Assembly (NCBI RefSeq): GCF_003399445.1
Contig: NZ_QUQO01000001.1
Coordinates: 989,001 to 1,053,000 of the forward strand
Direction of reading: 5' to 3'
From: Parvularcula marina
GTDB lineage: Bacteria > Pseudomonadota > Alphaproteobacteria > Caulobacterales > Parvularculaceae
DNA: 64,000 bases
Shown: positions 1-64,000 of the stretch, one piece after another
How the letters are laid out: the number at the start of each line of letters is the position of its first letter
Numbering within the stretch: position 1 is the stretch's first letter
The notes under the pieces: generated by a model
Seen by the model: only the letters and a program-made list of their open reading frames with translations
What the model was told of the DNA's origin: nothing
The model's database searches: none
Program-made: the position numbers and the translations under genes

Positions 1-1089
1 GGCGTTGATGCCCCCCTGACCTTCGGCCCGGACGAGATGGGCCGCCTCAAGGATATTGTCCTGAATGGTCAGTATAAAGCGCGCGAGGGCGGCGGGTATA
101 AATGGGTTGAGGGGATGCGCGAGCGTTACATCGCCGACATCGTCAAGGATGTGAAAATCTCTCGCCCACTGAAAGTCATCGCGGCTTGCGGCAATGGCAC
201 GGCCGGCGCCTATGCGCCCGAGGCCCTCTCCCGCATGGGAGTTGAGGTCATCCCGATGGATGCGGAGCTCGATCACACTTTCCCGAAATATAATCCGAAC
301 CCTGAAGACATGAAAATGCTTCATGAGATGGAAGCGGCGGTCAAGGAACATGGCGCCGATGTCGCGCTCGGCTTTGATGGTGATGGTGACCGCTGCGGCG
401 TTGTCGATAATGAGGGCGTTGAGATCTTTGCCGACAAGATCGGCGTCATGCTGGCCCGCGACCTCTCCAGCCAGCACGAGAAGGCAACCTTCGTCGTCGA
501 TGTCAAATCGACCGGCCTTTTCATGACCGACCCGGTCCTGATCGAGAATGGGGCGACCACGCATTACTGGAAGACCGGCCACTCATATATCAAGCGGCAC
601 ACGACTGATCTTGATGCCCTCGCAGGGTTTGAGAAGTCCGGGCACTTCTTTTTCCGTGAGCCCTATGGACGGGGCTATGATGATGGCCTCGTCGCCGCTG
701 TGGCGATCCTCAAAATGCTCGACCGCAATCCGGACAAGTCGATGGCGGATCTGCGCCGCGCGCTGCCGACGACCTATCAGTCGCCGACCATGTCGCCGCA
801 TTGCGATGACGACAAGAAATACGGCGTCGTTGACCGGATCGTGAAACAGCTTGAAGGCAAGACCGAACTGATCGGCCAGAAAGTCCGTGATGTGAACACC
901 GTCAATGGCGTGCGCATCACTGTCGAGGACGGCACGTGGGGCCTTGTCCGCGCCTCCTCCAACAAGCCCGAGCTTGTCGTCGTGGTCGAAAGCCCGGTCT
1001 CCGAGGAGAACCGCAACGCCATGTTCCACGCGATCGAGAAAGTCATGGCCGGCTATCCCGAAATTGGCGAGTTCAACCAGAAGCTCTAA
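1..1089 (+). CDS. Phosphomannomutase/phosphoglucomutase, 3' part
   Basis: The frame is open from the first base, so the gene starts before the window; about 362 C-terminal residues are visible. It belongs to the alpha-D-phosphohexomutase superfamily, which moves phosphate between C1 and C6 of mannose or glucose for nucleotide-sugar and polysaccharide synthesis in the cytoplasm. Seen: the Mg-binding loop GFDGDGDR (codons near base 370), the sugar-specificity loop GFEKSGH (near base 628) and a C-terminal phosphate-binding region (VRASSNKPE, near base 946). The phosphoserine loop (TASHNP type) must lie upstream and is not visible. The alternative in-window ATG at 37 would cut domain 2 and is unlikely to be the start. 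Mannose versus glucose preference cannot be told. Confidence 0.93.
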   Translation, partial: GVDAPLTFGPDEMGRLKDIVLNGQYKAREGGGYKWVEGMRERYIADIVKDVKISRPLKVIAACGNGTAGAYAPEALSRMGVEVIPMDAELDHTFPKYNPNPEDMKMLHEMEAAVKEHGADVALGFDGDGDRCGVVDNEGVEIFADKIGVMLARDLSSQHEKATFVVDVKSTGLFMTDPVLIENGATTHYWKTGHSYIKRHTTDLDALAGFEKSGHFFFREPYGRGYDDGLVAAVAILKMLDRNPDKSMADLRRALPTTYQSPTMSPHCDDDKKYGVVDRIVKQLEGKTELIGQKVRDVNTVNGVRITVEDGTWGLVRASSNKPELVVVVESPVSEENRNAMFHAIEKVMAGYPEIGEFNQKL

Positions 1090-1150
1090 GTCGGCTTTTG
1101 CATTTCGGCGCCTTTTGTTTTATCGTTTATCGAACAAAAGGGAGATCGAC

Positions 1151-1360
1151 ATGTCACTCGGCAATCTCGCATTGGTGGGGGTGATCATCGCCTTCGCCGT
1201 CTATCTGACGCTGATGATCATCGGCATGATCGCAGCCTTCCCTTACGGCATTATCGGCCTTGTCGTCCTCGGCTTCATGGGCCTGCTTCTGATCGGCGTC
1301 CTGATGCAGCGCGCCGGCGACAAGGAAGACCGTCATTACGTGGACAATGTGAAGGAATGA
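1151..1360 (+). CDS. Small inner-membrane protein, 69 aa
   Basis: A 69-residue protein with an AAGGGAG ribosome-binding site six bases before the ATG. Two hydrophobic segments (about residues 6-30 and 33-53) are followed by a charged C-terminus (AGDKEDRHYVDNVKE), so it is a two-helix inner-membrane hairpin. I do not recognise the family. Its stop codon overlaps the start region of the following YbjQ gene, so the two are probably translated from one message and may act together. Confidence 0.7.
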   Translation: MSLGNLALVGVIIAFAVYLTLMIIGMIAAFPYGIIGLVVLGFMGLLLIGVLMQRAGDKEDRHYVDNVKE

Positions 1361-1362
1361 GT

Positions 1363-1728
1363 ATGCTCGTCGTCACCACCGAACACCTGCCCGGCTATCG
1401 GGTAACGGAATCGCTTGGCCTTGCCCGCGGCAATGTCATCCGTGCAAAGCATGTCGGCAATGACATCATTGCCGGGCTCCGCAATCTCGTCGGCGGCGAA
1501 GTCACCGAATACACCAAGCTGATGGCCGAAGCGCGCGAGCAGGCGATGGACCGCATGATCAAACACGCCGAGAGCCAGGGCGCGGATGCCGTCATCGGCA
1601 TGCGGTTTACGACCTCGCTGATCACGCAAGGCGCCGCTGAGATCCTCGCCTTTGGTACGGCGGTGAAGATCACGGCGGATGCAGGCGGCAGCGGCAATCA
1701 AAGCTCGATGATGCGTCGGATCGACTGA
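1363..1728 (+). CDS. YbjQ/UPF0145 family protein
   Basis: A 121-residue soluble protein of the YbjQ (UPF0145) family, recognised from the LARGNVIRAKHVGND segment, the GGE(V)TEYTKLMAEARE helix and the GADAVIGMRF strand. Members form homopentamers of unknown function, sometimes called heavy-metal-binding. An ATG at 1357 is also in frame, but the GAAGGA ribosome-binding site at 1351-1356 touches it and is spaced six bases from the ATG at 1363, so I chose the latter. It follows the 69-aa membrane protein directly. Confidence 0.85.
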   Translation: MLVVTTEHLPGYRVTESLGLARGNVIRAKHVGNDIIAGLRNLVGGEVTEYTKLMAEAREQAMDRMIKHAESQGADAVIGMRFTTSLITQGAAEILAFGTAVKITADAGGSGNQSSMMRRID

Positions 1729-1751
1729 ACTTCGATTTAGAGGACCATACC

Positions 1752-2585
1752 ATGCGTAGACTGATCTCTTCTGCTTTATGTTTCACGGCAATTGGTCTCG
1801 CCACCGCGCCAGCATTCGCCGAACAGCCTGTGCTGGAACGCCAATGGCTGACGGATGGATTCACAAATCCCGAAGGCGTCGCGGCAGCACCTGATGGCTC
1901 CTATTTCATCTCGAATGTCGCAGGGTGGGCTGCCGAGGCGGATGGTGAGGGCTGGATTTCTGTCATGTCCGCAGATGGTGCATTACTCACCGAAAAATGG
2001 GCCGAGGGCCTTGATGCGCCCAAGGGCATGGTCGTGCATGACGGTATTCTTTACGTCGCCGACATCACGATTGTCCGTCGTTATGACATCAAGACCAGGG
2101 AAGCCCTTCCGCCCCTCCCCGCGCCCGGCGCCAAATTCCTGAACGACATGACCGTCTGGCATGGCCATGTACTGGTCTCGGATTCGCAGGGCGCAAGCAT
2201 TTATACGTTGACGGATCAAGGCTTTAAAATCTGGGCGCAGGACGAAGATCGCCTCGGCGGGATCAATGGCCTGCTCGGCGATGGCGACCGCCTGCTCGTG
2301 TCCACAATGTCGACCGGCAGCCTGCTGGAAGTCGACAAGGACAAGAACTGGACGAAGATCGCCTCAGGCATGGTGGATGCGGACGGTATTGGCATCGTGC
2401 CCGGCGGTTATCTTGTCTAGGCCTGGCGCGGCGAGATCTATTTCGTCAGCAATGAAGGTGATGTCACTTCGCTGCTGAATACGCGCGAGGAAGGCATCAA
2501 GCAGAATGATCTCTCGGTCTTCGGTGACTTGATCATCGTGCCCAACTGGGACCCCAGCACGGTGTCCGCGTGGAAGCTGAAATAA
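1752..2585 (+). pseudogene. SMP-30/gluconolactonase-like secreted protein interrupted by an in-frame amber codon
   Basis: A signal peptide (residues 1-23, ending AFA) and a beta-propeller of the SMP-30/YncE type (repeats NPEGVAAAPDGSYFIS, DAPKGMVVHDGILYVAD, DGIGIVPGGYLV) are encoded from the ATG at 1752. Codon 223 is TAG (2418-2420). The same frame then continues for 54 more sensible codons (AWRGEIYFVSNEG ... VSAWKLK) to TAA at 2583-2585. Family members have Ser-Ser-Trp or similar at this place (YLVSSW), so a single C-to-A change of TCG would explain the stop. The product would lose its last propeller strands. A recent null mutation, a sequencing error and amber readthrough remain possible. 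The hairpin terminator follows at once. Confidence 0.75.
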
Positions 2586-2616
2586 AAAAGCGGCGCTGCA
2601 GCGCCGCTTTTCTTTT
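2585..2616. terminator. Bidirectional rho-independent terminator
   Basis: The perfect palindrome GCGGCGCTGCAGCGCCGC at 2590-2607 has A5 before it and TTTTCTTTT after it, so it works on both strands. It lies between the convergent SMP-30-like gene and mdh. Confidence 0.9.
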
Positions 2617-2631
2617 GAAATACTAGGCTTT

Positions 2632-3708
<1,077 letters not shown>

Positions 3709-4344
3709 TCAATTTGCCTCTGCCGCCTGCATGGCCGCGATGAGCTCTCCGTCCCGCGCCTTGGCCTTCAGATAGGCGGGCCGGTCCGTCAGCCGGGCGG
3801 CATAAGCCTCAAAGCCGGGCTTTTTCGGCAGGGTGCCGAACTGCAAGCCCCAGATGATCTGGCTGCCGACATAGACATCGGCGGCGGTGAATCGGTCGCC
3901 CGCAGCGAAATCCTTGCCATCGAACGCCGTCTCGAAAGCGTTGACCGTCCGCTCGTAACTGCCAAAGCCGACTGTGCCTTCCTTTTGCGGCCCTTCAGGC
4001 ACCCATCCCATGGAGTTGGCGGTAATGGCTTGCTCGACCGGGCCCGCCGCAAAGAACATCCAGCGATAATAATCGGCGCGCTCCTCCGGCTTTGGCGCCA
4101 GCCCTTTTTCAGGGAAGGCTTCGGCCAGATAGGCACAGATCGCCGCGCATTCGGTGACGACCTTCCCGTCGTGCCGGATGGCAGGGACTTTCCCCATCGG
4201 ATTGATCGCCAGATAGGCATCAGACTTCATCTCCGGCCCATAGGTCAGGATGTGCTCCTCATAGGGCTCACCGACCTCCTCCAGCATCCATCGGATGATC
4301 TGGGACCGGGACATCGGGTTTGTGTAGAATTCAATACCTGCCAT
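3709..4344 (-). CDS. Glutathione S-transferase family protein
   Basis: 211 residues. An N-terminal thioredoxin-fold domain (IEFYTNPMSRSQIIRWMLEE, with the cis-proline motif KVPAI and the glutathione gamma-glutamyl contact TECAAI) is followed by an all-helical C-terminal domain (FTAADVYVGSQI, the N-capping box). The Ser-Arg in NPMSRSQ is where the catalytic Ser/Tyr lies. A longer open frame begins at 4428, but GAGGGA sits nine bases before the ATG at 4344 and the fold starts there. The substrate is unknown. It is probably a detoxification enzyme. It stands upstream of mdh on the same strand, about 95 bases apart. Confidence 0.88.
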   Translation of the reverse strand: MAGIEFYTNPMSRSQIIRWMLEEVGEPYEEHILTYGPEMKSDAYLAINPMGKVPAIRHDGKVVTECAAICAYLAEAFPEKGLAPKPEERADYYRWMFFAAGPVEQAITANSMGWVPEGPQKEGTVGFGSYERTVNAFETAFDGKDFAAGDRFTAADVYVGSQIIWGLQFGTLPKKPGFEAYAARLTDRPAYLKAKARDGELIAAMQAAEAN

Positions 4345-4481
4345 CTGCAGTTCCCTCATACGCGGCATGATCACTGTGCCGGTGGCAGCGACCGGCCCGC
4401 AAGCACCCCGCGCAGTGCAAAGCTTCACGGGCGGCCCCAGCCGGGTTACGACAAGGCAAGTTTGTCTGGGAGGACATTTTC

Positions 4482-6488
4482 ATGCGTCGTACCACCCTTG
4501 CTCTGGCCATGATGGCTGGCACCATGCTCACAGCCCATGCCGCAGCGGAAACCCCGCTGACCCCGGAGGACATGTTCAAGGTCCGCCATGTCGGCTCCGT
4601 CACCATGTCGCCGGATGGCAGCCATGTCGCCTATACCCTGTCGAGAATGCCCGACATCCTAAATGGCGAGGACAATGGCAGCTCTTCATCAGAAGTCCTT
4701 ATCGCCACAGCCGCCGGTCAGTCGCGGATCTATCTCTCGGCAGATGTCGGCGCTTACAGCCTTGGCTGGAAGGATGAGACGACCCTGACTTATCTTGCGA
4801 GCGATGACGGCAAGACCGCTCTCTTCACGCTCGATATCACCGGCGGCGCGCCGCAAAAGCTCTTCTCCTTTGATGAGAGCATCCGCTCTTACGATCTCGC
4901 TGATGACGGCAAGGTGATCTTCTTCTCCGCCCGCGATGCAAGCGACCCCAAGGACAAACAGCTCGAGAACATGGGCTTTGACGCCAACATCATCGATGAG
5001 GATTACAGCTTCACCCGGCTTTACCGCTATGACGCCACCGCCGGTGAGACGACCTCGTTTGATCTTGAAGGTCAGGTCTCTTCATTTGATGCGTCTGCGG
5101 ATGGTGATCGCGTCGTGGTTGCCCTCGCCCCCACCCCGCTGGTCGGCGATGACATCATCAACCGGACATACCACATCATCGACGGCGATGATGGCGACGT
5201 GCAAAGCGTCATCGATACCAAGGGCAAGATCGGCAAGGCCGAATTCTCCCCGGACGGACGGCGCATCGCCTTTCTTGCCGGCGTCGACCGTCAGGATCCG
5301 ATCGCCCATACACTTGCCGTCGCCAATGCACGGAATGGTGAGTTCACATTCCTGACCAAGGATCTGGCCGATCAGGTCGATTTTGCGTGGGCGGATAATG
5401 GCAGCCTGCACCTCCTTACCCATCGCGGGACGAGCAGCGAATACGCTCGCATGTCCCTCAGTGGACAGAGCAGCGGTGATGCCGTCCATGAGGGCTATGT
5501 TGCACGCAGCATTTCCGCCGCTGGCGGTAGCTACGCGATTGCAGCGGATGCGCCGGACCGTCCGCGTGCGCTCTATGTCTCGCAAGGCGGGGATTTGAGC
5601 AAATGGACGAGCCATAATGACTGGCTTGCAGACAAGACCCTCGGCAATCAGGAAGTCGTCACCTGGACCGCGCGCGACGGCATCGAGGTCGAAGGCCTCC
5701 TGATCACACCGAAAGGCCGCAAGCCCTCAAGAGGCTGGCCGATGATCACCGTCGTTCATGGCGGGCCGGAAGCGCATTATTCGAATGGCTGGGTCACCGG
5801 CTATTCAACGCCCGGCCATTTTGGCGCAACGTCAGGCTATGCAGTCTTTTACCCGAACTATCGCGGCTCAACCGGCCGCGGGGTGGACTTTGCCAAGCTC
5901 GACCATCTTGATCCGCCTGCCGCCGAATTCAACGACATCGTCGACGGCATTGAGGCGCTTGCCGAAGCAGGGACCATCAACAAGGATAAGGTCGGGATCA
6001 CCGGCGGCTCTTATGGTGGTTATGCATCCGCCTGGGGCGCAACAGCCCTGTCCGAGCATTTTGCGGCGGCCGTCGTCTTTGTGGCGCTGACCGACCTCAT
6101 CTCCTTCTCGGGGACGACGGATATCCCCGAGGAAATGTCGGACAGCCATTTCCAGATGTACCCGGAAGGAAACTGGCAGACCTATCTTGAGCAGAGCCCG
6201 GTCTATCATGCCGCAAACAGCAAGACGCCGACGCTGATCCTGCATGGCGAAGCGGACCCGCGCGTCCACCCCTCGCAATCGCTTGAGCTCTTCCGCTACC
6301 TCAAGCGGGTCGGTCAGGCACCGGTACGGCTTGTCACCTATCCCGGTGAAGGCCACGGCAACCGCCGGGCCGCCGCGCAATATGACTATTCCCTCCGGCT
6401 GATGCGCTGGATGGACACGTTCCTCAAAGGGGATGCTGAAGAGATGCCGGGTCACGACCTTGATAAGGTCCGTGCCCTCGCAAAATAA
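4482..6488 (+). CDS. S9 family (prolyl oligopeptidase-type) secreted serine peptidase
   Basis: 668 residues. A signal peptide (about 1-22, ending AHAAA) sends it to the periplasm. Residues 25-400 form a WD40-like beta-propeller (TPEDMFKVRHVGSVTMSPDGSHVAY and further repeats). The C-terminal alpha/beta hydrolase carries the triad Ser510 (GGSYGGYAS), Asp592 (GEADPRVHP) and His625 (GEGHGNRR). This arrangement matches dipeptidyl/acylaminoacyl peptidases that cut short peptides. The ribosome-binding site GGGAGGA is 7 bases before the ATG. It is monocistronic, convergent with the dienelactone hydrolase gene. Confidence 0.93.
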   Translation: MRRTTLALAMMAGTMLTAHAAAETPLTPEDMFKVRHVGSVTMSPDGSHVAYTLSRMPDILNGEDNGSSSSEVLIATAAGQSRIYLSADVGAYSLGWKDETTLTYLASDDGKTALFTLDITGGAPQKLFSFDESIRSYDLADDGKVIFFSARDASDPKDKQLENMGFDANIIDEDYSFTRLYRYDATAGETTSFDLEGQVSSFDASADGDRVVVALAPTPLVGDDIINRTYHIIDGDDGDVQSVIDTKGKIGKAEFSPDGRRIAFLAGVDRQDPIAHTLAVANARNGEFTFLTKDLADQVDFAWADNGSLHLLTHRGTSSEYARMSLSGQSSGDAVHEGYVARSISAAGGSYAIAADAPDRPRALYVSQGGDLSKWTSHNDWLADKTLGNQEVVTWTARDGIEVEGLLITPKGRKPSRGWPMITVVHGGPEAHYSNGWVTGYSTPGHFGATSGYAVFYPNYRGSTGRGVDFAKLDHLDPPAAEFNDIVDGIEALAEAGTINKDKVGITGGSYGGYASAWGATALSEHFAAAVVFVALTDLISFSGTTDIPEEMSDSHFQMYPEGNWQTYLEQSPVYHAANSKTPTLILHGEADPRVHPSQSLELFRYLKRVGQAPVRLVTYPGEGHGNRRAAAQYDYSLRLMRWMDTFLKGDAEEMPGHDLDKVRALAK

Positions 6489-6497
6489 GAACGAGGC

Positions 6498-6522
6498 GGG
6501 AGGAGCCCCAAAAGCTCCTCCC
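6498..6522. terminator. Hairpin between convergent genes
   Basis: GGGAGGAGC (6498-6506) pairs with GCTCCTCCC (6514-6522) across a 7-base loop. No clear T-run follows on either strand, so it may be a weak terminator or an mRNA end-protecting stem for the S9 peptidase and the convergent hydrolase transcripts. Confidence 0.55.
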
Positions 6523-6530
6523 CCATTCGC

Positions 6531-7247
6531 TCAGTCAAAAAGCTCAGCGAGGAAGTTCTCGAACGCCGCCCATGAGCGTGCTTCCGCCGTCATGTCGTAT
6601 TTGAGCCCCAGATCAGGATTGTTCGCATCCTGATTGGTGAAGGCGTGTTTGACTCCGCCATAAAGGTGGAGCTGCCAATCCGCTTTGCGCGCCGTCATTT
6701 CATCCGTGAACGCCCGTTGATCGTCAGTGCCCGCCATCGGATCCTCATAGCCCTGAAACGCGATGACCTTAGGCTTGATGTCATCGCCCTCTTCATTCGT
6801 CGTCCCGAAGAGCGAGTGAAACGCCGTCACCCCGAGGACCGGCGCATTGATCCGCCCCATATCGAGGGCGCAGAGCCCACCGAAGCAATAGCCAGAAACG
6901 GCGGTCCGATCGACATCGACCTCGTCGAGCGCCTTCATCTGACCGAGCGCGGCCAGAAGGCGGGTACGGAGTTCATCGCGTTCCTCGAGCAGTGGCGTGA
7001 TCAGGGCCTGGCACTCTTCTGTCGTATTGCCGCGGCGACCCTTGCCGAAGACATCCGCCGAAAAGCCGACATAGCCCAGCTCGGCGATCCGCTTTGCGGC
7101 AATCTCCTCATGCTCTTTGCGTCCGCCCCAGGCATGGCAGATCATGACGGCCGGTCGCGGCCCCGATTGTTCATCATCCCAGGCCACAAACCCGTCATAA
7201 GGCGCACCGCCCAGATCATACTCCACCAGCTTTGTCGTCACTGTCAT
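6531..7247 (-). CDS. Dienelactone hydrolase family protein
   Basis: 238 residues, a single alpha/beta-hydrolase domain. Catalytic residues: Cys121 (GYCFGG), Asp169 (GYEDP) and His201 (GVKHAF). Cys instead of Ser as nucleophile is the mark of the dienelactone hydrolase family, which opens lactones in haloaromatic breakdown, although most members have unknown substrates. There is no signal peptide. AGGAG lies seven bases before the ATG. No aromatic-degradation genes are nearby, so a pathway role cannot be given. Confidence 0.92.
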   Translation of the reverse strand: MTVTTKLVEYDLGGAPYDGFVAWDDEQSGPRPAVMICHAWGGRKEHEEIAAKRIAELGYVGFSADVFGKGRRGNTTEECQALITPLLEERDELRTRLLAALGQMKALDEVDVDRTAVSGYCFGGLCALDMGRINAPVLGVTAFHSLFGTTNEEGDDIKPKVIAFQGYEDPMAGTDDQRAFTDEMTARKADWQLHLYGGVKHAFTNQDANNPDLGLKYDMTAEARSWAAFENFLAELFD

Positions 7248-7358
7248 CGCTCACTCCTGTTTCGGCCTTCTCTGCGTCCTTAGCGAAATTCCGCGCATGA
7301 CCAATATTCCACTGGCAGTCGAAGCTCATCACCTTATGGTCCCCTCCAAGTCTGATGG

Positions 7359-8030
7359 ATGCCAAGCATGATTTTCGCCCTCTCCCTCCTCACTATCTCC
7401 GCGCCCCTGCCGGCAGAACTTTCCGAAGCGTTGGAAAGCCCCGAAGACGCCCCTCTGCCTGTCTATGTTGCGGCATATGAAACGAGCGAGCTCAACGTCA
7501 CAGCGAAGGTTGATCCCGCACAGCCTGAAGGACAGCGCATCACTGTCCTCTCCCCCAGGCGCGAAGACTGGCCCAAGGGGCTTGAGAAACAACTTGCAGA
7601 ATTTGAGGCGGACACGGATGGCGATATCTGGTGTGATACTGCCGAAGAGCTGATCGGCGGGGATGTTGCGGAAATCTCGCGGGATGAGCATTCCATTTCC
7701 TACCGCTTCCCAATGGCCATCGAGGAAGGGGGCGATAAGGCCGACAAGGCCTTCGCGGATGCATCTCATGGAGAAGTCGATATTACGCGCACAGATGATG
7801 TTTCTTGGCGTGTCGCCGCGCTGAGGATTCGTCTCGACAAGCCCTTCAAGCCAGCCATGGTCGCCAAGGTGACAAAGCTTGATGTCGATATCAGCTGCTC
7901 ACCTGCCGCCAACGGACGCATGTATCAGGCGAGAACACAAACCGGCATTGAAGGCTCCGCCTTCGGCCGAAGCTTTTCCGAAACAGAAGTGATGGAATTG
8001 CGAAGCGTCAGCCTGCCTTCCGCCAACTGA
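7359..8030 (+). CDS. Hypothetical secreted protein, 223 aa
   Basis: I do not recognise it. An N-terminal hydrophobic stretch (MIFALSLLTISAPLPA) looks like a signal peptide, followed by a mixed acidic domain with only two cysteines in the mature part (IWCDTA and DISCSP), which could form a disulfide in the periplasm. The start is uncertain: ATG at 7359 or at 7368, neither with a strong ribosome-binding site. It is flanked by the divergent hydrolase gene and the convergent SRPBCC gene, so it is probably transcribed alone. Confidence 0.6.
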   Translation: MPSMIFALSLLTISAPLPAELSEALESPEDAPLPVYVAAYETSELNVTAKVDPAQPEGQRITVLSPRREDWPKGLEKQLAEFEADTDGDIWCDTAEELIGGDVAEISRDEHSISYRFPMAIEEGGDKADKAFADASHGEVDITRTDDVSWRVAALRIRLDKPFKPAMVAKVTKLDVDISCSPAANGRMYQARTQTGIEGSAFGRSFSETEVMELRSVSLPSAN

Positions 8031-8042
8031 CAGATCCGTGCC

Positions 8043-8480
8043 TCACTCCTGTGCTTCGGCACGCGCCTTCAACGCTTCATTGAGGGCAGGATATAAGGGT
8101 GCCGCCCGCGCATTGAGGACGGGCCGTAGAAAGAGCGGCCCGAGCCCGAAATAGACTTCCCCATGGATGAAGCGGGTCGTCTCCCCCACCGGATGCAGCT
8201 CGAAGAAATGATGGCCGATAAAGGTCACCGGATTACCGCCGCGCCATTCGAGCCTTCGGCCCGGAATGACTTCATGGACCTTCCCGCCCATTCGGCGGCG
8301 ACTTCCCTTCGCGTCCGTTACGATAAAGCGCAGATCGGATCCGACTTCCGGCTTGCCCGACATCTCGGTCAGCATCGGGTTCCAGTCATCATATCCGGCA
8401 AAATCCGTCAGGATCGCCCAGACCCGTTCGGCGCTCGCGTCGATCAATGTCTCCGCCACGACTTTATAGTGCAGACTCAT
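8043..8480 (-). CDS. SRPBCC (START-like) domain protein
   Basis: 145 residues forming one helix-grip lipid/ligand-binding fold. The opening strand ETLIDASAERVWAILTDFAGYDDWNPML is typical of the polyketide cyclase/SRPBCC superfamily, and the C-terminal long helix (PVLNARAAPLYPALNEALKARAE) closes the cavity. A longer open frame starts at 8624, but the fold begins at the ATG at 8480 and AAGGGA precedes it. The ligand is unknown. Confidence 0.82.
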   Translation of the reverse strand: MSLHYKVVAETLIDASAERVWAILTDFAGYDDWNPMLTEMSGKPEVGSDLRFIVTDAKGSRRRMGGKVHEVIPGRRLEWRGGNPVTFIGHHFFELHPVGETTRFIHGEVYFGLGPLFLRPVLNARAAPLYPALNEALKARAEAQE

Positions 8481-8613
8481 CCCGGTCCCTTCGTTCTTGT
8501 GTCTGCTCCCCGCTCCGCTTTTGTCACGTATTTGCGTGAAACGCATAATCGCCATTACATGCTGCCTGCAAGCATGCCATTTCCCACATTGCCAGTTTTG
8601 ATGGAGAGATGGA

Positions 8614-8958
8614 GTGACAAACACGGCAGAGGAGCGGAGTTACGCGGCAAATTCGATTTCCGGTATGGTTCGCGAATATGAGCGGAACCTGCTCGAGTTG
8701 GCCGAGACGTTACGTCAGGGTGGCGCTTCCGAGGATGTTGCCCTCCAGCGGAAGATCCGCGGCCTTCAGCTTTCCAACAAATGGATCATCGCCGATGCCA
8801 TCGCCACCGATTGCCATGAGCTCGATGATCTTCGCGCCAAGCTCGAACTTTGGCGCCTGTCCGTCCTCGGTACGCATGGTGAGCGGCCCCGGTCACCTGA
8901 GGAAGAACTGATCGCTTCAGTTCAGGATGATCTTGCGCGGCTGTCCCTCGACAAGTGA
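8614..8958 (+). CDS. Hypothetical helical protein, 114 aa
   Basis: The reading frame starts with GTG at 8614 behind GGAGAGATGGA. The product is predicted to be nearly all alpha-helical and charged (MVREYERNLLELAETLRQ and DDLRAKLELWRLSVL) with no membrane segment. Family unknown. It diverges from the SRPBCC gene across a 133-base gap and converges on aspS. Confidence 0.5.
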   Translation: MTNTAEERSYAANSISGMVREYERNLLELAETLRQGGASEDVALQRKIRGLQLSNKWIIADAIATDCHELDDLRAKLELWRLSVLGTHGERPRSPEEELIASVQDDLARLSLDK

Positions 8959-9009
8959 CCCTTCGGGCCAGCTTGCGTTCTGATTTAGTCTTTTTACCAG
9001 CGTACTGAT

Positions 9010-9040
9010 GAAAAATGCCGACGAGAGACCCCGCCGGCAT
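9010..9040 (-). terminator. Rho-independent terminator of aspS
   Basis: On the minus strand ATGCCGGCG (9040-9032) pairs with CGTCGGCAT (9023-9015), one G-T pair, followed by TTTTT. It lies 40 bases past the aspS stop and faces the convergent 114-aa gene. Confidence 0.8.
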
Positions 9041-9079
9041 GATCTATTGTCCAAATTTCGGGAGTGAAAAGGCCTGACG

Positions 9080-10918
9080 TCAGCCCTTTTTCTCCGTGAT
9101 CGGCATCGACACCTTGATGTGGATGTCTTTCAGCTGTTCTGGGCTTGCCTCTGCCGGGGCGCCGAGGAGCAGGTCTTCGGCATTCTGGGTCAGCGGGAAC
9201 ATCGTGACTTCACGGATATTCTCTTCACCAGCCAGCAGCATGACGATCCGGTCGACACCGAAGGCAGCCCCGCCGTGGGGCGGTGCGCCATATTTGAAGG
9301 CATTCAGCATACCGCCGAATTTGTCCTCAACGACATCCGCACCATAACCAGCGACCTCGAAGGCTTTATACATGATGTCCGGGCGGTGGTTCCGGATGGC
9401 ACCTGACCCCAGCTCATAGCCGTTACAGACCAGGTCATACTGGTTCGCTTTAAGCGCCAGTTGCTCGGCATCGGTCTTCGCCGCTTCAAGGGCTTCGAGG
9501 CCCCCTTGCGGCATGGAGAACGGGTTGTGGCCGAACTCGACCTTTTTGTGCTCGTCATCCCATTCATACATCGGGAAGTCGACAATCCACGCAAAGGCAA
9601 ACCGGCCCTCTTCGAAAAGCGGGCTGCCATCGGCGAGCGTCTTACCTTGTTCGGTCAGGGCACGGGCGATTTCGACCCGCGCCTTGCCGGCGACGGCTTC
9701 GAATTCCTCGACCTTACCCGCAACGAAGAAGGCGGCATCACCCTCGCCCAGACCGAGCTGTTCGCGGATCGCATGGGTGCGCTCCGGCCCGATATTCTTG
9801 GCGAGCGGGCCTTTGCCGTCAGCATCATCGAACATGATATAGCCCATGCCCGGCAGGCCCTCTTTCTGGGCCCATGAATTCATCCGGTCACAGAAGGCAC
9901 GTGAGCCGCCAGCCGGAGCCGGAATGGCGCGGATCTGCTTTTCAGGGTCTTCGGCGATCTGCGCGAAGATCTTGAAGCCCGAGTCTTTGAAGTGCTCGGT
10001 CACGACCTGCATGTTGAGTTTCTCGGAGACGCGCAGGTCCGGCTTGTCATTGCCGTATTTCAGCATCGACTCCGCATACGGAATTTGCTGCCAGTCGGCC
10101 CATGCGTCGACTTTGCGATCGCCAGCATAGGCAGCGAAAGCGTCATGGATGACCGGTGCGGTTGCATCAAAGACATCCTGCTGGACGACGAAACTCATCT
10201 CGAGGTCGAGCTGATAGAACTCACCCGCCGAGCGGTCGGCCCGGGCATCTTCGTCCCGGAAACAGGGCGCGATCTGGAAATAGCGGTCAAAGCCCGAGAC
10301 CATGATGAGCTGTTTGAAGATCTGCGGCGCCTGCGGCAGGGCGAAGAACTTGCCCGGGTGAAGCCGCGAGGGGACGAGGAAGTCCCGTGCGCCTTCCGGT
10401 GATGACGCCGTCAGGATCGGGGTCTGGTATTCGGTGAACTTCACCCCTTCCATGCCTCGGCGCAGCTGGGAGATCACTTTCGAGCGCAGGATCATGTTCG
10501 CATGCATCCCGTCCCGACGCAGGTCGAGATAGCGATAGCGCATGCGGATATCCTCAGGATAATCCGGCTCGCCAAAGACCGGCAGCGGCAGGTCGCCTGC
10601 GGCGCTCATCACCTCGAAAGACGAAAGCCGGATCTCGACCTCACCTGTCGGCAGGTTCGGATTGATGACCTCGGCATCTCGGGCGATCACTTCGCCCTCG
10701 ACGCGGATCACGCTCTCGGCACGCACAGCTTCGACATCGGCAAAGAAAGGCGCCTCGGGTTCGACGACAAGCTGGGTCAGCCCGTAATGGTCCCGCAGGT
10801 CGATAAAGAGCAGCCCGCCATGGTCGCGCTTTCTGTGCACCCAGCCCGACAGGGTCACGGTCGAGCCGACGTCGCTTTTGCGCAGCTCGCCGCAATTATG
10901 GGTACGATAGACGGACAT
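9080..10918 (-). CDS. aspS: Aspartyl-tRNA synthetase
   Basis: 612 residues, class II synthetase charging tRNA-Asp (and possibly tRNA-Asn, if non-discriminating). N-terminal OB-fold anticodon domain ([23 protein letters not shown], residues 22-45), class II motif 2 ([19 protein letters not shown], near residue 220), the bacterial GAD insertion in the middle, and motif 3 ([13 protein letters not shown], near residue 555). GGAGG precedes the ATG. Length matches bacterial AspRS (about 590-610). It is monocistronic with its own terminator. Confidence 0.97.
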
Positions 10919-11065
10919 TCTTTGCCTCCATGAATTAAGAGAGCCGCGCCTTGCGCACCAGAAGCGCGCCCGTCAACCGTATTGCTGTGTGCCTGTCCCT
11001 CAAAGATACGCTTTTAGCGAATTTTATCGGCACTCAGAGCAAAACTGACCCATTCTGAAAATAAA

Positions 11066-11098
11066 TCCCGAAACGGGACAGAATATTCAGCGAATATT
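11066..11098. promoter_or_regulatory. Candidate operator elements in the sciP leader
   Basis: The 270 bases between the divergent aspS and sciP starts are AT-richer than their surroundings. They contain the inverted repeat TCCCG-AAA-CGGGA (11066-11078) followed by GAATATT twice (11081-11087 and 11092-11098), 11 bases apart and so on one face of the helix. No full CtrA box (TTAA-N7-TTAA) is seen. Regulation by these sites is inference. Confidence 0.35.
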
Positions 11099-11191
11099 TA
11101 CCACTACCCTTAGGCGTTTTTTCAGACGAGTGAACTATAACTCTCCTGTACGGCACGTGAATTATTTTTGCCAAGGAGTTGTGTTTTGGGA

Positions 11192-11482
11192 ATGGTTGGG
11201 GCTTCTGTAAATCAGCCGGTCGTCCGTAAGGGTGACCCTTTTGTGATCGGGCCTGATGGGACGGCCCTCACGATCAAGGATCTTCCGCCGCCTTCGACGA
11301 AGCGGTGGGTGATTCGACGCAAGGCCGAGGTAGTGGCCGCTGTGCGTGGAGGTCTTCTGAGCCTCGATAGCGCCTGCGATCGCTATAACCTCACTGCCGA
11401 GGAATATGCTTCCTGGGAACGGGCAATTGATCAGCACGGCATTCAGGGCCTGCGCGCGACGCGGGTTCAGCAATACCGCTAG
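11192..11482 (+). CDS. sciP: SciP, small CtrA inhibitory protein (DUF1153)
   Basis: 96 residues. The core DLPPPSTKRWVIRRKAEVV...LSLDSACDRYNLTAEEYASW...GLRATRVQQYR is the DUF1153 family, whose Caulobacter member SciP binds CtrA or its target promoters and blocks CtrA-driven transcription in swarmer cells. The fold is a helix-turn-helix; RRKAEVVAAVRGGLLSLDSAC is the conserved DNA/CtrA-contact half. Start: AAGGAG at 11173-11178 is 13 bases from ATG 11192 but 7 bases from an in-frame TTG at 11186, so the protein may be two residues longer. It is transcribed alone, with its own terminator, just upstream of flhF. Confidence 0.93.
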   Translation: MVGASVNQPVVRKGDPFVIGPDGTALTIKDLPPPSTKRWVIRRKAEVVAAVRGGLLSLDSACDRYNLTAEEYASWERAIDQHGIQGLRATRVQQYR

Positions 11483-11508
11483 CCAGATCAACGCCTTACA
11501 AGATTTAA

Positions 11509-11541
11509 TGCCCTTCACAGCCCTGTGAGGGGCATTTTTTC
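11509..11541 (+). terminator. Rho-independent terminator of sciP
   Basis: TGCCCTTCACAG (11509-11520) pairs with CTGTGAGGGGCA (11523-11534) with one T-G pair, followed by TTTTTTC. It separates sciP from flhF. Confidence 0.92.
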
Positions 11542-11588
11542 TTGGTTGCATACCGCGAAACGAGATGCTTGCCCTTTCAGGCGCGAGC

Positions 11589-11610
11589 GCTAGAGGCTAG
11601 TGTCTCTAGC
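11589..11610. promoter_or_regulatory. Inverted repeat upstream of flhF
   Basis: GCTAGAG (11589-11595) and CTCTAGC (11604-11610) form a perfect 7-bp inverted repeat with an 8-base spacer, 27 bases before the flhF start. It contains two CTAG tetramers. It could be an operator. No T-run follows. Confidence 0.4.
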
Positions 11611-11637
11611 TACACCCGATCGGTTATTTGGAGCCCC

Positions 11638-12789
11638 ATGAGCTATCAGACCTTCACCGCCAGTACGGTCGAAGACGCAAAGCGCGCCATGCGCCAAGCC
11701 CTTGGAGACGACGCTGTCATACTCGCCACCCGGCGTCATTCCGATGGCACGGTGGAATTGCGCGGCATCCAGAAGGGCAAACCGCTGTTCAAAGGCGAAG
11801 GCGGCTCGGGCGGCGGCCTGTTTGGCCAGACCCGTGAGCGCACAGCGCCAGAAGCCCCATCGCTGGGCGGCGGGCACGATGTGCGCAATGAACACCCCAA
11901 CTTCGGCGATGAACGCGACATGGCAGGGCGCGCGGAAAGCTCGGCTGGCCGCAATGCGATGACTAATCTGCGCGGCGACTTTTCGCGCAAGCTCGACCGC
12001 AATGCCGAATTCTCCGATCCGCTGCATCAACGCCTGCATAGCGTGCTCAGCCCGCAAGGCCTGACCCCGCCGCTGATCGCCGCCCTCGCCGAGGAAGCCC
12101 ATCATGCGGGCACGTCGGATGAGACCCAGATGCTCGCCTTCGGGCTTGAGCGGACCCTGAAATTTGCGCCGACCCAGCCCTCCCCTGACCAGCCGATCAT
12201 GCTTGTCGGCCAGACGGGCGCGGGCAAAACTTCGAGCGCGGCGAAACTTGCCGCCCGCGCCGCCGGGATGGGCGGCCGCGCCATCTTCATGAGCGCCGAT
12301 GTCGGCCGGGCCGGTGCCATCGAGCAGATGACAACTTATGCCGAGGCCCTCGACACCCGCTTCTGGCCGATTGAGGACCCCGAGCATGTCGCGGAAATCC
12401 TCCGCAATGAGCGGCCGCGTGAGCAGATCATTTTCGACACGCCCGGCGTCAGTCCCTATGCGAGCGCCGATGTCGCCGCCGTCCGGGCCTTCCGCGAAGT
12501 TCTCGGTGCCGAGCCGATCCTCGTCATCCCCGCCTCCGGCGATGTGAATGAGCATATGGACTGGGTCCGCGCCTTTGCCGATATCGGCGTGCGCCGCGTG
12601 ATCGTCACCAAATTCGATACCTCCCGCCGCGTCGGGGCCGCCCTGTCGGGCGCCTATCACGCCGGTGTCGCGCTCGCGCATCTCTCCGAAGCACCGTTCA
12701 TTGCCGACGGCCTGATTGATGCGGAGCCTGAGTATCTTGCCTATCGCCTCCTTCTCGACCAGCCGGGAAGGATTGCGGCCCGGCGTTGA
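11638..12789 (+). CDS. flhF: Flagellar biosynthesis SRP-type GTPase FlhF
   Basis: 383 residues. The N-terminus (MSYQTFTASTVEDAKRAMRQALGDDAVILATRR) is the FlhF B domain. A poorly conserved Gly-rich linker (about 40-130) is followed by the SRP-type NG domain: P-loop VGQTGAGKTSSAAK (about 190), ADVGRAGA, DTPG (about 266) and VTKFD (about 322). FlhF sets the position and number of polar flagella in bacteria that have it. No other flagellar gene is visible within the window, so it lies apart from the main flagellar clusters. The start is the ATG with GGAG four bases upstream; an upstream in-frame extension has no homology. Confidence 0.88.
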   Translation: MSYQTFTASTVEDAKRAMRQALGDDAVILATRRHSDGTVELRGIQKGKPLFKGEGGSGGGLFGQTRERTAPEAPSLGGGHDVRNEHPNFGDERDMAGRAESSAGRNAMTNLRGDFSRKLDRNAEFSDPLHQRLHSVLSPQGLTPPLIAALAEEAHHAGTSDETQMLAFGLERTLKFAPTQPSPDQPIMLVGQTGAGKTSSAAKLAARAAGMGGRAIFMSADVGRAGAIEQMTTYAEALDTRFWPIEDPEHVAEILRNERPREQIIFDTPGVSPYASADVAAVRAFREVLGAEPILVIPASGDVNEHMDWVRAFADIGVRRVIVTKFDTSRRVGAALSGAYHAGVALAHLSEAPFIADGLIDAEPEYLAYRLLLDQPGRIAARR

Positions 12790-12828
12790 GTATGAGGGCC
12801 CCAAGGGAGCTGGTGTCATAGAGTTGTC

Positions 12829-12846
12829 AGGCGGGACGGCCCGCCT
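12829..12846. terminator. Hairpin after flhF
   Basis: AGGCGGG-ACGG-CCCGCCT forms a perfect 7-bp stem, 40 bases past flhF and 25 bases before the next ATG. No T-run follows, so termination is uncertain and it could shield the leader of the next gene. Confidence 0.4.
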
Positions 12847-12870
12847 CGCCATTTCGAGGAGACCAGCACC

Positions 12871-13368
12871 ATGCCTTTCATCGCCGCCGCGCTTCTAAGC
12901 CTCAGCCTCCAGCAGGCCCCGCCCCCATGTAAAGGGGCGCCCTATGACGACTTCGACTTCTGGGTCGGCACATGGGACGTGCACGGCACGAATGGCCAGC
13001 TCGCCGGGCGCAATGTCATCACCGAGGAAGAGAATGGCTGCCTCTTGGTCGAGCGCTGGACCAATACGGGCGGCGTGACCGGCCAGAGCTATAATTTTTA
13101 CGATCTTGAGACGGAGAGCTGGCGCCAGGTCTGGGTCAGCGGCGGGATCACCATCAATTATGCAGGCGGGCTGAATGAGGACGGTTCCATGGCGCTTCAA
13201 GGCACCATTGCCTATCGGCAGGACCCGGTGGCAACCTTCCCCTTCCGGGGCAAATGGACCCCGAATGAAGATGGCACCGTCACCCAGACATTCCATCAAT
13301 ATAATCCCCAGACGGAAGAATGGGGTGTCTGGTTCATCGGCGAATATAGCCGCGCTGAAGCGGAATAA
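12871..13368 (+). CDS. Hypothetical secreted protein, DUF1579-like
   Basis: 165 residues. It has a short signal-like N-terminus (MPFIAAALLSLSLQQAP) and then a domain opening with YDDFDFWVGTWDVHG, the strand pattern seen in secreted DUF1579-type and related lipocalin-like barrels. Other features are WRQVWVSGGITINYAGGL and a closing TFHQYNPQTEEWGVWFIGEY. The role is unknown. GAGGAG lies 10 bases before the ATG. The next gene starts 12 bases after its stop, so the two are likely cotranscribed. Confidence 0.6.
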   Translation: MPFIAAALLSLSLQQAPPPCKGAPYDDFDFWVGTWDVHGTNGQLAGRNVITEEENGCLLVERWTNTGGVTGQSYNFYDLETESWRQVWVSGGITINYAGGLNEDGSMALQGTIAYRQDPVATFPFRGKWTPNEDGTVTQTFHQYNPQTEEWGVWFIGEYSRAEAE

Positions 13369-13379
13369 GGCCTGCCGAC

Positions 13380-14567
13380 ATGCTGCTCGACGATGATGAC
13401 GACGATTTTGAGAACCCAAGTCATCTGTCGATCCTCGAAGGCGGCATCGAAGCGTGGAATAAATGGCGGGCAGATAAACCCGATGAGATACCCGATCTGC
13501 GCGGCGTGGATTTCACCGACCCGAGCTTTGCCGCCTCTGCCCTGTGGGACAAACGCCGCCAGAAAGTCAGCCTGTCCCGCGCGAACCTCTCCGGCGCCAG
13601 CCTCGACAGCGCCGAGCTGACCGGTATCGACCTGCAATTGGCCGATCTCACAGGCGCTAATCTCGAGAACGCGCACCTTGAACGCGCAGATCTTCGCCGC
13701 GCGAAGCTGCAAAGTGCGGAGCTCAGTGGCGCCGACCTACGCGAAGCAGATTTCCTGGCCGCCGACCTCACCTCCGCCTCCCTCGTCGGTGCGCGGATTG
13801 AGGGCGCAAATTTGCGCCGGGCCAATATGACGGACACGGATGTCACCAGCGTTGAATATACCGTCCGGGGTCTCTCAGGGAAATGCCGCGGCATCCGGGC
13901 CGAGGCTTGTCACGGCAATGCGACCTTCCGGCGCGAAGTCATGGACCAGGACTATCTCGACCAGATGGAAGCGCAGGTCATGGCCGCCTTCGCGCATAAG
14001 GGCTCGCGCGCAAAAGCGATCCTCGACGGCTTTACCCGCCCCCTGCCCCCGATTGCCGGGATGCTCCTAAGCCTGCCAGCAGCGCTCCAGCTGACCAAGG
14101 GGGCGATCCCGATGTTCAGCGCCCTGCTTCGTGGTGATTTCTCCGCCTTCGATTTAAGTACCTTTGGCATTTTCATCAGCATTGTTTTGGGAGCGGTTAT
14201 TTTTGCCAGCTTTATGGGCTCAACCTATGGCCGAGTGATTGCTTATCGCATCTGGGGGCTCTTCTCCTTCGGGAGGCGATGGGACGTAGTCGTCTTTTTC
14301 GCGGGCGGCATGATCATACTCTTCTCCTTCCTTTATATGATCCTCTCGCCGGATCATGTGATCCTCAGCGAGGTCGGTCAGGACAAGATCGCTTTCTTCC
14401 CGCTCTTCGTCGCGGTGATGGGGTTCTGCACGCTGGGGGTCACTGATCTTGCCACCCCGGTCACCGATCTTGGCGCGGTGGTGATGATCGGCAATGTGCT
14501 CTCAGGATTTGTGACCCTCGGGCTCTTATTATCCGTTCTCGGAAATGTCTTTGCCCGCCGGTCGTAA
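13380..14567 (+). CDS. Pentapeptide-repeat protein with K+-channel-like C-terminal pore region
   Basis: 395 residues. Residues about 39-156 are A(D/N)LXX pentapeptide repeats forming a right-handed beta-helix (RANLSGASL, ADLTGANLENAHL). A conserved linker (GKCRGIRAEACHGNATFRRE) and an amphipathic region follow. Then come hydrophobic segments at about 261-281, 302-322 and 362-388. Between the last two is a re-entrant-loop-like stretch FCTLGVTDLATPVTDLG (349-365) that aligns with the K+ channel filter and its exit (TVGYGDLxP), with GYG changed to GVT. I infer a membrane protein with a cytosolic beta-helix and a 2TM-pore module. Function and ion are unknown. It is preceded by the DUF1579-like gene. 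Confidence 0.72.
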   Translation: MLLDDDDDDFENPSHLSILEGGIEAWNKWRADKPDEIPDLRGVDFTDPSFAASALWDKRRQKVSLSRANLSGASLDSAELTGIDLQLADLTGANLENAHLERADLRRAKLQSAELSGADLREADFLAADLTSASLVGARIEGANLRRANMTDTDVTSVEYTVRGLSGKCRGIRAEACHGNATFRREVMDQDYLDQMEAQVMAAFAHKGSRAKAILDGFTRPLPPIAGMLLSLPAALQLTKGAIPMFSALLRGDFSAFDLSTFGIFISIVLGAVIFASFMGSTYGRVIAYRIWGLFSFGRRWDVVVFFAGGMIILFSFLYMILSPDHVILSEVGQDKIAFFPLFVAVMGFCTLGVTDLATPVTDLGAVVMIGNVLSGFVTLGLLLSVLGNVFARRS

Positions 14568-14586
14568 GTTTGCCCGAACATCAAAA

Positions 14587-14617
14587 AAGGTGCATTCGCT
14601 TACGCGTAATGCACCTT
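14587..14617. terminator. Rho-independent terminator between convergent genes
   Basis: AAGGTGCATT (14587-14596) and AATGCACCTT (14608-14617) form a perfect 10-bp stem. On the minus strand it is followed by TTTTTTGA, ending the cNMP-binding gene. On the plus strand AATTTATT follows. Confidence 0.88.
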
Positions 14618-14643
14618 AATTTATTCTGATCGTTCGGGGTGGC

Positions 14644-15087
14644 TCAGCTATTGCCGGACATCCGGGTGTTCATTGCCCGAGCGCGGCGGGCCAGTACGCG
14701 CATGACACGCAGCGCGAAGGTTGGCGCTGTACTGATCATCTGCAGGAACTGCTGTTCGCTGACGGCATAGGCTACGACATCCGTCTTGGCGATGACGCTG
14801 GCCGTATGCGGCTTGGGATCGACGATCCCCATTTCGCCGAAGATCTTGCCTTCGCCGAATTCGTCGACTGTTTTGCCATTGACCTGCACTGCAACCACGC
14901 CGGATTTGATGATATACATCGTCCGGCTGGTCTCGCCCGGCGTCATGATTTCCGTCCCCGCGGGAAAGTCGACTTCATCTGAATCAACTTTCCGGAACAG
15001 GCGGAAATCAACGTCGCGCGTGTCATTGTCAGTAGCGGAATTTACCCCCACCGAATTTTCAATCGGTTGTGAAACTGATGTCTGCAT
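14644..15087 (-). CDS. Single-domain cyclic-nucleotide-binding protein
   Basis: 147 residues. Residues about 27-130 form a CRP-type cNMP-binding domain (FPAGTEIMTPGETSRTMYIIKSGVVAVQV ... FGEGKIFGEMGIVDPKPHTASVIAKTDV), followed by one helix and no DNA-binding domain. The phosphate-binding cassette keeps FGEMGI, but the Arg of the usual P-R-T/S-A motif is His (PKPHTASV), so cAMP binding may be weak. ATG 15087 is chosen over GTG 15114 because a G-rich site lies eight bases before it. It probably acts through a protein partner. Confidence 0.82.
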   Translation of the reverse strand: MQTSVSQPIENSVGVNSATDNDTRDVDFRLFRKVDSDEVDFPAGTEIMTPGETSRTMYIIKSGVVAVQVNGKTVDEFGEGKIFGEMGIVDPKPHTASVIAKTDVVAYAVSEQQFLQMISTAPTFALRVMRVLARRARAMNTRMSGNS

Positions 15088-15190
15088 CTTGGCCCCCAAT
15101 GTAGATCTGATCACAGGAGCTGTTTCACCATATCACTGTTAAAACCGGCTGAAATAAATTGGCCGCATTTTTATCTATGCTCGATAAGAA

Positions 15191-15214
15191 AAGGCCGCCC
15201 CGAGGGACGGCCTT
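15191..15214 (-). terminator. Rho-independent terminator of lon
   Basis: AAGGCCG (15191-15197) and CGGCCTT (15208-15214) form the stem. On the minus strand TTCTTAT follows. It lies 23 bases past the lon stop. Confidence 0.85.
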
Positions 15215-15236
15215 CTTTCATTCAGTCTTTATCCGC

Positions 15237-17651
15237 TTAATGCGTGATGACGGACGGTCCGCCATCGCCGCTATCCTGTGCGGCGCGAGCCTTTGCGGCC
15301 AGCTCCTCGGCCTCTTCATCCCATTCAATGGGAGTCAGCGGGCCAGTCAGCGCGTGTTTGAGGACGTCATCGACATGATCGACCGGAATGATCTCGAGAT
15401 GATCCTTCACATTGTCGGGGATATCCGCGAGGTCTTTCTCATTCTCCTGCGGGATCAGGACGGTTTTCGTCCCGGCCCGGAGTGCTGCAAGCAGCTTTTC
15501 TTTCAGACCACCGATCGCCAGAACCCGTCCGCGCAAGGAGATCTCGCCAGTCATGGCGATATCCTTGCGGATCGGAATACCGGTCAGCGCCGAGACGATG
15601 GCGGTCGCCATCGCAACGCCCGCTGAAGGGCCGTCTTTCGGGGTCGCGCCTTCGGGCACGTGGATGTGGATGTCCTTGCGGTCAAACAGCGGCGGCTTGA
15701 TGCCGAATTCGATCGCCCGGCTGCGCACGTATGACGCTGCGGCCGAGACACTTTCCTTCATCACGTCTTTGAGGTTGCCGGTCGGTGTCATCCTGCCTTT
15801 ACCCGGCATCGTGACCGCCTCGATCTTGAGGATTTCACCGCCGGTTTCGGTCCAGGCAAGGCCCGTCACGACACCGATTATGTCATCACCCTCGATCTCG
15901 CCATAGCGATAGCGCGGCACACCGGAGAAGTCGGCCAGATTGTCCGCTTCCACCGTCACCTTCTTAAGGTCGTCGTCCTGCTCAAGCTTGCGCACGGATT
16001 TCCGGGCAAGGTTCGCCAGCTCCCGCTCAAGGTTCCGCACGCCTGCCTCACGGGTGTAAAGCCGGATCAGGTTGCGCAGGCCGTCATCAGAGAGCTCGAA
16101 TTCCTTCTCCGTCAGCCCGTGATTTTCAAGCTGTTTGGAAATAAGGTGGCGCCGTGCAATCTCGACTTTCTCATCTTCCGTATATCCCGGAATGCGGATG
16201 ATCTCCATCCGGTCAAGCAGGGGTTGCGGCATGTTGAGCGAGTTCGCGGTCGTGATGAACATCACGTCCGAAAGATCATAATCGACTTCGAGATAGTGAT
16301 CCGAGAACGTATCATTCTGCGCCGGATCCAGCACCTCAAGCAGCGCCGAGGCCGGATCACCACGGAAATCATGCCCCATCTTGTCGATCTCATCGAGCAG
16401 AAAGAGCGGATTTGATTTCTTCACCTTCTTCATCGACTGGATGATCTTGCCCGGCATGGAGCCGATATAGGTCCGCCTGTGGCCACGGATCTCCGCTTCG
16501 TCCCGCACGCCGCCAAGCGACACACGGACGAATTCGCGGCTGACCGCTTTCGCCACCGATTTGCCGAGCGAGGTCTTACCCACACCCGGCGGGCCGACAA
16601 GGCACAGGATCGGGCCTTTAAGCTTGTTGGTGCGTTTCTGGACCGCAAGATATTCGATGATCCGTTCCTTGACTTTCTCAAGACCGTAATGGTCTTCGTC
16701 GAGCTGGTTTTCGGCCTTGCCAAGATCAATTTTGATCTTGGAGCGCGTGTTCCACGGGATCGCGGTCAGCCAGTCGAGATAGTTCCGCACAACGGTTGAT
16801 TCAGCTGACATCGGCGACATCTGGCGTAGCTTTTTGAGCTCCGCCTCGGCCTTTGTCCGGGCTTCTTTTGACAGCTTGGTCTTTTCGATCTTCTCTTCGA
16901 TCTCAGACAGCTCGTCCTTGCCGTCATCGCCCTCACCGAGTTCCTTCTGAATGGCCTTCATCTGCTCATTCAGGTAATATTCGCGCTGGGTTTTCTCCAT
17001 CTGACGTTTGACACGCCCACGGATCTTTTTCTCGACCTGAAGGACGCTCATCTCGCCTTCCATGAAGCCGTAAACGGCTTCAAGCCGCGAGGCGACATTC
17101 GCGATTTCAAGAAGCTCCTGCTTCTCGGCAATCTTCAGGTTGAGATGCGAAGCCACAGTGTCAGCCAGCTTTGACGGCTCGTCGATCTGGCCGATTGAGA
17201 CGATGACCTCCGGGCTGACCCGCTTGTTGAGCTTCACGTAAGACTCAAACTGGGTGTTCACGGAACGAACGAGCGCTTCGACCTCGGCATCATCACCGAA
17301 GGTCTCGTCAAGGACGACTGCATCGGCCTCGAAATAGGACTCATTGTCCGAATAATCGACGATCTCGGCACGCTCCCCGCCCTCGACCAGCACTTTGACC
17401 GTGCCGTCGGGCAGTTTGAGGAGCTGCAACACCTTGGCGAGAACGCCGACCTTGTAGATATCGTCTGGACGCGGATCATCATCACCGGCGTCTTTTTGCG
17501 CAGCGAGCAGGATTTCCCGGTCATTCTCCATCACGACTTCGAGCGCGCGTACGGATTTTTCGCGACCGACGAATAGCGGCACAACCATATGCGGGAAGAC
17601 GACGATGTCCCTTAAAGGGAGAACAGGAAAGCTTCGCGGTTCTTGCGACAT
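15237..17651 (-). CDS. lon: ATP-dependent protease Lon
   Basis: 804 residues, the usual size. N-terminal LON substrate-binding domain (residues 8-205: [26 protein letters not shown]), a coiled region, an AAA+ module with Walker A GPPGVGKT (about 350-357) and Walker [10 protein letters not shown], and the C-terminal Ser-Lys protease with Ser676 (DGPSAG) and Lys719, 43 residues apart as in E. coli. It degrades misfolded and regulatory proteins in the cytoplasm; in Caulobacter-like bacteria these include DnaA, CcrM and SciP, and sciP is 4 kb away. It is monocistronic, with 250 bases of leader before the divergent oxidoreductase. Confidence 0.98.
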
Positions 17652-17902
17652 GGAAACTCCAATCAGGCAGTCATCCGGCAGGCCTCATCACGCGAGCGTC
17701 CGGGCCGGATTTCGGGAATTGTGACGCGATCTTAGCGCACAGAGGTTAATGTTGGTGAGTTGTGCTGCACTTTCAACGGCTAAACTCATGCAAGATATCC
17801 CCTGCTCTTCGCCAATCTAGTCAATGTCAGCATTCGCCATTGCCCGCCAGTGCGGCGCTGGCTTAAGCGGCAATCCACCAGATCAAGCCCGGGAGGAATG
17901 CC

Positions 17903-18901
17903 GTGAAAGCCCTGATGTCCGTCACCGCCGGAGGCCCGGAAACCCTTGAAATTCGGGAGCTTGAAGATGCCGCGCCCGGCCCCGGTCATGTCGCGCTGAA
18001 GATCGAAGCAGCAGGGGTGAATTTCCCCGACACGCTGATCATCCGCGACCTCTATCAATTCAAACCGCCCCGTCCGTTTATTCCCGGTAATGAAGCCGCC
18101 GGCACGATCGAAGCCGTCGGCGACGGGGTTGAGGGCCTGAAAGTCGGTGACCGTGTCGCGGGCCTGATCGGCATTTCCGGCGCCTTTGCGACCCGAGCCG
18201 TTGTCCCCGCCCCGGCCCTCTACAAGATCGGCGATCTGCCTGCCGCGAAAGCTGCCGGCATGGTCATGACCTATGGGACGAGCTTTCACGCGCTGCAGGA
18301 TCGCGGCACGCTCAAATCCGGTGAGACGCTGCTCGTTCTTGGGGCGGCCGGCGGAGTTGGCTCTGCCGCAATCGAGCTTGGCAAGGCGATGGGCGCGAAA
18401 GTCGTCGCGGCGGTATCATCGGAAGAAAAAGCCGCCTTCGCCCGTGAGCTCGGCGCCGATGAGACGGTGATCTATCCGACCGGCGCGCTCGACAAGGGCG
18501 CAAAGAAAGAGCTGTCGGCGGCCTTCAAGTCCGCCTGCGGCGGTAAGGGCGCGGACGTCATCTATGATGCGGTCGGCGGCGATTATGCCGAACCCGCCTT
18601 CCGCTCGATTGCCTGGGGTGGACGATTCCTCGTCGTCGGCTTCCCCGCGGGGATCCCCTCATTACCGCTCAACCTGCCGCTCCTCAAAGGCGCGGATATC
18701 GTCGGCGTCTTCTTTGGCGGGATGATGCAGGCCGAGCCTGCGCGTCACCGCAAGAACATGGAGGCGCTGGTCACTATGGCGGCAGAAGGCCAGATCTCCC
18801 CGCGCATCACCGAGACCTTCCGGCTGGAGAATGCCTCCGAAGCGCTGGTCAAACTCGAAACCCGGCAGGCCACCGGCAAGCTCGTCATCGAGATGGAATA
18901 A
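17903..18901 (+). CDS. NADPH:quinone oxidoreductase-type MDR protein
   Basis: 332 residues, the zinc-free quinone-reductase branch of the medium-chain dehydrogenases. GroES-like N-terminus (VALKIEAAGVNFPDTLI), the Rossmann motif LGAAGGVGSAAIELGKAMGAKV (about 150) and the quinone-oxidoreductase signature YDAVGGDYAEPAFRS. No zinc-ligand cysteines are seen. Start: GTG at 17903, with GGGAGGA 6-7 bases before it. The substrate is unknown. It is monocistronic, followed by tRNA-Ser. Confidence 0.9.
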   Translation: MKALMSVTAGGPETLEIRELEDAAPGPGHVALKIEAAGVNFPDTLIIRDLYQFKPPRPFIPGNEAAGTIEAVGDGVEGLKVGDRVAGLIGISGAFATRAVVPAPALYKIGDLPAAKAAGMVMTYGTSFHALQDRGTLKSGETLLVLGAAGGVGSAAIELGKAMGAKVVAAVSSEEKAAFARELGADETVIYPTGALDKGAKKELSAAFKSACGGKGADVIYDAVGGDYAEPAFRSIAWGGRFLVVGFPAGIPSLPLNLPLLKGADIVGVFFGGMMQAEPARHRKNMEALVTMAAEGQISPRITETFRLENASEALVKLETRQATGKLVIEME

Positions 18902-18992
18902 GCGCGGCTCGGACAGCGCCAGAAACGCACAAATTTCGCTTCTGGATTTTCGCCCCTTGCATGGCTGCAAAAATGCTGGCTTACACGGCGAC

Positions 18993-19084
18993 GGAGACGT
19001 GGCCGAGTGGTCGAAGGCGCTCCCCTGCTAAGGGAGTAGGCGGTTTGTCCCGTCTCGTGGGTTCGAATCCCATCGTCTCCGCCA
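18993..19084 (+). tRNA. tRNA-Ser (GCT)
   Basis: A 92-base class II tRNA. The acceptor arms GGAGACG (18993-18999) and CGTCTCC (19074-19080) pair, with discriminator G and an encoded CCA at 19082-19084. Anticodon stem CTCCC/GGGAG (19020-19024 and 19032-19036) holds the loop CTGCTAA with anticodon GCT (19027-19029), reading AGC and AGU. A long variable arm and the T-loop GTTCGAATCC confirm serine identity. Confidence 0.97.
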
Positions 19085-19232
19085 GAATTTCTTTGCGCGC
19101 TACCGGCCTCGCCTGCTTGAGCGCTGCCCCCCTCACCAACCCAAGCCCCTCACTTTCAACTGCCTTTTGCTCTTGACCAAAAGAACGGTTAAACTTCGCC
19201 GCTGGGGTATAGTGGGAACGAGGGGTTCCTCC

Positions 19233-20252
19233 ATGACGAAGATCCTAGGGTGGTTCACAGGGATCAACATTCTGCTGGGCGCTGTCATTCTTGGCGGCTG
19301 CATGATCTATACACATCTGAGCCTGCCGGCCTTTGCCAGCGCGCCTTATCTCGACGATCCCTATCGAGAGGAAGACCTGCAGATCCGCATCATTCGTGAC
19401 ACCCAGCGTCAGCTTTACAGGCGCGAGGCTGTCGTCGCGAAGCCGTGGTACTTTAATTACGTCTGGGAAGAAGATGGCGAGGTTCACGAGATCTCGCTGA
19501 CGGTCTCGCAGCGCTACGTCACCGATTTTGCGTCGATCCCGGTCTATGCGGGATGGTTCGTCAGCCCCTTCGGCAAGCATTCCGAAGCTTCGGTCGTTCA
19601 CGATTATCTCTACTCGATAGGCGGGCTGACGCGGCGGGAAGTCGATGCGCTTCTTTATGCCGAGATGCGAAAGTCAGGCGTTGATCCGTTCCGTGCGGCG
19701 CTCGTTTATTCTTCCGTGAGGTTCCGCGGCAATCCTGCCTTCGGGCGTGATAATGAGTGGACGGACAATTTCTACGATGTCGTCGCCCAGGACCGCCTGC
19801 CAGAAGGCTGCATGCCGAGCCGGGAAGAAGCGACCAAGGTCTCACAGACCGTGCTCGGAACCGAAGAATGGAACCGAAATGTCGCCGAGGGTGAATTCCT
19901 GTTCCGATCCGAGCAGCGCGCCTATGAGCAGGAGAACTACCTCTATGATCTGTGGTACGGAAAGTATTCGGCGCCAGCTTGCAAGGAATGGCTGGCCGAC
20001 GGCATCAAGCGTCTGATCGAGGAGAAATACCTCGTTGCGACAACCAATGCAGACAAGGCGATCCGCGGCGACATTACGGTCTATGAGGTTGCCGCCTATA
20101 ATTATCTCCAGCGCTTCAAACCCTCCGATGAGCTGCTTGCGGCGGATATGATGCTGGAAAGACTGTGCACAACCGATGAGAGCATAGAAACATGGTGCTC
20201 TACCCAAGATGGTAGCGGTATCAGCCTTGAAAGCGATCGGGACCCAGAGTAG
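19233..20252 (+). CDS. DUF1353 domain protein with N-terminal membrane anchor
   Basis: 339 residues. The N-terminus (ILGWFTGINILLGAVILGGC) is a single hydrophobic segment ending in a lipobox-like LGGC, so it is either a membrane anchor or a lipoprotein signal. Residues about 100-175 match DUF1353 (TDFASIPVYAGWFVSPFGKHSEASVVHDYLY ... RREVDALLYAEMRKSGVDPFRAALVYSSVRFRG), a family common in phages and also in genomes, with conserved Asp/His residues suggesting a hydrolase or metal site. The remaining 170 residues are helical and unrecognised. Start chosen at ATG 19233, with GAGGGG seven bases upstream. It lies upstream of kdsD with a short gap. Confidence 0.75.
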   Translation: MTKILGWFTGINILLGAVILGGCMIYTHLSLPAFASAPYLDDPYREEDLQIRIIRDTQRQLYRREAVVAKPWYFNYVWEEDGEVHEISLTVSQRYVTDFASIPVYAGWFVSPFGKHSEASVVHDYLYSIGGLTRREVDALLYAEMRKSGVDPFRAALVYSSVRFRGNPAFGRDNEWTDNFYDVVAQDRLPEGCMPSREEATKVSQTVLGTEEWNRNVAEGEFLFRSEQRAYEQENYLYDLWYGKYSAPACKEWLADGIKRLIEEKYLVATTNADKAIRGDITVYEVAAYNYLQRFKPSDELLAADMMLERLCTTDESIETWCSTQDGSGISLESDRDPE

Positions 20253-20282
20253 CGCAGCGGCCCTGATCTCAAGAGGTGGCTG

Positions 20283-21269
20283 ATGGCCGGCAAATCCGAA
20301 GACGGCAAAACTGATATCGAAGTCGCCCGCCAGGTGATTGAAACCGAGGCGGCAGCGCTCGTCGCCCTGCGCGAAACAATCAGCGAAAGCATGACGCAGG
20401 CGGTCGATATCCTGATGGGGACGAAAGGTTTCCTCATCGTCGCCGGGGTCGGCAAGTCGGGCCATATCGGCCGCAAGATTGCTGCCACCCTCGCCTCCAC
20501 CGGGACGCCATCCTTTTTCGTCCACCCAACCGAAGCCAGCCATGGCGATCTGGGGATGATCACAAAAGGCTCCTCCGTCCTCGCCATCTCCAATTCTGGC
20601 GAGACCCGCGAGCTGCGCGATCTCCTGATCTATGCCAAGCGAGAAGACGTTCCGGTCATCGCGATTACCGCAAAGTCGCGCAGCTTCCTTGCAAGCCAGG
20701 CGACGGTTACGCTCCTCCTGCCCAAAACCGGTGAAGCCTGCCCCAACCAGCTCGCCCCGACGAGCTCAACAACCATGACGCTGGCGCTGGGCGATGCCCT
20801 TGCTGTTGCAGCGATGGCGAGGCGGAACTTTACGCGGGAGGATTTCGGGGCGCGTCATCCGGGCGGCTCGCTCGGCATGCAGCTTCAGTTGATCGGCGAG
20901 TATCTCGCCCTGCGCAAAGAGAGCCCCAATCCGGTGATCACCGAAGAAGCAATCTTTGCCGATGTGCTGAAGGCCGTTTCCGAGGGACGCTATGGCGCGG
21001 TCTCAGTGATTGATGAGTCCGGTGCCCTCAAAGGTGTTGTCACCGATGGCGATATTCGTCGCGCGGTCATGGGGCATGAGAATGTGCAGTCCGTCACGGC
21101 CCGGCAGATGATGAACCCAACCCCGGTTACCGTTGCCCCGGATGAGCGGATCGGCATTGCTATCCAGACCCTCGAGAACCGGCAGATATCCCAGATTATC
21201 GTCGAGGAAGACGGCAAGCCCGTCGGCCTCGTTCACATCAAGGATCTGATGAGCGAAGGCTATCTTTAG
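20283..21269 (+). CDS. kdsD: Arabinose-5-phosphate isomerase KdsD/KpsF
   Basis: 328 residues. It interconverts ribulose-5-P and arabinose-5-P, the first step of Kdo synthesis for LPS or capsule. SIS domain with GVGKSGHIGRKIAATLASTGTPSFFVHPTEASHGDLGM (about residues 56-95) and SNSGET, then DFGARHPGGSLG (the His used in isomerisation) and a tandem CBS pair (about 210-328: AVSVIDESGALKGVVTDGDIRRAV, IIVEEDGKPVGLVHIKDL). Length matches E. coli KdsD. AGAGG precedes the ATG. Other Kdo genes are not in the window. Confidence 0.95.
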   Translation: MAGKSEDGKTDIEVARQVIETEAAALVALRETISESMTQAVDILMGTKGFLIVAGVGKSGHIGRKIAATLASTGTPSFFVHPTEASHGDLGMITKGSSVLAISNSGETRELRDLLIYAKREDVPVIAITAKSRSFLASQATVTLLLPKTGEACPNQLAPTSSTTMTLALGDALAVAAMARRNFTREDFGARHPGGSLGMQLQLIGEYLALRKESPNPVITEEAIFADVLKAVSEGRYGAVSVIDESGALKGVVTDGDIRRAVMGHENVQSVTARQMMNPTPVTVAPDERIGIAIQTLENRQISQIIVEEDGKPVGLVHIKDLMSEGYL

Positions 21270-21408
21270 GCATCTGAGGAAAGTCAGGATTGCAGGCAGC
21301 AAGCCCCGATTCTCGTGTGTACAATTCTGCCCCTGACGCTAAAGTCCGCCCCATTGCGAAGGGCCTGCATGGACGACAAGGCCCACGTCAGTTCAAAGGG
21401 GTTCATCC

Positions 21409-23796
21409 ATGAAATCGTCACCGGCCGGCATCAGCAGTTCGCTCATTTTCGCCGCCGAGACGGCGTCAGCTCCAGCAAATGACGGCGTCGCAACTGCCAG
21501 TTTTGATACCGAATACGGCTCGGCCCCCCTCAGCAAAATGCGCTCAATGACGATGAAAGACGGCAAGGTCCTGATGGAAGCCGTCTTTGCCGATGTGACT
21601 GCAGAAGAACTCGCTGACATGCTTGATGCTTCGGGCATCGACTGGCGCGATGACAAGGGCGAGCCGGGACTGTCGATCATCAGCTTTACGACGTCCGCAG
21701 GCACGCTGCGCACTTTCCTCTCCGGCTTCATCGATCCCGCCGCCGTGCTGGAGCTGCCTGCCCTTGTTTCAGGCCACGGATCATTCCTATCAGCAACCCC
21801 GATCGGCTATCAGTCTTCCGCCGGGCTCACGACCTCGCAAGGCGATGTCTCACAGAAATCTGACGAGGCCCGCGCCCAGTTCGGCGTCGACGGTACAGGC
21901 GTGAAAATCGGTGTGCTGTCTGACAGTTATGGGGCTGAAGAAAACGAAGATGGCGTCGCAACGGACACGACCGTGGCGCAGGACATCGCCTCTGGCGATC
22001 TGCCTTCCAATGGTGTTCAGGTCTTGCAGGACGGCGCGCCCTTCTCGACCGATGGCGACGAAGGCCGCGCCATGCTGCAGATCATTCACGATGTGGCGCC
22101 GGGCGCAGACCTTGCCTTCCACACGGCAGGCGGCGGCCGCGCCAATTTTGCCAATGGTATCCTTGCTTTGCGCAATGTGGCGGGTGCGGACGTCATCGTA
22201 GATGACATCATTTATTTCGCCGAACCGATCTTCCAGGACGGCATTATCGCGCAAGCTGTTGATCAGGTTGTCGCTGATGGCGCTGTCTATCTCTCCTCTG
22301 CGGGCAACAATGGCGATGACGGCTTCTTTGACACTTATCGGAATTCAGGGGTTGATGGCGATCAGATCGCCGCACTGGTTACCGGGACAGGCTTTACGGA
22401 CCTTGGCAATCTGCATGACTGGAACTCAGATCCAGATGTCACCTCGCTCTATGTCGAGCTGACCCTCGATGACGGAGAAGACTTCACCATCTCCTTCCAG
22501 TTCGATGAGGCCTACGCCTCCGCCGGGGGTGCAGGCTCGACTGCAGACTACGACATATTCGTTACTTATATTGATGGATCGGGCACAGAAGTTCTGGCCC
22601 CGGAAGGCATTGGCTTTGCCAACAATATCAACAGTGATCCTGTCGAAATCGTCGATGCGGTGAATGATTCTGGTTCCACCAGAACCTATCGGATTTATAT
22701 CACCCAGTTTGACGCACCGGATAATGCGCCCACGAACCTTCTTGCCGGTGTCTTCTTCAGCTCGGCTGGCGGCTCACTCCGGGAGCTATTTGACCCAGAG
22801 ATCATCTCGACGCTTGGCGGCGGCATGGCCGATGCCCCGCAATTCGACGGGCCGACCGTCTTTGGGCATTCGAACGCCGCAGGCGCACTCGCCGTCGGCG
22901 CTGCTGCATGGTTCAACACCCCTGAGCGGACGGATTTCGGCTTCAACCCGCTCTCCGAGGCGCGTCTCAACGGTTTCTCCTCGCATGCAGGTTTCGACAT
23001 CTATTTTGATGAGAACGGAAACCGGCTGGCATCCGCCGATGAGCGTGACGGCGTCGATTTCGTCGCGCCAGACGGCGGGAACACCACATTCTTTGGTTCT
23101 GACTCTTCTGCTGACCCCGACAGCCTGCCGAATTTCTTTGGCACCTCCGCGGCAGCCCCTCATGCGGCTGCCCTCGTTGCGTTGATGCTGGAGCTGAACC
23201 CGAACCTCACGCCCTCTGAGATCGAGACGATCCTTGAGGACACGGCGCTCTCGATGTCGCTCGACAGCTCAGGCCGGGCGATCGGCCCTGACGCCTATGG
23301 CGCAGGATTTGTTGATGCCGTTGCCGCCCTCTCCTCCGTCCCGGCCATCGGCGGCGAGTTCGATGGTGACGAGGATGACAACACCATCACCGGCGACGAG
23401 AATGACAATGAGATCAATGGCTTTGGCGGCAATGATATACTTAGCGGCCTTGGCGGCAATGACACGATCGATGGCGGCGACGGCGCCGACACGATCTTTG
23501 GCGGTGACGGCTCTGACCTGATTTACGGCGGTGATGGCGGCAATCTGATCTATGGCGACTCCGAACCGGCAGTCCCCGCATCCGCCGTCAGCTCGCCTGA
23601 CATTGAGCCCGTTTCGGATGGCGGCGCAGACGCCAATGGTGTCGATCCGGTCGTCCTCGACCGCGTCGCAACCTACCTTCACGAGACGCCTGCGCGCGAT
23701 GTCGAGGATGCGGCGGTGCAGCATTATGATGCCCTGAGCAGCATCTTTGACGGTTATGTCGCGAATATTCAGATGGTCTACGATCTGGGCATTTAA
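21409..23796 (+). CDS. RTX-repeat subtilase-like protease with Glu in the histidine position
   Basis: 795 residues with no Sec signal peptide. Residues 160-625 are a subtilase-like fold: Asp172 (IGVLSDSYG), the helix DEGRAMLQIIHDVAPGA (217-233), oxyanion Asn300 (SSAGNNG) and nucleophile Ser580 (FGTSAAAPHAAAL). In subtilases the helix carries the catalytic His (HGTHVAG); here the equivalent place has Glu218, as in sedolisins. A beta-rich domain is inserted at about 305-460. Residues 650-697 are glycine-rich nonapeptides (GGNDILSGLGGNDTIDGGDGADTI), the Ca-binding RTX repeats of type I-secreted proteins, followed by about 90 more residues. I infer export by a type I system; no transporter is nearby. 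Confidence 0.85.
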   Translation: MKSSPAGISSSLIFAAETASAPANDGVATASFDTEYGSAPLSKMRSMTMKDGKVLMEAVFADVTAEELADMLDASGIDWRDDKGEPGLSIISFTTSAGTLRTFLSGFIDPAAVLELPALVSGHGSFLSATPIGYQSSAGLTTSQGDVSQKSDEARAQFGVDGTGVKIGVLSDSYGAEENEDGVATDTTVAQDIASGDLPSNGVQVLQDGAPFSTDGDEGRAMLQIIHDVAPGADLAFHTAGGGRANFANGILALRNVAGADVIVDDIIYFAEPIFQDGIIAQAVDQVVADGAVYLSSAGNNGDDGFFDTYRNSGVDGDQIAALVTGTGFTDLGNLHDWNSDPDVTSLYVELTLDDGEDFTISFQFDEAYASAGGAGSTADYDIFVTYIDGSGTEVLAPEGIGFANNINSDPVEIVDAVNDSGSTRTYRIYITQFDAPDNAPTNLLAGVFFSSAGGSLRELFDPEIISTLGGGMADAPQFDGPTVFGHSNAAGALAVGAAAWFNTPERTDFGFNPLSEARLNGFSSHAGFDIYFDENGNRLASADERDGVDFVAPDGGNTTFFGSDSSADPDSLPNFFGTSAAAPHAAALVALMLELNPNLTPSEIETILEDTALSMSLDSSGRAIGPDAYGAGFVDAVAALSSVPAIGGEFDGDEDDNTITGDENDNEINGFGGNDILSGLGGNDTIDGGDGADTIFGGDGSDLIYGGDGGNLIYGDSEPAVPASAVSSPDIEPVSDGGADANGVDPVVLDRVATYLHETPARDVEDAAVQHYDALSSIFDGYVANIQMVYDLGI

Positions 23797-24034
23797 CCCT
23801 GTATTCATCCGGCTTTGGCACAATCGGCTCACATTTCGAGAGGGGCCGTTTTTGCCAGATCCTAAGCCAATCTAGTCTGTGGCGAAATTGATACACAGAC
23901 AGGAAAAGCCTAGGGACTCCCGGAAGAATCTTGCCGATACACAGTCAATCCCGGTACGAAATTAAGTAGCGATTTCCCTTCGCGTCCACGGGCATTCGGA
24001 CGCGTCAGGAAGCCGGGAGGAAAAGGAAAAACTC
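23797..24034 (+). promoter_or_regulatory. Leader of the TonB receptor gene with a 12-base direct repeat
   Basis: This 238-base gap has no gene. GATACACAGACA (23890-23901) recurs as GATACACAGTCA (23936-23947), 11 of 12 bases the same, 46 bases apart. A strong GGGAGGAAAAGG site precedes the receptor ATG. I see no Fur box or terminator. Confidence 0.3.
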
Positions 24035-26656
24035 ATGCGCAAAACTCTAATGATGGGGACTTCGGTCCTGATGGCGTTCGCAGGCTTCAGCGCTGCGTCT
24101 GCCCAAGACGACGATGTCATCATCGTCACCGCGACGAAGCGGGAACAAACCCTGCAAGAAGTACCGGTCGCCGTGTCGGTCGTTGATGATCAGGTCGTCG
24201 CCGACGCCCAGATCAATGACGTGCTTGACCTGCAAACCGTCGTCCCCTCGCTGCGTGTTTCGCAGCTCGAGCGGGCCAACAACACGACCTTCATCATCCG
24301 CGGCCTCGGCAATGGCGGTAACAACCCGGGCATCGAACCGTCCGTAGCCGTCTATATCGACGGTGTCTTCCGGTCGCGTTCCGCTTCCGCCCTCGCTGAC
24401 TTCCTCGACCTTGAGCGCGTCGAAGTCCTGCGCGGCCCGCAGTCGACCCTGTTCGGCAAGAACGCGACAGCCGGTGTCGTCAACATCGTCACCAAAGAGC
24501 CGAGCTTCACGACCAGCGGCGTTCTCGAAGGCACGATCGGCAACTACAACCAGTTCATCGGCCGCGGTTATGTGACCGGCCCGATCTCTGACTCGATCGC
24601 TTACAGCCTGTCCGGCAGCTACAATGTCCGTGACGGTTACACGAGCAACTCGATCACCGGCCAGGACATCAATGACCGCAATCGCCAGTCGATCCGCGGC
24701 CAGCTGCTGTTCCAACCGACCGATGCGCTTGAGCTCAAGCTGATCGGTGACTGGGACCAGATCGACGAGATCTGCTGTACTGTCTTCAACGCCGGCGAAG
24801 GCTCACTTGATTTTATGGGTGGCCCGACTTCCGGTCAGGTCATTGCCCTGCTTGGCGGCCAGAAACAGGCACCGGGCGACTGGGACTATGATGTCTTCTT
24901 CGACACAGCCTCGACCAACGAGATCATCAACAACGGTGTCTCACTGCAGGCTGACTATGATCTGGGTAATGATGTTACCTTCACCTCGATCACGTCTTTC
25001 CGTACCAAGGAAGAAGACATCGAGTTCGAAGGCGACTTCACCTCGCTTGAGATCCTCGGCGCGAACACTCGCGACTTCGACACCGAAACCTTCACGCAGG
25101 AAATCCGCCTCTTCGGTGAGACGGATCGCTTCTCCTGGCTGCTCGGCGGGTTCTACTTCGACGAGTCTGCAGAGAACCGCATCAACATCACCTATGGCGA
25201 TGACACGCGGGCCTATGTCGACATCCTCTCCAGCGGCGCACTGCCGACGATCGAGGGCGGCATCGGTGTGCCGGTTGGCACATTCTTCTCCAGCGGCGCA
25301 GGCATCAGCACCTTCGCCACGCAGGACAACCAGCAGCTGTCGATCTTTGCACAGACGGACATCAACATCACTGATCGTCTCGTCCTGACGCTGGGCGCCA
25401 GCTACTATAAGGACGAGAAAGACGTTGCGATCTCTTCGATCAACACGAACCCGTTCTCGAGCCTCGATCTGGCTGAGTTCGGCTTCGGCGCGTTCTTCAA
25501 CGCCGCGACTGGCCTTGCTCCGACGCCGACCAATATCGGCACCGTGGCGATGGGCAACCCGGCACTGATCCAGGCCCTGCAGGCCGCTTCTGTGACGTCT
25601 GTTGCTGACGCACTTGCTGCTGGCGGTGTCCTTGCACCGAACGGCGTGCCGGTTGATCCGATGACCATGCTGCCGCTCGGCAACCCGTTCCTCGCGCTTG
25701 AGGCCCTTCAGGTTCTTCAGCCGTCGACGAACTTCCCGAACTCTGTGGAAGATGGCACCAGCTCTGACGAAGACGTTCCGTTCACGGTCCGTGTGGCCTA
25801 TGACGTCAACGACCGCGTCAATGTCTATGCGTCTTACGCAACGGGCTTCAAGGCATCGTCCTGGAACCTCACGCAAGACAGCCGTCCGTTCCCGTCAGAT
25901 ATCGCTGCGCTCTCCGGCGCCGGCCTTCTGCCGTCGAACACGTCAGTCACGCTCGGCAACTACTCCGGTACCCGCCTTGCTGGTCCGGAAGAAACCGAAT
26001 CCATCGAAGTTGGCTTGAAAGCTGTCTTCGACATGGCCTCGATCAACATCGCGATCTTCGATCAGTCGATCGAGGGCTTCCAGGCCCAGACCTTCCAGGG
26101 CGCTGGTTTCGTTCTGACCAATGCGGGTGAGCAATCAGTCCGTGGTGCAGAAATCGAAGCCAACATCTCGCCGATGGAAAATCTGGACATCACTTGGGCA
26201 GGGACCTTCCTCGATCCTGAGTATGACAGCTTCCCGGGTGCCCAGGTGCCGACCGGCAGTGCAATTGACCTCGCCGACGGTTCCGCTGATGGCTCGGGCG
26301 ATCTGACGGGCGCCACGCCGGCCGGGATCCCGGATTTCGCCTCCTCGCTGAGCGCGAAATACACCCAGCCGATGGAATGGGGTGAAGTCTTCCTTCGCGC
26401 CGATTGGCAGTATGAGAGCGAGACTCAGGTCATCGACAACGTGCCGGAAGATGTCGCTTCACGCGAAGTCAACCAGTTCAACGCCTCGCTTGGCGTCAAC
26501 TGGGACGGCGGTGTCGAGCTTCTCGTCTGGAGCCGGAACCTGTTCAATGACGAGTACTACACCTCGGCCTTCCCGACGACGCTGCAAGCCAACAGCTACT
26601 CGGCGTACCCGAACCCGCCGCGCACCTATGGCGTGACGCTGCGCAAACGCTTCTAA
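24035..26656 (+). CDS. TonB-dependent outer-membrane receptor
   Basis: 873 residues. Signal peptide 1-23 (SAASA/QDD), TonB box-like DVIIVTATKR, a plug domain (QEVPVAVSVVDDQVV ... IRGLGNGGNNPGIEPSVAVYIDGVF ... LFGKNATAGVVNIVTKEP) and a 22-strand barrel ending YGVTLRKRF with the C-terminal Phe needed for outer-membrane insertion. It imports a large ligand (siderophore, cobalamin, carbohydrate or oligomer) using TonB energy; the ligand is not told by context. An Ala/Leu/Pro-rich stretch at about 485-575 is probably a long surface loop. A strong terminator follows. Confidence 0.95.
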   Translation: MRKTLMMGTSVLMAFAGFSAASAQDDDVIIVTATKREQTLQEVPVAVSVVDDQVVADAQINDVLDLQTVVPSLRVSQLERANNTTFIIRGLGNGGNNPGIEPSVAVYIDGVFRSRSASALADFLDLERVEVLRGPQSTLFGKNATAGVVNIVTKEPSFTTSGVLEGTIGNYNQFIGRGYVTGPISDSIAYSLSGSYNVRDGYTSNSITGQDINDRNRQSIRGQLLFQPTDALELKLIGDWDQIDEICCTVFNAGEGSLDFMGGPTSGQVIALLGGQKQAPGDWDYDVFFDTASTNEIINNGVSLQADYDLGNDVTFTSITSFRTKEEDIEFEGDFTSLEILGANTRDFDTETFTQEIRLFGETDRFSWLLGGFYFDESAENRINITYGDDTRAYVDILSSGALPTIEGGIGVPVGTFFSSGAGISTFATQDNQQLSIFAQTDINITDRLVLTLGASYYKDEKDVAISSINTNPFSSLDLAEFGFGAFFNAATGLAPTPTNIGTVAMGNPALIQALQAASVTSVADALAAGGVLAPNGVPVDPMTMLPLGNPFLALEALQVLQPSTNFPNSVEDGTSSDEDVPFTVRVAYDVNDRVNVYASYATGFKASSWNLTQDSRPFPSDIAALSGAGLLPSNTSVTLGNYSGTRLAGPEETESIEVGLKAVFDMASINIAIFDQSIEGFQAQTFQGAGFVLTNAGEQSVRGAEIEANISPMENLDITWAGTFLDPEYDSFPGAQVPTGSAIDLADGSADGSGDLTGATPAGIPDFASSLSAKYTQPMEWGEVFLRADWQYESETQVIDNVPEDVASREVNQFNASLGVNWDGGVELLVWSRNLFNDEYYTSAFPTTLQANSYSAYPNPPRTYGVTLRKRF

Positions 26657-26679
26657 TCGGGCGTACACATATCAATAAG

Positions 26680-26711
26680 AAAGCCGCGGAAGGTGACTTC
26701 CGCGGCTTTTT
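26680..26711 (+). terminator. Rho-independent terminator of the TonB receptor gene
   Basis: AAAGCCGCGGAA (26680-26691) pairs perfectly with TTCCGCGGCTTT (26698-26709), followed by TTT. It lies 23 bases past the stop. Confidence 0.93.
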
Positions 26712-26757
26712 TCTTGGGCAATTGCCACTCAAGGAAATCGAGGCAGGAACATTTGGT

Positions 26758-27528
26758 TTATCCGTCTTCGGACGGCTCATCGCCTTTCGGCAGATGACGC
26801 TCGAACTGGCGGATCACGCCGTGCAGGACACGCAGCTCTGATGCCGTCATCCCGGCATTGGAGAACATGGTCTGAAGATTCTGCTCTAACACGGTGCGTT
26901 TCTCCTCCGGCCAGAAATATCCTGACCTGTTTAGCGCCGCATAAAGGTGATCGAGCATGGATCGCAGCTCACCCCGGCTTGCCGGGCCTTCCGTATAGGG
27001 AGAAGAAAATAGCGCTTCCGTGCCGCCCGCCTTCGCCCACTCATAAGAGAGGAGCAGCACGGCCTGCGCGAGATTGAGCGAAGGGAATTCGGGATTAACC
27101 GGGATGGTCACCAGCGCATTGGCAAGCGCTGCCTCCTGGGTCTCAAGCCCCGCCTTCTCCGCCCCGAACAGCATCGCCGTGCGTTGTCCTGCAGCCGTCG
27201 CTTCACGCAGTTTTACGGCGGCCTCCTGGGGGGTCAGCACCGGCAGGAAAAGACCCCGCTGACGCGCTGTTGTCGCCACCACGAATTCGCAATCGGCCAC
27301 TGCGTCTGCCACCGTATTAAAGACCCGCACACGGTCGATCACTTCGGCCGCACCCGACGCCATGGCCCCGGCCTTCGGATTAGGCCAGCCATCGCGTGGG
27401 CTGACGAGCCGCATCCCGCTCAAGCCGAAATTGAGCATGGCACGTGCAGCGGCACCGATATTCTCGCCCATCTGGGGGCGGGCAAGAACGACCAGCGGAT
27501 GAAGGGGAGAAGAAGCGTTATCTGACAT
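26758..27528 (-). CDS. trmJ: tRNA (cytidine/uridine-2'-O)-methyltransferase TrmJ
   Basis: 256 residues, SPOUT-class methyltransferase that methylates the 2'-OH of residue 32 in the anticodon loop with SAM. Motif 1 VVLARPQMGENIGAAARAMLNFG (13-35), motif 2 AMLFGAEKAGLE (about 118-129) and motif 3 IPVNPEFPSLNLAQAVLLLSYEW (about 141-163, the SAM knot), then the TrmJ-type C-terminal helical extension. Motif 2 is usually FGRE in TrmJ; here the Arg is Ala. It is monocistronic, convergent with the receptor gene. Confidence 0.9.
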   Translation of the reverse strand: MSDNASSPLHPLVVLARPQMGENIGAAARAMLNFGLSGMRLVSPRDGWPNPKAGAMASGAAEVIDRVRVFNTVADAVADCEFVVATTARQRGLFLPVLTPQEAAVKLREATAAGQRTAMLFGAEKAGLETQEAALANALVTIPVNPEFPSLNLAQAVLLLSYEWAKAGGTEALFSSPYTEGPASRGELRSMLDHLYAALNRSGYFWPEEKRTVLEQNLQTMFSNAGMTASELRVLHGVIRQFERHLPKGDEPSEDG

Positions 27529-27563
27529 CGCCGCCGCCTAGCAGCGCGCGCGCGCATAAAAAA

Positions 27564-27591
27564 GCACCGCCCGAATCTCTCCGGGCGGTGC
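27564..27591 (-). terminator. Terminator of the glycine-zipper lipoprotein gene
   Basis: GCACCGCCCG (27564-27573) and CGGGCGGTGC (27582-27591) form a perfect 10-bp stem; on the minus strand TTTTTTATG follows. It lies 26 bases past the lipoprotein stop. Confidence 0.92.
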
Positions 27592-27616
27592 CTTTGATCA
27601 TATCTGCTGGGTCAGC

Positions 27617-27979
27617 TTAGCAGCTGCGCAGCGAACCGTCGTTCCAGTAGGTTTTACCGGTTGAGCGGTCGATGTAGTAATAGCGTTGCGCGCTGCGGTC
27701 ATAGATAAGCTCCTGACCGGCGGCCGGTTTCTTGAACTCTGTCCCACCGCACTGGGCGTCCTGACGTGAACCGCGAGCTGCACCCGCTGCGCCACCAAGG
27801 ACAGCACCGATTGCTGCGCCGCGCTGTGCGTCGCCATCACCGACATTGTTGCCGATGACGCCACCAGCGATCGCGCCAAGCGCTGCGCCGCCTGCGGTGT
27901 TGCGTTCAATATTACCTGTCGAGGTACATCCGGCGAGCAGGACGAGACCGGCTGCGGCTGCTCCAAAAACTTTCAACAT
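27617..27979 (-). CDS. Glycine-zipper lipoprotein
   Basis: 120 residues. Lipoprotein signal with lipobox LLAGC (Cys18). Residues about 29-68 are a glycine zipper (GGAALGAIAGGVIGNNVGDGDAQRGAAIGAVLGGAAGAARG) that forms a membrane-spanning helical hairpin in SlyB/RcsF-type envelope proteins. The C-terminal part is Tyr-rich with two Cys (AQCGG, LRSC) likely to form a disulfide (YDRSAQRYYYIDRSTGKTYW). It is probably an outer-membrane stability or stress protein. AAAGGGA lies seven bases before the ATG. Confidence 0.85.
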   Translation of the reverse strand: MLKVFGAAAAGLVLLAGCTSTGNIERNTAGGAALGAIAGGVIGNNVGDGDAQRGAAIGAVLGGAAGAARGSRQDAQCGGTEFKKPAAGQELIYDRSAQRYYYIDRSTGKTYWNDGSLRSC

Positions 27980-28118
27980 GAGTCGTTCCCTTTGGGTTGC
28001 TGACTACACTATCCAAATCGACGAGACGCCGATTGGTTCCGTAAGTCGTGACCCCAAGATGGGGCGAGTTTCTGGCAGGAAAAAGACCTTCTGCCTAAAT
28101 TCGCGGTTAACTGTGTCT

Positions 28119-28655
28119 CTAATTGTCGCGAACAGGTTCAATCGTCGCCGCGAGCAACCCTTTTGCGCCACGCCCGAATGAGGCGCGAAGCCGTTGTCCG
28201 GGCATCAACTCGGTCATGCCGGCCGCCCGAACGACTTCCATATGTACGAAAATGTCATCTGTACCGTCGCCGCGCGTCAGAAAACCGTAGCCTTTGGCGC
28301 GGCTGAACCATTTGACGTCAACATCAACGAAATCACCCGCCGCCTCAACGACCGGCATTTTAGACGGGGCCGCAGGACGCGGTGTCGGCGTGGCGGAGGA
28401 CGAATCAAGTGTCAGGATTTTGGTGGCCTGAAGACCCTTTTCTCCCTCCACAGCTTCGCAGGTAATCTTCGCGCCTTCAGGTGCGGAAGTGCATCCGCTC
28501 TGCTTTAGGCAGGTCGAATGGATGAGCACATCGCGGCCACCGTCTTCGTCCACGATAAAGCCATAGCCTTTTGTCTGGTCGAACCATTTGACAAAGCCTC
28601 GGACCTCACGGGCATCCATGTTTTCGGTGCGCGATTCTGGCCTGGAGTCGGGCAT
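28119..28655 (-). CDS. Double cold-shock-domain protein
   Basis: 178 residues. Two OB-fold cold-shock domains: residues about 19-82 ([21 protein letters not shown] with RNP-1 KGYGFI and RNP-2 DVLIHS) and about 111-175 ([18 protein letters not shown] with RNP-2 DIFVHM), joined by a Pro/Ala-Thr linker. It binds single-stranded RNA or DNA and probably acts as an RNA chaperone. Double-CSD proteins of this type are common in alphaproteobacteria. AGAGGA precedes the ATG; an ATG 12 codons later is possible. Confidence 0.92.
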
Positions 28656-28828
28656 GGCGTCCTCTCGTCAGGGGCACCCCTATAGCGCGATTGTGACGCG
28701 ACTGTCATCCTCAAAAGTACTGACAAAGAGTGTTATCTTGTATCATCACCCCTGATATGAGCGATTATCTGCCCTGTCTGAAACAGTTGTGAACTAGTCA
28801 TGTAAAAACTGAATAAAAGACAATCTAT

Positions 28829-28848
28829 TTATCCCCACTTTATCCACA
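28829..28848 (+). promoter_or_regulatory. Two DnaA-box-like sites upstream of nrdJ
   Basis: TTATCCCCA (28829-28837, one mismatch) and TTATCCACA (28840-28848, perfect match to the DnaA box) are direct repeats 11 bases apart, so on one face of the helix, ending 76 bases before the nrdJ start in an AT-rich leader. The 269-base gap (28656-28924) holds no other gene, and I see neither a NrdR box nor a cobalamin riboswitch. Confidence 0.55.
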
Positions 28849-28924
28849 CAGATATTATGGGCACGACGTTTCGTCAGCGCGCCAAATCTGCCTATATCTC
28901 CCCAGGTGATTCGGAAGGTGCGTC

Positions 28925-31900
28925 ATGATCATCACCCGCAAGTTTTCCACAAAAGACAGCCCCTATGGGGGCCGCGCATTTGTGCCGCGGACGAGCCACG
29001 GCCATGGAACTGATTCGCGCGACTTTGAGCTGACTGTGCCGGAGAGCTGGTCGCAGGTCGCAACAGATATCCTCGCGCAGAAATATCTGCGGCGCGCCGG
29101 GGTGCCCCAGGCGACGGTGCGGATAGAGGGCTTTGACGGCCCTGTTGATCTGGCGCCGCACGGCCCCGCACCCAAAGCCGGCACCGGGCCAGAGCCGGAT
29201 GCAGAAGCTGTGTTTTCACGCCTTGCCGGCGCCTGGGCCTATCATGGCTGGGAACAAGGTCTTTTCGACAAGCCAGAAGACGCCCTCACCTTCCGCGATG
29301 AGATCTGCGCCATGCTGGCCGCCCAGATCGCTGCGCCCAATTCGCCGCAATGGTTCAACACCGGGCTTCACTGGGCGTACGGCATCTCCGCGCCCGGCAA
29401 GGGGCATTTCCGATATGACCCCGATGCAGGCGCTGCCATCGAAGTGGCCGACGCCTATGCCAACCCACAGCCACATGCCTGTTTCATTCAGTCCGTGCAC
29501 GATTCGCTGGTCGGCGAAGGCGGGATCTTTGACCTCTGGGCGCGCGAGGCACGACTATTCAAATTTGGCTCAGGCTCTGGGACCAATTTCTCCTCCCTGC
29601 GCGGAGAAAAAGAACCGCTGTCAGGCGGCGGCGAATCCTCCGGGCTGATCAGCTTCCTGAAAGTCGGTGATGCTGCGGCAGGCGCGATCAAGTCGGGCGG
29701 CGTCACCCGCCGCGCGGCCAAAATGGTCATTGTCGATATCGACCATCCGGACATCATGGAATTTGTCGGCTGGAAAGCCGCCGAGGAGCGTAAAGTTGCC
29801 GCTCTCATCTCCGGCTCCATCGTCACCAAACGTCATGTTGAAGCCGTCTTTGCTGTCACCCGAGGCGATGACGATCACCGCTTTGATCCTCAGCGTAACG
29901 CGGACCTCAAGCGCGTCATGAAATCCGCACGACGCGACGGCGTGCCAGACGGGGTGATCTCGCGTGCACTCAGCCTTGCCCGCGATGGCGTAGAATCGAT
30001 GCCGATTGAGACCTATTCGATCGACTGGGACAGCGAGGCCTACCGCACGGTCAGTGGTCAGAATGCGAATAATTCGGTGCGCGTGTCGGCTGATTTCTTC
30101 AAAGCCCTTGATGAAGATGCCGACTGGTCCCTCACCCGCCGGACAGATGGCAGCGTGCATGGCACGGTCAAGGCCCGCCAGCTCTGGCAGAAAATCGGTG
30201 AAGCCGCATGGGCCAGCGCCGATCCCGGCATCCAGTATCATGACACGATCAATGAGTGGCATACCTGCTCGGCAGATGGCGAAATCACCGCTTCCAATCC
30301 GTGCTCGGAATATATGTTCCTTGATGACACGGCCTGCAACCTCGCCTCGATCAACCTGATCAAATTCATGAAGGATGATGGTGAGTTCGACATTGATGGC
30401 TTCACCCATGCCTGCCGCCTGTGGACCATGGTGCTTGAAATCTCGGTCGGCATGGCGAGCTTCCCGTCAAAAGCTATTGCCGAGCGGTCTTATGCCTACC
30501 GCACGCTGGGCCTTGGCTATGCCAATCTCGGCGGGCTGCTGATGTCTTGCGGGCTCCCCTATGACAGTGACGAAGCGCGCGCCGGAGCCGGCGCGATCAC
30601 CGCTCTGATGACGGCGGTTGCCTACCGGACTTCCGCCGAAATGGCCGAGAAGCTCTCACCCTTCCCGCGTTACAAGGATAACCGCGCGTCGGTCCTCCGG
30701 GTGCTGCGCAATCATGCGGCGGCCGCGGGGCTTGGCGAATTCGAAGGGCTGACCGTCACGCCGCCCCTGCTCGATGGCAGCCAGGTGCCCTTCGCCGGAC
30801 TTTATGAGGCCGCGCAAACCGCCTGGGGCGAGACGCTCAAATCCGCTGAAAAGCATGGTCTGCGCAACGCGCAGGCGACCGCGATTGCGCCGACGGGGAC
30901 GATCGGCCTCGTCATGGATTGCGATACGACCGGCATTGAGCCCGACTTTGCGCTGGTCAAATTCAAGCAGCTCGCGGGCGGCGGCATGATCCGCCTGATC
31001 AACCGCTCTGTGCCTGTGGGCCTGCGTGCGCTGGGGTATACAGAAGAGCAGATCCGCGAAATCGAAACTTATGCTGTCGGCCACGCCTCCCTTGAGAATG
31101 CGCCCGGCATCAGTCTCGAGAACCTTCGCGAAGAAGGCTTCACGGACAAGGAAATCGCAGCCGTCACCGAAGCGCTCAAATCGACCTTCGATCTGACCTA
31201 TGCCTTCACCGCCGATGTTCTGGGCGAGCGCTTCCTTCGCGGCACGCTCGGTTTTTCCAATGAGCAGATCGGCCAGTCGGGCTACACCACCTTGCGCGAT
31301 CTTGGCTTTTCCGATGAGGACATCCACCGCGCCAATCTTCACTGCTGCGGTACGATGACGGTTGAGGGTGCGCCTCATCTGGACCCGGAGCATCTGCCGG
31401 TCTTTGATTGTGCGACCAAATGCGGCCGCACCGGCACGCGCAGTCTGTCGGTGGCCGCCCATATCGAAATGATGGCCGCCTGCCAGCCTTTCGTCTCGGG
31501 CGCGATCTCCAAGACCGTGAACCTGCCGAACCGCGCGACCATTGGCGACTGCCTCCTCGCCTATCGCGCCGCCTATGAGCGGGGCCTTAAATCCATCGCG
31601 CTCTATCGCGACGGCTCGAAGCTGTCCCAGCCGTTGACCGGCATCCTTCTGGGGCAGGACGATTTCGAAGCCGACGATCTGCTTGACCAGCCCTCGACCG
31701 AGCGAGCCCGCATCTTTGCCGAACGCGTTGTCGAGCGGGTGATCGAGCGTACGCCGGGCCGCCGTCGGCTGCCCGACCGGCGCAAGGGCTATATCCAGAA
31801 AGCGATTGTCGGCGGGCACAAGGTCTATCTGCACACAGGCGAATTCGAAGATGGCGAACTTGGCGAAATCTTCGTCGACATGCACAAGGAAGGCGCGGCC

Positions 31901-32506
31901 TTCCGCTCCCTGATGAACAATTTCGCCATCGCGATCTCGCTCGGCCTGCAATACGGCGTGCCGCTCGAAGAATTCGTTGATGCCTATCTCTTCACGCGCT
32001 TTGAACCGGCCGGCCCCGTTCAGGGCAATGACCGGATCAAGAACGCCACCTCAATCCTCGACTATATCTTCCGTGAACTGGCGATCAGCTATATGGGCCG
32101 GAACGATCTCGGCCATGTGCCCGAAGAGGGCTCGGTCTTTGATGTCGGTCAGGGAGTCGATGCCGAAGGCGTGCAGGAAGAAGCCCAGCGGCTGATCTCC
32201 AAAGGCTTCTCGCGCGCCTCCACCATGGACAATCTGGTGGTCCTGCGCGGCGGCGAGTTCGACCGACTGAGAAAAGAGCGCGAAAGTGCGCCCGCCAGCA
32301 ATGATGACGCGGCAGAGCCTGCTGGCCCCCCGGCTCCCGATCCCGGTACAAGGGGGCGTCTCGCCGATCCCAACCGGGAACGCGATGAGGCGCTGACAAA
32401 GGGTTATGAAGGTGATGCGTGTACGAATTGTGGTCAGTTCACCATGGTCCGGAACGGCACCTGCCTGCGCTGTGATTCCTGCGGTCACTCCTCAGGCTGC
32501 TCATAA
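28925..32506 (+). CDS. nrdJ: Adenosylcobalamin-dependent (class II) ribonucleotide reductase
   Basis: 1193 residues. It reduces ribonucleotides to deoxyribonucleotides with a B12-derived thiyl radical, with or without oxygen. Seen: SPQWFNTGL (near residue 140), the substrate-binding Cys in HACFIQSV, an insert at about 305-370, the active-site loop [11 protein letters not shown] (radical Cys and Glu, near residue 460), the second-half barrel motif [20 protein letters not shown], and a C-terminal zinc-finger-like tail CTNCGQFTM...CLRCDSCGH that carries redox cysteines. Length matches the long NrdJ group. No nrdA/nrdB is in the window, so it may be the main source of dNTPs. Confidence 0.97.
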
Positions 32507-32538
32507 ACCCTGCCGTTAAGGTAAACCCACAGTCACCA

Positions 32539-32560
32539 CGCCCCTTCCAATTGAGGGGCG
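32539..32560 (+). terminator. Hairpin downstream of nrdJ
   Basis: CGCCCCT (32539-32545) pairs with AGGGGCG (32554-32560) across an 8-base loop, 33 bases past the nrdJ stop. No T-run follows, so it may be only a weak terminator. Confidence 0.45.
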
Positions 32561-32635
32561 CGTTGAATCTTCTCTGAAATCTCCTGTCATTACGCTTGAT
32601 GCTCCGGGCACGGGCACTTTGCGCAGGAGGCAGAA

Positions 32636-33535
32636 ATGCGCACATTTTTACTTAATCTGAGCCTGATGGGCGGGCTCTTTATTCTCTGGTATTCCTACGC
32701 GCCCATCGACCATAAAATGCGGGTACCGACGGAAGTCAGGCAGACCGTCTCCGCACTCGACGGGCTGGCGACAGCGGGCATGTATCACCTCACCTCCCTC
32801 GTTGATGAAGTGGCAGAACCGCCTGTCCGCACACCTGACGGCCGCGCCGGGCCGCTCCTGATCAGCAGCGGCGAGGAATCCCTGGAAATCCATGGTGAGC
32901 GGGCGTCGGGCAAGGCGGCCGCGGCAGAAACCCATCCCGACATGTTTGCCGGGCTGTCCCTGAAGAATGCGACGCTCGCGGAATCCCGGCTCGACGGGTA
33001 CGATCTCGACTTCACCGATTTCCGCGGCGCAGCGCTCGCCAATGTCACCCTGCAGATGAGCCACGGTCAGGACACCCGCTTTAACGGCGCCCTGATGCAT
33101 CGCTCGGATTTCTCCCGCGCGACCCTGCGCCGGGCGCGGTTCGATCAGGCGATTATGGCGCATACGGTGTTCGAAGGGGCAGAGATCATCGAAGGCTCCT
33201 TCAGCGGCGCGATGATGCGCGGCGGCTCCCTGTCCGGCGCGACTATGGCCGGCACCCGCTTTGACGAGGCCCGCTTTGAGCGCACCGATATGCGGCAGGC
33301 GGATTTCAGCGCGACCTCGTTCCGGGGTGCGGTGCTGCTCAACACAAAGCTGCATGGCAGTTCGCTGGCCGCAGCCAACCTCTCCGGCGCGGATCTCTCG
33401 ACCGTGCTGGGCCTCACCCAGGACCAGCTCAACCGGGCCTGCGGTGATGCCGATACCCGCCTTCCCGAAGGCTACACGATCCCGTCCTGCCTGGCGCCGG
33501 CCCCCACACGCCTGGCGCAGAACGAGGTAGATTAA
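32636..33535 (+). CDS. Membrane-anchored pentapeptide-repeat protein
   Basis: 299 residues. One N-terminal transmembrane helix (FLLNLSLMGGLFILWYSYAP, residues 4-23) and a linker lead to pentapeptide repeats at about 103-255 (LKNATLAESRLDGYDL ... FSGAMMRGGSLSGATMAGTRF ... LAAANLSGADL). The end, GLTQDQLNRACGDADTRLPEGYTIPSC, is a frequent cap of alphaproteobacterial pentapeptide proteins. The beta-helix probably lies in the periplasm. The role is unknown. GGAGG precedes the ATG. It shares no clear homology with the pore-containing pentapeptide protein at 13.4 kb outside the repeats. Confidence 0.78.
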   Translation: MRTFLLNLSLMGGLFILWYSYAPIDHKMRVPTEVRQTVSALDGLATAGMYHLTSLVDEVAEPPVRTPDGRAGPLLISSGEESLEIHGERASGKAAAAETHPDMFAGLSLKNATLAESRLDGYDLDFTDFRGAALANVTLQMSHGQDTRFNGALMHRSDFSRATLRRARFDQAIMAHTVFEGAEIIEGSFSGAMMRGGSLSGATMAGTRFDEARFERTDMRQADFSATSFRGAVLLNTKLHGSSLAAANLSGADLSTVLGLTQDQLNRACGDADTRLPEGYTIPSCLAPAPTRLAQNEVD

Positions 33536-33545
33536 CGGGCAACGG

Positions 33546-33567
33546 CCCGGCGGGTTCTCTCGCCGGG
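33546..33567. terminator. Hairpin between the pentapeptide gene and uvrC
   Basis: CCCGGCG (33546-33552) and CGCCGGG (33561-33567) form a perfect stem with an 8-base loop, just past the pentapeptide stop. No T-run follows. Confidence 0.45.
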
Positions 33568-33610
33568 TCAACCGTCCTACATATGAGGGCTCTTCAACCG
33601 GCGAGCCTTC

Positions 33611-35527
33611 GTGACTGACACTTCTCCCCTTACCGGCACTGCCTATATCGCCGACCAGCTCAAACGCCTGCCCACCCGGCCGGGCGTTTACCGCATGTAT
33701 GACCAGGACGCAGAAGTGCTCTATGTCGGCAAGGCGAAAAGCCTGAAAGACCGGGTCTCGAGCTATGCGACGCTGAACGGACACACCAACCGCATTGCGC
33801 GGATGATCACCGAAACGCGCCGCATGGAATTCGTCGTCACCGAGACGGAAACCGAAAGCCTGCTGCTCGAAGCCAATCTGATCAAGAGCCTCAAGCCCCG
33901 CTATAATGTGCTGATGCGGGACGATAAGTCCTTCGCCAATATCCTTCTGGCAACGGATCATCCTGTCCCCCGGATCATGAAGCATCGCGGCGCGAGAAAG
34001 CGCGAGGGGCATTATTTCGGCCCCTTTGCCTCCGCCGGGGCCGTCAATCGCACGCTCAACACGCTGCAGAAAGCCTTCCTGTTACGGAGCTGTTCGGATT
34101 CGGTGCTGGAAAGCCGGAGCCGCCCATGCCTCCTGCACCAGATCAAGAGATGCGCGGCCCCATGCGTCGATCTCATCTCACCGGAGGAGTACAACGCCCT
34201 TGTCGAGGAAGCCTTGTCTTTCCTGCGCGGCAAGAATTCCGACGTGCAGGGCCAGTTGTCAAAAGAGATGGAAGCCGCCGCCGAAGCGCTCGATTTCGAG
34301 CGCGCCGCGCAATTGCGCGACCGCATCCGCGCGCTGACTTTTGTGCAGGAAAGCCAAGGCATCAATCTCGCCGGGCTCGCCGAAGCGGATGTCTTTGCGA
34401 TCCATGCCGATGGCGGGCAGGCCTGTATCCAGACCTTCTTTTTCCGCGCGGGCCAGAATCTCGGCACCCATTCCTATTTCCCCAAGCATGACAGGGAGGA
34501 AGCGCCGGAGATCATCCTCGAAAGCTTCATTGCTCAGTTCTATGACAATCAGGTGCCGCCCCGGCAGGTGCTGGTTTCAGAGGAGCTGCCCAATCAGGCA
34601 CTGCTCGCAGATGCGCTGACGACCAAGGCGGACCGGAAGATCGACGTCTCCACCCCCGCACGCGGCGACAAGCTGGCCCTGATCCGGCAGGCCCGCACCA
34701 ATGCGCGCGAGGCGCTGGGCCGGCGTCTCGCCGAAACGACATCGCAGGCGCGGCTGCTCAAAGCGCTTGGCGACCGGCTCGGCATGTCCGCCCCGCCCCG
34801 CCGGATCGAGGTCTATGACAACTCCCACACGGGCGGCACGGGCGCGCTGGGGGGCATGGTGGTTGCGACCGAAGAGGGCTTCAAGAAAAATCAGTACAGG
34901 AAGTTCAACATCAAGGATGAAGACCTCTCCCCCGGTGATGATTTCGGCATGATGCGCGAAGTCCTGACCCGGCGCTTCAAGCGGCTGATCAAGGAAGAGG
35001 ATCCGACATCGGAGAACTGGCCGTCGCTCATCATCATCGACGGTGGGGAAGGCCAACTCAATGCGGCCCGCGAGGTGATGGAGGATCTTGGCCTGCCGAT
35101 CGGTCTTGATACGGAGAATGGAGAGATCACCCTTCTCTCAATTGCCAAGGGACGGCGCGAGGATGAGCAGGGCCGCCGCCGGGCCGACCGGACCATGGCC
35201 GCCACGGGAGAGCAGTTCTTCCTGCCGGGGATTGCCCCCTTCACCCTGCCGCCACGCTCGGAAGTCCTCTACTTCCTTCTGCGCCTGCGCGACGAGGTCC
35301 ACCGTTTTGCCATCGGCAGCCACCGTGCGCGCCGGTCAAAGGAGATGGTCAAGAACCCGCTCGATGCAATCGAAGGGATCGGCGGCAAACGGAAGAAATC
35401 CCTGCTCCACCATTTCGGTTCGGCGAAAGCAGTCGCGAATGCCAAACCCGCCGATCTCTCTGCGGTCGAAGGGATCTCCGCTTCACTGGCGCAGCGGATC
35501 TATGACCATTTTCACCCCGCCGGGTGA
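33611..35527 (+). CDS. uvrC: Excinuclease ABC subunit C
   Basis: 638 residues. Makes both incisions around bulky lesions in nucleotide excision repair with UvrA and UvrB. GIY-YIG nuclease (GVYRMY at 25-30, YVGKA at 38-42), UVR domain that binds UvrB ([24 protein letters not shown], about 215-240), the RNase H-like 5' nuclease ([17 protein letters not shown], ...[13 protein letters not shown]) and a C-terminal helix-hairpin-helix pair ([38 protein letters not shown]). GTG at 33611 is the start. The 3' end overlaps the convergent acetyltransferase gene by 16 bases. Confidence 0.96.
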
Positions 35528-35528
35528 A
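35511..35528. other. Palindrome in the uvrC/GNAT tail-to-tail overlap
   Basis: TTCACCC-CGCC-GGGTGAA (7-bp stems) covers both stop codons. Read on either strand it encodes His-Pro-Ala-Gly-stop, so both proteins end in HPAG. Confidence 0.85.
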
Positions 35529-36051
35529 GCCTGTCGAAGCGCTCATTTGTCAGGCGCATGGTGACATGACGGACCGGTTCTGGCCCGCGCGACAACGCGG
35601 TCACAAGGTCGATCTCGAATTCCTCGAAGCCCAGAAAGTTCAGTACCCGGCCTGATGCCGGATTGTCGATGAAGTGACCTGAGATCATCGACGGCACGGC
35701 GAGCTTCGCAAAGCCGTGGCGGACAAAGGCGAGCCCCGCCTCCTTCATGAAGCCGCGACCGCGGAACGGCGCGCCCAGCCAATAGCCAAGGACAGGCTCG
35801 TCTTCGTCGGTCTGGAATGAGATGACCCCCATAAAGGCGCCGCTCGCTTTATCGGTCAGGGCAAGGACATCCTCATCGCCATTCCGGACGACATTCTCCA
35901 TGAAGCCGTTCCAGTCATCCATCGTATAGGGATGCGGCACGCGCGCGAGCATGCGGGCGGTTTCATGGTCATCAAGGTAACGAACGGCATCAGGCCCATC
36001 CTCATCGCGAGGCGGACGAAGCGTCATGCGGGCGGTACTCAACTCAGTCAC
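35512..36051 (-). CDS. GNAT family N-acetyltransferase (RimJ/RimL-like)
   Basis: 179 residues. The opening [21 protein letters not shown], then [17 protein letters not shown] (the acetyl-CoA-binding R/Q-x-x-G-x-G/A motif) and [17 protein letters not shown] (conserved Asn and the LGF strand) show a RimJ/RimL-type acetyltransferase, acting on protein N-termini or small molecules. GTG start at 36051 overlaps the recO stop (GTGA), so translation is coupled and this is the last gene of the rpoZ-recO operon. Substrate unknown. Confidence 0.9.
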
Positions 36052-36782
36052 AATCTGTTTCCCAATCGGCGGATCATCTGTTCCCTTGCTTCTGGCAAGT
36101 GCCCGCCGTCCGGAGCCAATAGCCAGTTTTGCAGGAAATGTCCGGTCATTTTATAGGCCGCGACCAGATCGGGCAGGTCCGCCTCTCCCCTGCCAATCAG
36201 GAATGGCGGCAGCGGCAGCAGCTTTGCCTGATAAGGCATGCCGGCATCCATCGAGACGGCCGCGCCCGATTTCGGCGAAACGAAAACGAGATCCGCGCCA
36301 TCCTCAAGTAGTGCGCCGGTCGCCGCACATTTATCAAGTGTCAGGCCAAAGCCGAGGGCGGAGAGAAGCCCGATCTCCCACCTGACCATCAGCACCGGGA
36401 AAATATCCGCATCGTGAATGTGTGAAAGCACCGCATCCGTCGCGGCAAACAGCGCTGGGTAGGCGCTCCCATGCGGCAAGGCCCGCATCAGCAATTCGGT
36501 CATCGCGCCAAGGCCGAGGAGCGACAGCCGCCCGGACATCGCGCCCGCCGAATGCGCCTGATCGAGCTCCAACTCGAATGCGCCAAGATCATCATCCGTC
36601 CGCCCCCGCCAGACCGCCTGCACGCGGTTTCCCGGCTGGAGCATGGCCCCTTTCGTGCGCCCCTGCCCGCCATGGACGACGGCGCGCATCGCGCCATGCT
36701 CGCGGCAGAAAAGGGTCGTGATGGTGTGGTTTTCTCCATGCGCGGCGGAGCCGAGCACTAATGCATCATCCGTCCACTGCAT
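36048..36782 (-). CDS. recO: DNA repair protein RecO
   Basis: 244 residues. RecO loads RecA with RecR on SSB-covered single-stranded DNA in RecF-pathway recombination. The N-terminal OB fold (WTDDALVLGSAAHGENHTITTLFCREHGAMRAVVHGGQGR, residues 3-42) and the helical domain (GLLSALGFGLTLDKCAATGA, about 140-160) match. The usual C-terminal zinc finger is reduced to a single Cys, common in alphaproteobacterial RecO. It starts three bases after the era stop and ends in a GTGA overlap with the GNAT gene. Confidence 0.93.
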   Translation of the reverse strand: MQWTDDALVLGSAAHGENHTITTLFCREHGAMRAVVHGGQGRTKGAMLQPGNRVQAVWRGRTDDDLGAFELELDQAHSAGAMSGRLSLLGLGAMTELLMRALPHGSAYPALFAATDAVLSHIHDADIFPVLMVRWEIGLLSALGFGLTLDKCAATGALLEDGADLVFVSPKSGAAVSMDAGMPYQAKLLPLPPFLIGRGEADLPDLVAAYKMTGHFLQNWLLAPDGGHLPEAREQMIRRLGNRL

Positions 36783-36785
36783 GGA

Positions 36786-37787
36786 TCACCCGGTGTGGGG
36801 CAACGTCGCGGGGTCGAGCCCCATTTCGCGGAACCGGGCCGCATCATTGGTCCAGTTTTCGCGCACTTTAACGAAGAGGAAGAGATGCACCTTCTCGCCC
36901 AGCAATTCGGTCAGCTCTTCGCGCGACGCCTTGCCGATGGCGGAGATCGTCTTGCCGCGCTGGCCAAGTACCAGCGCCTTCTGGCCATCGCGTTCGACGA
37001 AAACAGTCTGGGAGATTTTCAGCTCCCCCTTCTCGGTCCGCTCCCAGCCTTCGGTTTCGACCGTCAGGCTGTAGGGCAGCTCCTGATGCAGGCGCAGGAA
37101 TAGCTTTTCGCGTGTGACCTCGGCAGCCATCAGCCGGTCGGTAATGTCCGAGAGCTGATCTTCGGGGTATAGGAATGGCCCTTCGGGCATCTGCTCGATC
37201 AGATACTCGCGCAGCTGGTCGATACCGAGTGATTTCTGCGCGGAGATCATGAAGGTCGCCGAGAAATTCCCGGCCTTGTTCAGCATGTCAGCGAGCAGGA
37301 GTAGCGGCGGCCGCGCGATCCGGTCAATCTTGTTCAGAACGAGGATCGCTTCCTGCCCTGCACGTTTCAGCCCCTCGATGATCCGATCAGTATCTTCGGC
37401 AGAGCGGCGGGAGGCGGCATCGCCTGCCTCTTCATTGACGGTGGAGAGATAGGCCGGTGCATCAACGAGGAGGACGACAACATCGGCGCCGTCGACCCCT
37501 TCCCAGGCAGCGGCGACCATGGCGCGGTCGAGCGTACGGCGCGGCGAGAAAATACCGGGCGTGTCGACATAGACGATCTGGGTACTGTCTTCCATGGCGA
37601 CACCGCGCACCCGCGCGCGCGTTGTCTGGACCTTGTGCGTCACGATGGAGACTTTCGCGCCGACCATGAGGTTGACGAGTGTCGATTTGCCGGCATTCGG
37701 CGCGCCAAGGACCGACACCACACCGCAGCGTGTCGGGCCATCGGCCATGGCCTCACCATTCACCGTCATGTCATCCGTATCCGTCAC
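36786..37787 (-). CDS. era: GTPase Era
   Basis: 333 residues from a GTG at 37787. That GTG overlaps the rnc TGA (GTGA) and has AAGGAG ten bases before it; a TTG three codons upstream lies too close to this site. G1 GAPNAGKS, G2 region VQTTRARVRG, G3 DTPG, G4 NKID and G5 SAQ are present, followed by a C-terminal KH domain (GQRGKTISAIGKASREELTELLG) that binds the 3' end of 16S rRNA during 30S maturation. Partner of rnc and recO in a conserved operon. Confidence 0.96.
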   Translation of the reverse strand: MTDTDDMTVNGEAMADGPTRCGVVSVLGAPNAGKSTLVNLMVGAKVSIVTHKVQTTRARVRGVAMEDSTQIVYVDTPGIFSPRRTLDRAMVAAAWEGVDGADVVVLLVDAPAYLSTVNEEAGDAASRRSAEDTDRIIEGLKRAGQEAILVLNKIDRIARPPLLLLADMLNKAGNFSATFMISAQKSLGIDQLREYLIEQMPEGPFLYPEDQLSDITDRLMAAEVTREKLFLRLHQELPYSLTVETEGWERTEKGELKISQTVFVERDGQKALVLGQRGKTISAIGKASREELTELLGEKVHLFLFVKVRENWTNDAARFREMGLDPATLPHTG

Positions 37788-38488
37788 GACGTCCAAACTC
37801 CTTCACGGCGGAGCAGGGTCTTGGCCGCTTCCATCTGCGCGGCCTGTTTGCTGCTGCCGCGGGCTGTTTCACGCTTCAGATCACCGACTTCAACCGCGAT
37901 GGTGAAGACCGGTGCGTGATCCGGCCCTTCCCTGTCCAGTTCCTGATACCGAGGCGTACCATGGCCGCGCTCCTGCGCCCATTCCTGTAACGCAGTTTTC
38001 GCGTCCCGGTGGCCTTCCATCAGGTGAGTAAAGTTTGCGCCCCAGAAACGATCATAGGCACCCTTTGCCGCGGCGAGCCCGCCATCGACATAGAGCGCGC
38101 CAAGCAAAGCCTCGCAGGCATCGCCGAGAATGGCGTCCTTGTCCCGTCCGCCGGTTTTCTCCTCGCCTGCGGACATGCGCAGCGCCTTGCCGAGCCCGAA
38201 AGAGCGGGCCGCTTCGGCGCAGGTTTCCTTGCGAACGAGCGCATTGAGGCGCGGGGCAAGCTGGCCTTCGGGAAGGTCAGGATAGCACCGCCACAGCTCC
38301 TCTGCTGTCAACAGGCCGAGCACCCGGTCACCGAGGAATTCGAGGCGCTCAAGATCGCGCACGCCCGTCTGCGAAAAACTCGCATGGGTGAGCGCGCGCT
38401 CGAGCAGAGACCGGTCCGTGAACTGATGTCCAACGGCCTGCTCTACCGCGTTTGCGGCTTCTGAATTTATTTCAGCCGGATTATTCAA
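37784..38488 (-). CDS. rnc: Ribonuclease III
   Basis: 234 residues. Double-strand-specific endoribonuclease for rRNA and mRNA processing. The RNase III signature ERLEFLGDRVL (47-57) holds the catalytic acidic residues; the second metal-binding DACEALLGALYVDGG follows (about 125). The C-terminal dsRBD is KTALQEWAQERG...GSSKQAAQMEAAKTLL. Starts with TTG at 38488, eight bases inside the lepB end; no better ATG or GTG is in frame. Confidence 0.96.
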   Translation of the reverse strand: MNNPAEINSEAANAVEQAVGHQFTDRSLLERALTHASFSQTGVRDLERLEFLGDRVLGLLTAEELWRCYPDLPEGQLAPRLNALVRKETCAEAARSFGLGKALRMSAGEEKTGGRDKDAILGDACEALLGALYVDGGLAAAKGAYDRFWGANFTHLMEGHRDAKTALQEWAQERGHGTPRYQELDREGPDHAPVFTIAVEVGDLKRETARGSSKQAAQMEAAKTLLRREGVWTS

Positions 38489-39368
38489 CGCTGCCCATCA
38501 GGCGAGAGTAACGGATCGCGAAGGGCCATTTCCAGACTTCCCAAATCTGCGCCTTGTCTCCGTCTACGGAGAAAGCGACACGAGTCGCCTTGCCGACGAT
38601 CTGGTCGAGCGGCACAAAGTGGAACATCGTCTCTTCGCCTTCCCAACCGGACGGGATCGGCTTGTAACCGACGACATCCGAGCGACTGTCGGAAGAGTTA
38701 TCTCGATTATCACCCATCAGGAAGTAATGCCCAGCCGGCACCACAAATGCCTCTGTGTTGTCATACACACTCGAATTACCGCGGCATTCCTGAATGATGT
38801 AGCTCACTCCATTCGGCAGGGTTTCGCGATAGACCGGCATGGTGGTGACGATGCGGCCCGCGCCCAGATTACAATGCGACGGCTGCTGAAGAAGTTCGCG
38901 TTTGACCTGCTCGCCATTCACATAGAGCACCCCGCCCTGCACCTGAACCGTATCGCCCGGCGTACCGATCACGCGTTTGATATAGTCCTTGTTCTTGTCA
39001 GCGGAGTTTTTGAAAACAACGATCTCGCCCGTATTGGGTGTATCGGAGAGGACGCGGCCATGAACCGGCATACGCGTCATCGGCCAGATCAGCGACGCCC
39101 GCGAATAGCCATACTCAACCTTATCAACCAGCACGAAGTCGCCAATCAGAAGCGTCGGCTTCATCGAGCCTGACGGGATGTTGAAGGGCTGGAAGAAGAA
39201 AAAGCGCACAAACAGCGTGATCGCGACGGCGATCAGGACGGTGCGGCCAATATCAATCGCCTCTTCCAACGCGGTCATCGGACGGTCGGCGTCATCCTTG
39301 GCTTTGGCCTTTGAAGATGCCTTGGGCGCCGGGGAATCGGCTGGCTGTACTGGTTGGGATCCGGTCAT
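38481..39368 (-). CDS. lepB: Signal peptidase I
   Basis: 295 residues. A Pro/Ala/Lys-rich cytoplasmic N-terminus (1-33) precedes one transmembrane helix (about 41-60). The periplasmic S26 protease has the catalytic Ser68 (PSGSMKPT) and general base Lys131 (YIKRVIGTPGD), with box E GDNRDNSSDSR. It cleaves Sec and Tat signal peptides. Longer than E. coli's catalytic core in its N-terminal tail only. Gap of 18 bases to acpS upstream and 8-base overlap with rnc downstream. Confidence 0.97.
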   Translation of the reverse strand: MTGSQPVQPADSPAPKASSKAKAKDDADRPMTALEEAIDIGRTVLIAVAITLFVRFFFFQPFNIPSGSMKPTLLIGDFVLVDKVEYGYSRASLIWPMTRMPVHGRVLSDTPNTGEIVVFKNSADKNKDYIKRVIGTPGDTVQVQGGVLYVNGEQVKRELLQQPSHCNLGAGRIVTTMPVYRETLPNGVSYIIQECRGNSSVYDNTEAFVVPAGHYFLMGDNRDNSSDSRSDVVGYKPIPSGWEGEETMFHFVPLDQIVGKATRVAFSVDGDKAQIWEVWKWPFAIRYSRLMGSVE

Positions 39369-39386
39369 TCGTGTCTTTTCTGCTGG

Positions 39387-39806
39387 TCAGGCGGACGTGC
39401 CGCCCTCGCCCTCTATAACAGCGTAGAGGATCACAAAAGCCTGCGCCAAGGGATAATCATCGGTAATGGTGAGGTGGACCTCCATCTGCCGGCCGGGTGG
39501 GGTCAGGCTTTTGAGCCGTTCAGCCGCGCCGCCAGTCAGGGCCATGGTCGGCTTGCCGCCAGGCAGGTTCACCACCCCCATGTCGCGCCAGAAAACGCCC
39601 CTGTTCAGGCCCGTGCCCAACGCCTTGGCCATCGCCTCTTTGGCAGCAAAACGCTTGGCATAAGAGGCCGCGCGCATCCGCCTTTTGTCGGATTTGGCTC
39701 GCTCGATTTCGGTGAAACAGCGCTGGGTGAAGCGCTCGCCATGACGCTCCAGCGTCTTCTCGACGCGGCGGATATCGATGAGGTCCGAGCCGATGCCGAT
39801 GATCAT
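39387..39806 (-). CDS. acpS: Holo-[acyl-carrier-protein] synthase
   Basis: 139 residues. Transfers 4'-phosphopantetheine from CoA to ACP. Seen: [12 protein letters not shown] (Mg/CoA-binding Asp, residues 5-16), the F-T-x-x-E segment and [15 protein letters not shown] (about 58-72). ATGA overlap with pdxJ upstream couples translation. Confidence 0.96.
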
Positions 39807-40594
39807 ACGAGCCGCCCTGTCCGCGCATCACTTATCAATCTTTTCATCTCGCGGACCGCGACATCAAGGCCCACAAAGACCGACTCACTGATCAGGAAAT
39901 GGCCGATATTGAGCTCCCGCATCGCCGGAATCGAGGCGATGTTCGAGACATTCGTGAAATTGAGGCCGTGCCCGGCATGAACCTCGAGCCCTAGCTCGTG
40001 GGCCTGCGTGGCGGCCTTGTTGATCGCATTCCACGCGGCCTGGATCTTCACCGGCGTCGTGGAAAGTGCGGCATGGTGATAGTCGCCCGTGTGAAGTTCG
40101 ATGACGGGCGCGCCGATCCGGTGGGCGGCCTCGACCTGAACGGGATCGGGATCGATGAAGAGGGAGACGCGGATGCCCGCATTCCCAAGTTCGCCGACAA
40201 CTTTTTCAAGCACGCTTGAGGCACCGGCGACATCGAGCCCGCCTTCGGTCGTCCGTTCCTCTCGTTTCTCTGGGACAAGGCAGGCCGCATGGGGCGCGGT
40301 CGCAAGACAGATGCGGAGCATCTCCTCCGTCGCGGCCATTTCGAAATTGAGCGGGCGGTCGATCTCGGCCTTCAGCCGCGCCACGTCGTCATCACGGATA
40401 TGGCGGCGATCTTCCCGCAGATGAGCAGTAATGCCGTCCGCCCCCGCCGCAATGGCAAGCTGGGCGGCGCGGACGGGGTCTGGCTCATCCCCGCCCCGCG
40501 CATTCCGGATCGTTGCGACATGGTCGATATTGACCCCCAACCGGCAGGGCGGGAATTCCGCCGCCGGATTGGGGCCTTGCGGCATCTCACTCAT
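39803..40594 (-). CDS. pdxJ: Pyridoxine 5'-phosphate synthase
   Basis: 263 residues, TIM barrel. Condenses 1-deoxyxylulose-5-P with aminoacetone phosphate to pyridoxine phosphate in the DXP-dependent B6 pathway. [17 protein letters not shown] (19-35), [16 protein letters not shown] (phosphate and His), [10 protein letters not shown] and AGHGLNFTN are diagnostic. ATGA overlaps join it to pyrE and acpS. Confidence 0.97.
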
Positions 40595-41175
40595 TTGAGG
40601 CCCCGGCTGCCCGGCTTGACGGCGGGAATGTCTTTCAGATGCTGCGGCAGGTTATCGGCCTCCCAGCTTTCAACATCGAGTTCGGCCAGTGGCAGCATCG
40701 GGATGCCGACATCCGCCGTGCCGCCCGACCGGTCGATCAGGCAGGCAAGGGCCAGCGGGTTGCCGCCTTCCTTGCGTACCGCCGCAATCGCTTCGCGAGA
40801 GGACAGCCCGGTGGAGACAATGTCCTCGACGATGACGACCGGCGCGCCTTCCTCGAGCCCGAAGCCGCGGCGGAAGGTGAACTCGCCATCGACCCGCTCA
40901 AGGAACATGAAGGGCAGCTCAAGGTGCCGCGCCGTCTCATAGCCGAAAATGATCGCCCCCATGGCGGGCGAGATGACCGAAACCGGCTGGTCGCCCAGCT
41001 CGTCTTTGATCTTTTGCGCAAGCGCCCGGCAGAGCGTCTCCGTCGGCGCCGGATATTGCGAGATAATCGACTTGTTCAGATAGGTATCCGCATGGCGGCC
41101 CGAGGACAGGATGAAATGGCCATTGAGCAGCGCGCCATATTCCTTGAACAGCGCCAGTACATCCTCAGTGTTCAT
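40591..41175 (-). CDS. pyrE: Orotate phosphoribosyltransferase
   Basis: 194 residues. Makes OMP from orotate and PRPP in pyrimidine synthesis. [17 protein letters not shown] (17-33), the PRPP loop [18 protein letters not shown] (about 115-132) and [14 protein letters not shown]. The ATG at 41175, not the longer frame from 41226, fits the family N-terminus. It lies inside the last codons of rsh (11-base overlap), whose Glu/Lys-rich end supplies the ribosome-binding purines. Confidence 0.95.
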
Positions 41176-43570
41176 CTTTTTCTTCTTCCTCTTCTTGCGG
41201 CATCCGCTGGTCAGCGGCCACCACATAATCCGATGCGCGCAGGCCCGTCAGCACGCGCGCGAGATGCCGCGCATCCCTGACCGCGATATCGAAGCAGAGG
41301 TCGTAAAAGTCCACCTCACGGTGCTGCAATTTCAGATCGACGATGTCCGCGCCATAACGTGCGAGCATGGTGCCAAGATGGCCCAGCGCGCCGGTCTTGT
41401 TATTGACGGTCAGGATGATCGGGGCAACGAATTGCTCACTGATATCCTCCGACCACGACAGATCGAGCCATTCCTCATCGGCGCGTGCAGCCAGAATTTC
41501 GCAGTCGATCCGATGGACGATGATCGCCCCCTCCTCTGCATCGCGCAGGCCGACGATCCGCTCGCCCGGCAAAGGCCGGCAGCAGGAGCCGAGCCGAATA
41601 ACACCGCCCGGGGTCACGCCCGCAATCGAGATCGCCCGGCGCGGCACCTTGGCACCGTACCGGATCGCGGTAGTCGAGACATCGTGACCGTCAAGGTCGA
41701 CGTCCGGGAAGATCTGCTCAAGGACTTCCTTGCCGCTGATATCCATCCGGCCGACCGCCTCATAAAGCGCGCTGACCGATGAGAAGCCGAGCTGATTGGT
41801 CGCCGTTTCAACCCCGGTGCGCGAGAACGGCAGATCCCGCGCGGCAAAGGCCGAGGTCACAATCCGCTCGCCCATCGTCTGCTGTTCTTTTGATTTGAGT
41901 GCGCGGATCCGCCGCCGGATGCCGGATTTCGCTGCCCCCGTGACGACGTAAGAATCCCAACCCGTCGGGATCGGTGCGTTCGTATTCTTGATGATCTCTA
42001 TGACATCGCCATTGCGCAGGGGTGTTCTGGCAGGGCGCGCAACACCATTGATCCGTGCCCCACTGAACTGGTCACCGACTTCGGTATGCAGCGCATAGGC
42101 AAAATCGAGCACGGTCGCCCCGGCAGGCAGCGGGATCACCCGCCCCTTGGGTGTGAAGGGGAACACCTGATCCTGGTAAAGATCGATTTTCGCCTGATCG
42201 AGCGCCGCCGTGCTTGAGCCCTCGCTGACCATGGTCTCGAGCACACCGCGCAGCCATTCATAGGCGGTGTCGGTCCCCGCCCCGCCGATATCGACACTGC
42301 CGTCCCCGCTCGCCCGTGCGGTAGCGTCTTTATATTTCCAGTGTGCCGCGACGCCGCGTTCGGCAATGTCGTGCATCTGTTTCGTACGGATCTGCACTTC
42401 AACGCGCTGGCCTTCGCGGTCCCCAGCGGTGGCCAGCACCGCCGTGTGGATCGACTGATAGCCATTGGGCTTGGGCGTTGAGATATAATCGTCGAACTCG
42501 TCCGGGATCATGTTGAAGGCCCGGTGAATGACCCCGAGCGCGCGGTAGCAGTCATCCACAGTTTCGGTCAGCACCCGGAAGGCATAGATATCCGCGAGTT
42601 CCTCGAATGTGTTCCGCTTGCGGTGCATCTTGCGCCAGATCGAAAAGGCGCGCTTCTCCCGTGAATAGACCTCCGCAGTGATCCCGGCATTACGCAGATC
42701 GGTCCGCAGGGTCTGTGCCAGCGCGATCACATCATGGACGGCATCATCGCGCAGGCGGTTCAGCCCTTCGGTGATCGTCTCATAGGCCGTCTCGTTGAGA
42801 TATTTGAAGGAGAGATCTTCGAGCTCCTCGCGGATGCGCTGCACCCCGATGCGGGAGGCCATGGGCGCGTAGATCTCCATCGTCTCAAGCGCGATGCGCT
42901 CCCGCTTTTCCTGTTTTTTCAGGTAATGCAGGGTGCGCATATTGTGCAGCCGGTCTGCCAGCTTGACGAGCAGCACACGGACGTCCTTGGCGGTGGCGAG
43001 CAGGAATTTGGCGAAATTATCCGCCTTGCCGTCGGCGTCCGGGGCGAGCTCTCGCTTGGAGATCTTGGTGACCCCGTCGACAAGGCGCGCAACTTCCGCC
43101 CCGAAGCTCTCCTCGATCTCGGCAATCGTCACATCGGTGTCTTCGACGACATCATGAAGGAGCGCCGTCGCAATCGTCGCCGTATCGAGCTTCAGCTCGG
43201 TGAGGATGCCGGCGACAGCCAGCGGATGGGAGAAATAAGGATCGCCGCTAGAGCGTTTTTGCTCACCATGCGCCTGCAGGGCGAAAACATAGGCGCGGTT
43301 GAGCAGCGCCTCATCGGCCTCCGGGTCATATTCCATGACCTTGTCGACCAGCTCATATTGCCGGATGAAATCGGGAGGCTTGTTGCCTCTCAGCCGGTTC
43401 TCCGCCGGCGTCTCATCAGCACCCGGAAGAATATCTGACGAACCTTGAGATACTTGCCCCGCAGGAAGGTCACCTTCTTGCGCGAGGACGCGACCCGACG
43501 CCTGATCTGCGCCCGGGCCCTTATCCTGGCTGACTTGCGTTGCACGCTGGTGTCGTCCTTCTTCCGTCAT
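41165..43570 (-). CDS. rsh: (p)ppGpp synthetase/hydrolase RelA/SpoT homologue
   Basis: 801 residues. N-terminal HD hydrolase with H101, HD at 139-140 (LLHDVVEDTDV), ED at 143-144 and LADRLHN (205-210), all intact. The synthetase domain follows (YSREKRAFSIWRKM, FEELADIYAFR, PNGYQSIHT), but the motif that distinguishes the two classes reads EFDD (358-361), the EXDD form of monofunctional RelA, rather than RXKD. TGS (about 440-500) and C-terminal ACT (about 715-790) domains complete it. The first 67 residues are an unusual Gln/Ala/Gly-rich extension. It is probably the sole stringent-response enzyme. Gap of 32 bases after rpoZ. Confidence 0.95.
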   Translation of the reverse strand: MTEEGRHQRATQVSQDKGPGADQASGRVLAQEGDLPAGQVSQGSSDILPGADETPAENRLRGNKPPDFIRQYELVDKVMEYDPEADEALLNRAYVFALQAHGEQKRSSGDPYFSHPLAVAGILTELKLDTATIATALLHDVVEDTDVTIAEIEESFGAEVARLVDGVTKISKRELAPDADGKADNFAKFLLATAKDVRVLLVKLADRLHNMRTLHYLKKQEKRERIALETMEIYAPMASRIGVQRIREELEDLSFKYLNETAYETITEGLNRLRDDAVHDVIALAQTLRTDLRNAGITAEVYSREKRAFSIWRKMHRKRNTFEELADIYAFRVLTETVDDCYRALGVIHRAFNMIPDEFDDYISTPKPNGYQSIHTAVLATAGDREGQRVEVQIRTKQMHDIAERGVAAHWKYKDATARASGDGSVDIGGAGTDTAYEWLRGVLETMVSEGSSTAALDQAKIDLYQDQVFPFTPKGRVIPLPAGATVLDFAYALHTEVGDQFSGARINGVARPARTPLRNGDVIEIIKNTNAPIPTGWDSYVVTGAAKSGIRRRIRALKSKEQQTMGERIVTSAFAARDLPFSRTGVETATNQLGFSSVSALYEAVGRMDISGKEVLEQIFPDVDLDGHDVSTTAIRYGAKVPRRAISIAGVTPGGVIRLGSCCRPLPGERIVGLRDAEEGAIIVHRIDCEILAARADEEWLDLSWSEDISEQFVAPIILTVNNKTGALGHLGTMLARYGADIVDLKLQHREVDFYDLCFDIAVRDARHLARVLTGLRASDYVVAADQRMPQEEEEEKDEH

Positions 43571-43602
43571 GCCGGTCTTATCGCACGAACCGGCGGCCCG
43601 GA

Positions 43603-43968
43603 CTACTTATTGGACGGAGAGAGTGGCGCCATGCCCGATTGCTGAAGTGCTTTCAGCAGATCGTCCTCTGAAACTGTGTCGTGCTCGGGCAGGTCGGCCT
43701 TCTCGGCGGCAAGGCCTTCGGCTTCGTCCGGCTCATCCATGTCGAGCTGCGATTGCAGCGAGGTCACGAGGTCTTCCTTGATCTCGTCGGACGTCACCTT
43801 GTCTTCGGCCAGCTCGCGCAGAGCGACGACAGGGTTCTTGTCATTGTCGCGATCAACCGTCATCGGCGCACCAGCGGCGATGAGGCGGGCCCGATGGGCC
43901 GCGAGAAGAACGAGATCAAACCGGTTGTCGACTTTATCGATGCAGTCTTCGACAGTGACGCGCGCCAT
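43603..43968 (-). CDS. rpoZ: RNA polymerase omega subunit
   Basis: 121 residues. The omega core [35 protein letters not shown]...[14 protein letters not shown] (1-59) packs on beta' and helps (p)ppGpp act on polymerase. The acidic C-terminal tail (about 60-121) is longer than in E. coli. It is the first gene of the run rpoZ-rsh-pyrE-pdxJ-acpS-lepB-rnc-era-recO-GNAT. Confidence 0.95.
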
Positions 43969-44042
43969 AGAAACCTTCGGACAGATTACGGGAAAAGGGG
44001 CTACTACGCGCTTTGCCCCCTAAATGCAAGGGGAAGAGAGCC

Positions 44043-44132
44043 TCACGCAGGCGGCGCTGGCAGGAAAAGGATCAGCGCGGCCCAGCTAATGATAAGGGCG
44101 AGGAAAACGGTCCAGAAGGCGCGTACCAGCAT
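44043..44132 (-). CDS. Small single-span membrane protein, 29 aa
   Basis: An open frame from ATG 44132 to TGA 44043 with an AGGAGA site five bases before the start. The product begins MLVRAFWTVFLALIISWAAL and ends in LFLPAPPA: a short positively charged N-terminus, one hydrophobic helix of about 20 residues and a Pro/Ala tail. It starts nine bases after the stop of the ABC permease gene on the same strand, so it is very likely translated from that message. Family unknown. It may be a small regulator or partner of the exporter. Confidence 0.65.
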   Translation of the reverse strand: MLVRAFWTVFLALIISWAALILFLPAPPA

Positions 44133-44141
44133 GTCTCTCTC

Positions 44142-44882
44142 CTATCGCTGCCGTGACCAGGCGATCCCGGCGAGGACCGCCAGAACGCCCGTCATGATCG
44201 CTATCGCCGTCAGATTCTCCATCGGCTGATGCTCCCGCCCCTGCCCGGCCACAAACAGCGCCAGCTCGCCCAGATGATAGGACGGCAGGAACTGCGCGAC
44301 CTTCTGCAAAATCTCGGGGAAGATGAAGATCGGCATCCAGAGCCCGCCAAGGACCGAGAGCCCGAGAAAGAAAATATTGGCAACCGCCACCGCCCCGTTA
44401 GCGGGGAAGCTGAACCCCAGCGTCAGCCCAAGCAGGACAAAGGGAATCGCCGCTGAAATATGAAGACCGAGGAGCGCAGCCCATGTCGCCCGCGTGAACT
44501 CCGCCCCGCCTGCAAACCCGCCAATTGCATAAAGCGGCGCGAGCGCAATCGCCGCGAAGATCAGCGTCGAGATGAGCTTGGCTCCTATATAGGAGACCGC
44601 CGGTGCCGGGGCCGCGCGCTTGAGCTGAAGCCAGCCGCGGTCGCGTTCGGTTGCCACGCCGACCCCGAAGCCGAAGATCGACGGCCCCATCACGGCAAAG
44701 ACACCATAGGTCGCCAAGAGATAAGGCGCGCGCTGCGGATCGCCCGGCATCGCTACCCCGAAAAGGCTGTAGAAGGCCGACGGCATGATCAATGTCGGGA
44801 TCAGGAATTCCGGTGCCCGCAGGCTTTTGAGGATTTCCGCCCCCGTCTCATTGATGAAGGCTTTCATGGCGGACGCGCTCAT
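44142..44882 (-). CDS. ABC-2 type transporter permease
   Basis: 246 residues with six predicted membrane spans (about 25-45, 58-80, 103-128, 136-160, 168-192, 222-243). The segment FFLGLSVLGGLWMPIFIFPEILQKVAQFLPSYH is the conserved ABC-2 signature before the last span. It forms an exporter with the ATPase encoded upstream, whose end it overlaps (ATGA). Exported substrate unknown; drug and lipid exporters of the NatAB/DrrAB kind look like this. Confidence 0.88.
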   Translation of the reverse strand: MSASAMKAFINETGAEILKSLRAPEFLIPTLIMPSAFYSLFGVAMPGDPQRAPYLLATYGVFAVMGPSIFGFGVGVATERDRGWLQLKRAAPAPAVSYIGAKLISTLIFAAIALAPLYAIGGFAGGAEFTRATWAALLGLHISAAIPFVLLGLTLGFSFPANGAVAVANIFFLGLSVLGGLWMPIFIFPEILQKVAQFLPSYHLGELALFVAGQGREHQPMENLTAIAIMTGVLAVLAGIAWSRQR

Positions 44883-45778
44883 GCGGCTTCTCCCTTCGGC
44901 CTTGTCAGATCGAGGAAAGCATCCTCCAGCGTGGGTTTCTTGACCGTCAGGTCAGTGAGCGACGGGTCCGCCGCCAGCAGCACTCGCAAAGTGGCCGGTG
45001 CATCGGACGACATGATGTCGGTGAAGCGGCCCGACTGGCCGACCGACAGCACCGCCGGCATGGCGAGGATGTCCGCCTCCGAGATGCCCGTGACGCACTG
45101 AATGACCGCGCCGCCGACCGCATTGCGGATCTCGTCCGTCGGCGCATCGGCGATCACCTGCCCTTCATTGAAGACGATGATCCGGTCTGCCAAGGCATCC
45201 GCCTCTTCGAGATAATGCGTCGTCAGGATCACCGAGCTGCCGGTTTCCGTCAGTCGCCGGATCGTCTTCCACAATACCCGGCGGGCATCGATATCGAGCC
45301 CCGTTGTCGGCTCATCAAGGAAGATCAGCTCCGGCTGCCCAACAACAGCAAGCGCAAACTGCACACGCCGCTTCTGCCCGCCGGAGAGCTTTTTATAGAG
45401 CTTGTCGGCAAAGGGCGTGATCTCACAGAGTTCGAGCAATTCCTCCGTTCCCATCGGATTGGGATAGTATGAGGAAAAGAGCGTGATGTGCTCACGCGCA
45501 GTCAGGAGCGCCGGAAGGTCCGAATCCTGAAGCATCGCGCCGATCCGGCGCTTGTTAGCCAACGTGCCGGGCTTCCCGCCGAAAATCCGCAAGCGGCCTT
45601 TGCTCAGCGGCACCAGCCCCAGCGCGCAGGAGACGAACGTCGTCTTGCCCGCGCCGTTGGGACCAAGAATAGCAGTGATCCCGCCTGCCGCTGGAATGGT
45701 GAGGTCAACGCCGTCGAGCGCCCGTTTGGCGCCATAAGTGCGAACGAGCCCCTGCGCCTCTATTGCCGCGTCGGTCAT
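44879..45778 (-). CDS. ABC transporter ATP-binding protein
   Basis: 299 residues. Walker A LGPNGAGKTT (38-47), Q-loop LQDSDLPALLTA, signature LSGGQKRRVQFALA, Walker B ELIFLDEPTTGLD and switch TTHYLEEAD. The C-terminal extension (about 215-299) is that of ABC-2 exporter ATPases. Start ATG 45778 with GGGAGG nine bases before it; the longer frame from 45904 covers the promoter. Confidence 0.93.
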   Translation of the reverse strand: MTDAAIEAQGLVRTYGAKRALDGVDLTIPAAGGITAILGPNGAGKTTFVSCALGLVPLSKGRLRIFGGKPGTLANKRRIGAMLQDSDLPALLTAREHITLFSSYYPNPMGTEELLELCEITPFADKLYKKLSGGQKRRVQFALAVVGQPELIFLDEPTTGLDIDARRVLWKTIRRLTETGSSVILTTHYLEEADALADRIIVFNEGQVIADAPTDEIRNAVGGAVIQCVTGISEADILAMPAVLSVGQSGRFTDIMSSDAPATLRVLLAADPSLTDLTVKKPTLEDAFLDLTRPKGEAA

Positions 45779-45821
45779 CGCTGGCGCCTCCCTGCTCATC
45801 CGGCCTGAACCATCAGACGGT

Positions 45822-45850
45822 TTGTTATTTAAACTCAACTGTATTGTCAA
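45822..45850 (-). promoter_or_regulatory. Sigma-70-type promoter of the ABC exporter operon
   Basis: On the minus strand TTGACA (45850-45845) and TAACAA (45827-45822) are 17 bases apart, 44 bases before the ATPase ATG. The -35 box is a perfect consensus. This is a run of AT-rich bases in GC-rich DNA. The -10 call is moderate. Confidence 0.55.
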
Positions 45851-45938
45851 CGCTCGCTGCGGCGGCCTCGTTTCATGACCGAACACCCGGTTGCCAAAAC
45901 GCATGCTCCCGCGTCAGCATATCAGTGGACAGGATGGC

Positions 45939-46772
45939 ATGATGAACCGCGTAATCTGGATGCTTTGGCTACAGGGGGAGGACAATGCGCCTCCCGTCCC
46001 GAAGGCCTGCATCAAATCATGGCGCCATTATAATCCGAGCTGGGACGTTCGGGTGCTTGATCGAAATAACATGGGCGATTTCATCGACCTGCCCGGTACA
46101 TTCGGCATTGATCTCGATACCCTTCCTCCTGCCGCCATTTCGGACATGGCAAGACTCGCCCTTCTCCATAGGCATGGCGGGGTCTGGGCCGATGCCACCT
46201 GCCTTTGCGCCCGGCCGCTCGACACCTGGCTGCCTACCGTTCTTGATACGGAGAAAACCTTCGCCCTCGACAGGCCAGCGCCCGACCGGCTGCTCGCAAC
46301 CTATTTCATTGCCGCCACAAAAGGCGCGCCGCTCATCGCCGCATGGCATGAAGAGGTTTCACGCCTTTGGAAGACATGGCCGGCACGCGAGGTGAGCACC
46401 GCCGACCAGACCTTCAAATGGCTCAAGTATCACTCGTCAGCCCAGCCCATCGTTCTTGGTAATGAGCATTTCGCGGGCCCAAACCGCCTGCCCTATTTCT
46501 GGGCCCATTACCTCTTTGCACGGCTCGTTCAGAAGAGCCCCGAATTCGCACAGCGTTTCGCGCGCGTCCCGAAGGTCTCGGCAAAACCCAGTTTGATCTT
46601 CTCGACGCAAGGCTTTCGGCGTGAGCTGCACCCCTACACCCGCGCCGCTTTCCAGTGGGGGCTGTCGCCGCTCTACAAGCTCGACTGGCGCGAAGCTGAG
46701 CTGGGTCCGGGGCCGACCTTCGCCATTAATGAGAAGAACTGGCCCGCGCCGGGGACTGGCTTCAGCCCGTAG
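45939..46772 (+). CDS. Glycosyltransferase with a sugar-binding DXD region
   Basis: 277 residues. The N-terminus VIWMLWLQGEDNAPPVPKACIKSWRHYNPSWDVRVLD and the motif ISDMARLALLHRHGGVWADAT (about 80-100) define the capsular-polysaccharide synthesis/GT32-like glycosyltransferase group; the WADAT Asp pair binds the metal and nucleotide sugar. It probably adds a sugar to a surface polysaccharide. Start at 45939 or 45942; AGGA at 45931 favours the second. The 3' end overlaps folK by 11 bases, tail to tail. No other sugar genes surround it. Confidence 0.8.
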   Translation: MMNRVIWMLWLQGEDNAPPVPKACIKSWRHYNPSWDVRVLDRNNMGDFIDLPGTFGIDLDTLPPAAISDMARLALLHRHGGVWADATCLCARPLDTWLPTVLDTEKTFALDRPAPDRLLATYFIAATKGAPLIAAWHEEVSRLWKTWPAREVSTADQTFKWLKYHSSAQPIVLGNEHFAGPNRLPYFWAHYLFARLVQKSPEFAQRFARVPKVSAKPSLIFSTQGFRRELHPYTRAAFQWGLSPLYKLDWREAELGPGPTFAINEKNWPAPGTGFSP

Positions 46773-47271
46773 AGGGAAGCCTTGTGACCGATGACGGATC
46801 GCACGCCGCCGCCATCTCAGCGGCCGTCTCGCCCGTCACAGGGTGGCGCCATTCCGGCGCAATCTCGGCAAGCGGAAGGAGGACAAACCCCCGCCCCGCC
46901 ATCCGTGGATGCGGCAAGGACAGTGCCGCCGTCTCTATCCGCACATCGCCATGCGCGAGAAGATCGAGATCGAGCGTGCGCGGTGCATATCTTTTTGCCG
47001 GATCGGTCGACCTGATTCGCGAAAAGCCCGCTTCGATCGCCAGAATCGCGCTCAGGATTTCCTCAGCAGCAAAATCTGTCTCCAATCTCATCACTGCATT
47101 TACATAGGCTGGAGCTATAGGATCCGGCCAAGCATCACTCCGGTAAAGAGAGGAAAGTTTTGCGTTTTTCCCGAGTGACGCGACAGAATTCGCCGCCAGC
47201 ATTACAATCTTAGCGGGTGAAGCATTCGCGTTCCGCTTGTTACTGCCGAGACTGATGAGAGTGACTGCCAT
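46762..47271 (-). CDS. folK: 2-amino-4-hydroxy-6-hydroxymethyldihydropteridine pyrophosphokinase
   Basis: 169 residues. Adds pyrophosphate from ATP to 6-hydroxymethyl-dihydropterin in folate synthesis; folP is 4 kb away. ISLGSNKRNA (6-15), FSRIRS and RYAPRTLDLDLLAHGD (about 92-107) are the HPPK signatures, and LPHPRMAGRGFVLLPLAEIAP the C-terminal strand. The ATG at 47271 with AAGG upstream fits; a longer frame begins at 47328. Confidence 0.95.
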   Translation of the reverse strand: MAVTLISLGSNKRNANASPAKIVMLAANSVASLGKNAKLSSLYRSDAWPDPIAPAYVNAVMRLETDFAAEEILSAILAIEAGFSRIRSTDPAKRYAPRTLDLDLLAHGDVRIETAALSLPHPRMAGRGFVLLPLAEIAPEWRHPVTGETAAEMAAACDPSSVTRLPSTG

Positions 47272-47343
47272 TTGCCTTACGAAAAAACTCGGATAGAGAA
47301 GCGCTTTACTCACGACCGTCTGTCGCAATTCAAGAGAGATAAT

Positions 47344-47973
47344 ATGACTGACTGGATGGGTCTCGATCCTGATGACCGTACCGCAATTTTCATTGACGGC
47401 GCCAATTTATACAAAACCGCTCGCAATTTGGGCTTTGACATCGATTACAAGCGCCTGCTGCAGAAAACGCGGTCAGAGACGCGCCTTGTCCGGGCCTATT
47501 ACTATACGGCGATGCAGGAAGACCGGGATCAGGATTACTCCCCGCTCCGGCCGCTCGTCGATTGGCTCGACTATAATGGCTACCAGCTGAAGACGAAGAT
47601 CGCGCGCGAATTTGTCGATGCGCAGGGGCGCAAACGCTATCGCGGCAATGTCGATATCGAGCTGGCTGTTGACCTCGTCATGATGGCACCAAAGCTCGAC
47701 TGCATCGTCCTCTTCACCGGCAATGGCGATTTCCGCCATGCGATCGCCAAGGTGCAGGAACAGGGCTGCCGGGTCGTCTGTGTCTCAACAACAGGGACCC
47801 AACCGCCCATGGCGAGCGACGAAATCCGCCGCCAGGCTGACCAGTTCGTCGACCTCACCGATCTCGAAGATGTCATCGCCCGTAAGTCGGCCCCGCCGCA
47901 GCGGCGTGAGTCGAATGACGACGAGATCGAAGATGATGATTATGCGGAGGAGTTCAGCGGGTCCGATGGCTGA
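47344..47973 (+). CDS. NYN domain protein (LabA/DUF88 family)
   Basis: 209 residues. A PIN-like nuclease fold: TAIFIDGANLY (13-23), the acidic GNVDIELAVDLVM (about 101-113) and FTGNGDFRHAI (about 124-134) hold the metal-binding Asp residues. The C-terminal 40 residues are acidic and disordered. Such proteins cleave RNA. It overlaps the start of the uracil-DNA glycosylase gene by 8 bases and diverges from folK. Confidence 0.88.
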   Translation: MTDWMGLDPDDRTAIFIDGANLYKTARNLGFDIDYKRLLQKTRSETRLVRAYYYTAMQEDRDQDYSPLRPLVDWLDYNGYQLKTKIAREFVDAQGRKRYRGNVDIELAVDLVMMAPKLDCIVLFTGNGDFRHAIAKVQEQGCRVVCVSTTGTQPPMASDEIRRQADQFVDLTDLEDVIARKSAPPQRRESNDDEIEDDDYAEEFSGSDG

Positions 47974-48619
47974 GCCATCCCTGCCTGCCGAGCCGCCCCG
48001 CGACTGCCCTCTCTGCCCCCGCCTTGCTGAGTTTCGTGCAGCAACGGCCGTCGAGCATCCTGACTGGTTCAACGGCGCCGTCCCTTCCTTTGCCGCCGCT
48101 GGCGGGGATGAGACGGTCCGTGTGCTTATCGTCGGACTGGCGCCGGGGCTACAGGGCGCGAACCGCACGGGCCGCCCCTTTACCGGCGATTGGGCCGGTG
48201 ACCTTCTTTATGCCACGCTGCTCGATCATGGTCTGGCGCGCGGGGTCTATGACCAGCGGCCGGATGATGGGCTGGAGCTGATCGGCACGATGATCACCAA
48301 TGCGGTGCGCTGCGTGCCGCCCCAGAACAAGCCGACGGGCCCGGAGATCAATCAGTGCCGCCCGTTCCTGATCCGCCGGATCGAAACCCTGCCCAATCTT
48401 GAGGTCATGATTGCGCTGGGCAAAATCGCCCATGACTCCGTCATTCGCGCAATGGGCGCAAAGCTGAAGGATCATCCCTTCGGTCATGGCACGGAGTATC
48501 AACTTGAAGGGCCTAACGGCCCCTTGCGTCTGCTCTCCAGCTATCACTGCTCGCGATACAACACGAATACCGGCCGCCTGACGCCGGAGATGTTCGCGGA
48601 TGTGTTTCGGATGATCTAA
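47966..48619 (+). CDS. Family 5 uracil-DNA glycosylase (UdgB)
   Basis: 217 residues. CPLCPRL at the start is a likely Fe-S/zinc-type Cys pair. The family 5 motif GLAPGLQGANRTGRPFTGD (about 58-76) and the second motif SSYHCSRYNTNTGRLT (about 191-206, in place of HPSPLS) identify UDGb, which removes uracil, hypoxanthine and other deaminated bases. Family 5 lacks the usual catalytic Asp/Asn. Coupled to the NYN gene and convergent with thiD by a CTAA overlap. Confidence 0.9.
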   Translation: MAEPSLPAEPPRDCPLCPRLAEFRAATAVEHPDWFNGAVPSFAAAGGDETVRVLIVGLAPGLQGANRTGRPFTGDWAGDLLYATLLDHGLARGVYDQRPDDGLELIGTMITNAVRCVPPQNKPTGPEINQCRPFLIRRIETLPNLEVMIALGKIAHDSVIRAMGAKLKDHPFGHGTEYQLEGPNGPLRLLSSYHCSRYNTNTGRLTPEMFADVFRMI

Positions 48620-49428
48620 CGGGGACGGAAGGTGCCGTCCTCGCGTTCAATCATTGCATGATTGAGCGGGCCGTGGCCTTTGCCGAGGCCCGCCGCGTGC
48701 TCAATGGCTGCCGACACATATGCGACCGCGCGGCGGCAGGCTTCTGGCCTGCTCATGCCCTGCGCCACCCCTGCCGCAATCGCCGATGCGAGCGAGCAAC
48801 CCGTGCCATGGGTGTTGCGGCTGACGAAGCGTGGATGGGAGAAGACCGTCCGCAGCCCCACTTCGAAATAGAAATCCTCAACCGGATCGCCCGTCAGGTG
48901 TCCCGCCTTGGCCATGATGCCAGTCGCGCCCATATCGGCAAGCTTTGCGCAGGCAACGGCAAAGCCGTCCGTATCGTGAATGACGAGGCCGGTCAGCATT
49001 TCTGCTTCCGGCACATTCGGCGTGAGGATGGTGGTGCGCGGCAGAAATTCATCGCGGATCAGCGCGGCGACGCTGTCATCGCCGAGGGCATCCCCGCTGG
49101 TCGCGACCAGCACGGGGTCGAGAATGAGCGGGATGTCCGGCCATGGCGCCAGCGCTTTCAGGATCGCCTCGCCCGCCCCGCGCGTGCCGATCATGCCGAT
49201 CTTGATCGCGTCCGCCCCGATATCACTGAGGACGACCCGGATCTGATCCGCGACTGCCTCATCGGGCACGGGATGGACGGCATGCACCTTCTCCGTATCC
49301 TGAACAGTAATCGCGGTGATGGCCGTCGCCGCATAGGCGCCCAGCGCCGTCACCGTCTTGATATCAGCCTGGATCCCCGCGCCTCCACCGGAATCAGATC
49401 CCGCTATGATGAGCACCCGGGGCGTCAT
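48616..49428 (-). CDS. thiD: Hydroxymethylpyrimidine/phosphomethylpyrimidine kinase
   Basis: 270 residues, ribokinase fold. Phosphorylates HMP and HMP-P for thiamine synthesis or salvage. IIAGSDSGGGAGIQADIKT (7-25), DPVLVATSGDAL (about 103-114) and the anion hole NTHGTGCSLASAIAA (about 206-220) are seen. ATG 49428 overlaps the TGA of the upstream membrane-protein gene. Confidence 0.96.
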   Translation of the reverse strand: MTPRVLIIAGSDSGGGAGIQADIKTVTALGAYAATAITAITVQDTEKVHAVHPVPDEAVADQIRVVLSDIGADAIKIGMIGTRGAGEAILKALAPWPDIPLILDPVLVATSGDALGDDSVAALIRDEFLPRTTILTPNVPEAEMLTGLVIHDTDGFAVACAKLADMGATGIMAKAGHLTGDPVEDFYFEVGLRTVFSHPRFVSRNTHGTGCSLASAIAAGVAQGMSRPEACRRAVAYVSAAIEHAAGLGKGHGPLNHAMIEREDGTFRPR

Positions 49429-49913
49429 TTGCGCCGACCGAACCAAACAAAGACAAGTCCGATCAAAAGCTGAATCACACAACTCACAATCACGCCATAT
49501 TCATAGAAGGCATCAGGCTCCGCACTGTGGTTGCTTGCAGCGGATCGCAACCAGCCCCAGACAGCGTGCCCCCAATAGGTCAGATCGATCAGCGCACCGG
49601 CAGCGAAGAACGCCCCCAGCAAGACAAAGCCCGCCTTTTCAACGTCGAGAGTCGCCAACTCAAGCGACATTTCATCCGCATCCGGGACAATCTTGACGGC
49701 TAGCCATGACGCACCCAAGAAGAGCCCGAGACCCAAGCCGAAAAGGGTGAGCGCTGAAGTGAGCGTAGGTATGCTCATCCAGTAAAGATTGGACATATAT
49801 TCAGGAGCCGGACTGGCGAGAGAAATCAACGCGCCCGTCGTTGTGGCCATGCCCCAGACCATCGCCGCGACACCGCCAAGCCGAAGGAGCGTTGTGACCA
49901 GCCCCCGCATCAT
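49425..49913 (-). CDS. Hypothetical four-span membrane protein
   Basis: 162 residues with four hydrophobic spans (about 8-28, 47-73, 94-116, 139-158). No family recognised. It starts three bases after glmM's stop and ends overlapping thiD (ATGA), so it is part of the same transcript. The short loops and lack of charged groups inside the helices do not suggest a transport mechanism. Confidence 0.65.
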   Translation of the reverse strand: MMRGLVTTLLRLGGVAAMVWGMATTTGALISLASPAPEYMSNLYWMSIPTLTSALTLFGLGLGLFLGASWLAVKIVPDADEMSLELATLDVEKAGFVLLGAFFAAGALIDLTYWGHAVWGWLRSAASNHSAEPDAFYEYGVIVSCVIQLLIGLVFVWFGRRK

Positions 49914-49915
49914 CC

Positions 49916-51280
49916 CTACACCGCAGCTTCGATCGCGGCGCAGATATCCCCGACGACACGTTTGACGAGGGCTTCGTCTTCGCTCTCCGCCATCACACGG
50001 ATGACAGGCTCAGTGCCTGATTTGCGGATCACGGTGCGGCCTTTGTCACCGAGCGCCGCTTCCGCATCGGCAATCGCCTTCTGGACTTTCTTGTCTTCGA
50101 GCGGCTCGCCACGCTTGTAGCGGACATTTTTGAGAAGGTTCGGGAAAGGCTCGAATTTCGAGCAGACTTCCGAGACCGGCGCGCCAGCCTGCGCAACGAC
50201 ATTGAGGATCTGCAGCGCGGTGACGAGGCCATCGCCGGTCGTAGCGTAGTCACTGAGCACGACGTGCCCGGACGGCTCGCCGCCGACATTGATGTCGCGA
50301 GCCCGCATCTGCTCAACGACATAGCGGTCGCCGACTTTCGTGCGCAGGAGCTCCAGCCCCAGCGTGCCGAGATATTTCTCAAACCCCATATTAGACATGA
50401 CGGTCGCGACGACCCCGCCGCCGCGCAGCAATCCTTCTGCATGCAGAGAATGGGTGATGGTCGCAAGGATCTGGTCGCCATCGACGATCCGCCCGCGCTC
50501 ATCGACGATGATCACGCGGTCCGCATCGCCATCGAGCGCGATGCCGATATCGGCGCGGTATTCGAGCACCATGTCCTGCAGCTTACGCGGCGCGGTCGAG
50601 CCGACATTGCGGTTGATGTTAAAACCGTCCGGTTCCGCCCCAATAGTCTTCACCTCAGCGCCAAGCTCATAAAGCACGGTCGGCGCCACCTTGTAGGCCG
50701 CCCCATTCGCGCAATCGAGCACGACGCGAAGACCGTCGAGCGTCAGCCGCCGCGGCAGGGTCGATTTGGCAAATTCGATATAGCGCGCGCCCGCATCCTC
50801 GATACGTTTGGCACGGCCCAGCTCGCTTGAGGGAACAAGACCCGCTTCGGTGCCGTCCTCCATCAGCTTTTCGATCTGCAACTCGGTCTGGTCAGACAGC
50901 TTGAAGCCATCCGGCCCAAAGAACTTGATCCCATTGTCATGATACGGATTATGAGAGGCGGAGATCATCACGCCGAGATCCGCCCGCATCGAGCGGGTGA
51001 GGAGCGCCGTGGCCGGGGTCGGCAGCGGCCCGAGCAGGATGACATCCATCCCGGCTGCGATCAGCCCGGCGGTCAGCGCCGGCTCGATCATATAGCCTGA
51101 AAGCCGCGTATCCTTGCCGATGACAACCCGGTGGCGGTGCTGGCCGCGCCTAAAGACCCGGCCCGCGGCAATCCCCAGCCGCATCAGCTGATCAGGCGAG
51201 AGCGCGCCGGTATTGGCCATGCCGCGCACGCCGTCCGTACCGAAAATCTTGCGTTCAAAGGGCTGGTCGTCGCCGCGCAT
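49916..51280 (-). CDS. glmM: Phosphoglucosamine mutase
   Basis: 454 residues. Converts glucosamine-6-P to glucosamine-1-P for peptidoglycan and [11 protein letters not shown] (13-20), phosphoserine Ser109 (ISASHNP), DGDADR (Mg loop, near residue 250), GEPSGH (near 330) and [12 protein letters not shown] (near 424) make the GlmM assignment clear against the first gene of the window, which is a phosphomannomutase-type relative. GGAGGAG precedes the ATG. Confidence 0.97.
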
Positions 51281-51356
51281 GGAATGGCTCCTCCGTCAGG
51301 TATGTGCCCGTTACCACACACCCTTTAGCGCTCAAACATTGAGGAAGCTTTGCCTG

Positions 51357-52172
51357 TTAACTTCGCGTTTCCAATGCTTTCGTAACCGCGAGCGCCTGCC
51401 GGGTCGCGGCCACGTCATGCACCCGGAACCAGCTTGCGCCCTGCCGCCAGGCGGCGATCACCGCCGCAAGCGAGCCGCCAAGCCGTTCGTCGGCGTCTCC
51501 GCCCCGATCGAGACTTGCAATGAAGCGCTTTCGCGAGGCGCCCAGCATGACCTCACAGCCAAGATCGGTAAACGCGGCCATGTGCCGAATCAGCGCCACA
51601 TTGTGCTCTACCGTCTTGCCGAACCCGATACCGGGATCCACGATCAACCGGTCGCGGGGAATGCCTGCCGCCTCGCAGGCCGCAACGCGGGCGGCCAGAT
51701 AGTCCCGCACCTCAGAGACGACATCGTCATAATGCGGATCGTCCTGCATGGTTTCTGGCGTGCCGCGGGCATGCATCAGGATGACGGGCACGCCGAGACG
51801 CGCCGCCATTTTAAGACTGTCGGGCGCGAATTCCAGCGCCGTCACATCATTCCAGATATGTGCGCCTGCCCCGATGGCGGCTTCTGCCACGCGAGGTTTG
51901 CGCGTGTCGATGGAGAGGCGGACGCCGTCGTTCAGATGCGGGACCAGCGCCTCGATGACGGGCAGGACACGGTCCATTTCTTCGTTCTCGGAAACTGGCG
52001 CAGCGCCGGGCCTTGTTGACTCACCGCCAATATCGAGGACATGCGCGCCCTCCTCCATCAGCCGCAATCCATGGGCAAGCGCATGATCACGCGAGGCAAA
52101 CCGTCCGCCATCGGAGAAACTGTCGGGCGTCACATTGATGATGCCCATCAGGGTGGGCACCGGCAGACTCAT
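51357..52172 (-). CDS. folP: Dihydropteroate synthase
   Basis: 271 residues, TIM barrel, sulfonamide target. Joins pABA to the pterin pyrophosphate made by FolK. MGIINVTPDSFSDGG (9-23), GGESTRPGA (49-57), SIDTRKP (about 96-102), NDVTAL and DPGIGFGKT (about 195-203) are all present. ATGA overlap with the metallo-beta-lactamase-like gene upstream. Confidence 0.97.
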   Translation of the reverse strand: MSLPVPTLMGIINVTPDSFSDGGRFASRDHALAHGLRLMEEGAHVLDIGGESTRPGAAPVSENEEMDRVLPVIEALVPHLNDGVRLSIDTRKPRVAEAAIGAGAHIWNDVTALEFAPDSLKMAARLGVPVILMHARGTPETMQDDPHYDDVVSEVRDYLAARVAACEAAGIPRDRLIVDPGIGFGKTVEHNVALIRHMAAFTDLGCEVMLGASRKRFIASLDRGGDADERLGGSLAAVIAAWRQGASWFRVHDVAATRQALAVTKALETRS

Positions 52173-53056
52173 TGCCCCGCCTCAGCGGTCTGGTTTTTGA
52201 GCGCCTTTTCGAACTCTTCTTCCAGCCGCGACATCATGCGGGTGAAGAGTTCGGTATTCCGGTAGGCATCGGGCTCGCCCGCTTCGGCTTTCAGGCGTTC
52301 GGCCATCAGGTTCGAGAAGCCCGGATGGTTGGCAACGAAGATATCCGGCTGCCAATCCTTCGTCACACGGAAGGTTTTGCGGTAATCCTCGACAATGCCC
52401 TCATATTGCGGCGGAGCGAGCCGGTTGGCCGCGACCGTCGCGCTGCAGAAAATGAGAAGGTCAAGCGCCTCCCCGCCCTCCTCAATGCTCGTCCACCAGG
52501 AGGTGCAGCCCGGCGAGTGCCCCGGGGTCAGCCTTGCCGTCAGGGTAATGTCACCGAGGTGGATCTCTTCTCCATCCGTCAGGACACGGTCGACCTTGAC
52601 CGGCGGCGCATTGAAGGCCGCATTGTCCTCGGCCCCGACATAAAAGCCGCCTTCGAGCTGGGAGACATCCTCAGACATGGCCCAGAACTCAGCCCCGGTG
52701 ACATCCTTGATGTAAGCGAGCCCGCCCGAATGATCGAAATGCGCATGGGTGTTCAGCAGGACCTTCACATCGGCGGGGTCAAAGCCCAGCGAGCGGATGC
52801 TGTCGAGCACCTGATCTTCAAAGCCCGGCAGGCCGCCATCGATCAGGATATGCCCGTCCTCACCCGTGATGAGGAAGATGCCGAGGCCCTCCGTGCCGAC
52901 AAAATGGACATTCCCGGCAATGCGAAAAGGATCGACCGGTTTGACCCAGCCCGGATTACCCGCTGCCCAGATCGATTTTGGACGCGGCGCCTCTTCGGCT
53001 CCGGCAGAGACGGGAAGGCAGATGGCGAGCGTTGCGAAGAGAAGTGTTCTGATCAT
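52169..53056 (-). CDS. Subclass B3-like metallo-beta-lactamase
   Basis: 295 residues with a signal peptide (1-20, ending SAGA). Zn ligands fit subclass B3: His104, His106 (HAHFDH), Asp108 and His109, His180 (PGHSPGCTSWW) and His244 (NHPGF). The PGH(S/T)PGCTSWW strand is characteristic of B3 enzymes. It would hydrolyse beta-lactams in the periplasm, or another small molecule. TAATG overlap with the membrane gene upstream and ATGA with folP, so it is translated from a housekeeping transcript. Confidence 0.85.
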   Translation of the reverse strand: MIRTLLFATLAICLPVSAGAEEAPRPKSIWAAGNPGWVKPVDPFRIAGNVHFVGTEGLGIFLITGEDGHILIDGGLPGFEDQVLDSIRSLGFDPADVKVLLNTHAHFDHSGGLAYIKDVTGAEFWAMSEDVSQLEGGFYVGAEDNAAFNAPPVKVDRVLTDGEEIHLGDITLTARLTPGHSPGCTSWWTSIEEGGEALDLLIFCSATVAANRLAPPQYEGIVEDYRKTFRVTKDWQPDIFVANHPGFSNLMAERLKAEAGEPDAYRNTELFTRMMSRLEEEFEKALKNQTAEAGQ

Positions 53057-54015
53057 TACCTGTTGCGGATAGCAGCCCATGCGCCACCCAACCAGCCGAA
53101 TGAGACAAGATTAAGGGCAATCATGAAAAACAGGCTGGCGCCGAGGGTGACGACCAGCATGACCGCACCCAGTATCTTGCCTGCCATAGAGCCATCACCG
53201 AATTGCAGGCCCAAGCCCCCTGCCGTCAGCGACAGGATGAAGAGGATCAGCCAGAAGGCAAGGATGCAGGCGATGACGAGGATCTTCACAATGATCAGCG
53301 AGCCGATCAGGCGGAAGAAATTCCCGCCCGTCGCGCCGAGCGCGGCACCAACGCTAAAGCGGTCTTCGATGGCGGCGGCGGGAATGATCATCAGTGAGCG
53401 CAGCGTCACCCAAAGCATCACCAGCAGGAACAGCCATGGCAGGACATAAAGCACCCAGCCAATCGTGACGTCGCCGCGGAACAGGATCGACGACGCGATC
53501 CAGACCGTTCCCCAATAGAGCCCTGCGGTAATCGTGATCATCGCAATCGCATAGCAAATATAGACAAGGACCAGACGCGTCTCGATCCCGGTCCAGCGCC
53601 AGTAGAAGTAGCCCTTGGGCAACTCGGTATCCCCTGCCGCCACCCGGAATAAAAGCACACTCATCGGCACGAAGACGATCCCGCCTAGCATCATGACAAG
53701 CAAGCCGGGCAGGATGTTCAGCAGGCTGACCTCACCGACATATTCCTCGAAAATGGCCTCGACCTCGGCCTCGCTGATAAAGGCATCAAGCGGGCTGACC
53801 GCGAGAGCGGAGCGCGCCTCCATCTCGTCAATCAGCGCAAGAACCGCATCGGGAAAACCCGGAATATTAAAGAGCAGCAGCGCAAAACCCGCGATCATCA
53901 GCGCCAGAAAGACAATGAAGGACGGCCAGCCGAGCCGGATCGCCGGCCATACATGCCGGAGAGAGAACTGGATTGACTGGACCGCCGTCTCGGCGATGGG
54001 AAGTTTACGCGACAT
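53056..54015 (-). CDS. Membrane protein, paralogue A
   Basis: 319 residues with about six membrane spans. Conserved blocks shared with the next gene: HVWPAIRLGWPSF near the start, LFRVAAGDTELPKGYFYWRWTGIETRLVL in the middle and LRSLMIIPAAAIEDRFSVGAAL...FFRLIGS. The family is not one I can name; it resembles DUF-type glycerophosphoryl-diester-phosphodiesterase-membrane relatives. ATG 54015 chosen over the frame start at 54033, since a G-rich site precedes it. It joins the B3 enzyme gene by one base. Confidence 0.75.
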   Translation of the reverse strand: MSRKLPIAETAVQSIQFSLRHVWPAIRLGWPSFIVFLALMIAGFALLLFNIPGFPDAVLALIDEMEARSALAVSPLDAFISEAEVEAIFEEYVGEVSLLNILPGLLVMMLGGIVFVPMSVLLFRVAAGDTELPKGYFYWRWTGIETRLVLVYICYAIAMITITAGLYWGTVWIASSILFRGDVTIGWVLYVLPWLFLLVMLWVTLRSLMIIPAAAIEDRFSVGAALGATGGNFFRLIGSLIIVKILVIACILAFWLILFILSLTAGGLGLQFGDGSMAGKILGAVMLVVTLGASLFFMIALNLVSFGWLGGAWAAIRNR

Positions 54016-54101
54016 ATCTGCCCCCGGCGCCACCTTGCCTCGCCGCTAAACGATAACGCATCTGCTGCGCCTGCGCCATGGGGCACGCACGGCGGATGCA
54101 C

Positions 54102-54965
54102 TCAGTCCGCAAATTGCGCATCCGCGACCGTCAGGCTGTCCGGATTGTTGAACCGCTGCCAGACGAGGCCGCCCAAAACGATATACACAAGCGAGAAGAA
54201 GAAGCTGACAATGGCCGACAAGGTCATGATCAGGATGTTGCCGAGACTCCAGCCTTCGAATGTCAGTGGTGTCAGTGAGAGCAGGAGACCGAGGACGAGT
54301 GCCGCCAGATATACAAGGATCTGAGCGACGATCATGGCAAGCATCAGGGCAATCTGCACGCCCAGTAAACGCCAGAAATAGCCTTTGGTCTGGTCGAACG
54401 CTTTGCCGAATTGGATCCGGCCTTCGATCGCGACAGATGGCAAGATCAAGAGAGACCTCACCATGAACCACATGAGAAGCAGGGCGAAGCCCCCGAAGCC
54501 GACGAATTGAAGAGCCGTCATGACTGCTGCCGAGACACTCATCAGGCTGCAAATAAAGGTGAGCACCATAAAAGGCACCAACGCCCCCAGACCCGCGAAG
54601 CAAACCAGCAGCACCAGCAGGATGGTCGCGAGCAGAAATTTCGTCTCGCGGTTGCCCCATTTCAGATAAAGAATGCCTCCGGGAATTTCCGCTTCATTGG
54701 CGGCTACCTGATAATGGCGAACGATTGTGGGGATCAGGACGATCCAGCCGAAAAACGACAGGGCCACCCCTTTTACCCAGGACGCCCAGTCAGTGATCAC
54801 CGACTCATTCCAGCTTATTTCGGTGGTGCTCATCTCCATGAAGATTGCACTCGGCACCATGAGCAGAATGGCGGGCCAGCCCATTCGGACGAAATTCGCA
54901 AGCTGCTCTAGCGAGAGCCCCAGGCTTTCACCCGCCAGATCGCCGACTTTAATCTTGGGTTGCAT
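54102..54965 (-). CDS. Membrane protein, paralogue B
   Basis: 287 residues, about six spans. The blocks NFVRMGWPAILL, HYQVAANEAEIPGGILYLKWGNRETKFLL and VRSLLILPSVAIEGRIQFGKAF...YFWRLLG line up with those of the neighbouring gene, so they arose by tandem duplication. The soluble extracellular/cytoplasmic loop is shorter than in paralogue A. It lies 86 bases upstream of A and may form a heteromer with it. Confidence 0.75.
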   Translation of the reverse strand: MQPKIKVGDLAGESLGLSLEQLANFVRMGWPAILLMVPSAIFMEMSTTEISWNESVITDWASWVKGVALSFFGWIVLIPTIVRHYQVAANEAEIPGGILYLKWGNRETKFLLATILLVLLVCFAGLGALVPFMVLTFICSLMSVSAAVMTALQFVGFGGFALLLMWFMVRSLLILPSVAIEGRIQFGKAFDQTKGYFWRLLGVQIALMLAMIVAQILVYLAALVLGLLLSLTPLTFEGWSLGNILIMTLSAIVSFFFSLVYIVLGGLVWQRFNNPDSLTVADAQFAD

Positions 54966-55040
54966 GACCGCCCCTCTCCCAATCTATACGATTGGTAACA
55001 TGAAGGAGCCTGACGTCAATCGCGGCAGCAAAAAGAAAAA

Positions 55041-55062
55041 GAGCGGCCCCGCGAGGCCGCTC
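55041..55062 (-). terminator. Rho-independent terminator of ftsH
   Basis: GAGCGGCC (55041-55048) and GGCCGCTC (55055-55062) form the stem, with TTTTTCTTTTTG after it on the minus strand. It separates ftsH from the membrane paralogues, which must have their own promoter. Confidence 0.88.
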
Positions 55063-55086
55063 TTCTTTATCTAATGTCTGTGACCG

Positions 55087-57003
55087 TTACGCGCCTTGCG
55101 GTTCGGGACCGCCAACGCCTTCGGAGCCGCCTTCATGATGGGGTCCGGCTGTCGGCACGGAGCTTGGTGGCGGGGTCGGCGTGTCGCCCGGATCATCGCG
55201 GATGATCTTCTCACCCTTGAGGAGCTTGCCGATCTCTTCGCCCGTCAGGGTCTCATATTCGAGCAGACCCTCTGACAGTTTGATCCAGTCCTCATTCTTC
55301 TCTTCGGCAAGGATCCGGCGCGCCGTTTCATAGCCTTCATTGACGAGGCCGCGGATCTCATCCTCGATCTTGCGCGCGGTCTCCGGCGACAGCGATTTCG
55401 ACCGGGCAATGCTCTGCCCAAGGAAGACTTCGCCTTCATCCTCGGAATAGGCAATCGGCCCCAGCTCATCGGACAGGCCATATTGGGTGACCATCGCGCG
55501 GGCGATCTTTGTTGCCTGCTCAATGTCAGAGGACGCACCAGAGGTGACATTGTCCTTGCCGAATTTGAGTTCCTCGGCGACCCGTCCGCCCATCAGGATG
55601 GCCAGCCGCGAAGTCATTTCGATCTTCGACATCGAGAAGCGGTCGCGTTCGGGAAGCTGCATCACCATGCCGAGCGCACGGCCCCGCGGGATGATGGTCG
55701 CCTTGTGAACAGGGTCCGTCTTCGGCACGTTCAGCGCAACGATAGCGTGGCCCGCCTCGTGATAGGCAGTCAGCGCCTTTTCATCCTCGGTCATGACGGT
55801 CGAGCGACGCTCCGCCCCCATCATGATCTTGTCTTTGGCGTCCTCGAACTCCTTGTTCGTGACCATGCGCTTGCCGCGCCGGGCCGCAAGCAGGGCCGCC
55901 TCATTGACGAGGTTTGCGAGGTCCGCGCCCGAAAAGCCCGGCGTGCCGCGAGCAATCGCGCGAATATTCACATCAGGGCCAAGCGGCACTTTCTTGATAT
56001 GCACACCGAGGATTTTCTCGCGGCCGACAAGGTCAGGGTTCGGCACGACGACCTGACGGTCAAAGCGGCCGGGGCGCAGAAGCGCCGGGTCCAGAACATC
56101 GGGCCGGTTAGTCGCGGCGATCAGGATGATGCCTTCATTGGCCTCAAACCCGTCCATCTCGACGAGAAGCTGGTTCAGCGTCTGCTCGCGTTCGTCATTG
56201 CCGCCGCCAAGGCCGGCACCCCGTGAGCGGCCGACCGCATCGATCTCGTCAATGAAGATGATGCAGGGCGCGTTCTTTTTTGCCTGCTCGAACATGTCGC
56301 GCACCCGGCTCGCGCCGACGCCCACGAACATTTCAACGAAGTCCGAGCCCGAAATCGTGAAGAAAGGCACATTCGCCTCGCCTGCAATCGCGCGGGCAAG
56401 CAGCGTCTTACCGGTACCCGGTGGGCCGACGAGCAGCGCGCCTTTGGGGATCTTGCCGCCAAGGCGCTGGAATTTCATCGGATCACGGAGATATTCGACG
56501 ATCTCTTCAAGCTCTTCTTTCGCTTCATCGATGCCGGCGACATCGTCAAAGGTGACCCGGCCATGCCGTTCGGTCAGCAGCTTGGCTTTCGACTTGCCAA
56601 AGCCCATGGCCCGGCCCGACCCCGCCTGCATCTGGCGGGAGACGAAATAGATCAGCCCGAAAATCAGGATGAAGGGGATGAGATTGATCAGGATAGAGAG
56701 CAGAAGCGGCATCTGCTCTTCGGGCACCACCGTGACCGGCACCTGAGCGTCGTAAAGGACGTCAGCGGCATTCGCGCCATCGGGCACGACCGCAACGAAG
56801 CGCTCACCGCTTGAGAGGAAGCCCGAGACGATATTCTCGTCGATCTCCGCCCGGCGGATGCCGTCATTGGCAACCTGCTCACGGAAATCCGAATAGCTCA
56901 GCTCCGTCACCTGCCCATTGGGCGTCGTGTTCGAGAACACGTAGAGCAGCATCAGGGCGACAATCAGCATCAAGCCCCAGACCATCCAGTGGCGACCGTT
57001 CAT
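55087..57003 (-). CDS. ftsH: ATP-dependent zinc metalloprotease FtsH
   Basis: 638 residues. Two N-terminal membrane spans (about 6-24 and 100-120) flank the periplasmic domain. AAA module with Walker A GPPGTGKT (193-200), then the SRH, and the M41 protease with HEAGH at 415-419. It degrades membrane and regulatory proteins such as LpxC and sigma-32 in E. coli. The Pro/Gly-rich end (about 610-638) is variable. It follows tilS by 52 bases, the conserved alphaproteobacterial order. Confidence 0.98.
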
Positions 57004-57055
57004 GTAGTGTCCTTCTCTAACCGGGCGTGGGAGCGCCCCGTATCATCAAAGCCGT

Positions 57056-58423
57056 TCAAAAGCGGATAACGCGGCCCGAGAATCGTTCCTCGAGCAGGCT
57101 GTCCGCCTTAAATGTTCCCACATTATCTAGGAAGGCCTCGGCCTGCTTCCAACCGGAAAGCGCCGCGGCAATGAAATCCTGGCAGGCCGCAGGGATGTGG
57201 GAGAGTGCGTCCCCGCGAGTGAGACAAGGTAACGTCGAAATGCGCTTACGATCCAGTGTCGATGTCGCAATGTCACGCGGAATCAGCGCGCCAAGGGGTT
57301 TTATGACGGTGACCTCGGCGATGCCCTCCGGCACATGCACAATAAACCGCCGGTCATAGAGGTGCTTTTCGCCTGCTTTGACAGCGATCGGCTCAAAGCC
57401 CCCTGCCCCGCCGGCCCGGCCCAGAAGGGCAGCGGGCTCGCGGAAGATAAATGCATCATGGAGCCCGTAAGCGAGGATGACGCCAGAAATAGTGGAAACT
57501 GAATATCGACGCCCAACAGTTTCAATCTGTCCGGCGTCATTATGAAAGAGATCACCGTATCTTGTCGGCATGGTAGAGGATCCAGACACGGCATGAACGG
57601 CCTCAATGACAGCACCGTCTTGGAACCCACTGTTTGAACTGAAGCTCTCCAAAAATTGGACTGATGCATCCACGTGTGATTTGCGCATGTAAATCTGAGA
57701 CGCTTCCACATTACGAGCGGCTTCGATCCTGTTCAGTTCTGCGGCTTCTTCAGCCGTCCGGCAAAGCGCCTCGACCGTCAGCAGATCCTGTTGTTCGAGC
57801 GCGGCGAGGAGCGCGCGGATACGTACCCGCTCAAAGCGGTCATCCTCGTTTGAGGGATCATAGCTGACCGGCAGGTCATGAGCCTCAGCATAGCTTTGCG
57901 TCTCGGTGCGCCGCACCCCGAGCAGAGGCCGGTAGAGCGTCACCGGCTCGCCCGCCCCGCCTGCGATCAGGCGGGTCTCGGGCATCCCCGCAAGGCCCTG
58001 GCCTGACCCGCGGCGCAACCGCATGAAGACGGTCTCTGCCTGATCATCAGCTGTATGCGCGGTGACGAGGGTTTCGAGCCCGAGCCTGTTGCAGGCGTCG
58101 CAGAGCAGCCGATAGCGCGCGGTGCGGGCATTGGCCTGAAGGTTTCCCTTACTCCGCTCATCCCGGACGGGCGCAGCCCGATCCGGGACCTCATGACGCT
58201 GAGGGAGACCCCCGCTTTCGCGGGGATGAGCGGCAGAAGTCCAAACAAGTGTCTCATGGCTGATGCCCCGGGCCGCGCACCATTCAGCGACTTTTGCCGC
58301 TTCATACGCTGCTTCAGGCCGGAGGCCATGATCGACCGTCAGCGCGATGATTGGGACGTTTTTCTCATGCAATACATGAAGAAGGGCGAAGCTGTCCGCT
58401 CCGCCCGAGACGGCGACCGCCAC
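57056..58423 (-). CDS. tilS: tRNA(Ile)-lysidine synthase, with a repeat-derived in-frame insertion
   Basis: 455 residues. Lysidine synthase that modifies C34 of tRNA-Ile2 so that it reads AUA. PP-loop SGGADS (6-11) and the HTADDQAETVFMRL motif (about 119-132) are present, then the TilS C-terminal domain. Between LVWTS and LQANARTARY the protein has about 29 extra residues (HPRESGGLPQRHEVPDRAAP...) that come from a palindromic repeat (58154-58233). The GTG at 58423 has GGGAGAG eight bases before it, but it sits just before the PP-loop, and the frame stays open upstream (LKFDWALPPGEPVAVAVS), which reads like the family N-terminus. Confidence 0.9.
   Translation of the reverse strand: MAVAVSGGADSFALLHVLHEKNVPIIALTVDHGLRPEAAYEAAKVAEWCAARGISHETLVWTSAAHPRESGGLPQRHEVPDRAAPVRDERSKGNLQANARTARYRLLCDACNRLGLETLVTAHTADDQAETVFMRLRRGSGQGLAGMPETRLIAGGAGEPVTLYRPLLGVRRTETQSYAEAHDLPVSYDPSNEDDRFERVRIRALLAALEQQDLLTVEALCRTAEEAAELNRIEAARNVEASQIYMRKSHVDASVQFLESFSSNSGFQDGAVIEAVHAVSGSSTMPTRYGDLFHNDAGQIETVGRRYSVSTISGVILAYGLHDAFIFREPAALLGRAGGAGGFEPIAVKAGEKHLYDRRFIVHVPEGIAEVTVIKPLGALIPRDIATSTLDRKRISTLPCLTRGDALSHIPAACQDFIAAALSGWKQAEAFLDNVGTFKADSLLEERFSGRVIRF
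58154..58233. repeat. Palindromic repeat element inside tilS
   Basis: An 80-base unit with perfect 11-base inverted ends: CCGCTCATCCC (58154-58164) and GGGATGAGCGG (58223-58233). Within it are two hairpins: TCCCGGA...TCCGGGA (58161-58188, with an inner GGGC/GCCC pair) and CCCCGC-TTTC-GCGGGG (58210-58225). It lies within the tilS reading frame without a stop. It is REP-like, related in form to elements near 62435 and 63563. Confidence 0.85.
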
Positions 58424-58467
58424 CGGCTCTCCCGGCGGCAGCGCCCAGTCGAATTTCAGGTCAGCCG

Positions 58468-59394
58468 TCAGTTGCAGACCGCAGCTGCGCGCTCTTCGGC
58501 ATATTTGGTGGCAAGGCGCTGTTCCATGTTCGGGAACTTCTTGAGCCCTGCATTGAAGACGCGGCAGGCCTCTTCAGGCCGGTTGAGGCGGGTGAAGGCG
58601 ATGCCGAGCTTCAGATACGCCTCGGGCGAGCGTGGATCGTCCTTATAATTCGACACATGGTCGAGGAAGATGCGCGCCGCTTCGCCATTCGCGCCGGTCG
58701 CCAGATAGATCTCACCGAGCATGAATTTGGCTTCTGCCGTCTGGGTCGCCTCGGGGAATTTGGCGACAAAGGCTTCAAGCTTGGCTTCGGCCGTCTCGTA
58801 ATCGGCAGCCAGCACCGACTGATAAGCCTCATCATAGGCACGGTCGGGATCGTCCGGCAGCATGACAGTCGGCGTCATCGGGCCTTCGGGCTCGCCTGTA
58901 TCTTCGCCGCTCAACAGATCGACCGGCCCACCGGTCGTGCCGCGATCGGGATTGTCGATGCCGTCAATGCCAGGCAGCCGGCTTGGCGCGCCGAATTCCG
59001 GCGACCCTGCGCCTTCGAGACGCTCAATGATCTCCTGCTGACGCTCCAGCCGGTAGGCGAGCTCCTCAACCCGGCCGGTCAGCTCGGCAATCGACTGCTC
59101 AAGCTGAAGAACGCGAATTGATGTGTCCGCAGCGGACGGCCCGTCTGGCGGGAGAACCGCGCCAGAGGGAAAATTCTGGGTGCCGCCCAGCGGACGCTGC
59201 GGGCCTTCTACTGAATAAAGTGCGCCCTGCAGGTCGCGGAGCTGGTTTTCGAGCCGGATGAGGCGCTCCTCGACCCGGTCTCCGCGAGCGGCGGCTGGAT
59301 TTGCCTGAACCTGCGCGACCGCGCTGCCTCCCATCATGGAGGTCAGAAGGGCAGCCGCAATTCCGGCCCGGACAGTGTAAGAAAGACGAAACAT
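58468..59394 (-). CDS. cpoB: Cell division coordinator CpoB/YbgF
   Basis: 308 residues. Signal peptide 1-27 (SAVA/QVQ). Two coiled-coil stretches (about 40-60 and 90-118: DRVEERLIRLENQLRDLQG, LQLEQSIAELTGRVEELAYRLERQQEIIERL) for trimerisation, then a C-terminal TPR domain (about 188-300: AYDEAYQSVLAADYETAEAKLEAFVAKFPEA, AEAKFMLGEIYLATGANGEAARIFLDHVSNYK). It works with the Tol-Pal system in the periplasm. In most alphaproteobacteria pal lies just upstream; here a divergent ClC gene does. Confidence 0.93.
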   Translation of the reverse strand: MFRLSYTVRAGIAAALLTSMMGGSAVAQVQANPAAARGDRVEERLIRLENQLRDLQGALYSVEGPQRPLGGTQNFPSGAVLPPDGPSAADTSIRVLQLEQSIAELTGRVEELAYRLERQQEIIERLEGAGSPEFGAPSRLPGIDGIDNPDRGTTGGPVDLLSGEDTGEPEGPMTPTVMLPDDPDRAYDEAYQSVLAADYETAEAKLEAFVAKFPEATQTAEAKFMLGEIYLATGANGEAARIFLDHVSNYKDDPRSPEAYLKLGIAFTRLNRPEEACRVFNAGLKKFPNMEQRLATKYAEERAAAVCN

Positions 59395-59565
59395 GAAATA
59401 CCCCTGATTCTCTCTTGCCTTTTACCATAGAGGAGACTGCGGCAAAGGGATGGCACGAAACCCCACATTCTTTTCACAAAGATGTCATCTGCCCGCATGC
59501 GTGACGCAAAGGCCACTCACGATCTGACTGACAGTCCTATCAAAGCATGATAGCGGCGATTCTCC

Positions 59566-61209
59566 ATGACATCAGCGCCACTCGAACGGATCAGGCTTTG
59601 GCTACGCCATTCGGCGGAGCGGGCAGAATCCGTCTCCAACATGAAGGTCTGGCTGCTGGCCGCCGCTGTCGGTGTGCTGGTGTCTTATGGTGTCATCCTT
59701 TTCACGATCGCCGTCGAAGCGCTGACAACCTGGGCCTATGGCGAAGGAACGAGCCTACTGGCGCAGGGCGCGCGAGGGCTTGAGCCATGGCGGGCCTTCC
59801 TTGTGCCGGTCGTCGGGGGACTGATCGTTGGCGCGATCTTGTGGCTAGCCCAGCGGTTCCATATCCTCCCCGATATCCGCTGTCAGGGTGTTGCCGAAGT
59901 TATCGAAGCCCGCGCGAGCCCGCCGGGGCATGTGAGCCTTGCCGGCGGTGCGGCGAACACGATTGCGGCAGGCGTTGCTCTGGGTTTTGGCGCCAGTGCC
60001 GGGCGCGAGGGGCCGCTCGTCCTGATGGGTGGCTCGATGGCAACCTTCCTTGCCCGGAGGTTCAAGCTATCGGCAAAAGATGCCCGTACCCTGCTCGGCT
60101 GCGCTGCCGCAGCAGCAGTCTCGGCTGCCTTTAACGCACCAATCGCAGGCGTCCTATTCGCGCTAGAAGTCGTTCTGTCGAATTACGCGCTCTCGATCTT
60201 CGGCCCCGTCACCCTGTCGAGTGTCGTCTCCCTACTGATCGCTCAATCGCAGCTAGGCGATGTCCACCGCTTCGACATCCCCGCCTATGCGAGTGCCGCG
60301 CCCTATGACATTCCGCTCGGCGCTGTCCTCGGCCTGATCTGCGGAGCTGTCGCCTGGTCCTTCCTTCAGACGGCGGCCAAGGGCCGGAAAATGTCCCGCC
60401 AGTTGATCGCCAAGCGGCGGGTACCGGCCTTCCTCCTCCCCGTCATCGCAGGCGTCGGGATGGGCGTCATCGGTATTTTCCTGCCCGAAGTGTTGGGCTT
60501 CGGCTATGAAGCCACATCTCAGGCGCTCAACGGAAATTATTCGCTCTCCCTGCTGACGATCCTTCTCGTCGCCAAGCTATTCGCCACCGTCCTCTGCCTC
60601 TCCTGCAGGTTCGGCACGGGGGTCTTCTCCGGCGGCATTTATCTTGGTGCGATTTCCGGGGCTGCCTTCGGCATCGCCCTTTCCTTCATCTTCCCGGACT
60701 CCGCCGTCGCCAATCCGACCTTTTTTGCAATGATTGGCATGGGCGCCGTCTCTGGCGCGATCATCGGTGCACCTATCTCAACAACGCTGATCGTTTTTGA
60801 GATCACCGGTGACTATCAGATGACCGCCGCTCTGATGATTGCCGTCGGCATCGCCAGCGTCATGGTGCAGGTCTTCTTTGGGTCCTCCTGGTTCCACTAC
60901 CAGCTGAACCAACGCGGCTATGATCTCTCCCACGGACCTCAAGGGGTGATCCTCAATACGATCCGTGTGCGCGATGTCATGCGGGCAATGCCCCCAGATG
61001 CCGCGCCGCTGGAAGAAGATGCACCTCGGCTGCTCGCCAACCAGACATTGGGTGAGGCACTGGCCCAGATGACTGATCTGGGGCTCGACGGCATGCCGGT
61101 CGTCGCGGACAAGGATGATGCAAGGATTGTCGGGACGCTGACACAGATCCGGGCGCTGCGGACCTATAACTCGGCCCTTGTTGAGAGCCATATCGAACAT
61201 CACAGATAG
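59566..61209 (+). CDS. ClC-family chloride channel/transporter with CBS domain
   Basis: 547 residues. The ClC fold is shown by GREGPLVLMGG (gating Glu, near residue 147), GTGVFSGGIYLGAISGAAFG (near residue 350) and about ten further hydrophobic helices; one CBS motif (about 465-540: VRDVMRAMPPD ... MTDLGLDGMPVVADKDDARIVGTLTQIRALR) follows. The first filter segment, normally GSGIPQ, is here RCQGVAEVIEA, so the central Ser that touches the anion is replaced. Ion selectivity may differ from ordinary Cl-/H+ exchangers. Diverges from cpoB. Confidence 0.87.
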   Translation: MTSAPLERIRLWLRHSAERAESVSNMKVWLLAAAVGVLVSYGVILFTIAVEALTTWAYGEGTSLLAQGARGLEPWRAFLVPVVGGLIVGAILWLAQRFHILPDIRCQGVAEVIEARASPPGHVSLAGGAANTIAAGVALGFGASAGREGPLVLMGGSMATFLARRFKLSAKDARTLLGCAAAAAVSAAFNAPIAGVLFALEVVLSNYALSIFGPVTLSSVVSLLIAQSQLGDVHRFDIPAYASAAPYDIPLGAVLGLICGAVAWSFLQTAAKGRKMSRQLIAKRRVPAFLLPVIAGVGMGVIGIFLPEVLGFGYEATSQALNGNYSLSLLTILLVAKLFATVLCLSCRFGTGVFSGGIYLGAISGAAFGIALSFIFPDSAVANPTFFAMIGMGAVSGAIIGAPISTTLIVFEITGDYQMTAALMIAVGIASVMVQVFFGSSWFHYQLNQRGYDLSHGPQGVILNTIRVRDVMRAMPPDAAPLEEDAPRLLANQTLGEALAQMTDLGLDGMPVVADKDDARIVGTLTQIRALRTYNSALVESHIEHHR

Positions 61210-61213
61210 CAAA

Positions 61214-61245
61214 AACCGGCCGCCTCCCCCCAGAGACTGCCGGTT
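61214..61245 (-). terminator. Terminator of the small secreted protein gene
   Basis: AACCGGC (61214-61220) and GCCGGTT (61239-61245) pair across an 18-base loop, with TTTTTGC next on the minus strand; it follows the stop of the 103-aa gene. Confidence 0.6.
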
Positions 61246-61263
61246 ACATCACTGCCATAGTGA

Positions 61264-61575
61264 TTAGCGGGCGTCGGCGACGACAATCGTGTCTTCCGTA
61301 TCCGTATCATTGCTGGCGTAGTCCGAGTAATCAGGGCGGATCGTCGAGTGGTCTTCGACCGCAGCGAATTTCTCTTCCAGCTCATAGCTCGGCGTTGCCA
61401 GACGGACAGCAAAATCAGTGCTCGCCTGCATCGTGAACTCGGCGACATTGGCAGAAACATCTGCCGGATCGACTTCGGTTTCCTGAGCAGAAGCAGCGCT
61501 CAGGCTCTGGCCGACAAAGATGGCGGCGATGACGCTGGCGGCGATAACGACGTTGCGGTTGGTGATGGCGGTCAT
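61264..61575 (-). CDS. Small secreted protein, 103 aa
   Basis: Signal peptide (about 1-30, VIAAIFVGQSLSAASA/QETE) and a short, acidic, Asp/Thr-rich mature part with no cysteine. No family recognised. GAAAGAGA precedes the ATG. Convergent with the ClC gene. Confidence 0.6.
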   Translation of the reverse strand: MTAITNRNVVIAASVIAAIFVGQSLSAASAQETEVDPADVSANVAEFTMQASTDFAVRLATPSYELEEKFAAVEDHSTIRPDYSDYASNDTDTEDTIVVADAR

Positions 61576-61683
61576 GGGTCTCTTTCCTGTTTGCCGCAGG
61601 TCGTTGCGACACCATTATGGTTAACCCAAGAGAGCCAGCTCGACTGTGACGAGCATCACCGGAAAGACAAGTTTCAGCGGATG

Positions 61684-62355
61684 TCAGATCGGCGCGTAAT
61701 CATAGCGGCCGCCAACCGCCAGCGCCTTCTGATAGGCAGGCCGCGCCTGTATCGCCCGGACATAGCGCAGGACATGGCCATAACGCTTGGCGTTCGGGAA
61801 GCGCGACAGCGACGTTTCCAGCGTGAAGATCATCATGACATCGGCGCCCGTCGGATGATCACCTGCAAAGAACTCATTCTCGGCCAGATGCGCATCCGCC
61901 AGCCCCAGATAACGCTCCGACCGCGGCAGAATGAAGTTCTGGTGCACGGCCTTCGACGCCTTGTTCAGGATCGGCCGGATCAGCCCCGGCGCTGATTGCG
62001 GCATGCGCGAGAAGACCAGCGACATGAAGGAGAAAGGCTGCAGCGTCGATTCGGCAAAATGCAGCCAGTAAAGATAGTCCGTATAATGCGGGCTGTCCGG
62101 CCCAGGACGCCATTTCTCGTCCCCCACTTTCGCAAGCAGATATTCGGTGATCGCCCCGCTCTCGGCCAGCGTCACCCCGCCATCCTCGATCACCGGCCAG
62201 CCGCCGGAGGGATGCACCCGCGTCTGCTCCTCAGGCCCCAGCATGGTCTTCGGATCGCGCAGCGAGGTGATAAGCTGATACTCCACCCCGAGCTCCTCAA
62301 GGAGCCAGAGGATGCGCATGGAACGGGAATTCTCAAGGTGATGAAGCGTGATCAT
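61684..62355 (-). CDS. Glutathione S-transferase family protein
   Basis: 223 residues. LHHLENSRSMRILWLLEEL (4-22; catalytic Ser or Asn in ENSRS), GGWPVIEDGGVTLAESGAITEYL (about 50-73, cis-Pro and Glu-Ser contacts) and the helical domain HPTGADVMMIFTLE (the N-cap box, near residue 174). This is a yfcG/ThetaGST-like form and is distant from the GST at 3.7 kb. Substrate unknown. Confidence 0.9.
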   Translation of the reverse strand: MITLHHLENSRSMRILWLLEELGVEYQLITSLRDPKTMLGPEEQTRVHPSGGWPVIEDGGVTLAESGAITEYLLAKVGDEKWRPGPDSPHYTDYLYWLHFAESTLQPFSFMSLVFSRMPQSAPGLIRPILNKASKAVHQNFILPRSERYLGLADAHLAENEFFAGDHPTGADVMMIFTLETSLSRFPNAKRYGHVLRYVRAIQARPAYQKALAVGGRYDYAPI

Positions 62356-62434
62356 GCCGCCATTTGTGCGGGATCACGTCGCCGCGCGCAAGCAATCTCC
62401 CCTCACGACCCTGAGATTGATCTGCACTAGGGGG

Positions 62435-62450
62435 TCGCCCACGCAGGCGA
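62435..62450. repeat. Short hairpin resembling the CGCAGGCG repeat core
   Basis: TCGCC-CACGCA-GGCGA between the divergent GST and EEP genes. The core CACGCAGGCG and the following ATTTGCC line up with CCGCGCAGGCGGGGATCTGC at 63566, so it may be a worn copy of the same repeat family. Confidence 0.4.
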
Positions 62451-62490
62451 ATTTGCCTACTTCGAAGACGGACCAAAGCGGGGGTGAGCC

Positions 62491-63537
62491 ATGGCCTATT
62501 ACCAGTCGATCAGGCGGGATCGGAAAACCTATCCCTTGGGCAATCAGGCACCGGGACAGGCCGGTTGGATCGCCCAGCGTCTCTTGCGCCTGCGGGCCAT
62601 GCTCAATGGCGATATCATCTCCCGGCGCGATCCGAATTCGCTGATCGTCGGGTCATGGAACATCAAACACTTCGATGGCGGCCGGAAACGCCTGCCCGAG
62701 AGCTATCACTACATCGCCGAGATCATCGATCATTTCGACATCTGCGCCATTCAGGAGGCAAAGGACATGGAGGCGCTGCGACGGCTCAAAGGCCTGCTCG
62801 GGCCGAACTGGGATTTCTTCGTGAATGATCAGACCACGGGCCATGCAGGCAATGACGAGCGCATGGCCTATTTCTTCAACCGCAATAAAGTCCGCTTCAA
62901 CAATCTGATTGGCGAGCTGGTTTATCCGCGCGACGAACTGTTGAACGGGGAGCAGCCGAGCAGGACGCCTTTCTTTGCCTCCTTTCAGGCCGGATGGTTC
63001 CACTTCACGCTTTGCTCCGCCCACATTGTTTCAGAAGACAAGCCCGGCAAACCGACGCGCCAGCAGGAAATCGCCCTCATCGGCAAGACGCTGAAAGAGC
63101 GGGCCGAGCGCGAGGACGAAGTCCATATCTTCATGGGTGACTTCAATCAGGATGACATGGATGATGCCGGCCTCGTTGACCTGAAGAATATGGGCTATGT
63201 CATTCCTGACTTCGGGCCCACCAATCTGGGGGCGGATAAAAAGCATTTCGACCACATCACCTTTATCGGTCCGCAGGATGAAGGCGATCTGATGGAAAGT
63301 GGCCGGGTCGACTGGCATGAGGCGGTCTATACCGAAACGGATCGCGACGCCTATCAGCAGATCGCCGCCGAGATCCGCGATGCGCCAAATACCGGCATTC
63401 CCTATAATAACTGGTCGTCCTTTTATTCGCGATGGCGCACGGATGAAATGTCCGATCACCTGCCGATCTGGATTGAAATTCGCACGGATTACTCGAATCG
63501 CTATCTCCGCGCGATTACCGAGTTGGGGAATGAGTGA
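62491..63537 (+). CDS. Endonuclease/exonuclease/phosphatase (DNase I-like) family protein
   Basis: 348 residues. DNase I-like fold: SWNIKHFD (about 55-62), IQEAKDME (catalytic Glu, about 88), CSAHIV, MGDFNQDD (about 213-220) and MSDHLPIW (His, about 321-328). A 45-residue N-terminal extension precedes the fold and no signal peptide is seen. It could act on nucleic acid or on a phosphodiester such as an inositol phosphate or lipid. GGGGTGAG precedes the ATG. Confidence 0.85.
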   Translation: MAYYQSIRRDRKTYPLGNQAPGQAGWIAQRLLRLRAMLNGDIISRRDPNSLIVGSWNIKHFDGGRKRLPESYHYIAEIIDHFDICAIQEAKDMEALRRLKGLLGPNWDFFVNDQTTGHAGNDERMAYFFNRNKVRFNNLIGELVYPRDELLNGEQPSRTPFFASFQAGWFHFTLCSAHIVSEDKPGKPTRQQEIALIGKTLKERAEREDEVHIFMGDFNQDDMDDAGLVDLKNMGYVIPDFGPTNLGADKKHFDHITFIGPQDEGDLMESGRVDWHEAVYTETDRDAYQQIAAEIRDAPNTGIPYNNWSSFYSRWRTDEMSDHLPIWIEIRTDYSNRYLRAITELGNE

Positions 63538-63562
63538 GGTAGGTCATTCTCTCAACCCGCGC

Positions 63563-63677
63563 ATCCCCGCGCAGGCGGGGATCTGCATCCGATCTTCCTC
63601 TCTCTCATTTCTCAAAGAGAACGAGCTTAAACCCAAACATCCCTCGCCCAAAACCAGATGCTTGCCTCCGCGGGCAT
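63563..63677. repeat. Inverted pair of palindromic (REP-like) units
   Basis: In the 214-base gap between the EEP and MBL genes: ATCCCCGC-GCAG-GCGGGGAT (63563-63582, perfect 8-bp stem) and, in opposite orientation, ATGCTTGC-CTCC-GCGGGCAT (63658-63677, same length with two G-T pairs). The two are about 75 bases apart, like a REPIN or MITE. Nothing between them looks coding. Confidence 0.7.
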
Positions 63678-63751
63678 GAGCGAAAGGAAGGAGACGGCGC
63701 AATGTCGGCAATCCGGCTGACAAATCCGGCCCACCGCGATAGGCTCCGCCC

Positions 63752-64000
63752 ATGTCTCAAACACCTCCCTTCCAGATCAAGATCGTCCCCGTCACCCCGT
63801 TCCAGCAGAACTGCTCGCTGATACGCGCAAGGAACGGCTCGATTGCCGTCATCGACCCCGGTGGTGAGGTTGACCGGCTGATCGCCGAGGCCGACGCATG
63901 GGACGGGAAGATCGAGAAGATCTGGTTGACTCATGGCCATCTCGACCATGCAGGCGGCGCGATGGAGCTCAAAGAGAAGACCGGCGCCATCATCGAAGGC
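63752..64000 (+). CDS. MBL-fold metallo-hydrolase (glyoxalase II-like), 5' part
   Basis: 83 residues before the window ends. VPVTPFQQNCSLIRARNGSIAVIDPGGEVDRL and the zinc motif THGHLDHAGGAMELKEKTGA (HxHxDH) match the YcbL/GloB-like subfamily, which hydrolyses thioesters such as lactoylglutathione. No signal peptide. The rest lies outside the window. Confidence 0.88.
   Translation, partial: MSQTPPFQIKIVPVTPFQQNCSLIRARNGSIAVIDPGGEVDRLIAEADAWDGKIEKIWLTHGHLDHAGGAMELKEKTGAIIEG

Follow-up and report, generated by a model that had tools for sequence, protein, structure and literature searches.

The tilS gene of this Parvularcula genome carries an 80-bp palindrome in frame within its coding sequence. 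This palindrome is very probably an inverted dimer of REP-like units that inserted into tilS after the split from the sequenced relatives, and the 25 residues gained most likely ride along as a passenger that TilS tolerates, without a new function. An earlier note on this DNA had proposed that the TilS enzyme contains sequence derived from a mobile repeat, and its origin from a repeat is supported by the repeat family, by the absence of the segment in relatives and by the unbroken frame. The features concerned are collected in Table 1, with positions counted in the window, i.e. the whole stretch of 64,000 nucleotides that was analyzed.

Table 1. Features in and around the tilS palindrome and the basis for each.
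Feature	Position	Strand	Basis
Putative FtsH-like ATPase/protease, downstream of tilS	55087..57003	-	named from sequence
tilS, tRNA(Ile)-lysidine synthetase	57056..58468	-	ORF listing and profile match
80-bp palindromic element in tilS (REP-like hybrid inverted dimer)	58154..58233	-	inverted repeats, fold, genome matches
Terminal inverted repeat arm 1, CCGCTCATCCC	58154..58164	.	inverted-repeat search
B-type hairpin, TCCCGGA-CGGGC-GCA-GCCCG-A-TCCGGGA	58161..58188	+	fold; ~90% like TGTC-tagged repeat of another Parvularculaceae genus
A-type REP-like half, CCGCTCATCCCCGCGAAAGCGGGGGTCTCCCTC	58201..58233	-	~20 other genome places match
Terminal inverted repeat arm 2, GGGATGAGCGG	58223..58233	.	inverted-repeat search
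cpoB/ybgF, upstream of tilS	58468..59394	-	profile search
Another repeat-family member, 127 bp, imperfect/decayed ends	63557..63683	+	repeat match

As the earlier note had described, the 11-nt ends of the element (CCGCTCATCCC and GGGATGAGCGG) are perfectly inverted; their spacing is 58 nt and they form the sole inverted repeat of at least 8 nt within 58130-58260. The two internal hairpins claimed before were also recovered, as the fold consists of a closing stem and three hairpins, two of them strong and the last weak. The stem of the A unit (ATCCCCGC/GCGGGGGT) has 8 bp including one T-G pair and a GAAA loop, and that of the B unit has about 12 bp in two parts and a loop of 3. The tilS frame indeed crosses the element without a stop codon. 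The coding-strand flanks ACTTCTG and AGTAAGG share no direct repeat that would indicate a target-site duplication, and a search of a plasmid collection, run at the setting for distant matches, gave no match to the element.

We then compared this TilS with those of 43 related loci from the same bacterial family (Parvularcula species and other Parvularculaceae), some species being counted twice as they were reached via two collections. The inserted segment is absent from all of them. Where the relatives read ETLVW-xGEKPxTG-IQAAAR, this TilS reads ETLVW-TSAAHPRESGGLPQRHEVPDRAAPVRDERSKGN-LQANAR (ESGGLPQRHEVPDR is an example stretch of the predicted protein spanning the insert). The loop, which has 8 residues (xGEKPxTG) in nearly all relatives shown and is thus short, as the earlier note had said, has grown to 33, so the net gain is 25 residues or 75 bp and not the approximately 29 residues estimated before. 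Moreover, in a BLAST search of 100 genomes the TilS matches of most other relatives break off at residue 78 and resume at 103, because these relatives lack the inserted residues. Since the 80 bp of the element differ from the net gain of 75 bp, the site lacks about 5 bp of the consensus loop, so that either some target bases were lost or indels followed later. No precise empty site was found among the relatives, of which even the closest shares only about 56% identity in TilS, and the exact empty-site sequence cannot be given because of these missing bases and the lack of a visible target-site duplication.

Further copies elsewhere in the genome had been expected, and this holds for the arms of the element but not for the whole. 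The A arm (CCGCTCATCCCCGCGAAAGCGGGG...) has matches at about 20 further positions of the genome, with E-values down to 4e-8, and most of these copies belong to intergenic palindromes that measure 124-127 bp and whose ends read CCGCTCATSCCCGC...GCGGGSATGAGCGG. A second full-length copy of the 80-bp hybrid was not found in the genome. The B arm (CCCGGA-CGGGC...GCCCG-A-TCCGGG) is not repeated there in that form, although two looser relatives are present, and it is about 90% similar to a TGTC-tagged palindrome in another Parvularculaceae genus. In a third genus of the family, inverted pairs of A units are common, with lengths of 70-85 bp, short variable middles and CCA tails. The exact pattern with a TCC tail is absent from the genus studied here and frequent in two other genera, so this genus uses a variant. 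Altogether, 74 inverted pairs of 69-143 bp were gathered from this and related genomes. Because the A arm fits one repeat family and the B arm resembles a second, TGTC-tagged one, the tilS insert is, as judged from sequence likeness, a hybrid inverted dimer of one A-type and one B-type REP-like unit. Elsewhere in the genome, three 126-bp family members form a local array with about 220-bp spacing and similar flanks (L006:1063-1626, i.e. G000:C1:2396370-2396933). A RAYT was rejected as the mobiliser, since the genome has no match to Y1_Tnp (PF01797), which the same search finds in control genomes.

Copies within other genes had also been anticipated. In this genome, tilS is the only homology-supported case: the other ORFs that span a copy have at most 142 amino acids, and a Pfam search with ten of them gave no match. 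We then examined the 74 inverted pairs from this and related genomes and 60 further sites, and searched the long ORFs that span them against Pfam. As a result, two further genes, both from the same bacterial family, show homology on either side of the element. First, hpnG encodes a hopanoid-associated phosphorylase (PF01048; TIGR03468 just below its cut-off), and among the 29 orthologs on the tree 18 lack an insert and 11 have one in frame at a common site, which is clearly REP-like in 10; one further ortholog (L236) was omitted as a contig-end fragment. The distribution on this tree, which was built without the insert, is patchy (L219-L230): presence and absence need 7 changes, and the well-supported branches alone force 2. 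One ortholog (L223) has an unrelated palindrome at the shared site, and three (L221, L224 and L227) have further hairpins nested inside the element. Second, glyS, encoding the beta subunit of glycyl-tRNA synthetase, contains a REP-like unit in frame in one genome (G029; L315:1174-1199 and L369). It lies within a loop that in relatives ranges in length between about 20 and 150 residues, and other GlyS sequences run on there. The GlyS of the genome studied here (L385, G000:C1:2186943) has about 150 loop residues against 20 in some relatives, and no REP was detected in it. The leading arm is read in one common frame in tilS, hpnG and glyS, so that most of them read AH(P/S)xES or a near variant.

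Other long ORFs over copies were not retained. In five of those from relatives (L267, L278, L301, L312 and L177) the Pfam domain begins after the element, so that the gene probably starts downstream of it, and further ORFs (L181, L183, L184, L178, L185, L298, L269, L305, L309, L351 and L357) look spurious, with no Pfam support.

These observations can be brought together as follows. Copies would land anywhere at some rate, by means of a mobiliser or recombination, and those within genes would survive only where the frame stays open and the protein loop is tolerant, cells with a broken essential protein being lost. Open frames are rarer in intergenic copies than in dinucleotide shuffles (58% versus 68% for short copies and 22% versus 41% for long ones), and the idea that the element is shaped for translation was rejected on this ground. 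Given this lack of enrichment, the in-frame copies are best read as survivors of selection, and, if gene insertions survive only with an open frame in a tolerant loop, the 25 residues are most likely a passenger. What counts against the insertion reading is the lack of a precise empty site and of a visible target-site duplication, the difference between 80 and 75 bp, and the single occurrence of the exact hybrid, whose transfer as a unit, like mobility itself, is presumed.

The predicted structure bears on whether the loop has been put to use. The AlphaFold2 model shows a confident TilS fold (pLDDT 87.9), with 3a2k and 1ni5, both TilS, as the nearest solved structures. The insert is modelled in the PP-loop domain between the strand at 70-76 and the helix at 109-129, and with a pLDDT of 52-59 it is the least confident part, most of the core reaching at least 90; it is predicted to be a disordered loop, an outcome in favour of the earlier note, which had asked whether the segment is a surface loop. 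A loop with basic and acidic residues (AAHPRESGG...RDERSKG) in the catalytic domain of a tRNA-binding enzyme could alter tRNA binding or TilS activity and be kept by selection, and several species do keep in-frame hpnG dimers at one site. We consider this unlikely, as the model has low confidence there and no regular structure save one short strand, the frame of the repeat gives such a peptide anywhere, and the presence in hpnG is patchy. A broader proposal is that REP-like dimers are a continuing source of protein segments in Parvularculaceae, that sites such as that in hpnG are repeatedly hit or swap palindromes with the frame kept, and that some of the resulting loops, including that of TilS, have been put to use; this seems rather unlikely.

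The element might instead act at the RNA or DNA level, as an mRNA hairpin, a pausing site or a binding site that tunes the cpoB-tilS-ftsH transcript. Its fold is strong in the mRNA sense, at -58 kcal/mol against a shuffle mean of -41.7 (z -4.4; none of 200 shuffles as good), and the DNA fold gives a z of -4.7. REPs, moreover, have been reported mostly downstream of genes and have been proposed to act as RNA (PMC3733652). However, the tilS element sits well inside a translated frame, so that passing ribosomes would open its hairpins, a search of Rfam gave no family near its cut-off (best E 0.27) and no relative has an insert at this site; such a role thus appears quite improbable.

Decay of tilS into a pseudogene, or an assembly error that produced the insert, might be suggested by the length of 80 bp, which is not divisible by three, but is very improbable given the state of the gene and of the assembly. 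The gene is full length and, as the sole TilS match in a 3.4-Mb genome, single-copy; its frame is open throughout, for 505 amino acids, with at least 455 counted from GTG. The product has the PP-loop motif SGGxDS, matches PF01171 with an E-value of 2e-43 and scores 158 bits against the TilS_N profile TIGR02432 (cut-off 93.6), and all 24 residues invariant across an alignment of 33 TilS sequences are intact. The assembly is 99.5% complete and the contig is 2.9 Mb long. The GTG at 58423, the first start in the listed ORF, lies directly at the PP-loop motif and the open frame extends upstream across the end of cpoB (58423-58480), so that the true start probably overlaps cpoB. Finally, although other proteins have loops of such length and that of GlyS is naturally variable, it is hardly conceivable that the segment is an ordinary lineage-specific TilS loop with a coincidental palindrome, which is refuted by the sequence-matching repeat copies elsewhere in the genome; the perfect 11-bp ends, the fold z of -4.4 and the 8 residues in nearly all relatives shown also speak against it.

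Insertion of a REP-like dimer thus remains the preferred reading. Palindromic repeats inside genes are a known kind of event; what appears to be new is the gene, the lineage and the recurrent site in hpnG. It is a clean case outside Rickettsia in which a repeat was built into an enzyme that most bacteria cannot do without. In the hpnG orthologs, where the insert is present, absent, nested or replaced by another palindrome at one site, the arrival, change and departure of such inserts could be followed, and it could be tested whether they are ever useful.

The closest known system is that of the CGTC REPs. They are found chiefly in alphaproteobacteria and form inverted pairs, some of them hybrid, with no transposase dedicated to them; some copies lie within genes and code for 20 to 30 residues, and genes of tRNA synthetases and of tRNA pseudouridine synthases are among the hosts (Di Nocera et al. 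2013, PMC3733652). Neither Parvularcula nor tilS is mentioned in the main text of that paper. The A unit, with an 8-bp stem starting with AT and a 4-nt GAAA loop, agrees with this superfamily, as do the oppositely oriented paired units (74 inverted pairs here), the hybrid dimer, the intragenic coding length, the alphaproteobacterial host and the lack of a dedicated transposase, for which PF01797 alone was searched in this genome. The tag, however, differs: each end of the tilS element has CGCTC instead of CGTC, TGTC or CCTC, and B-type relatives such as L176 have TGTC. The stem rule (8 or 9 bp, loop of 4 or 5) is obeyed by the A unit and broken by the longer stem of the B unit, and the unpaired tail is CTC in the tilS copy, whereas many copies in the related genera have CCA. 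Because the architecture fits but the strict tag and the stem rule for one unit fail, we treat the tilS element as REP-like, near the CGTC superfamily but without proven membership in it.

Two other systems are more distant. GTAG REPs linked to RAYTs are likewise short hairpins that are often paired, but they have another tag and the Y1 transposase gene is absent from this genome. Bacterial MITEs are also small, with terminal inverted repeats and no coding capacity of their own, and their copies can fuse in frame; the tilS element differs in having no target-site duplication, and no parental transposon was seen. As for Rickettsia, Parvularcula is free-living, unlike that genus. The earlier note had taken the Rickettsia palindromic elements (RPE) as precedent and assumed the same process with a different repeat family. 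In-frame RPE insertions are well known and have been reviewed, nearly half of the Rickettsia elements lying in ORFs (PMC10969869), and the process is supported here, but the phenomenon was already known to be wider than Rickettsia, and the family lies near the CGTC REPs, a superfamily to which RPE-4 and RPE-6 of Rickettsia conorii themselves belong (PMC3733652). Such a large share within genes is not seen in our data, with tilS alone in this genome and only hpnG and glyS among the copies of the sampled relatives. What is shared with RPE-4 and RPE-6 is the central feature, small palindromes placed in frame in unrelated genes, here tilS, hpnG and glyS.
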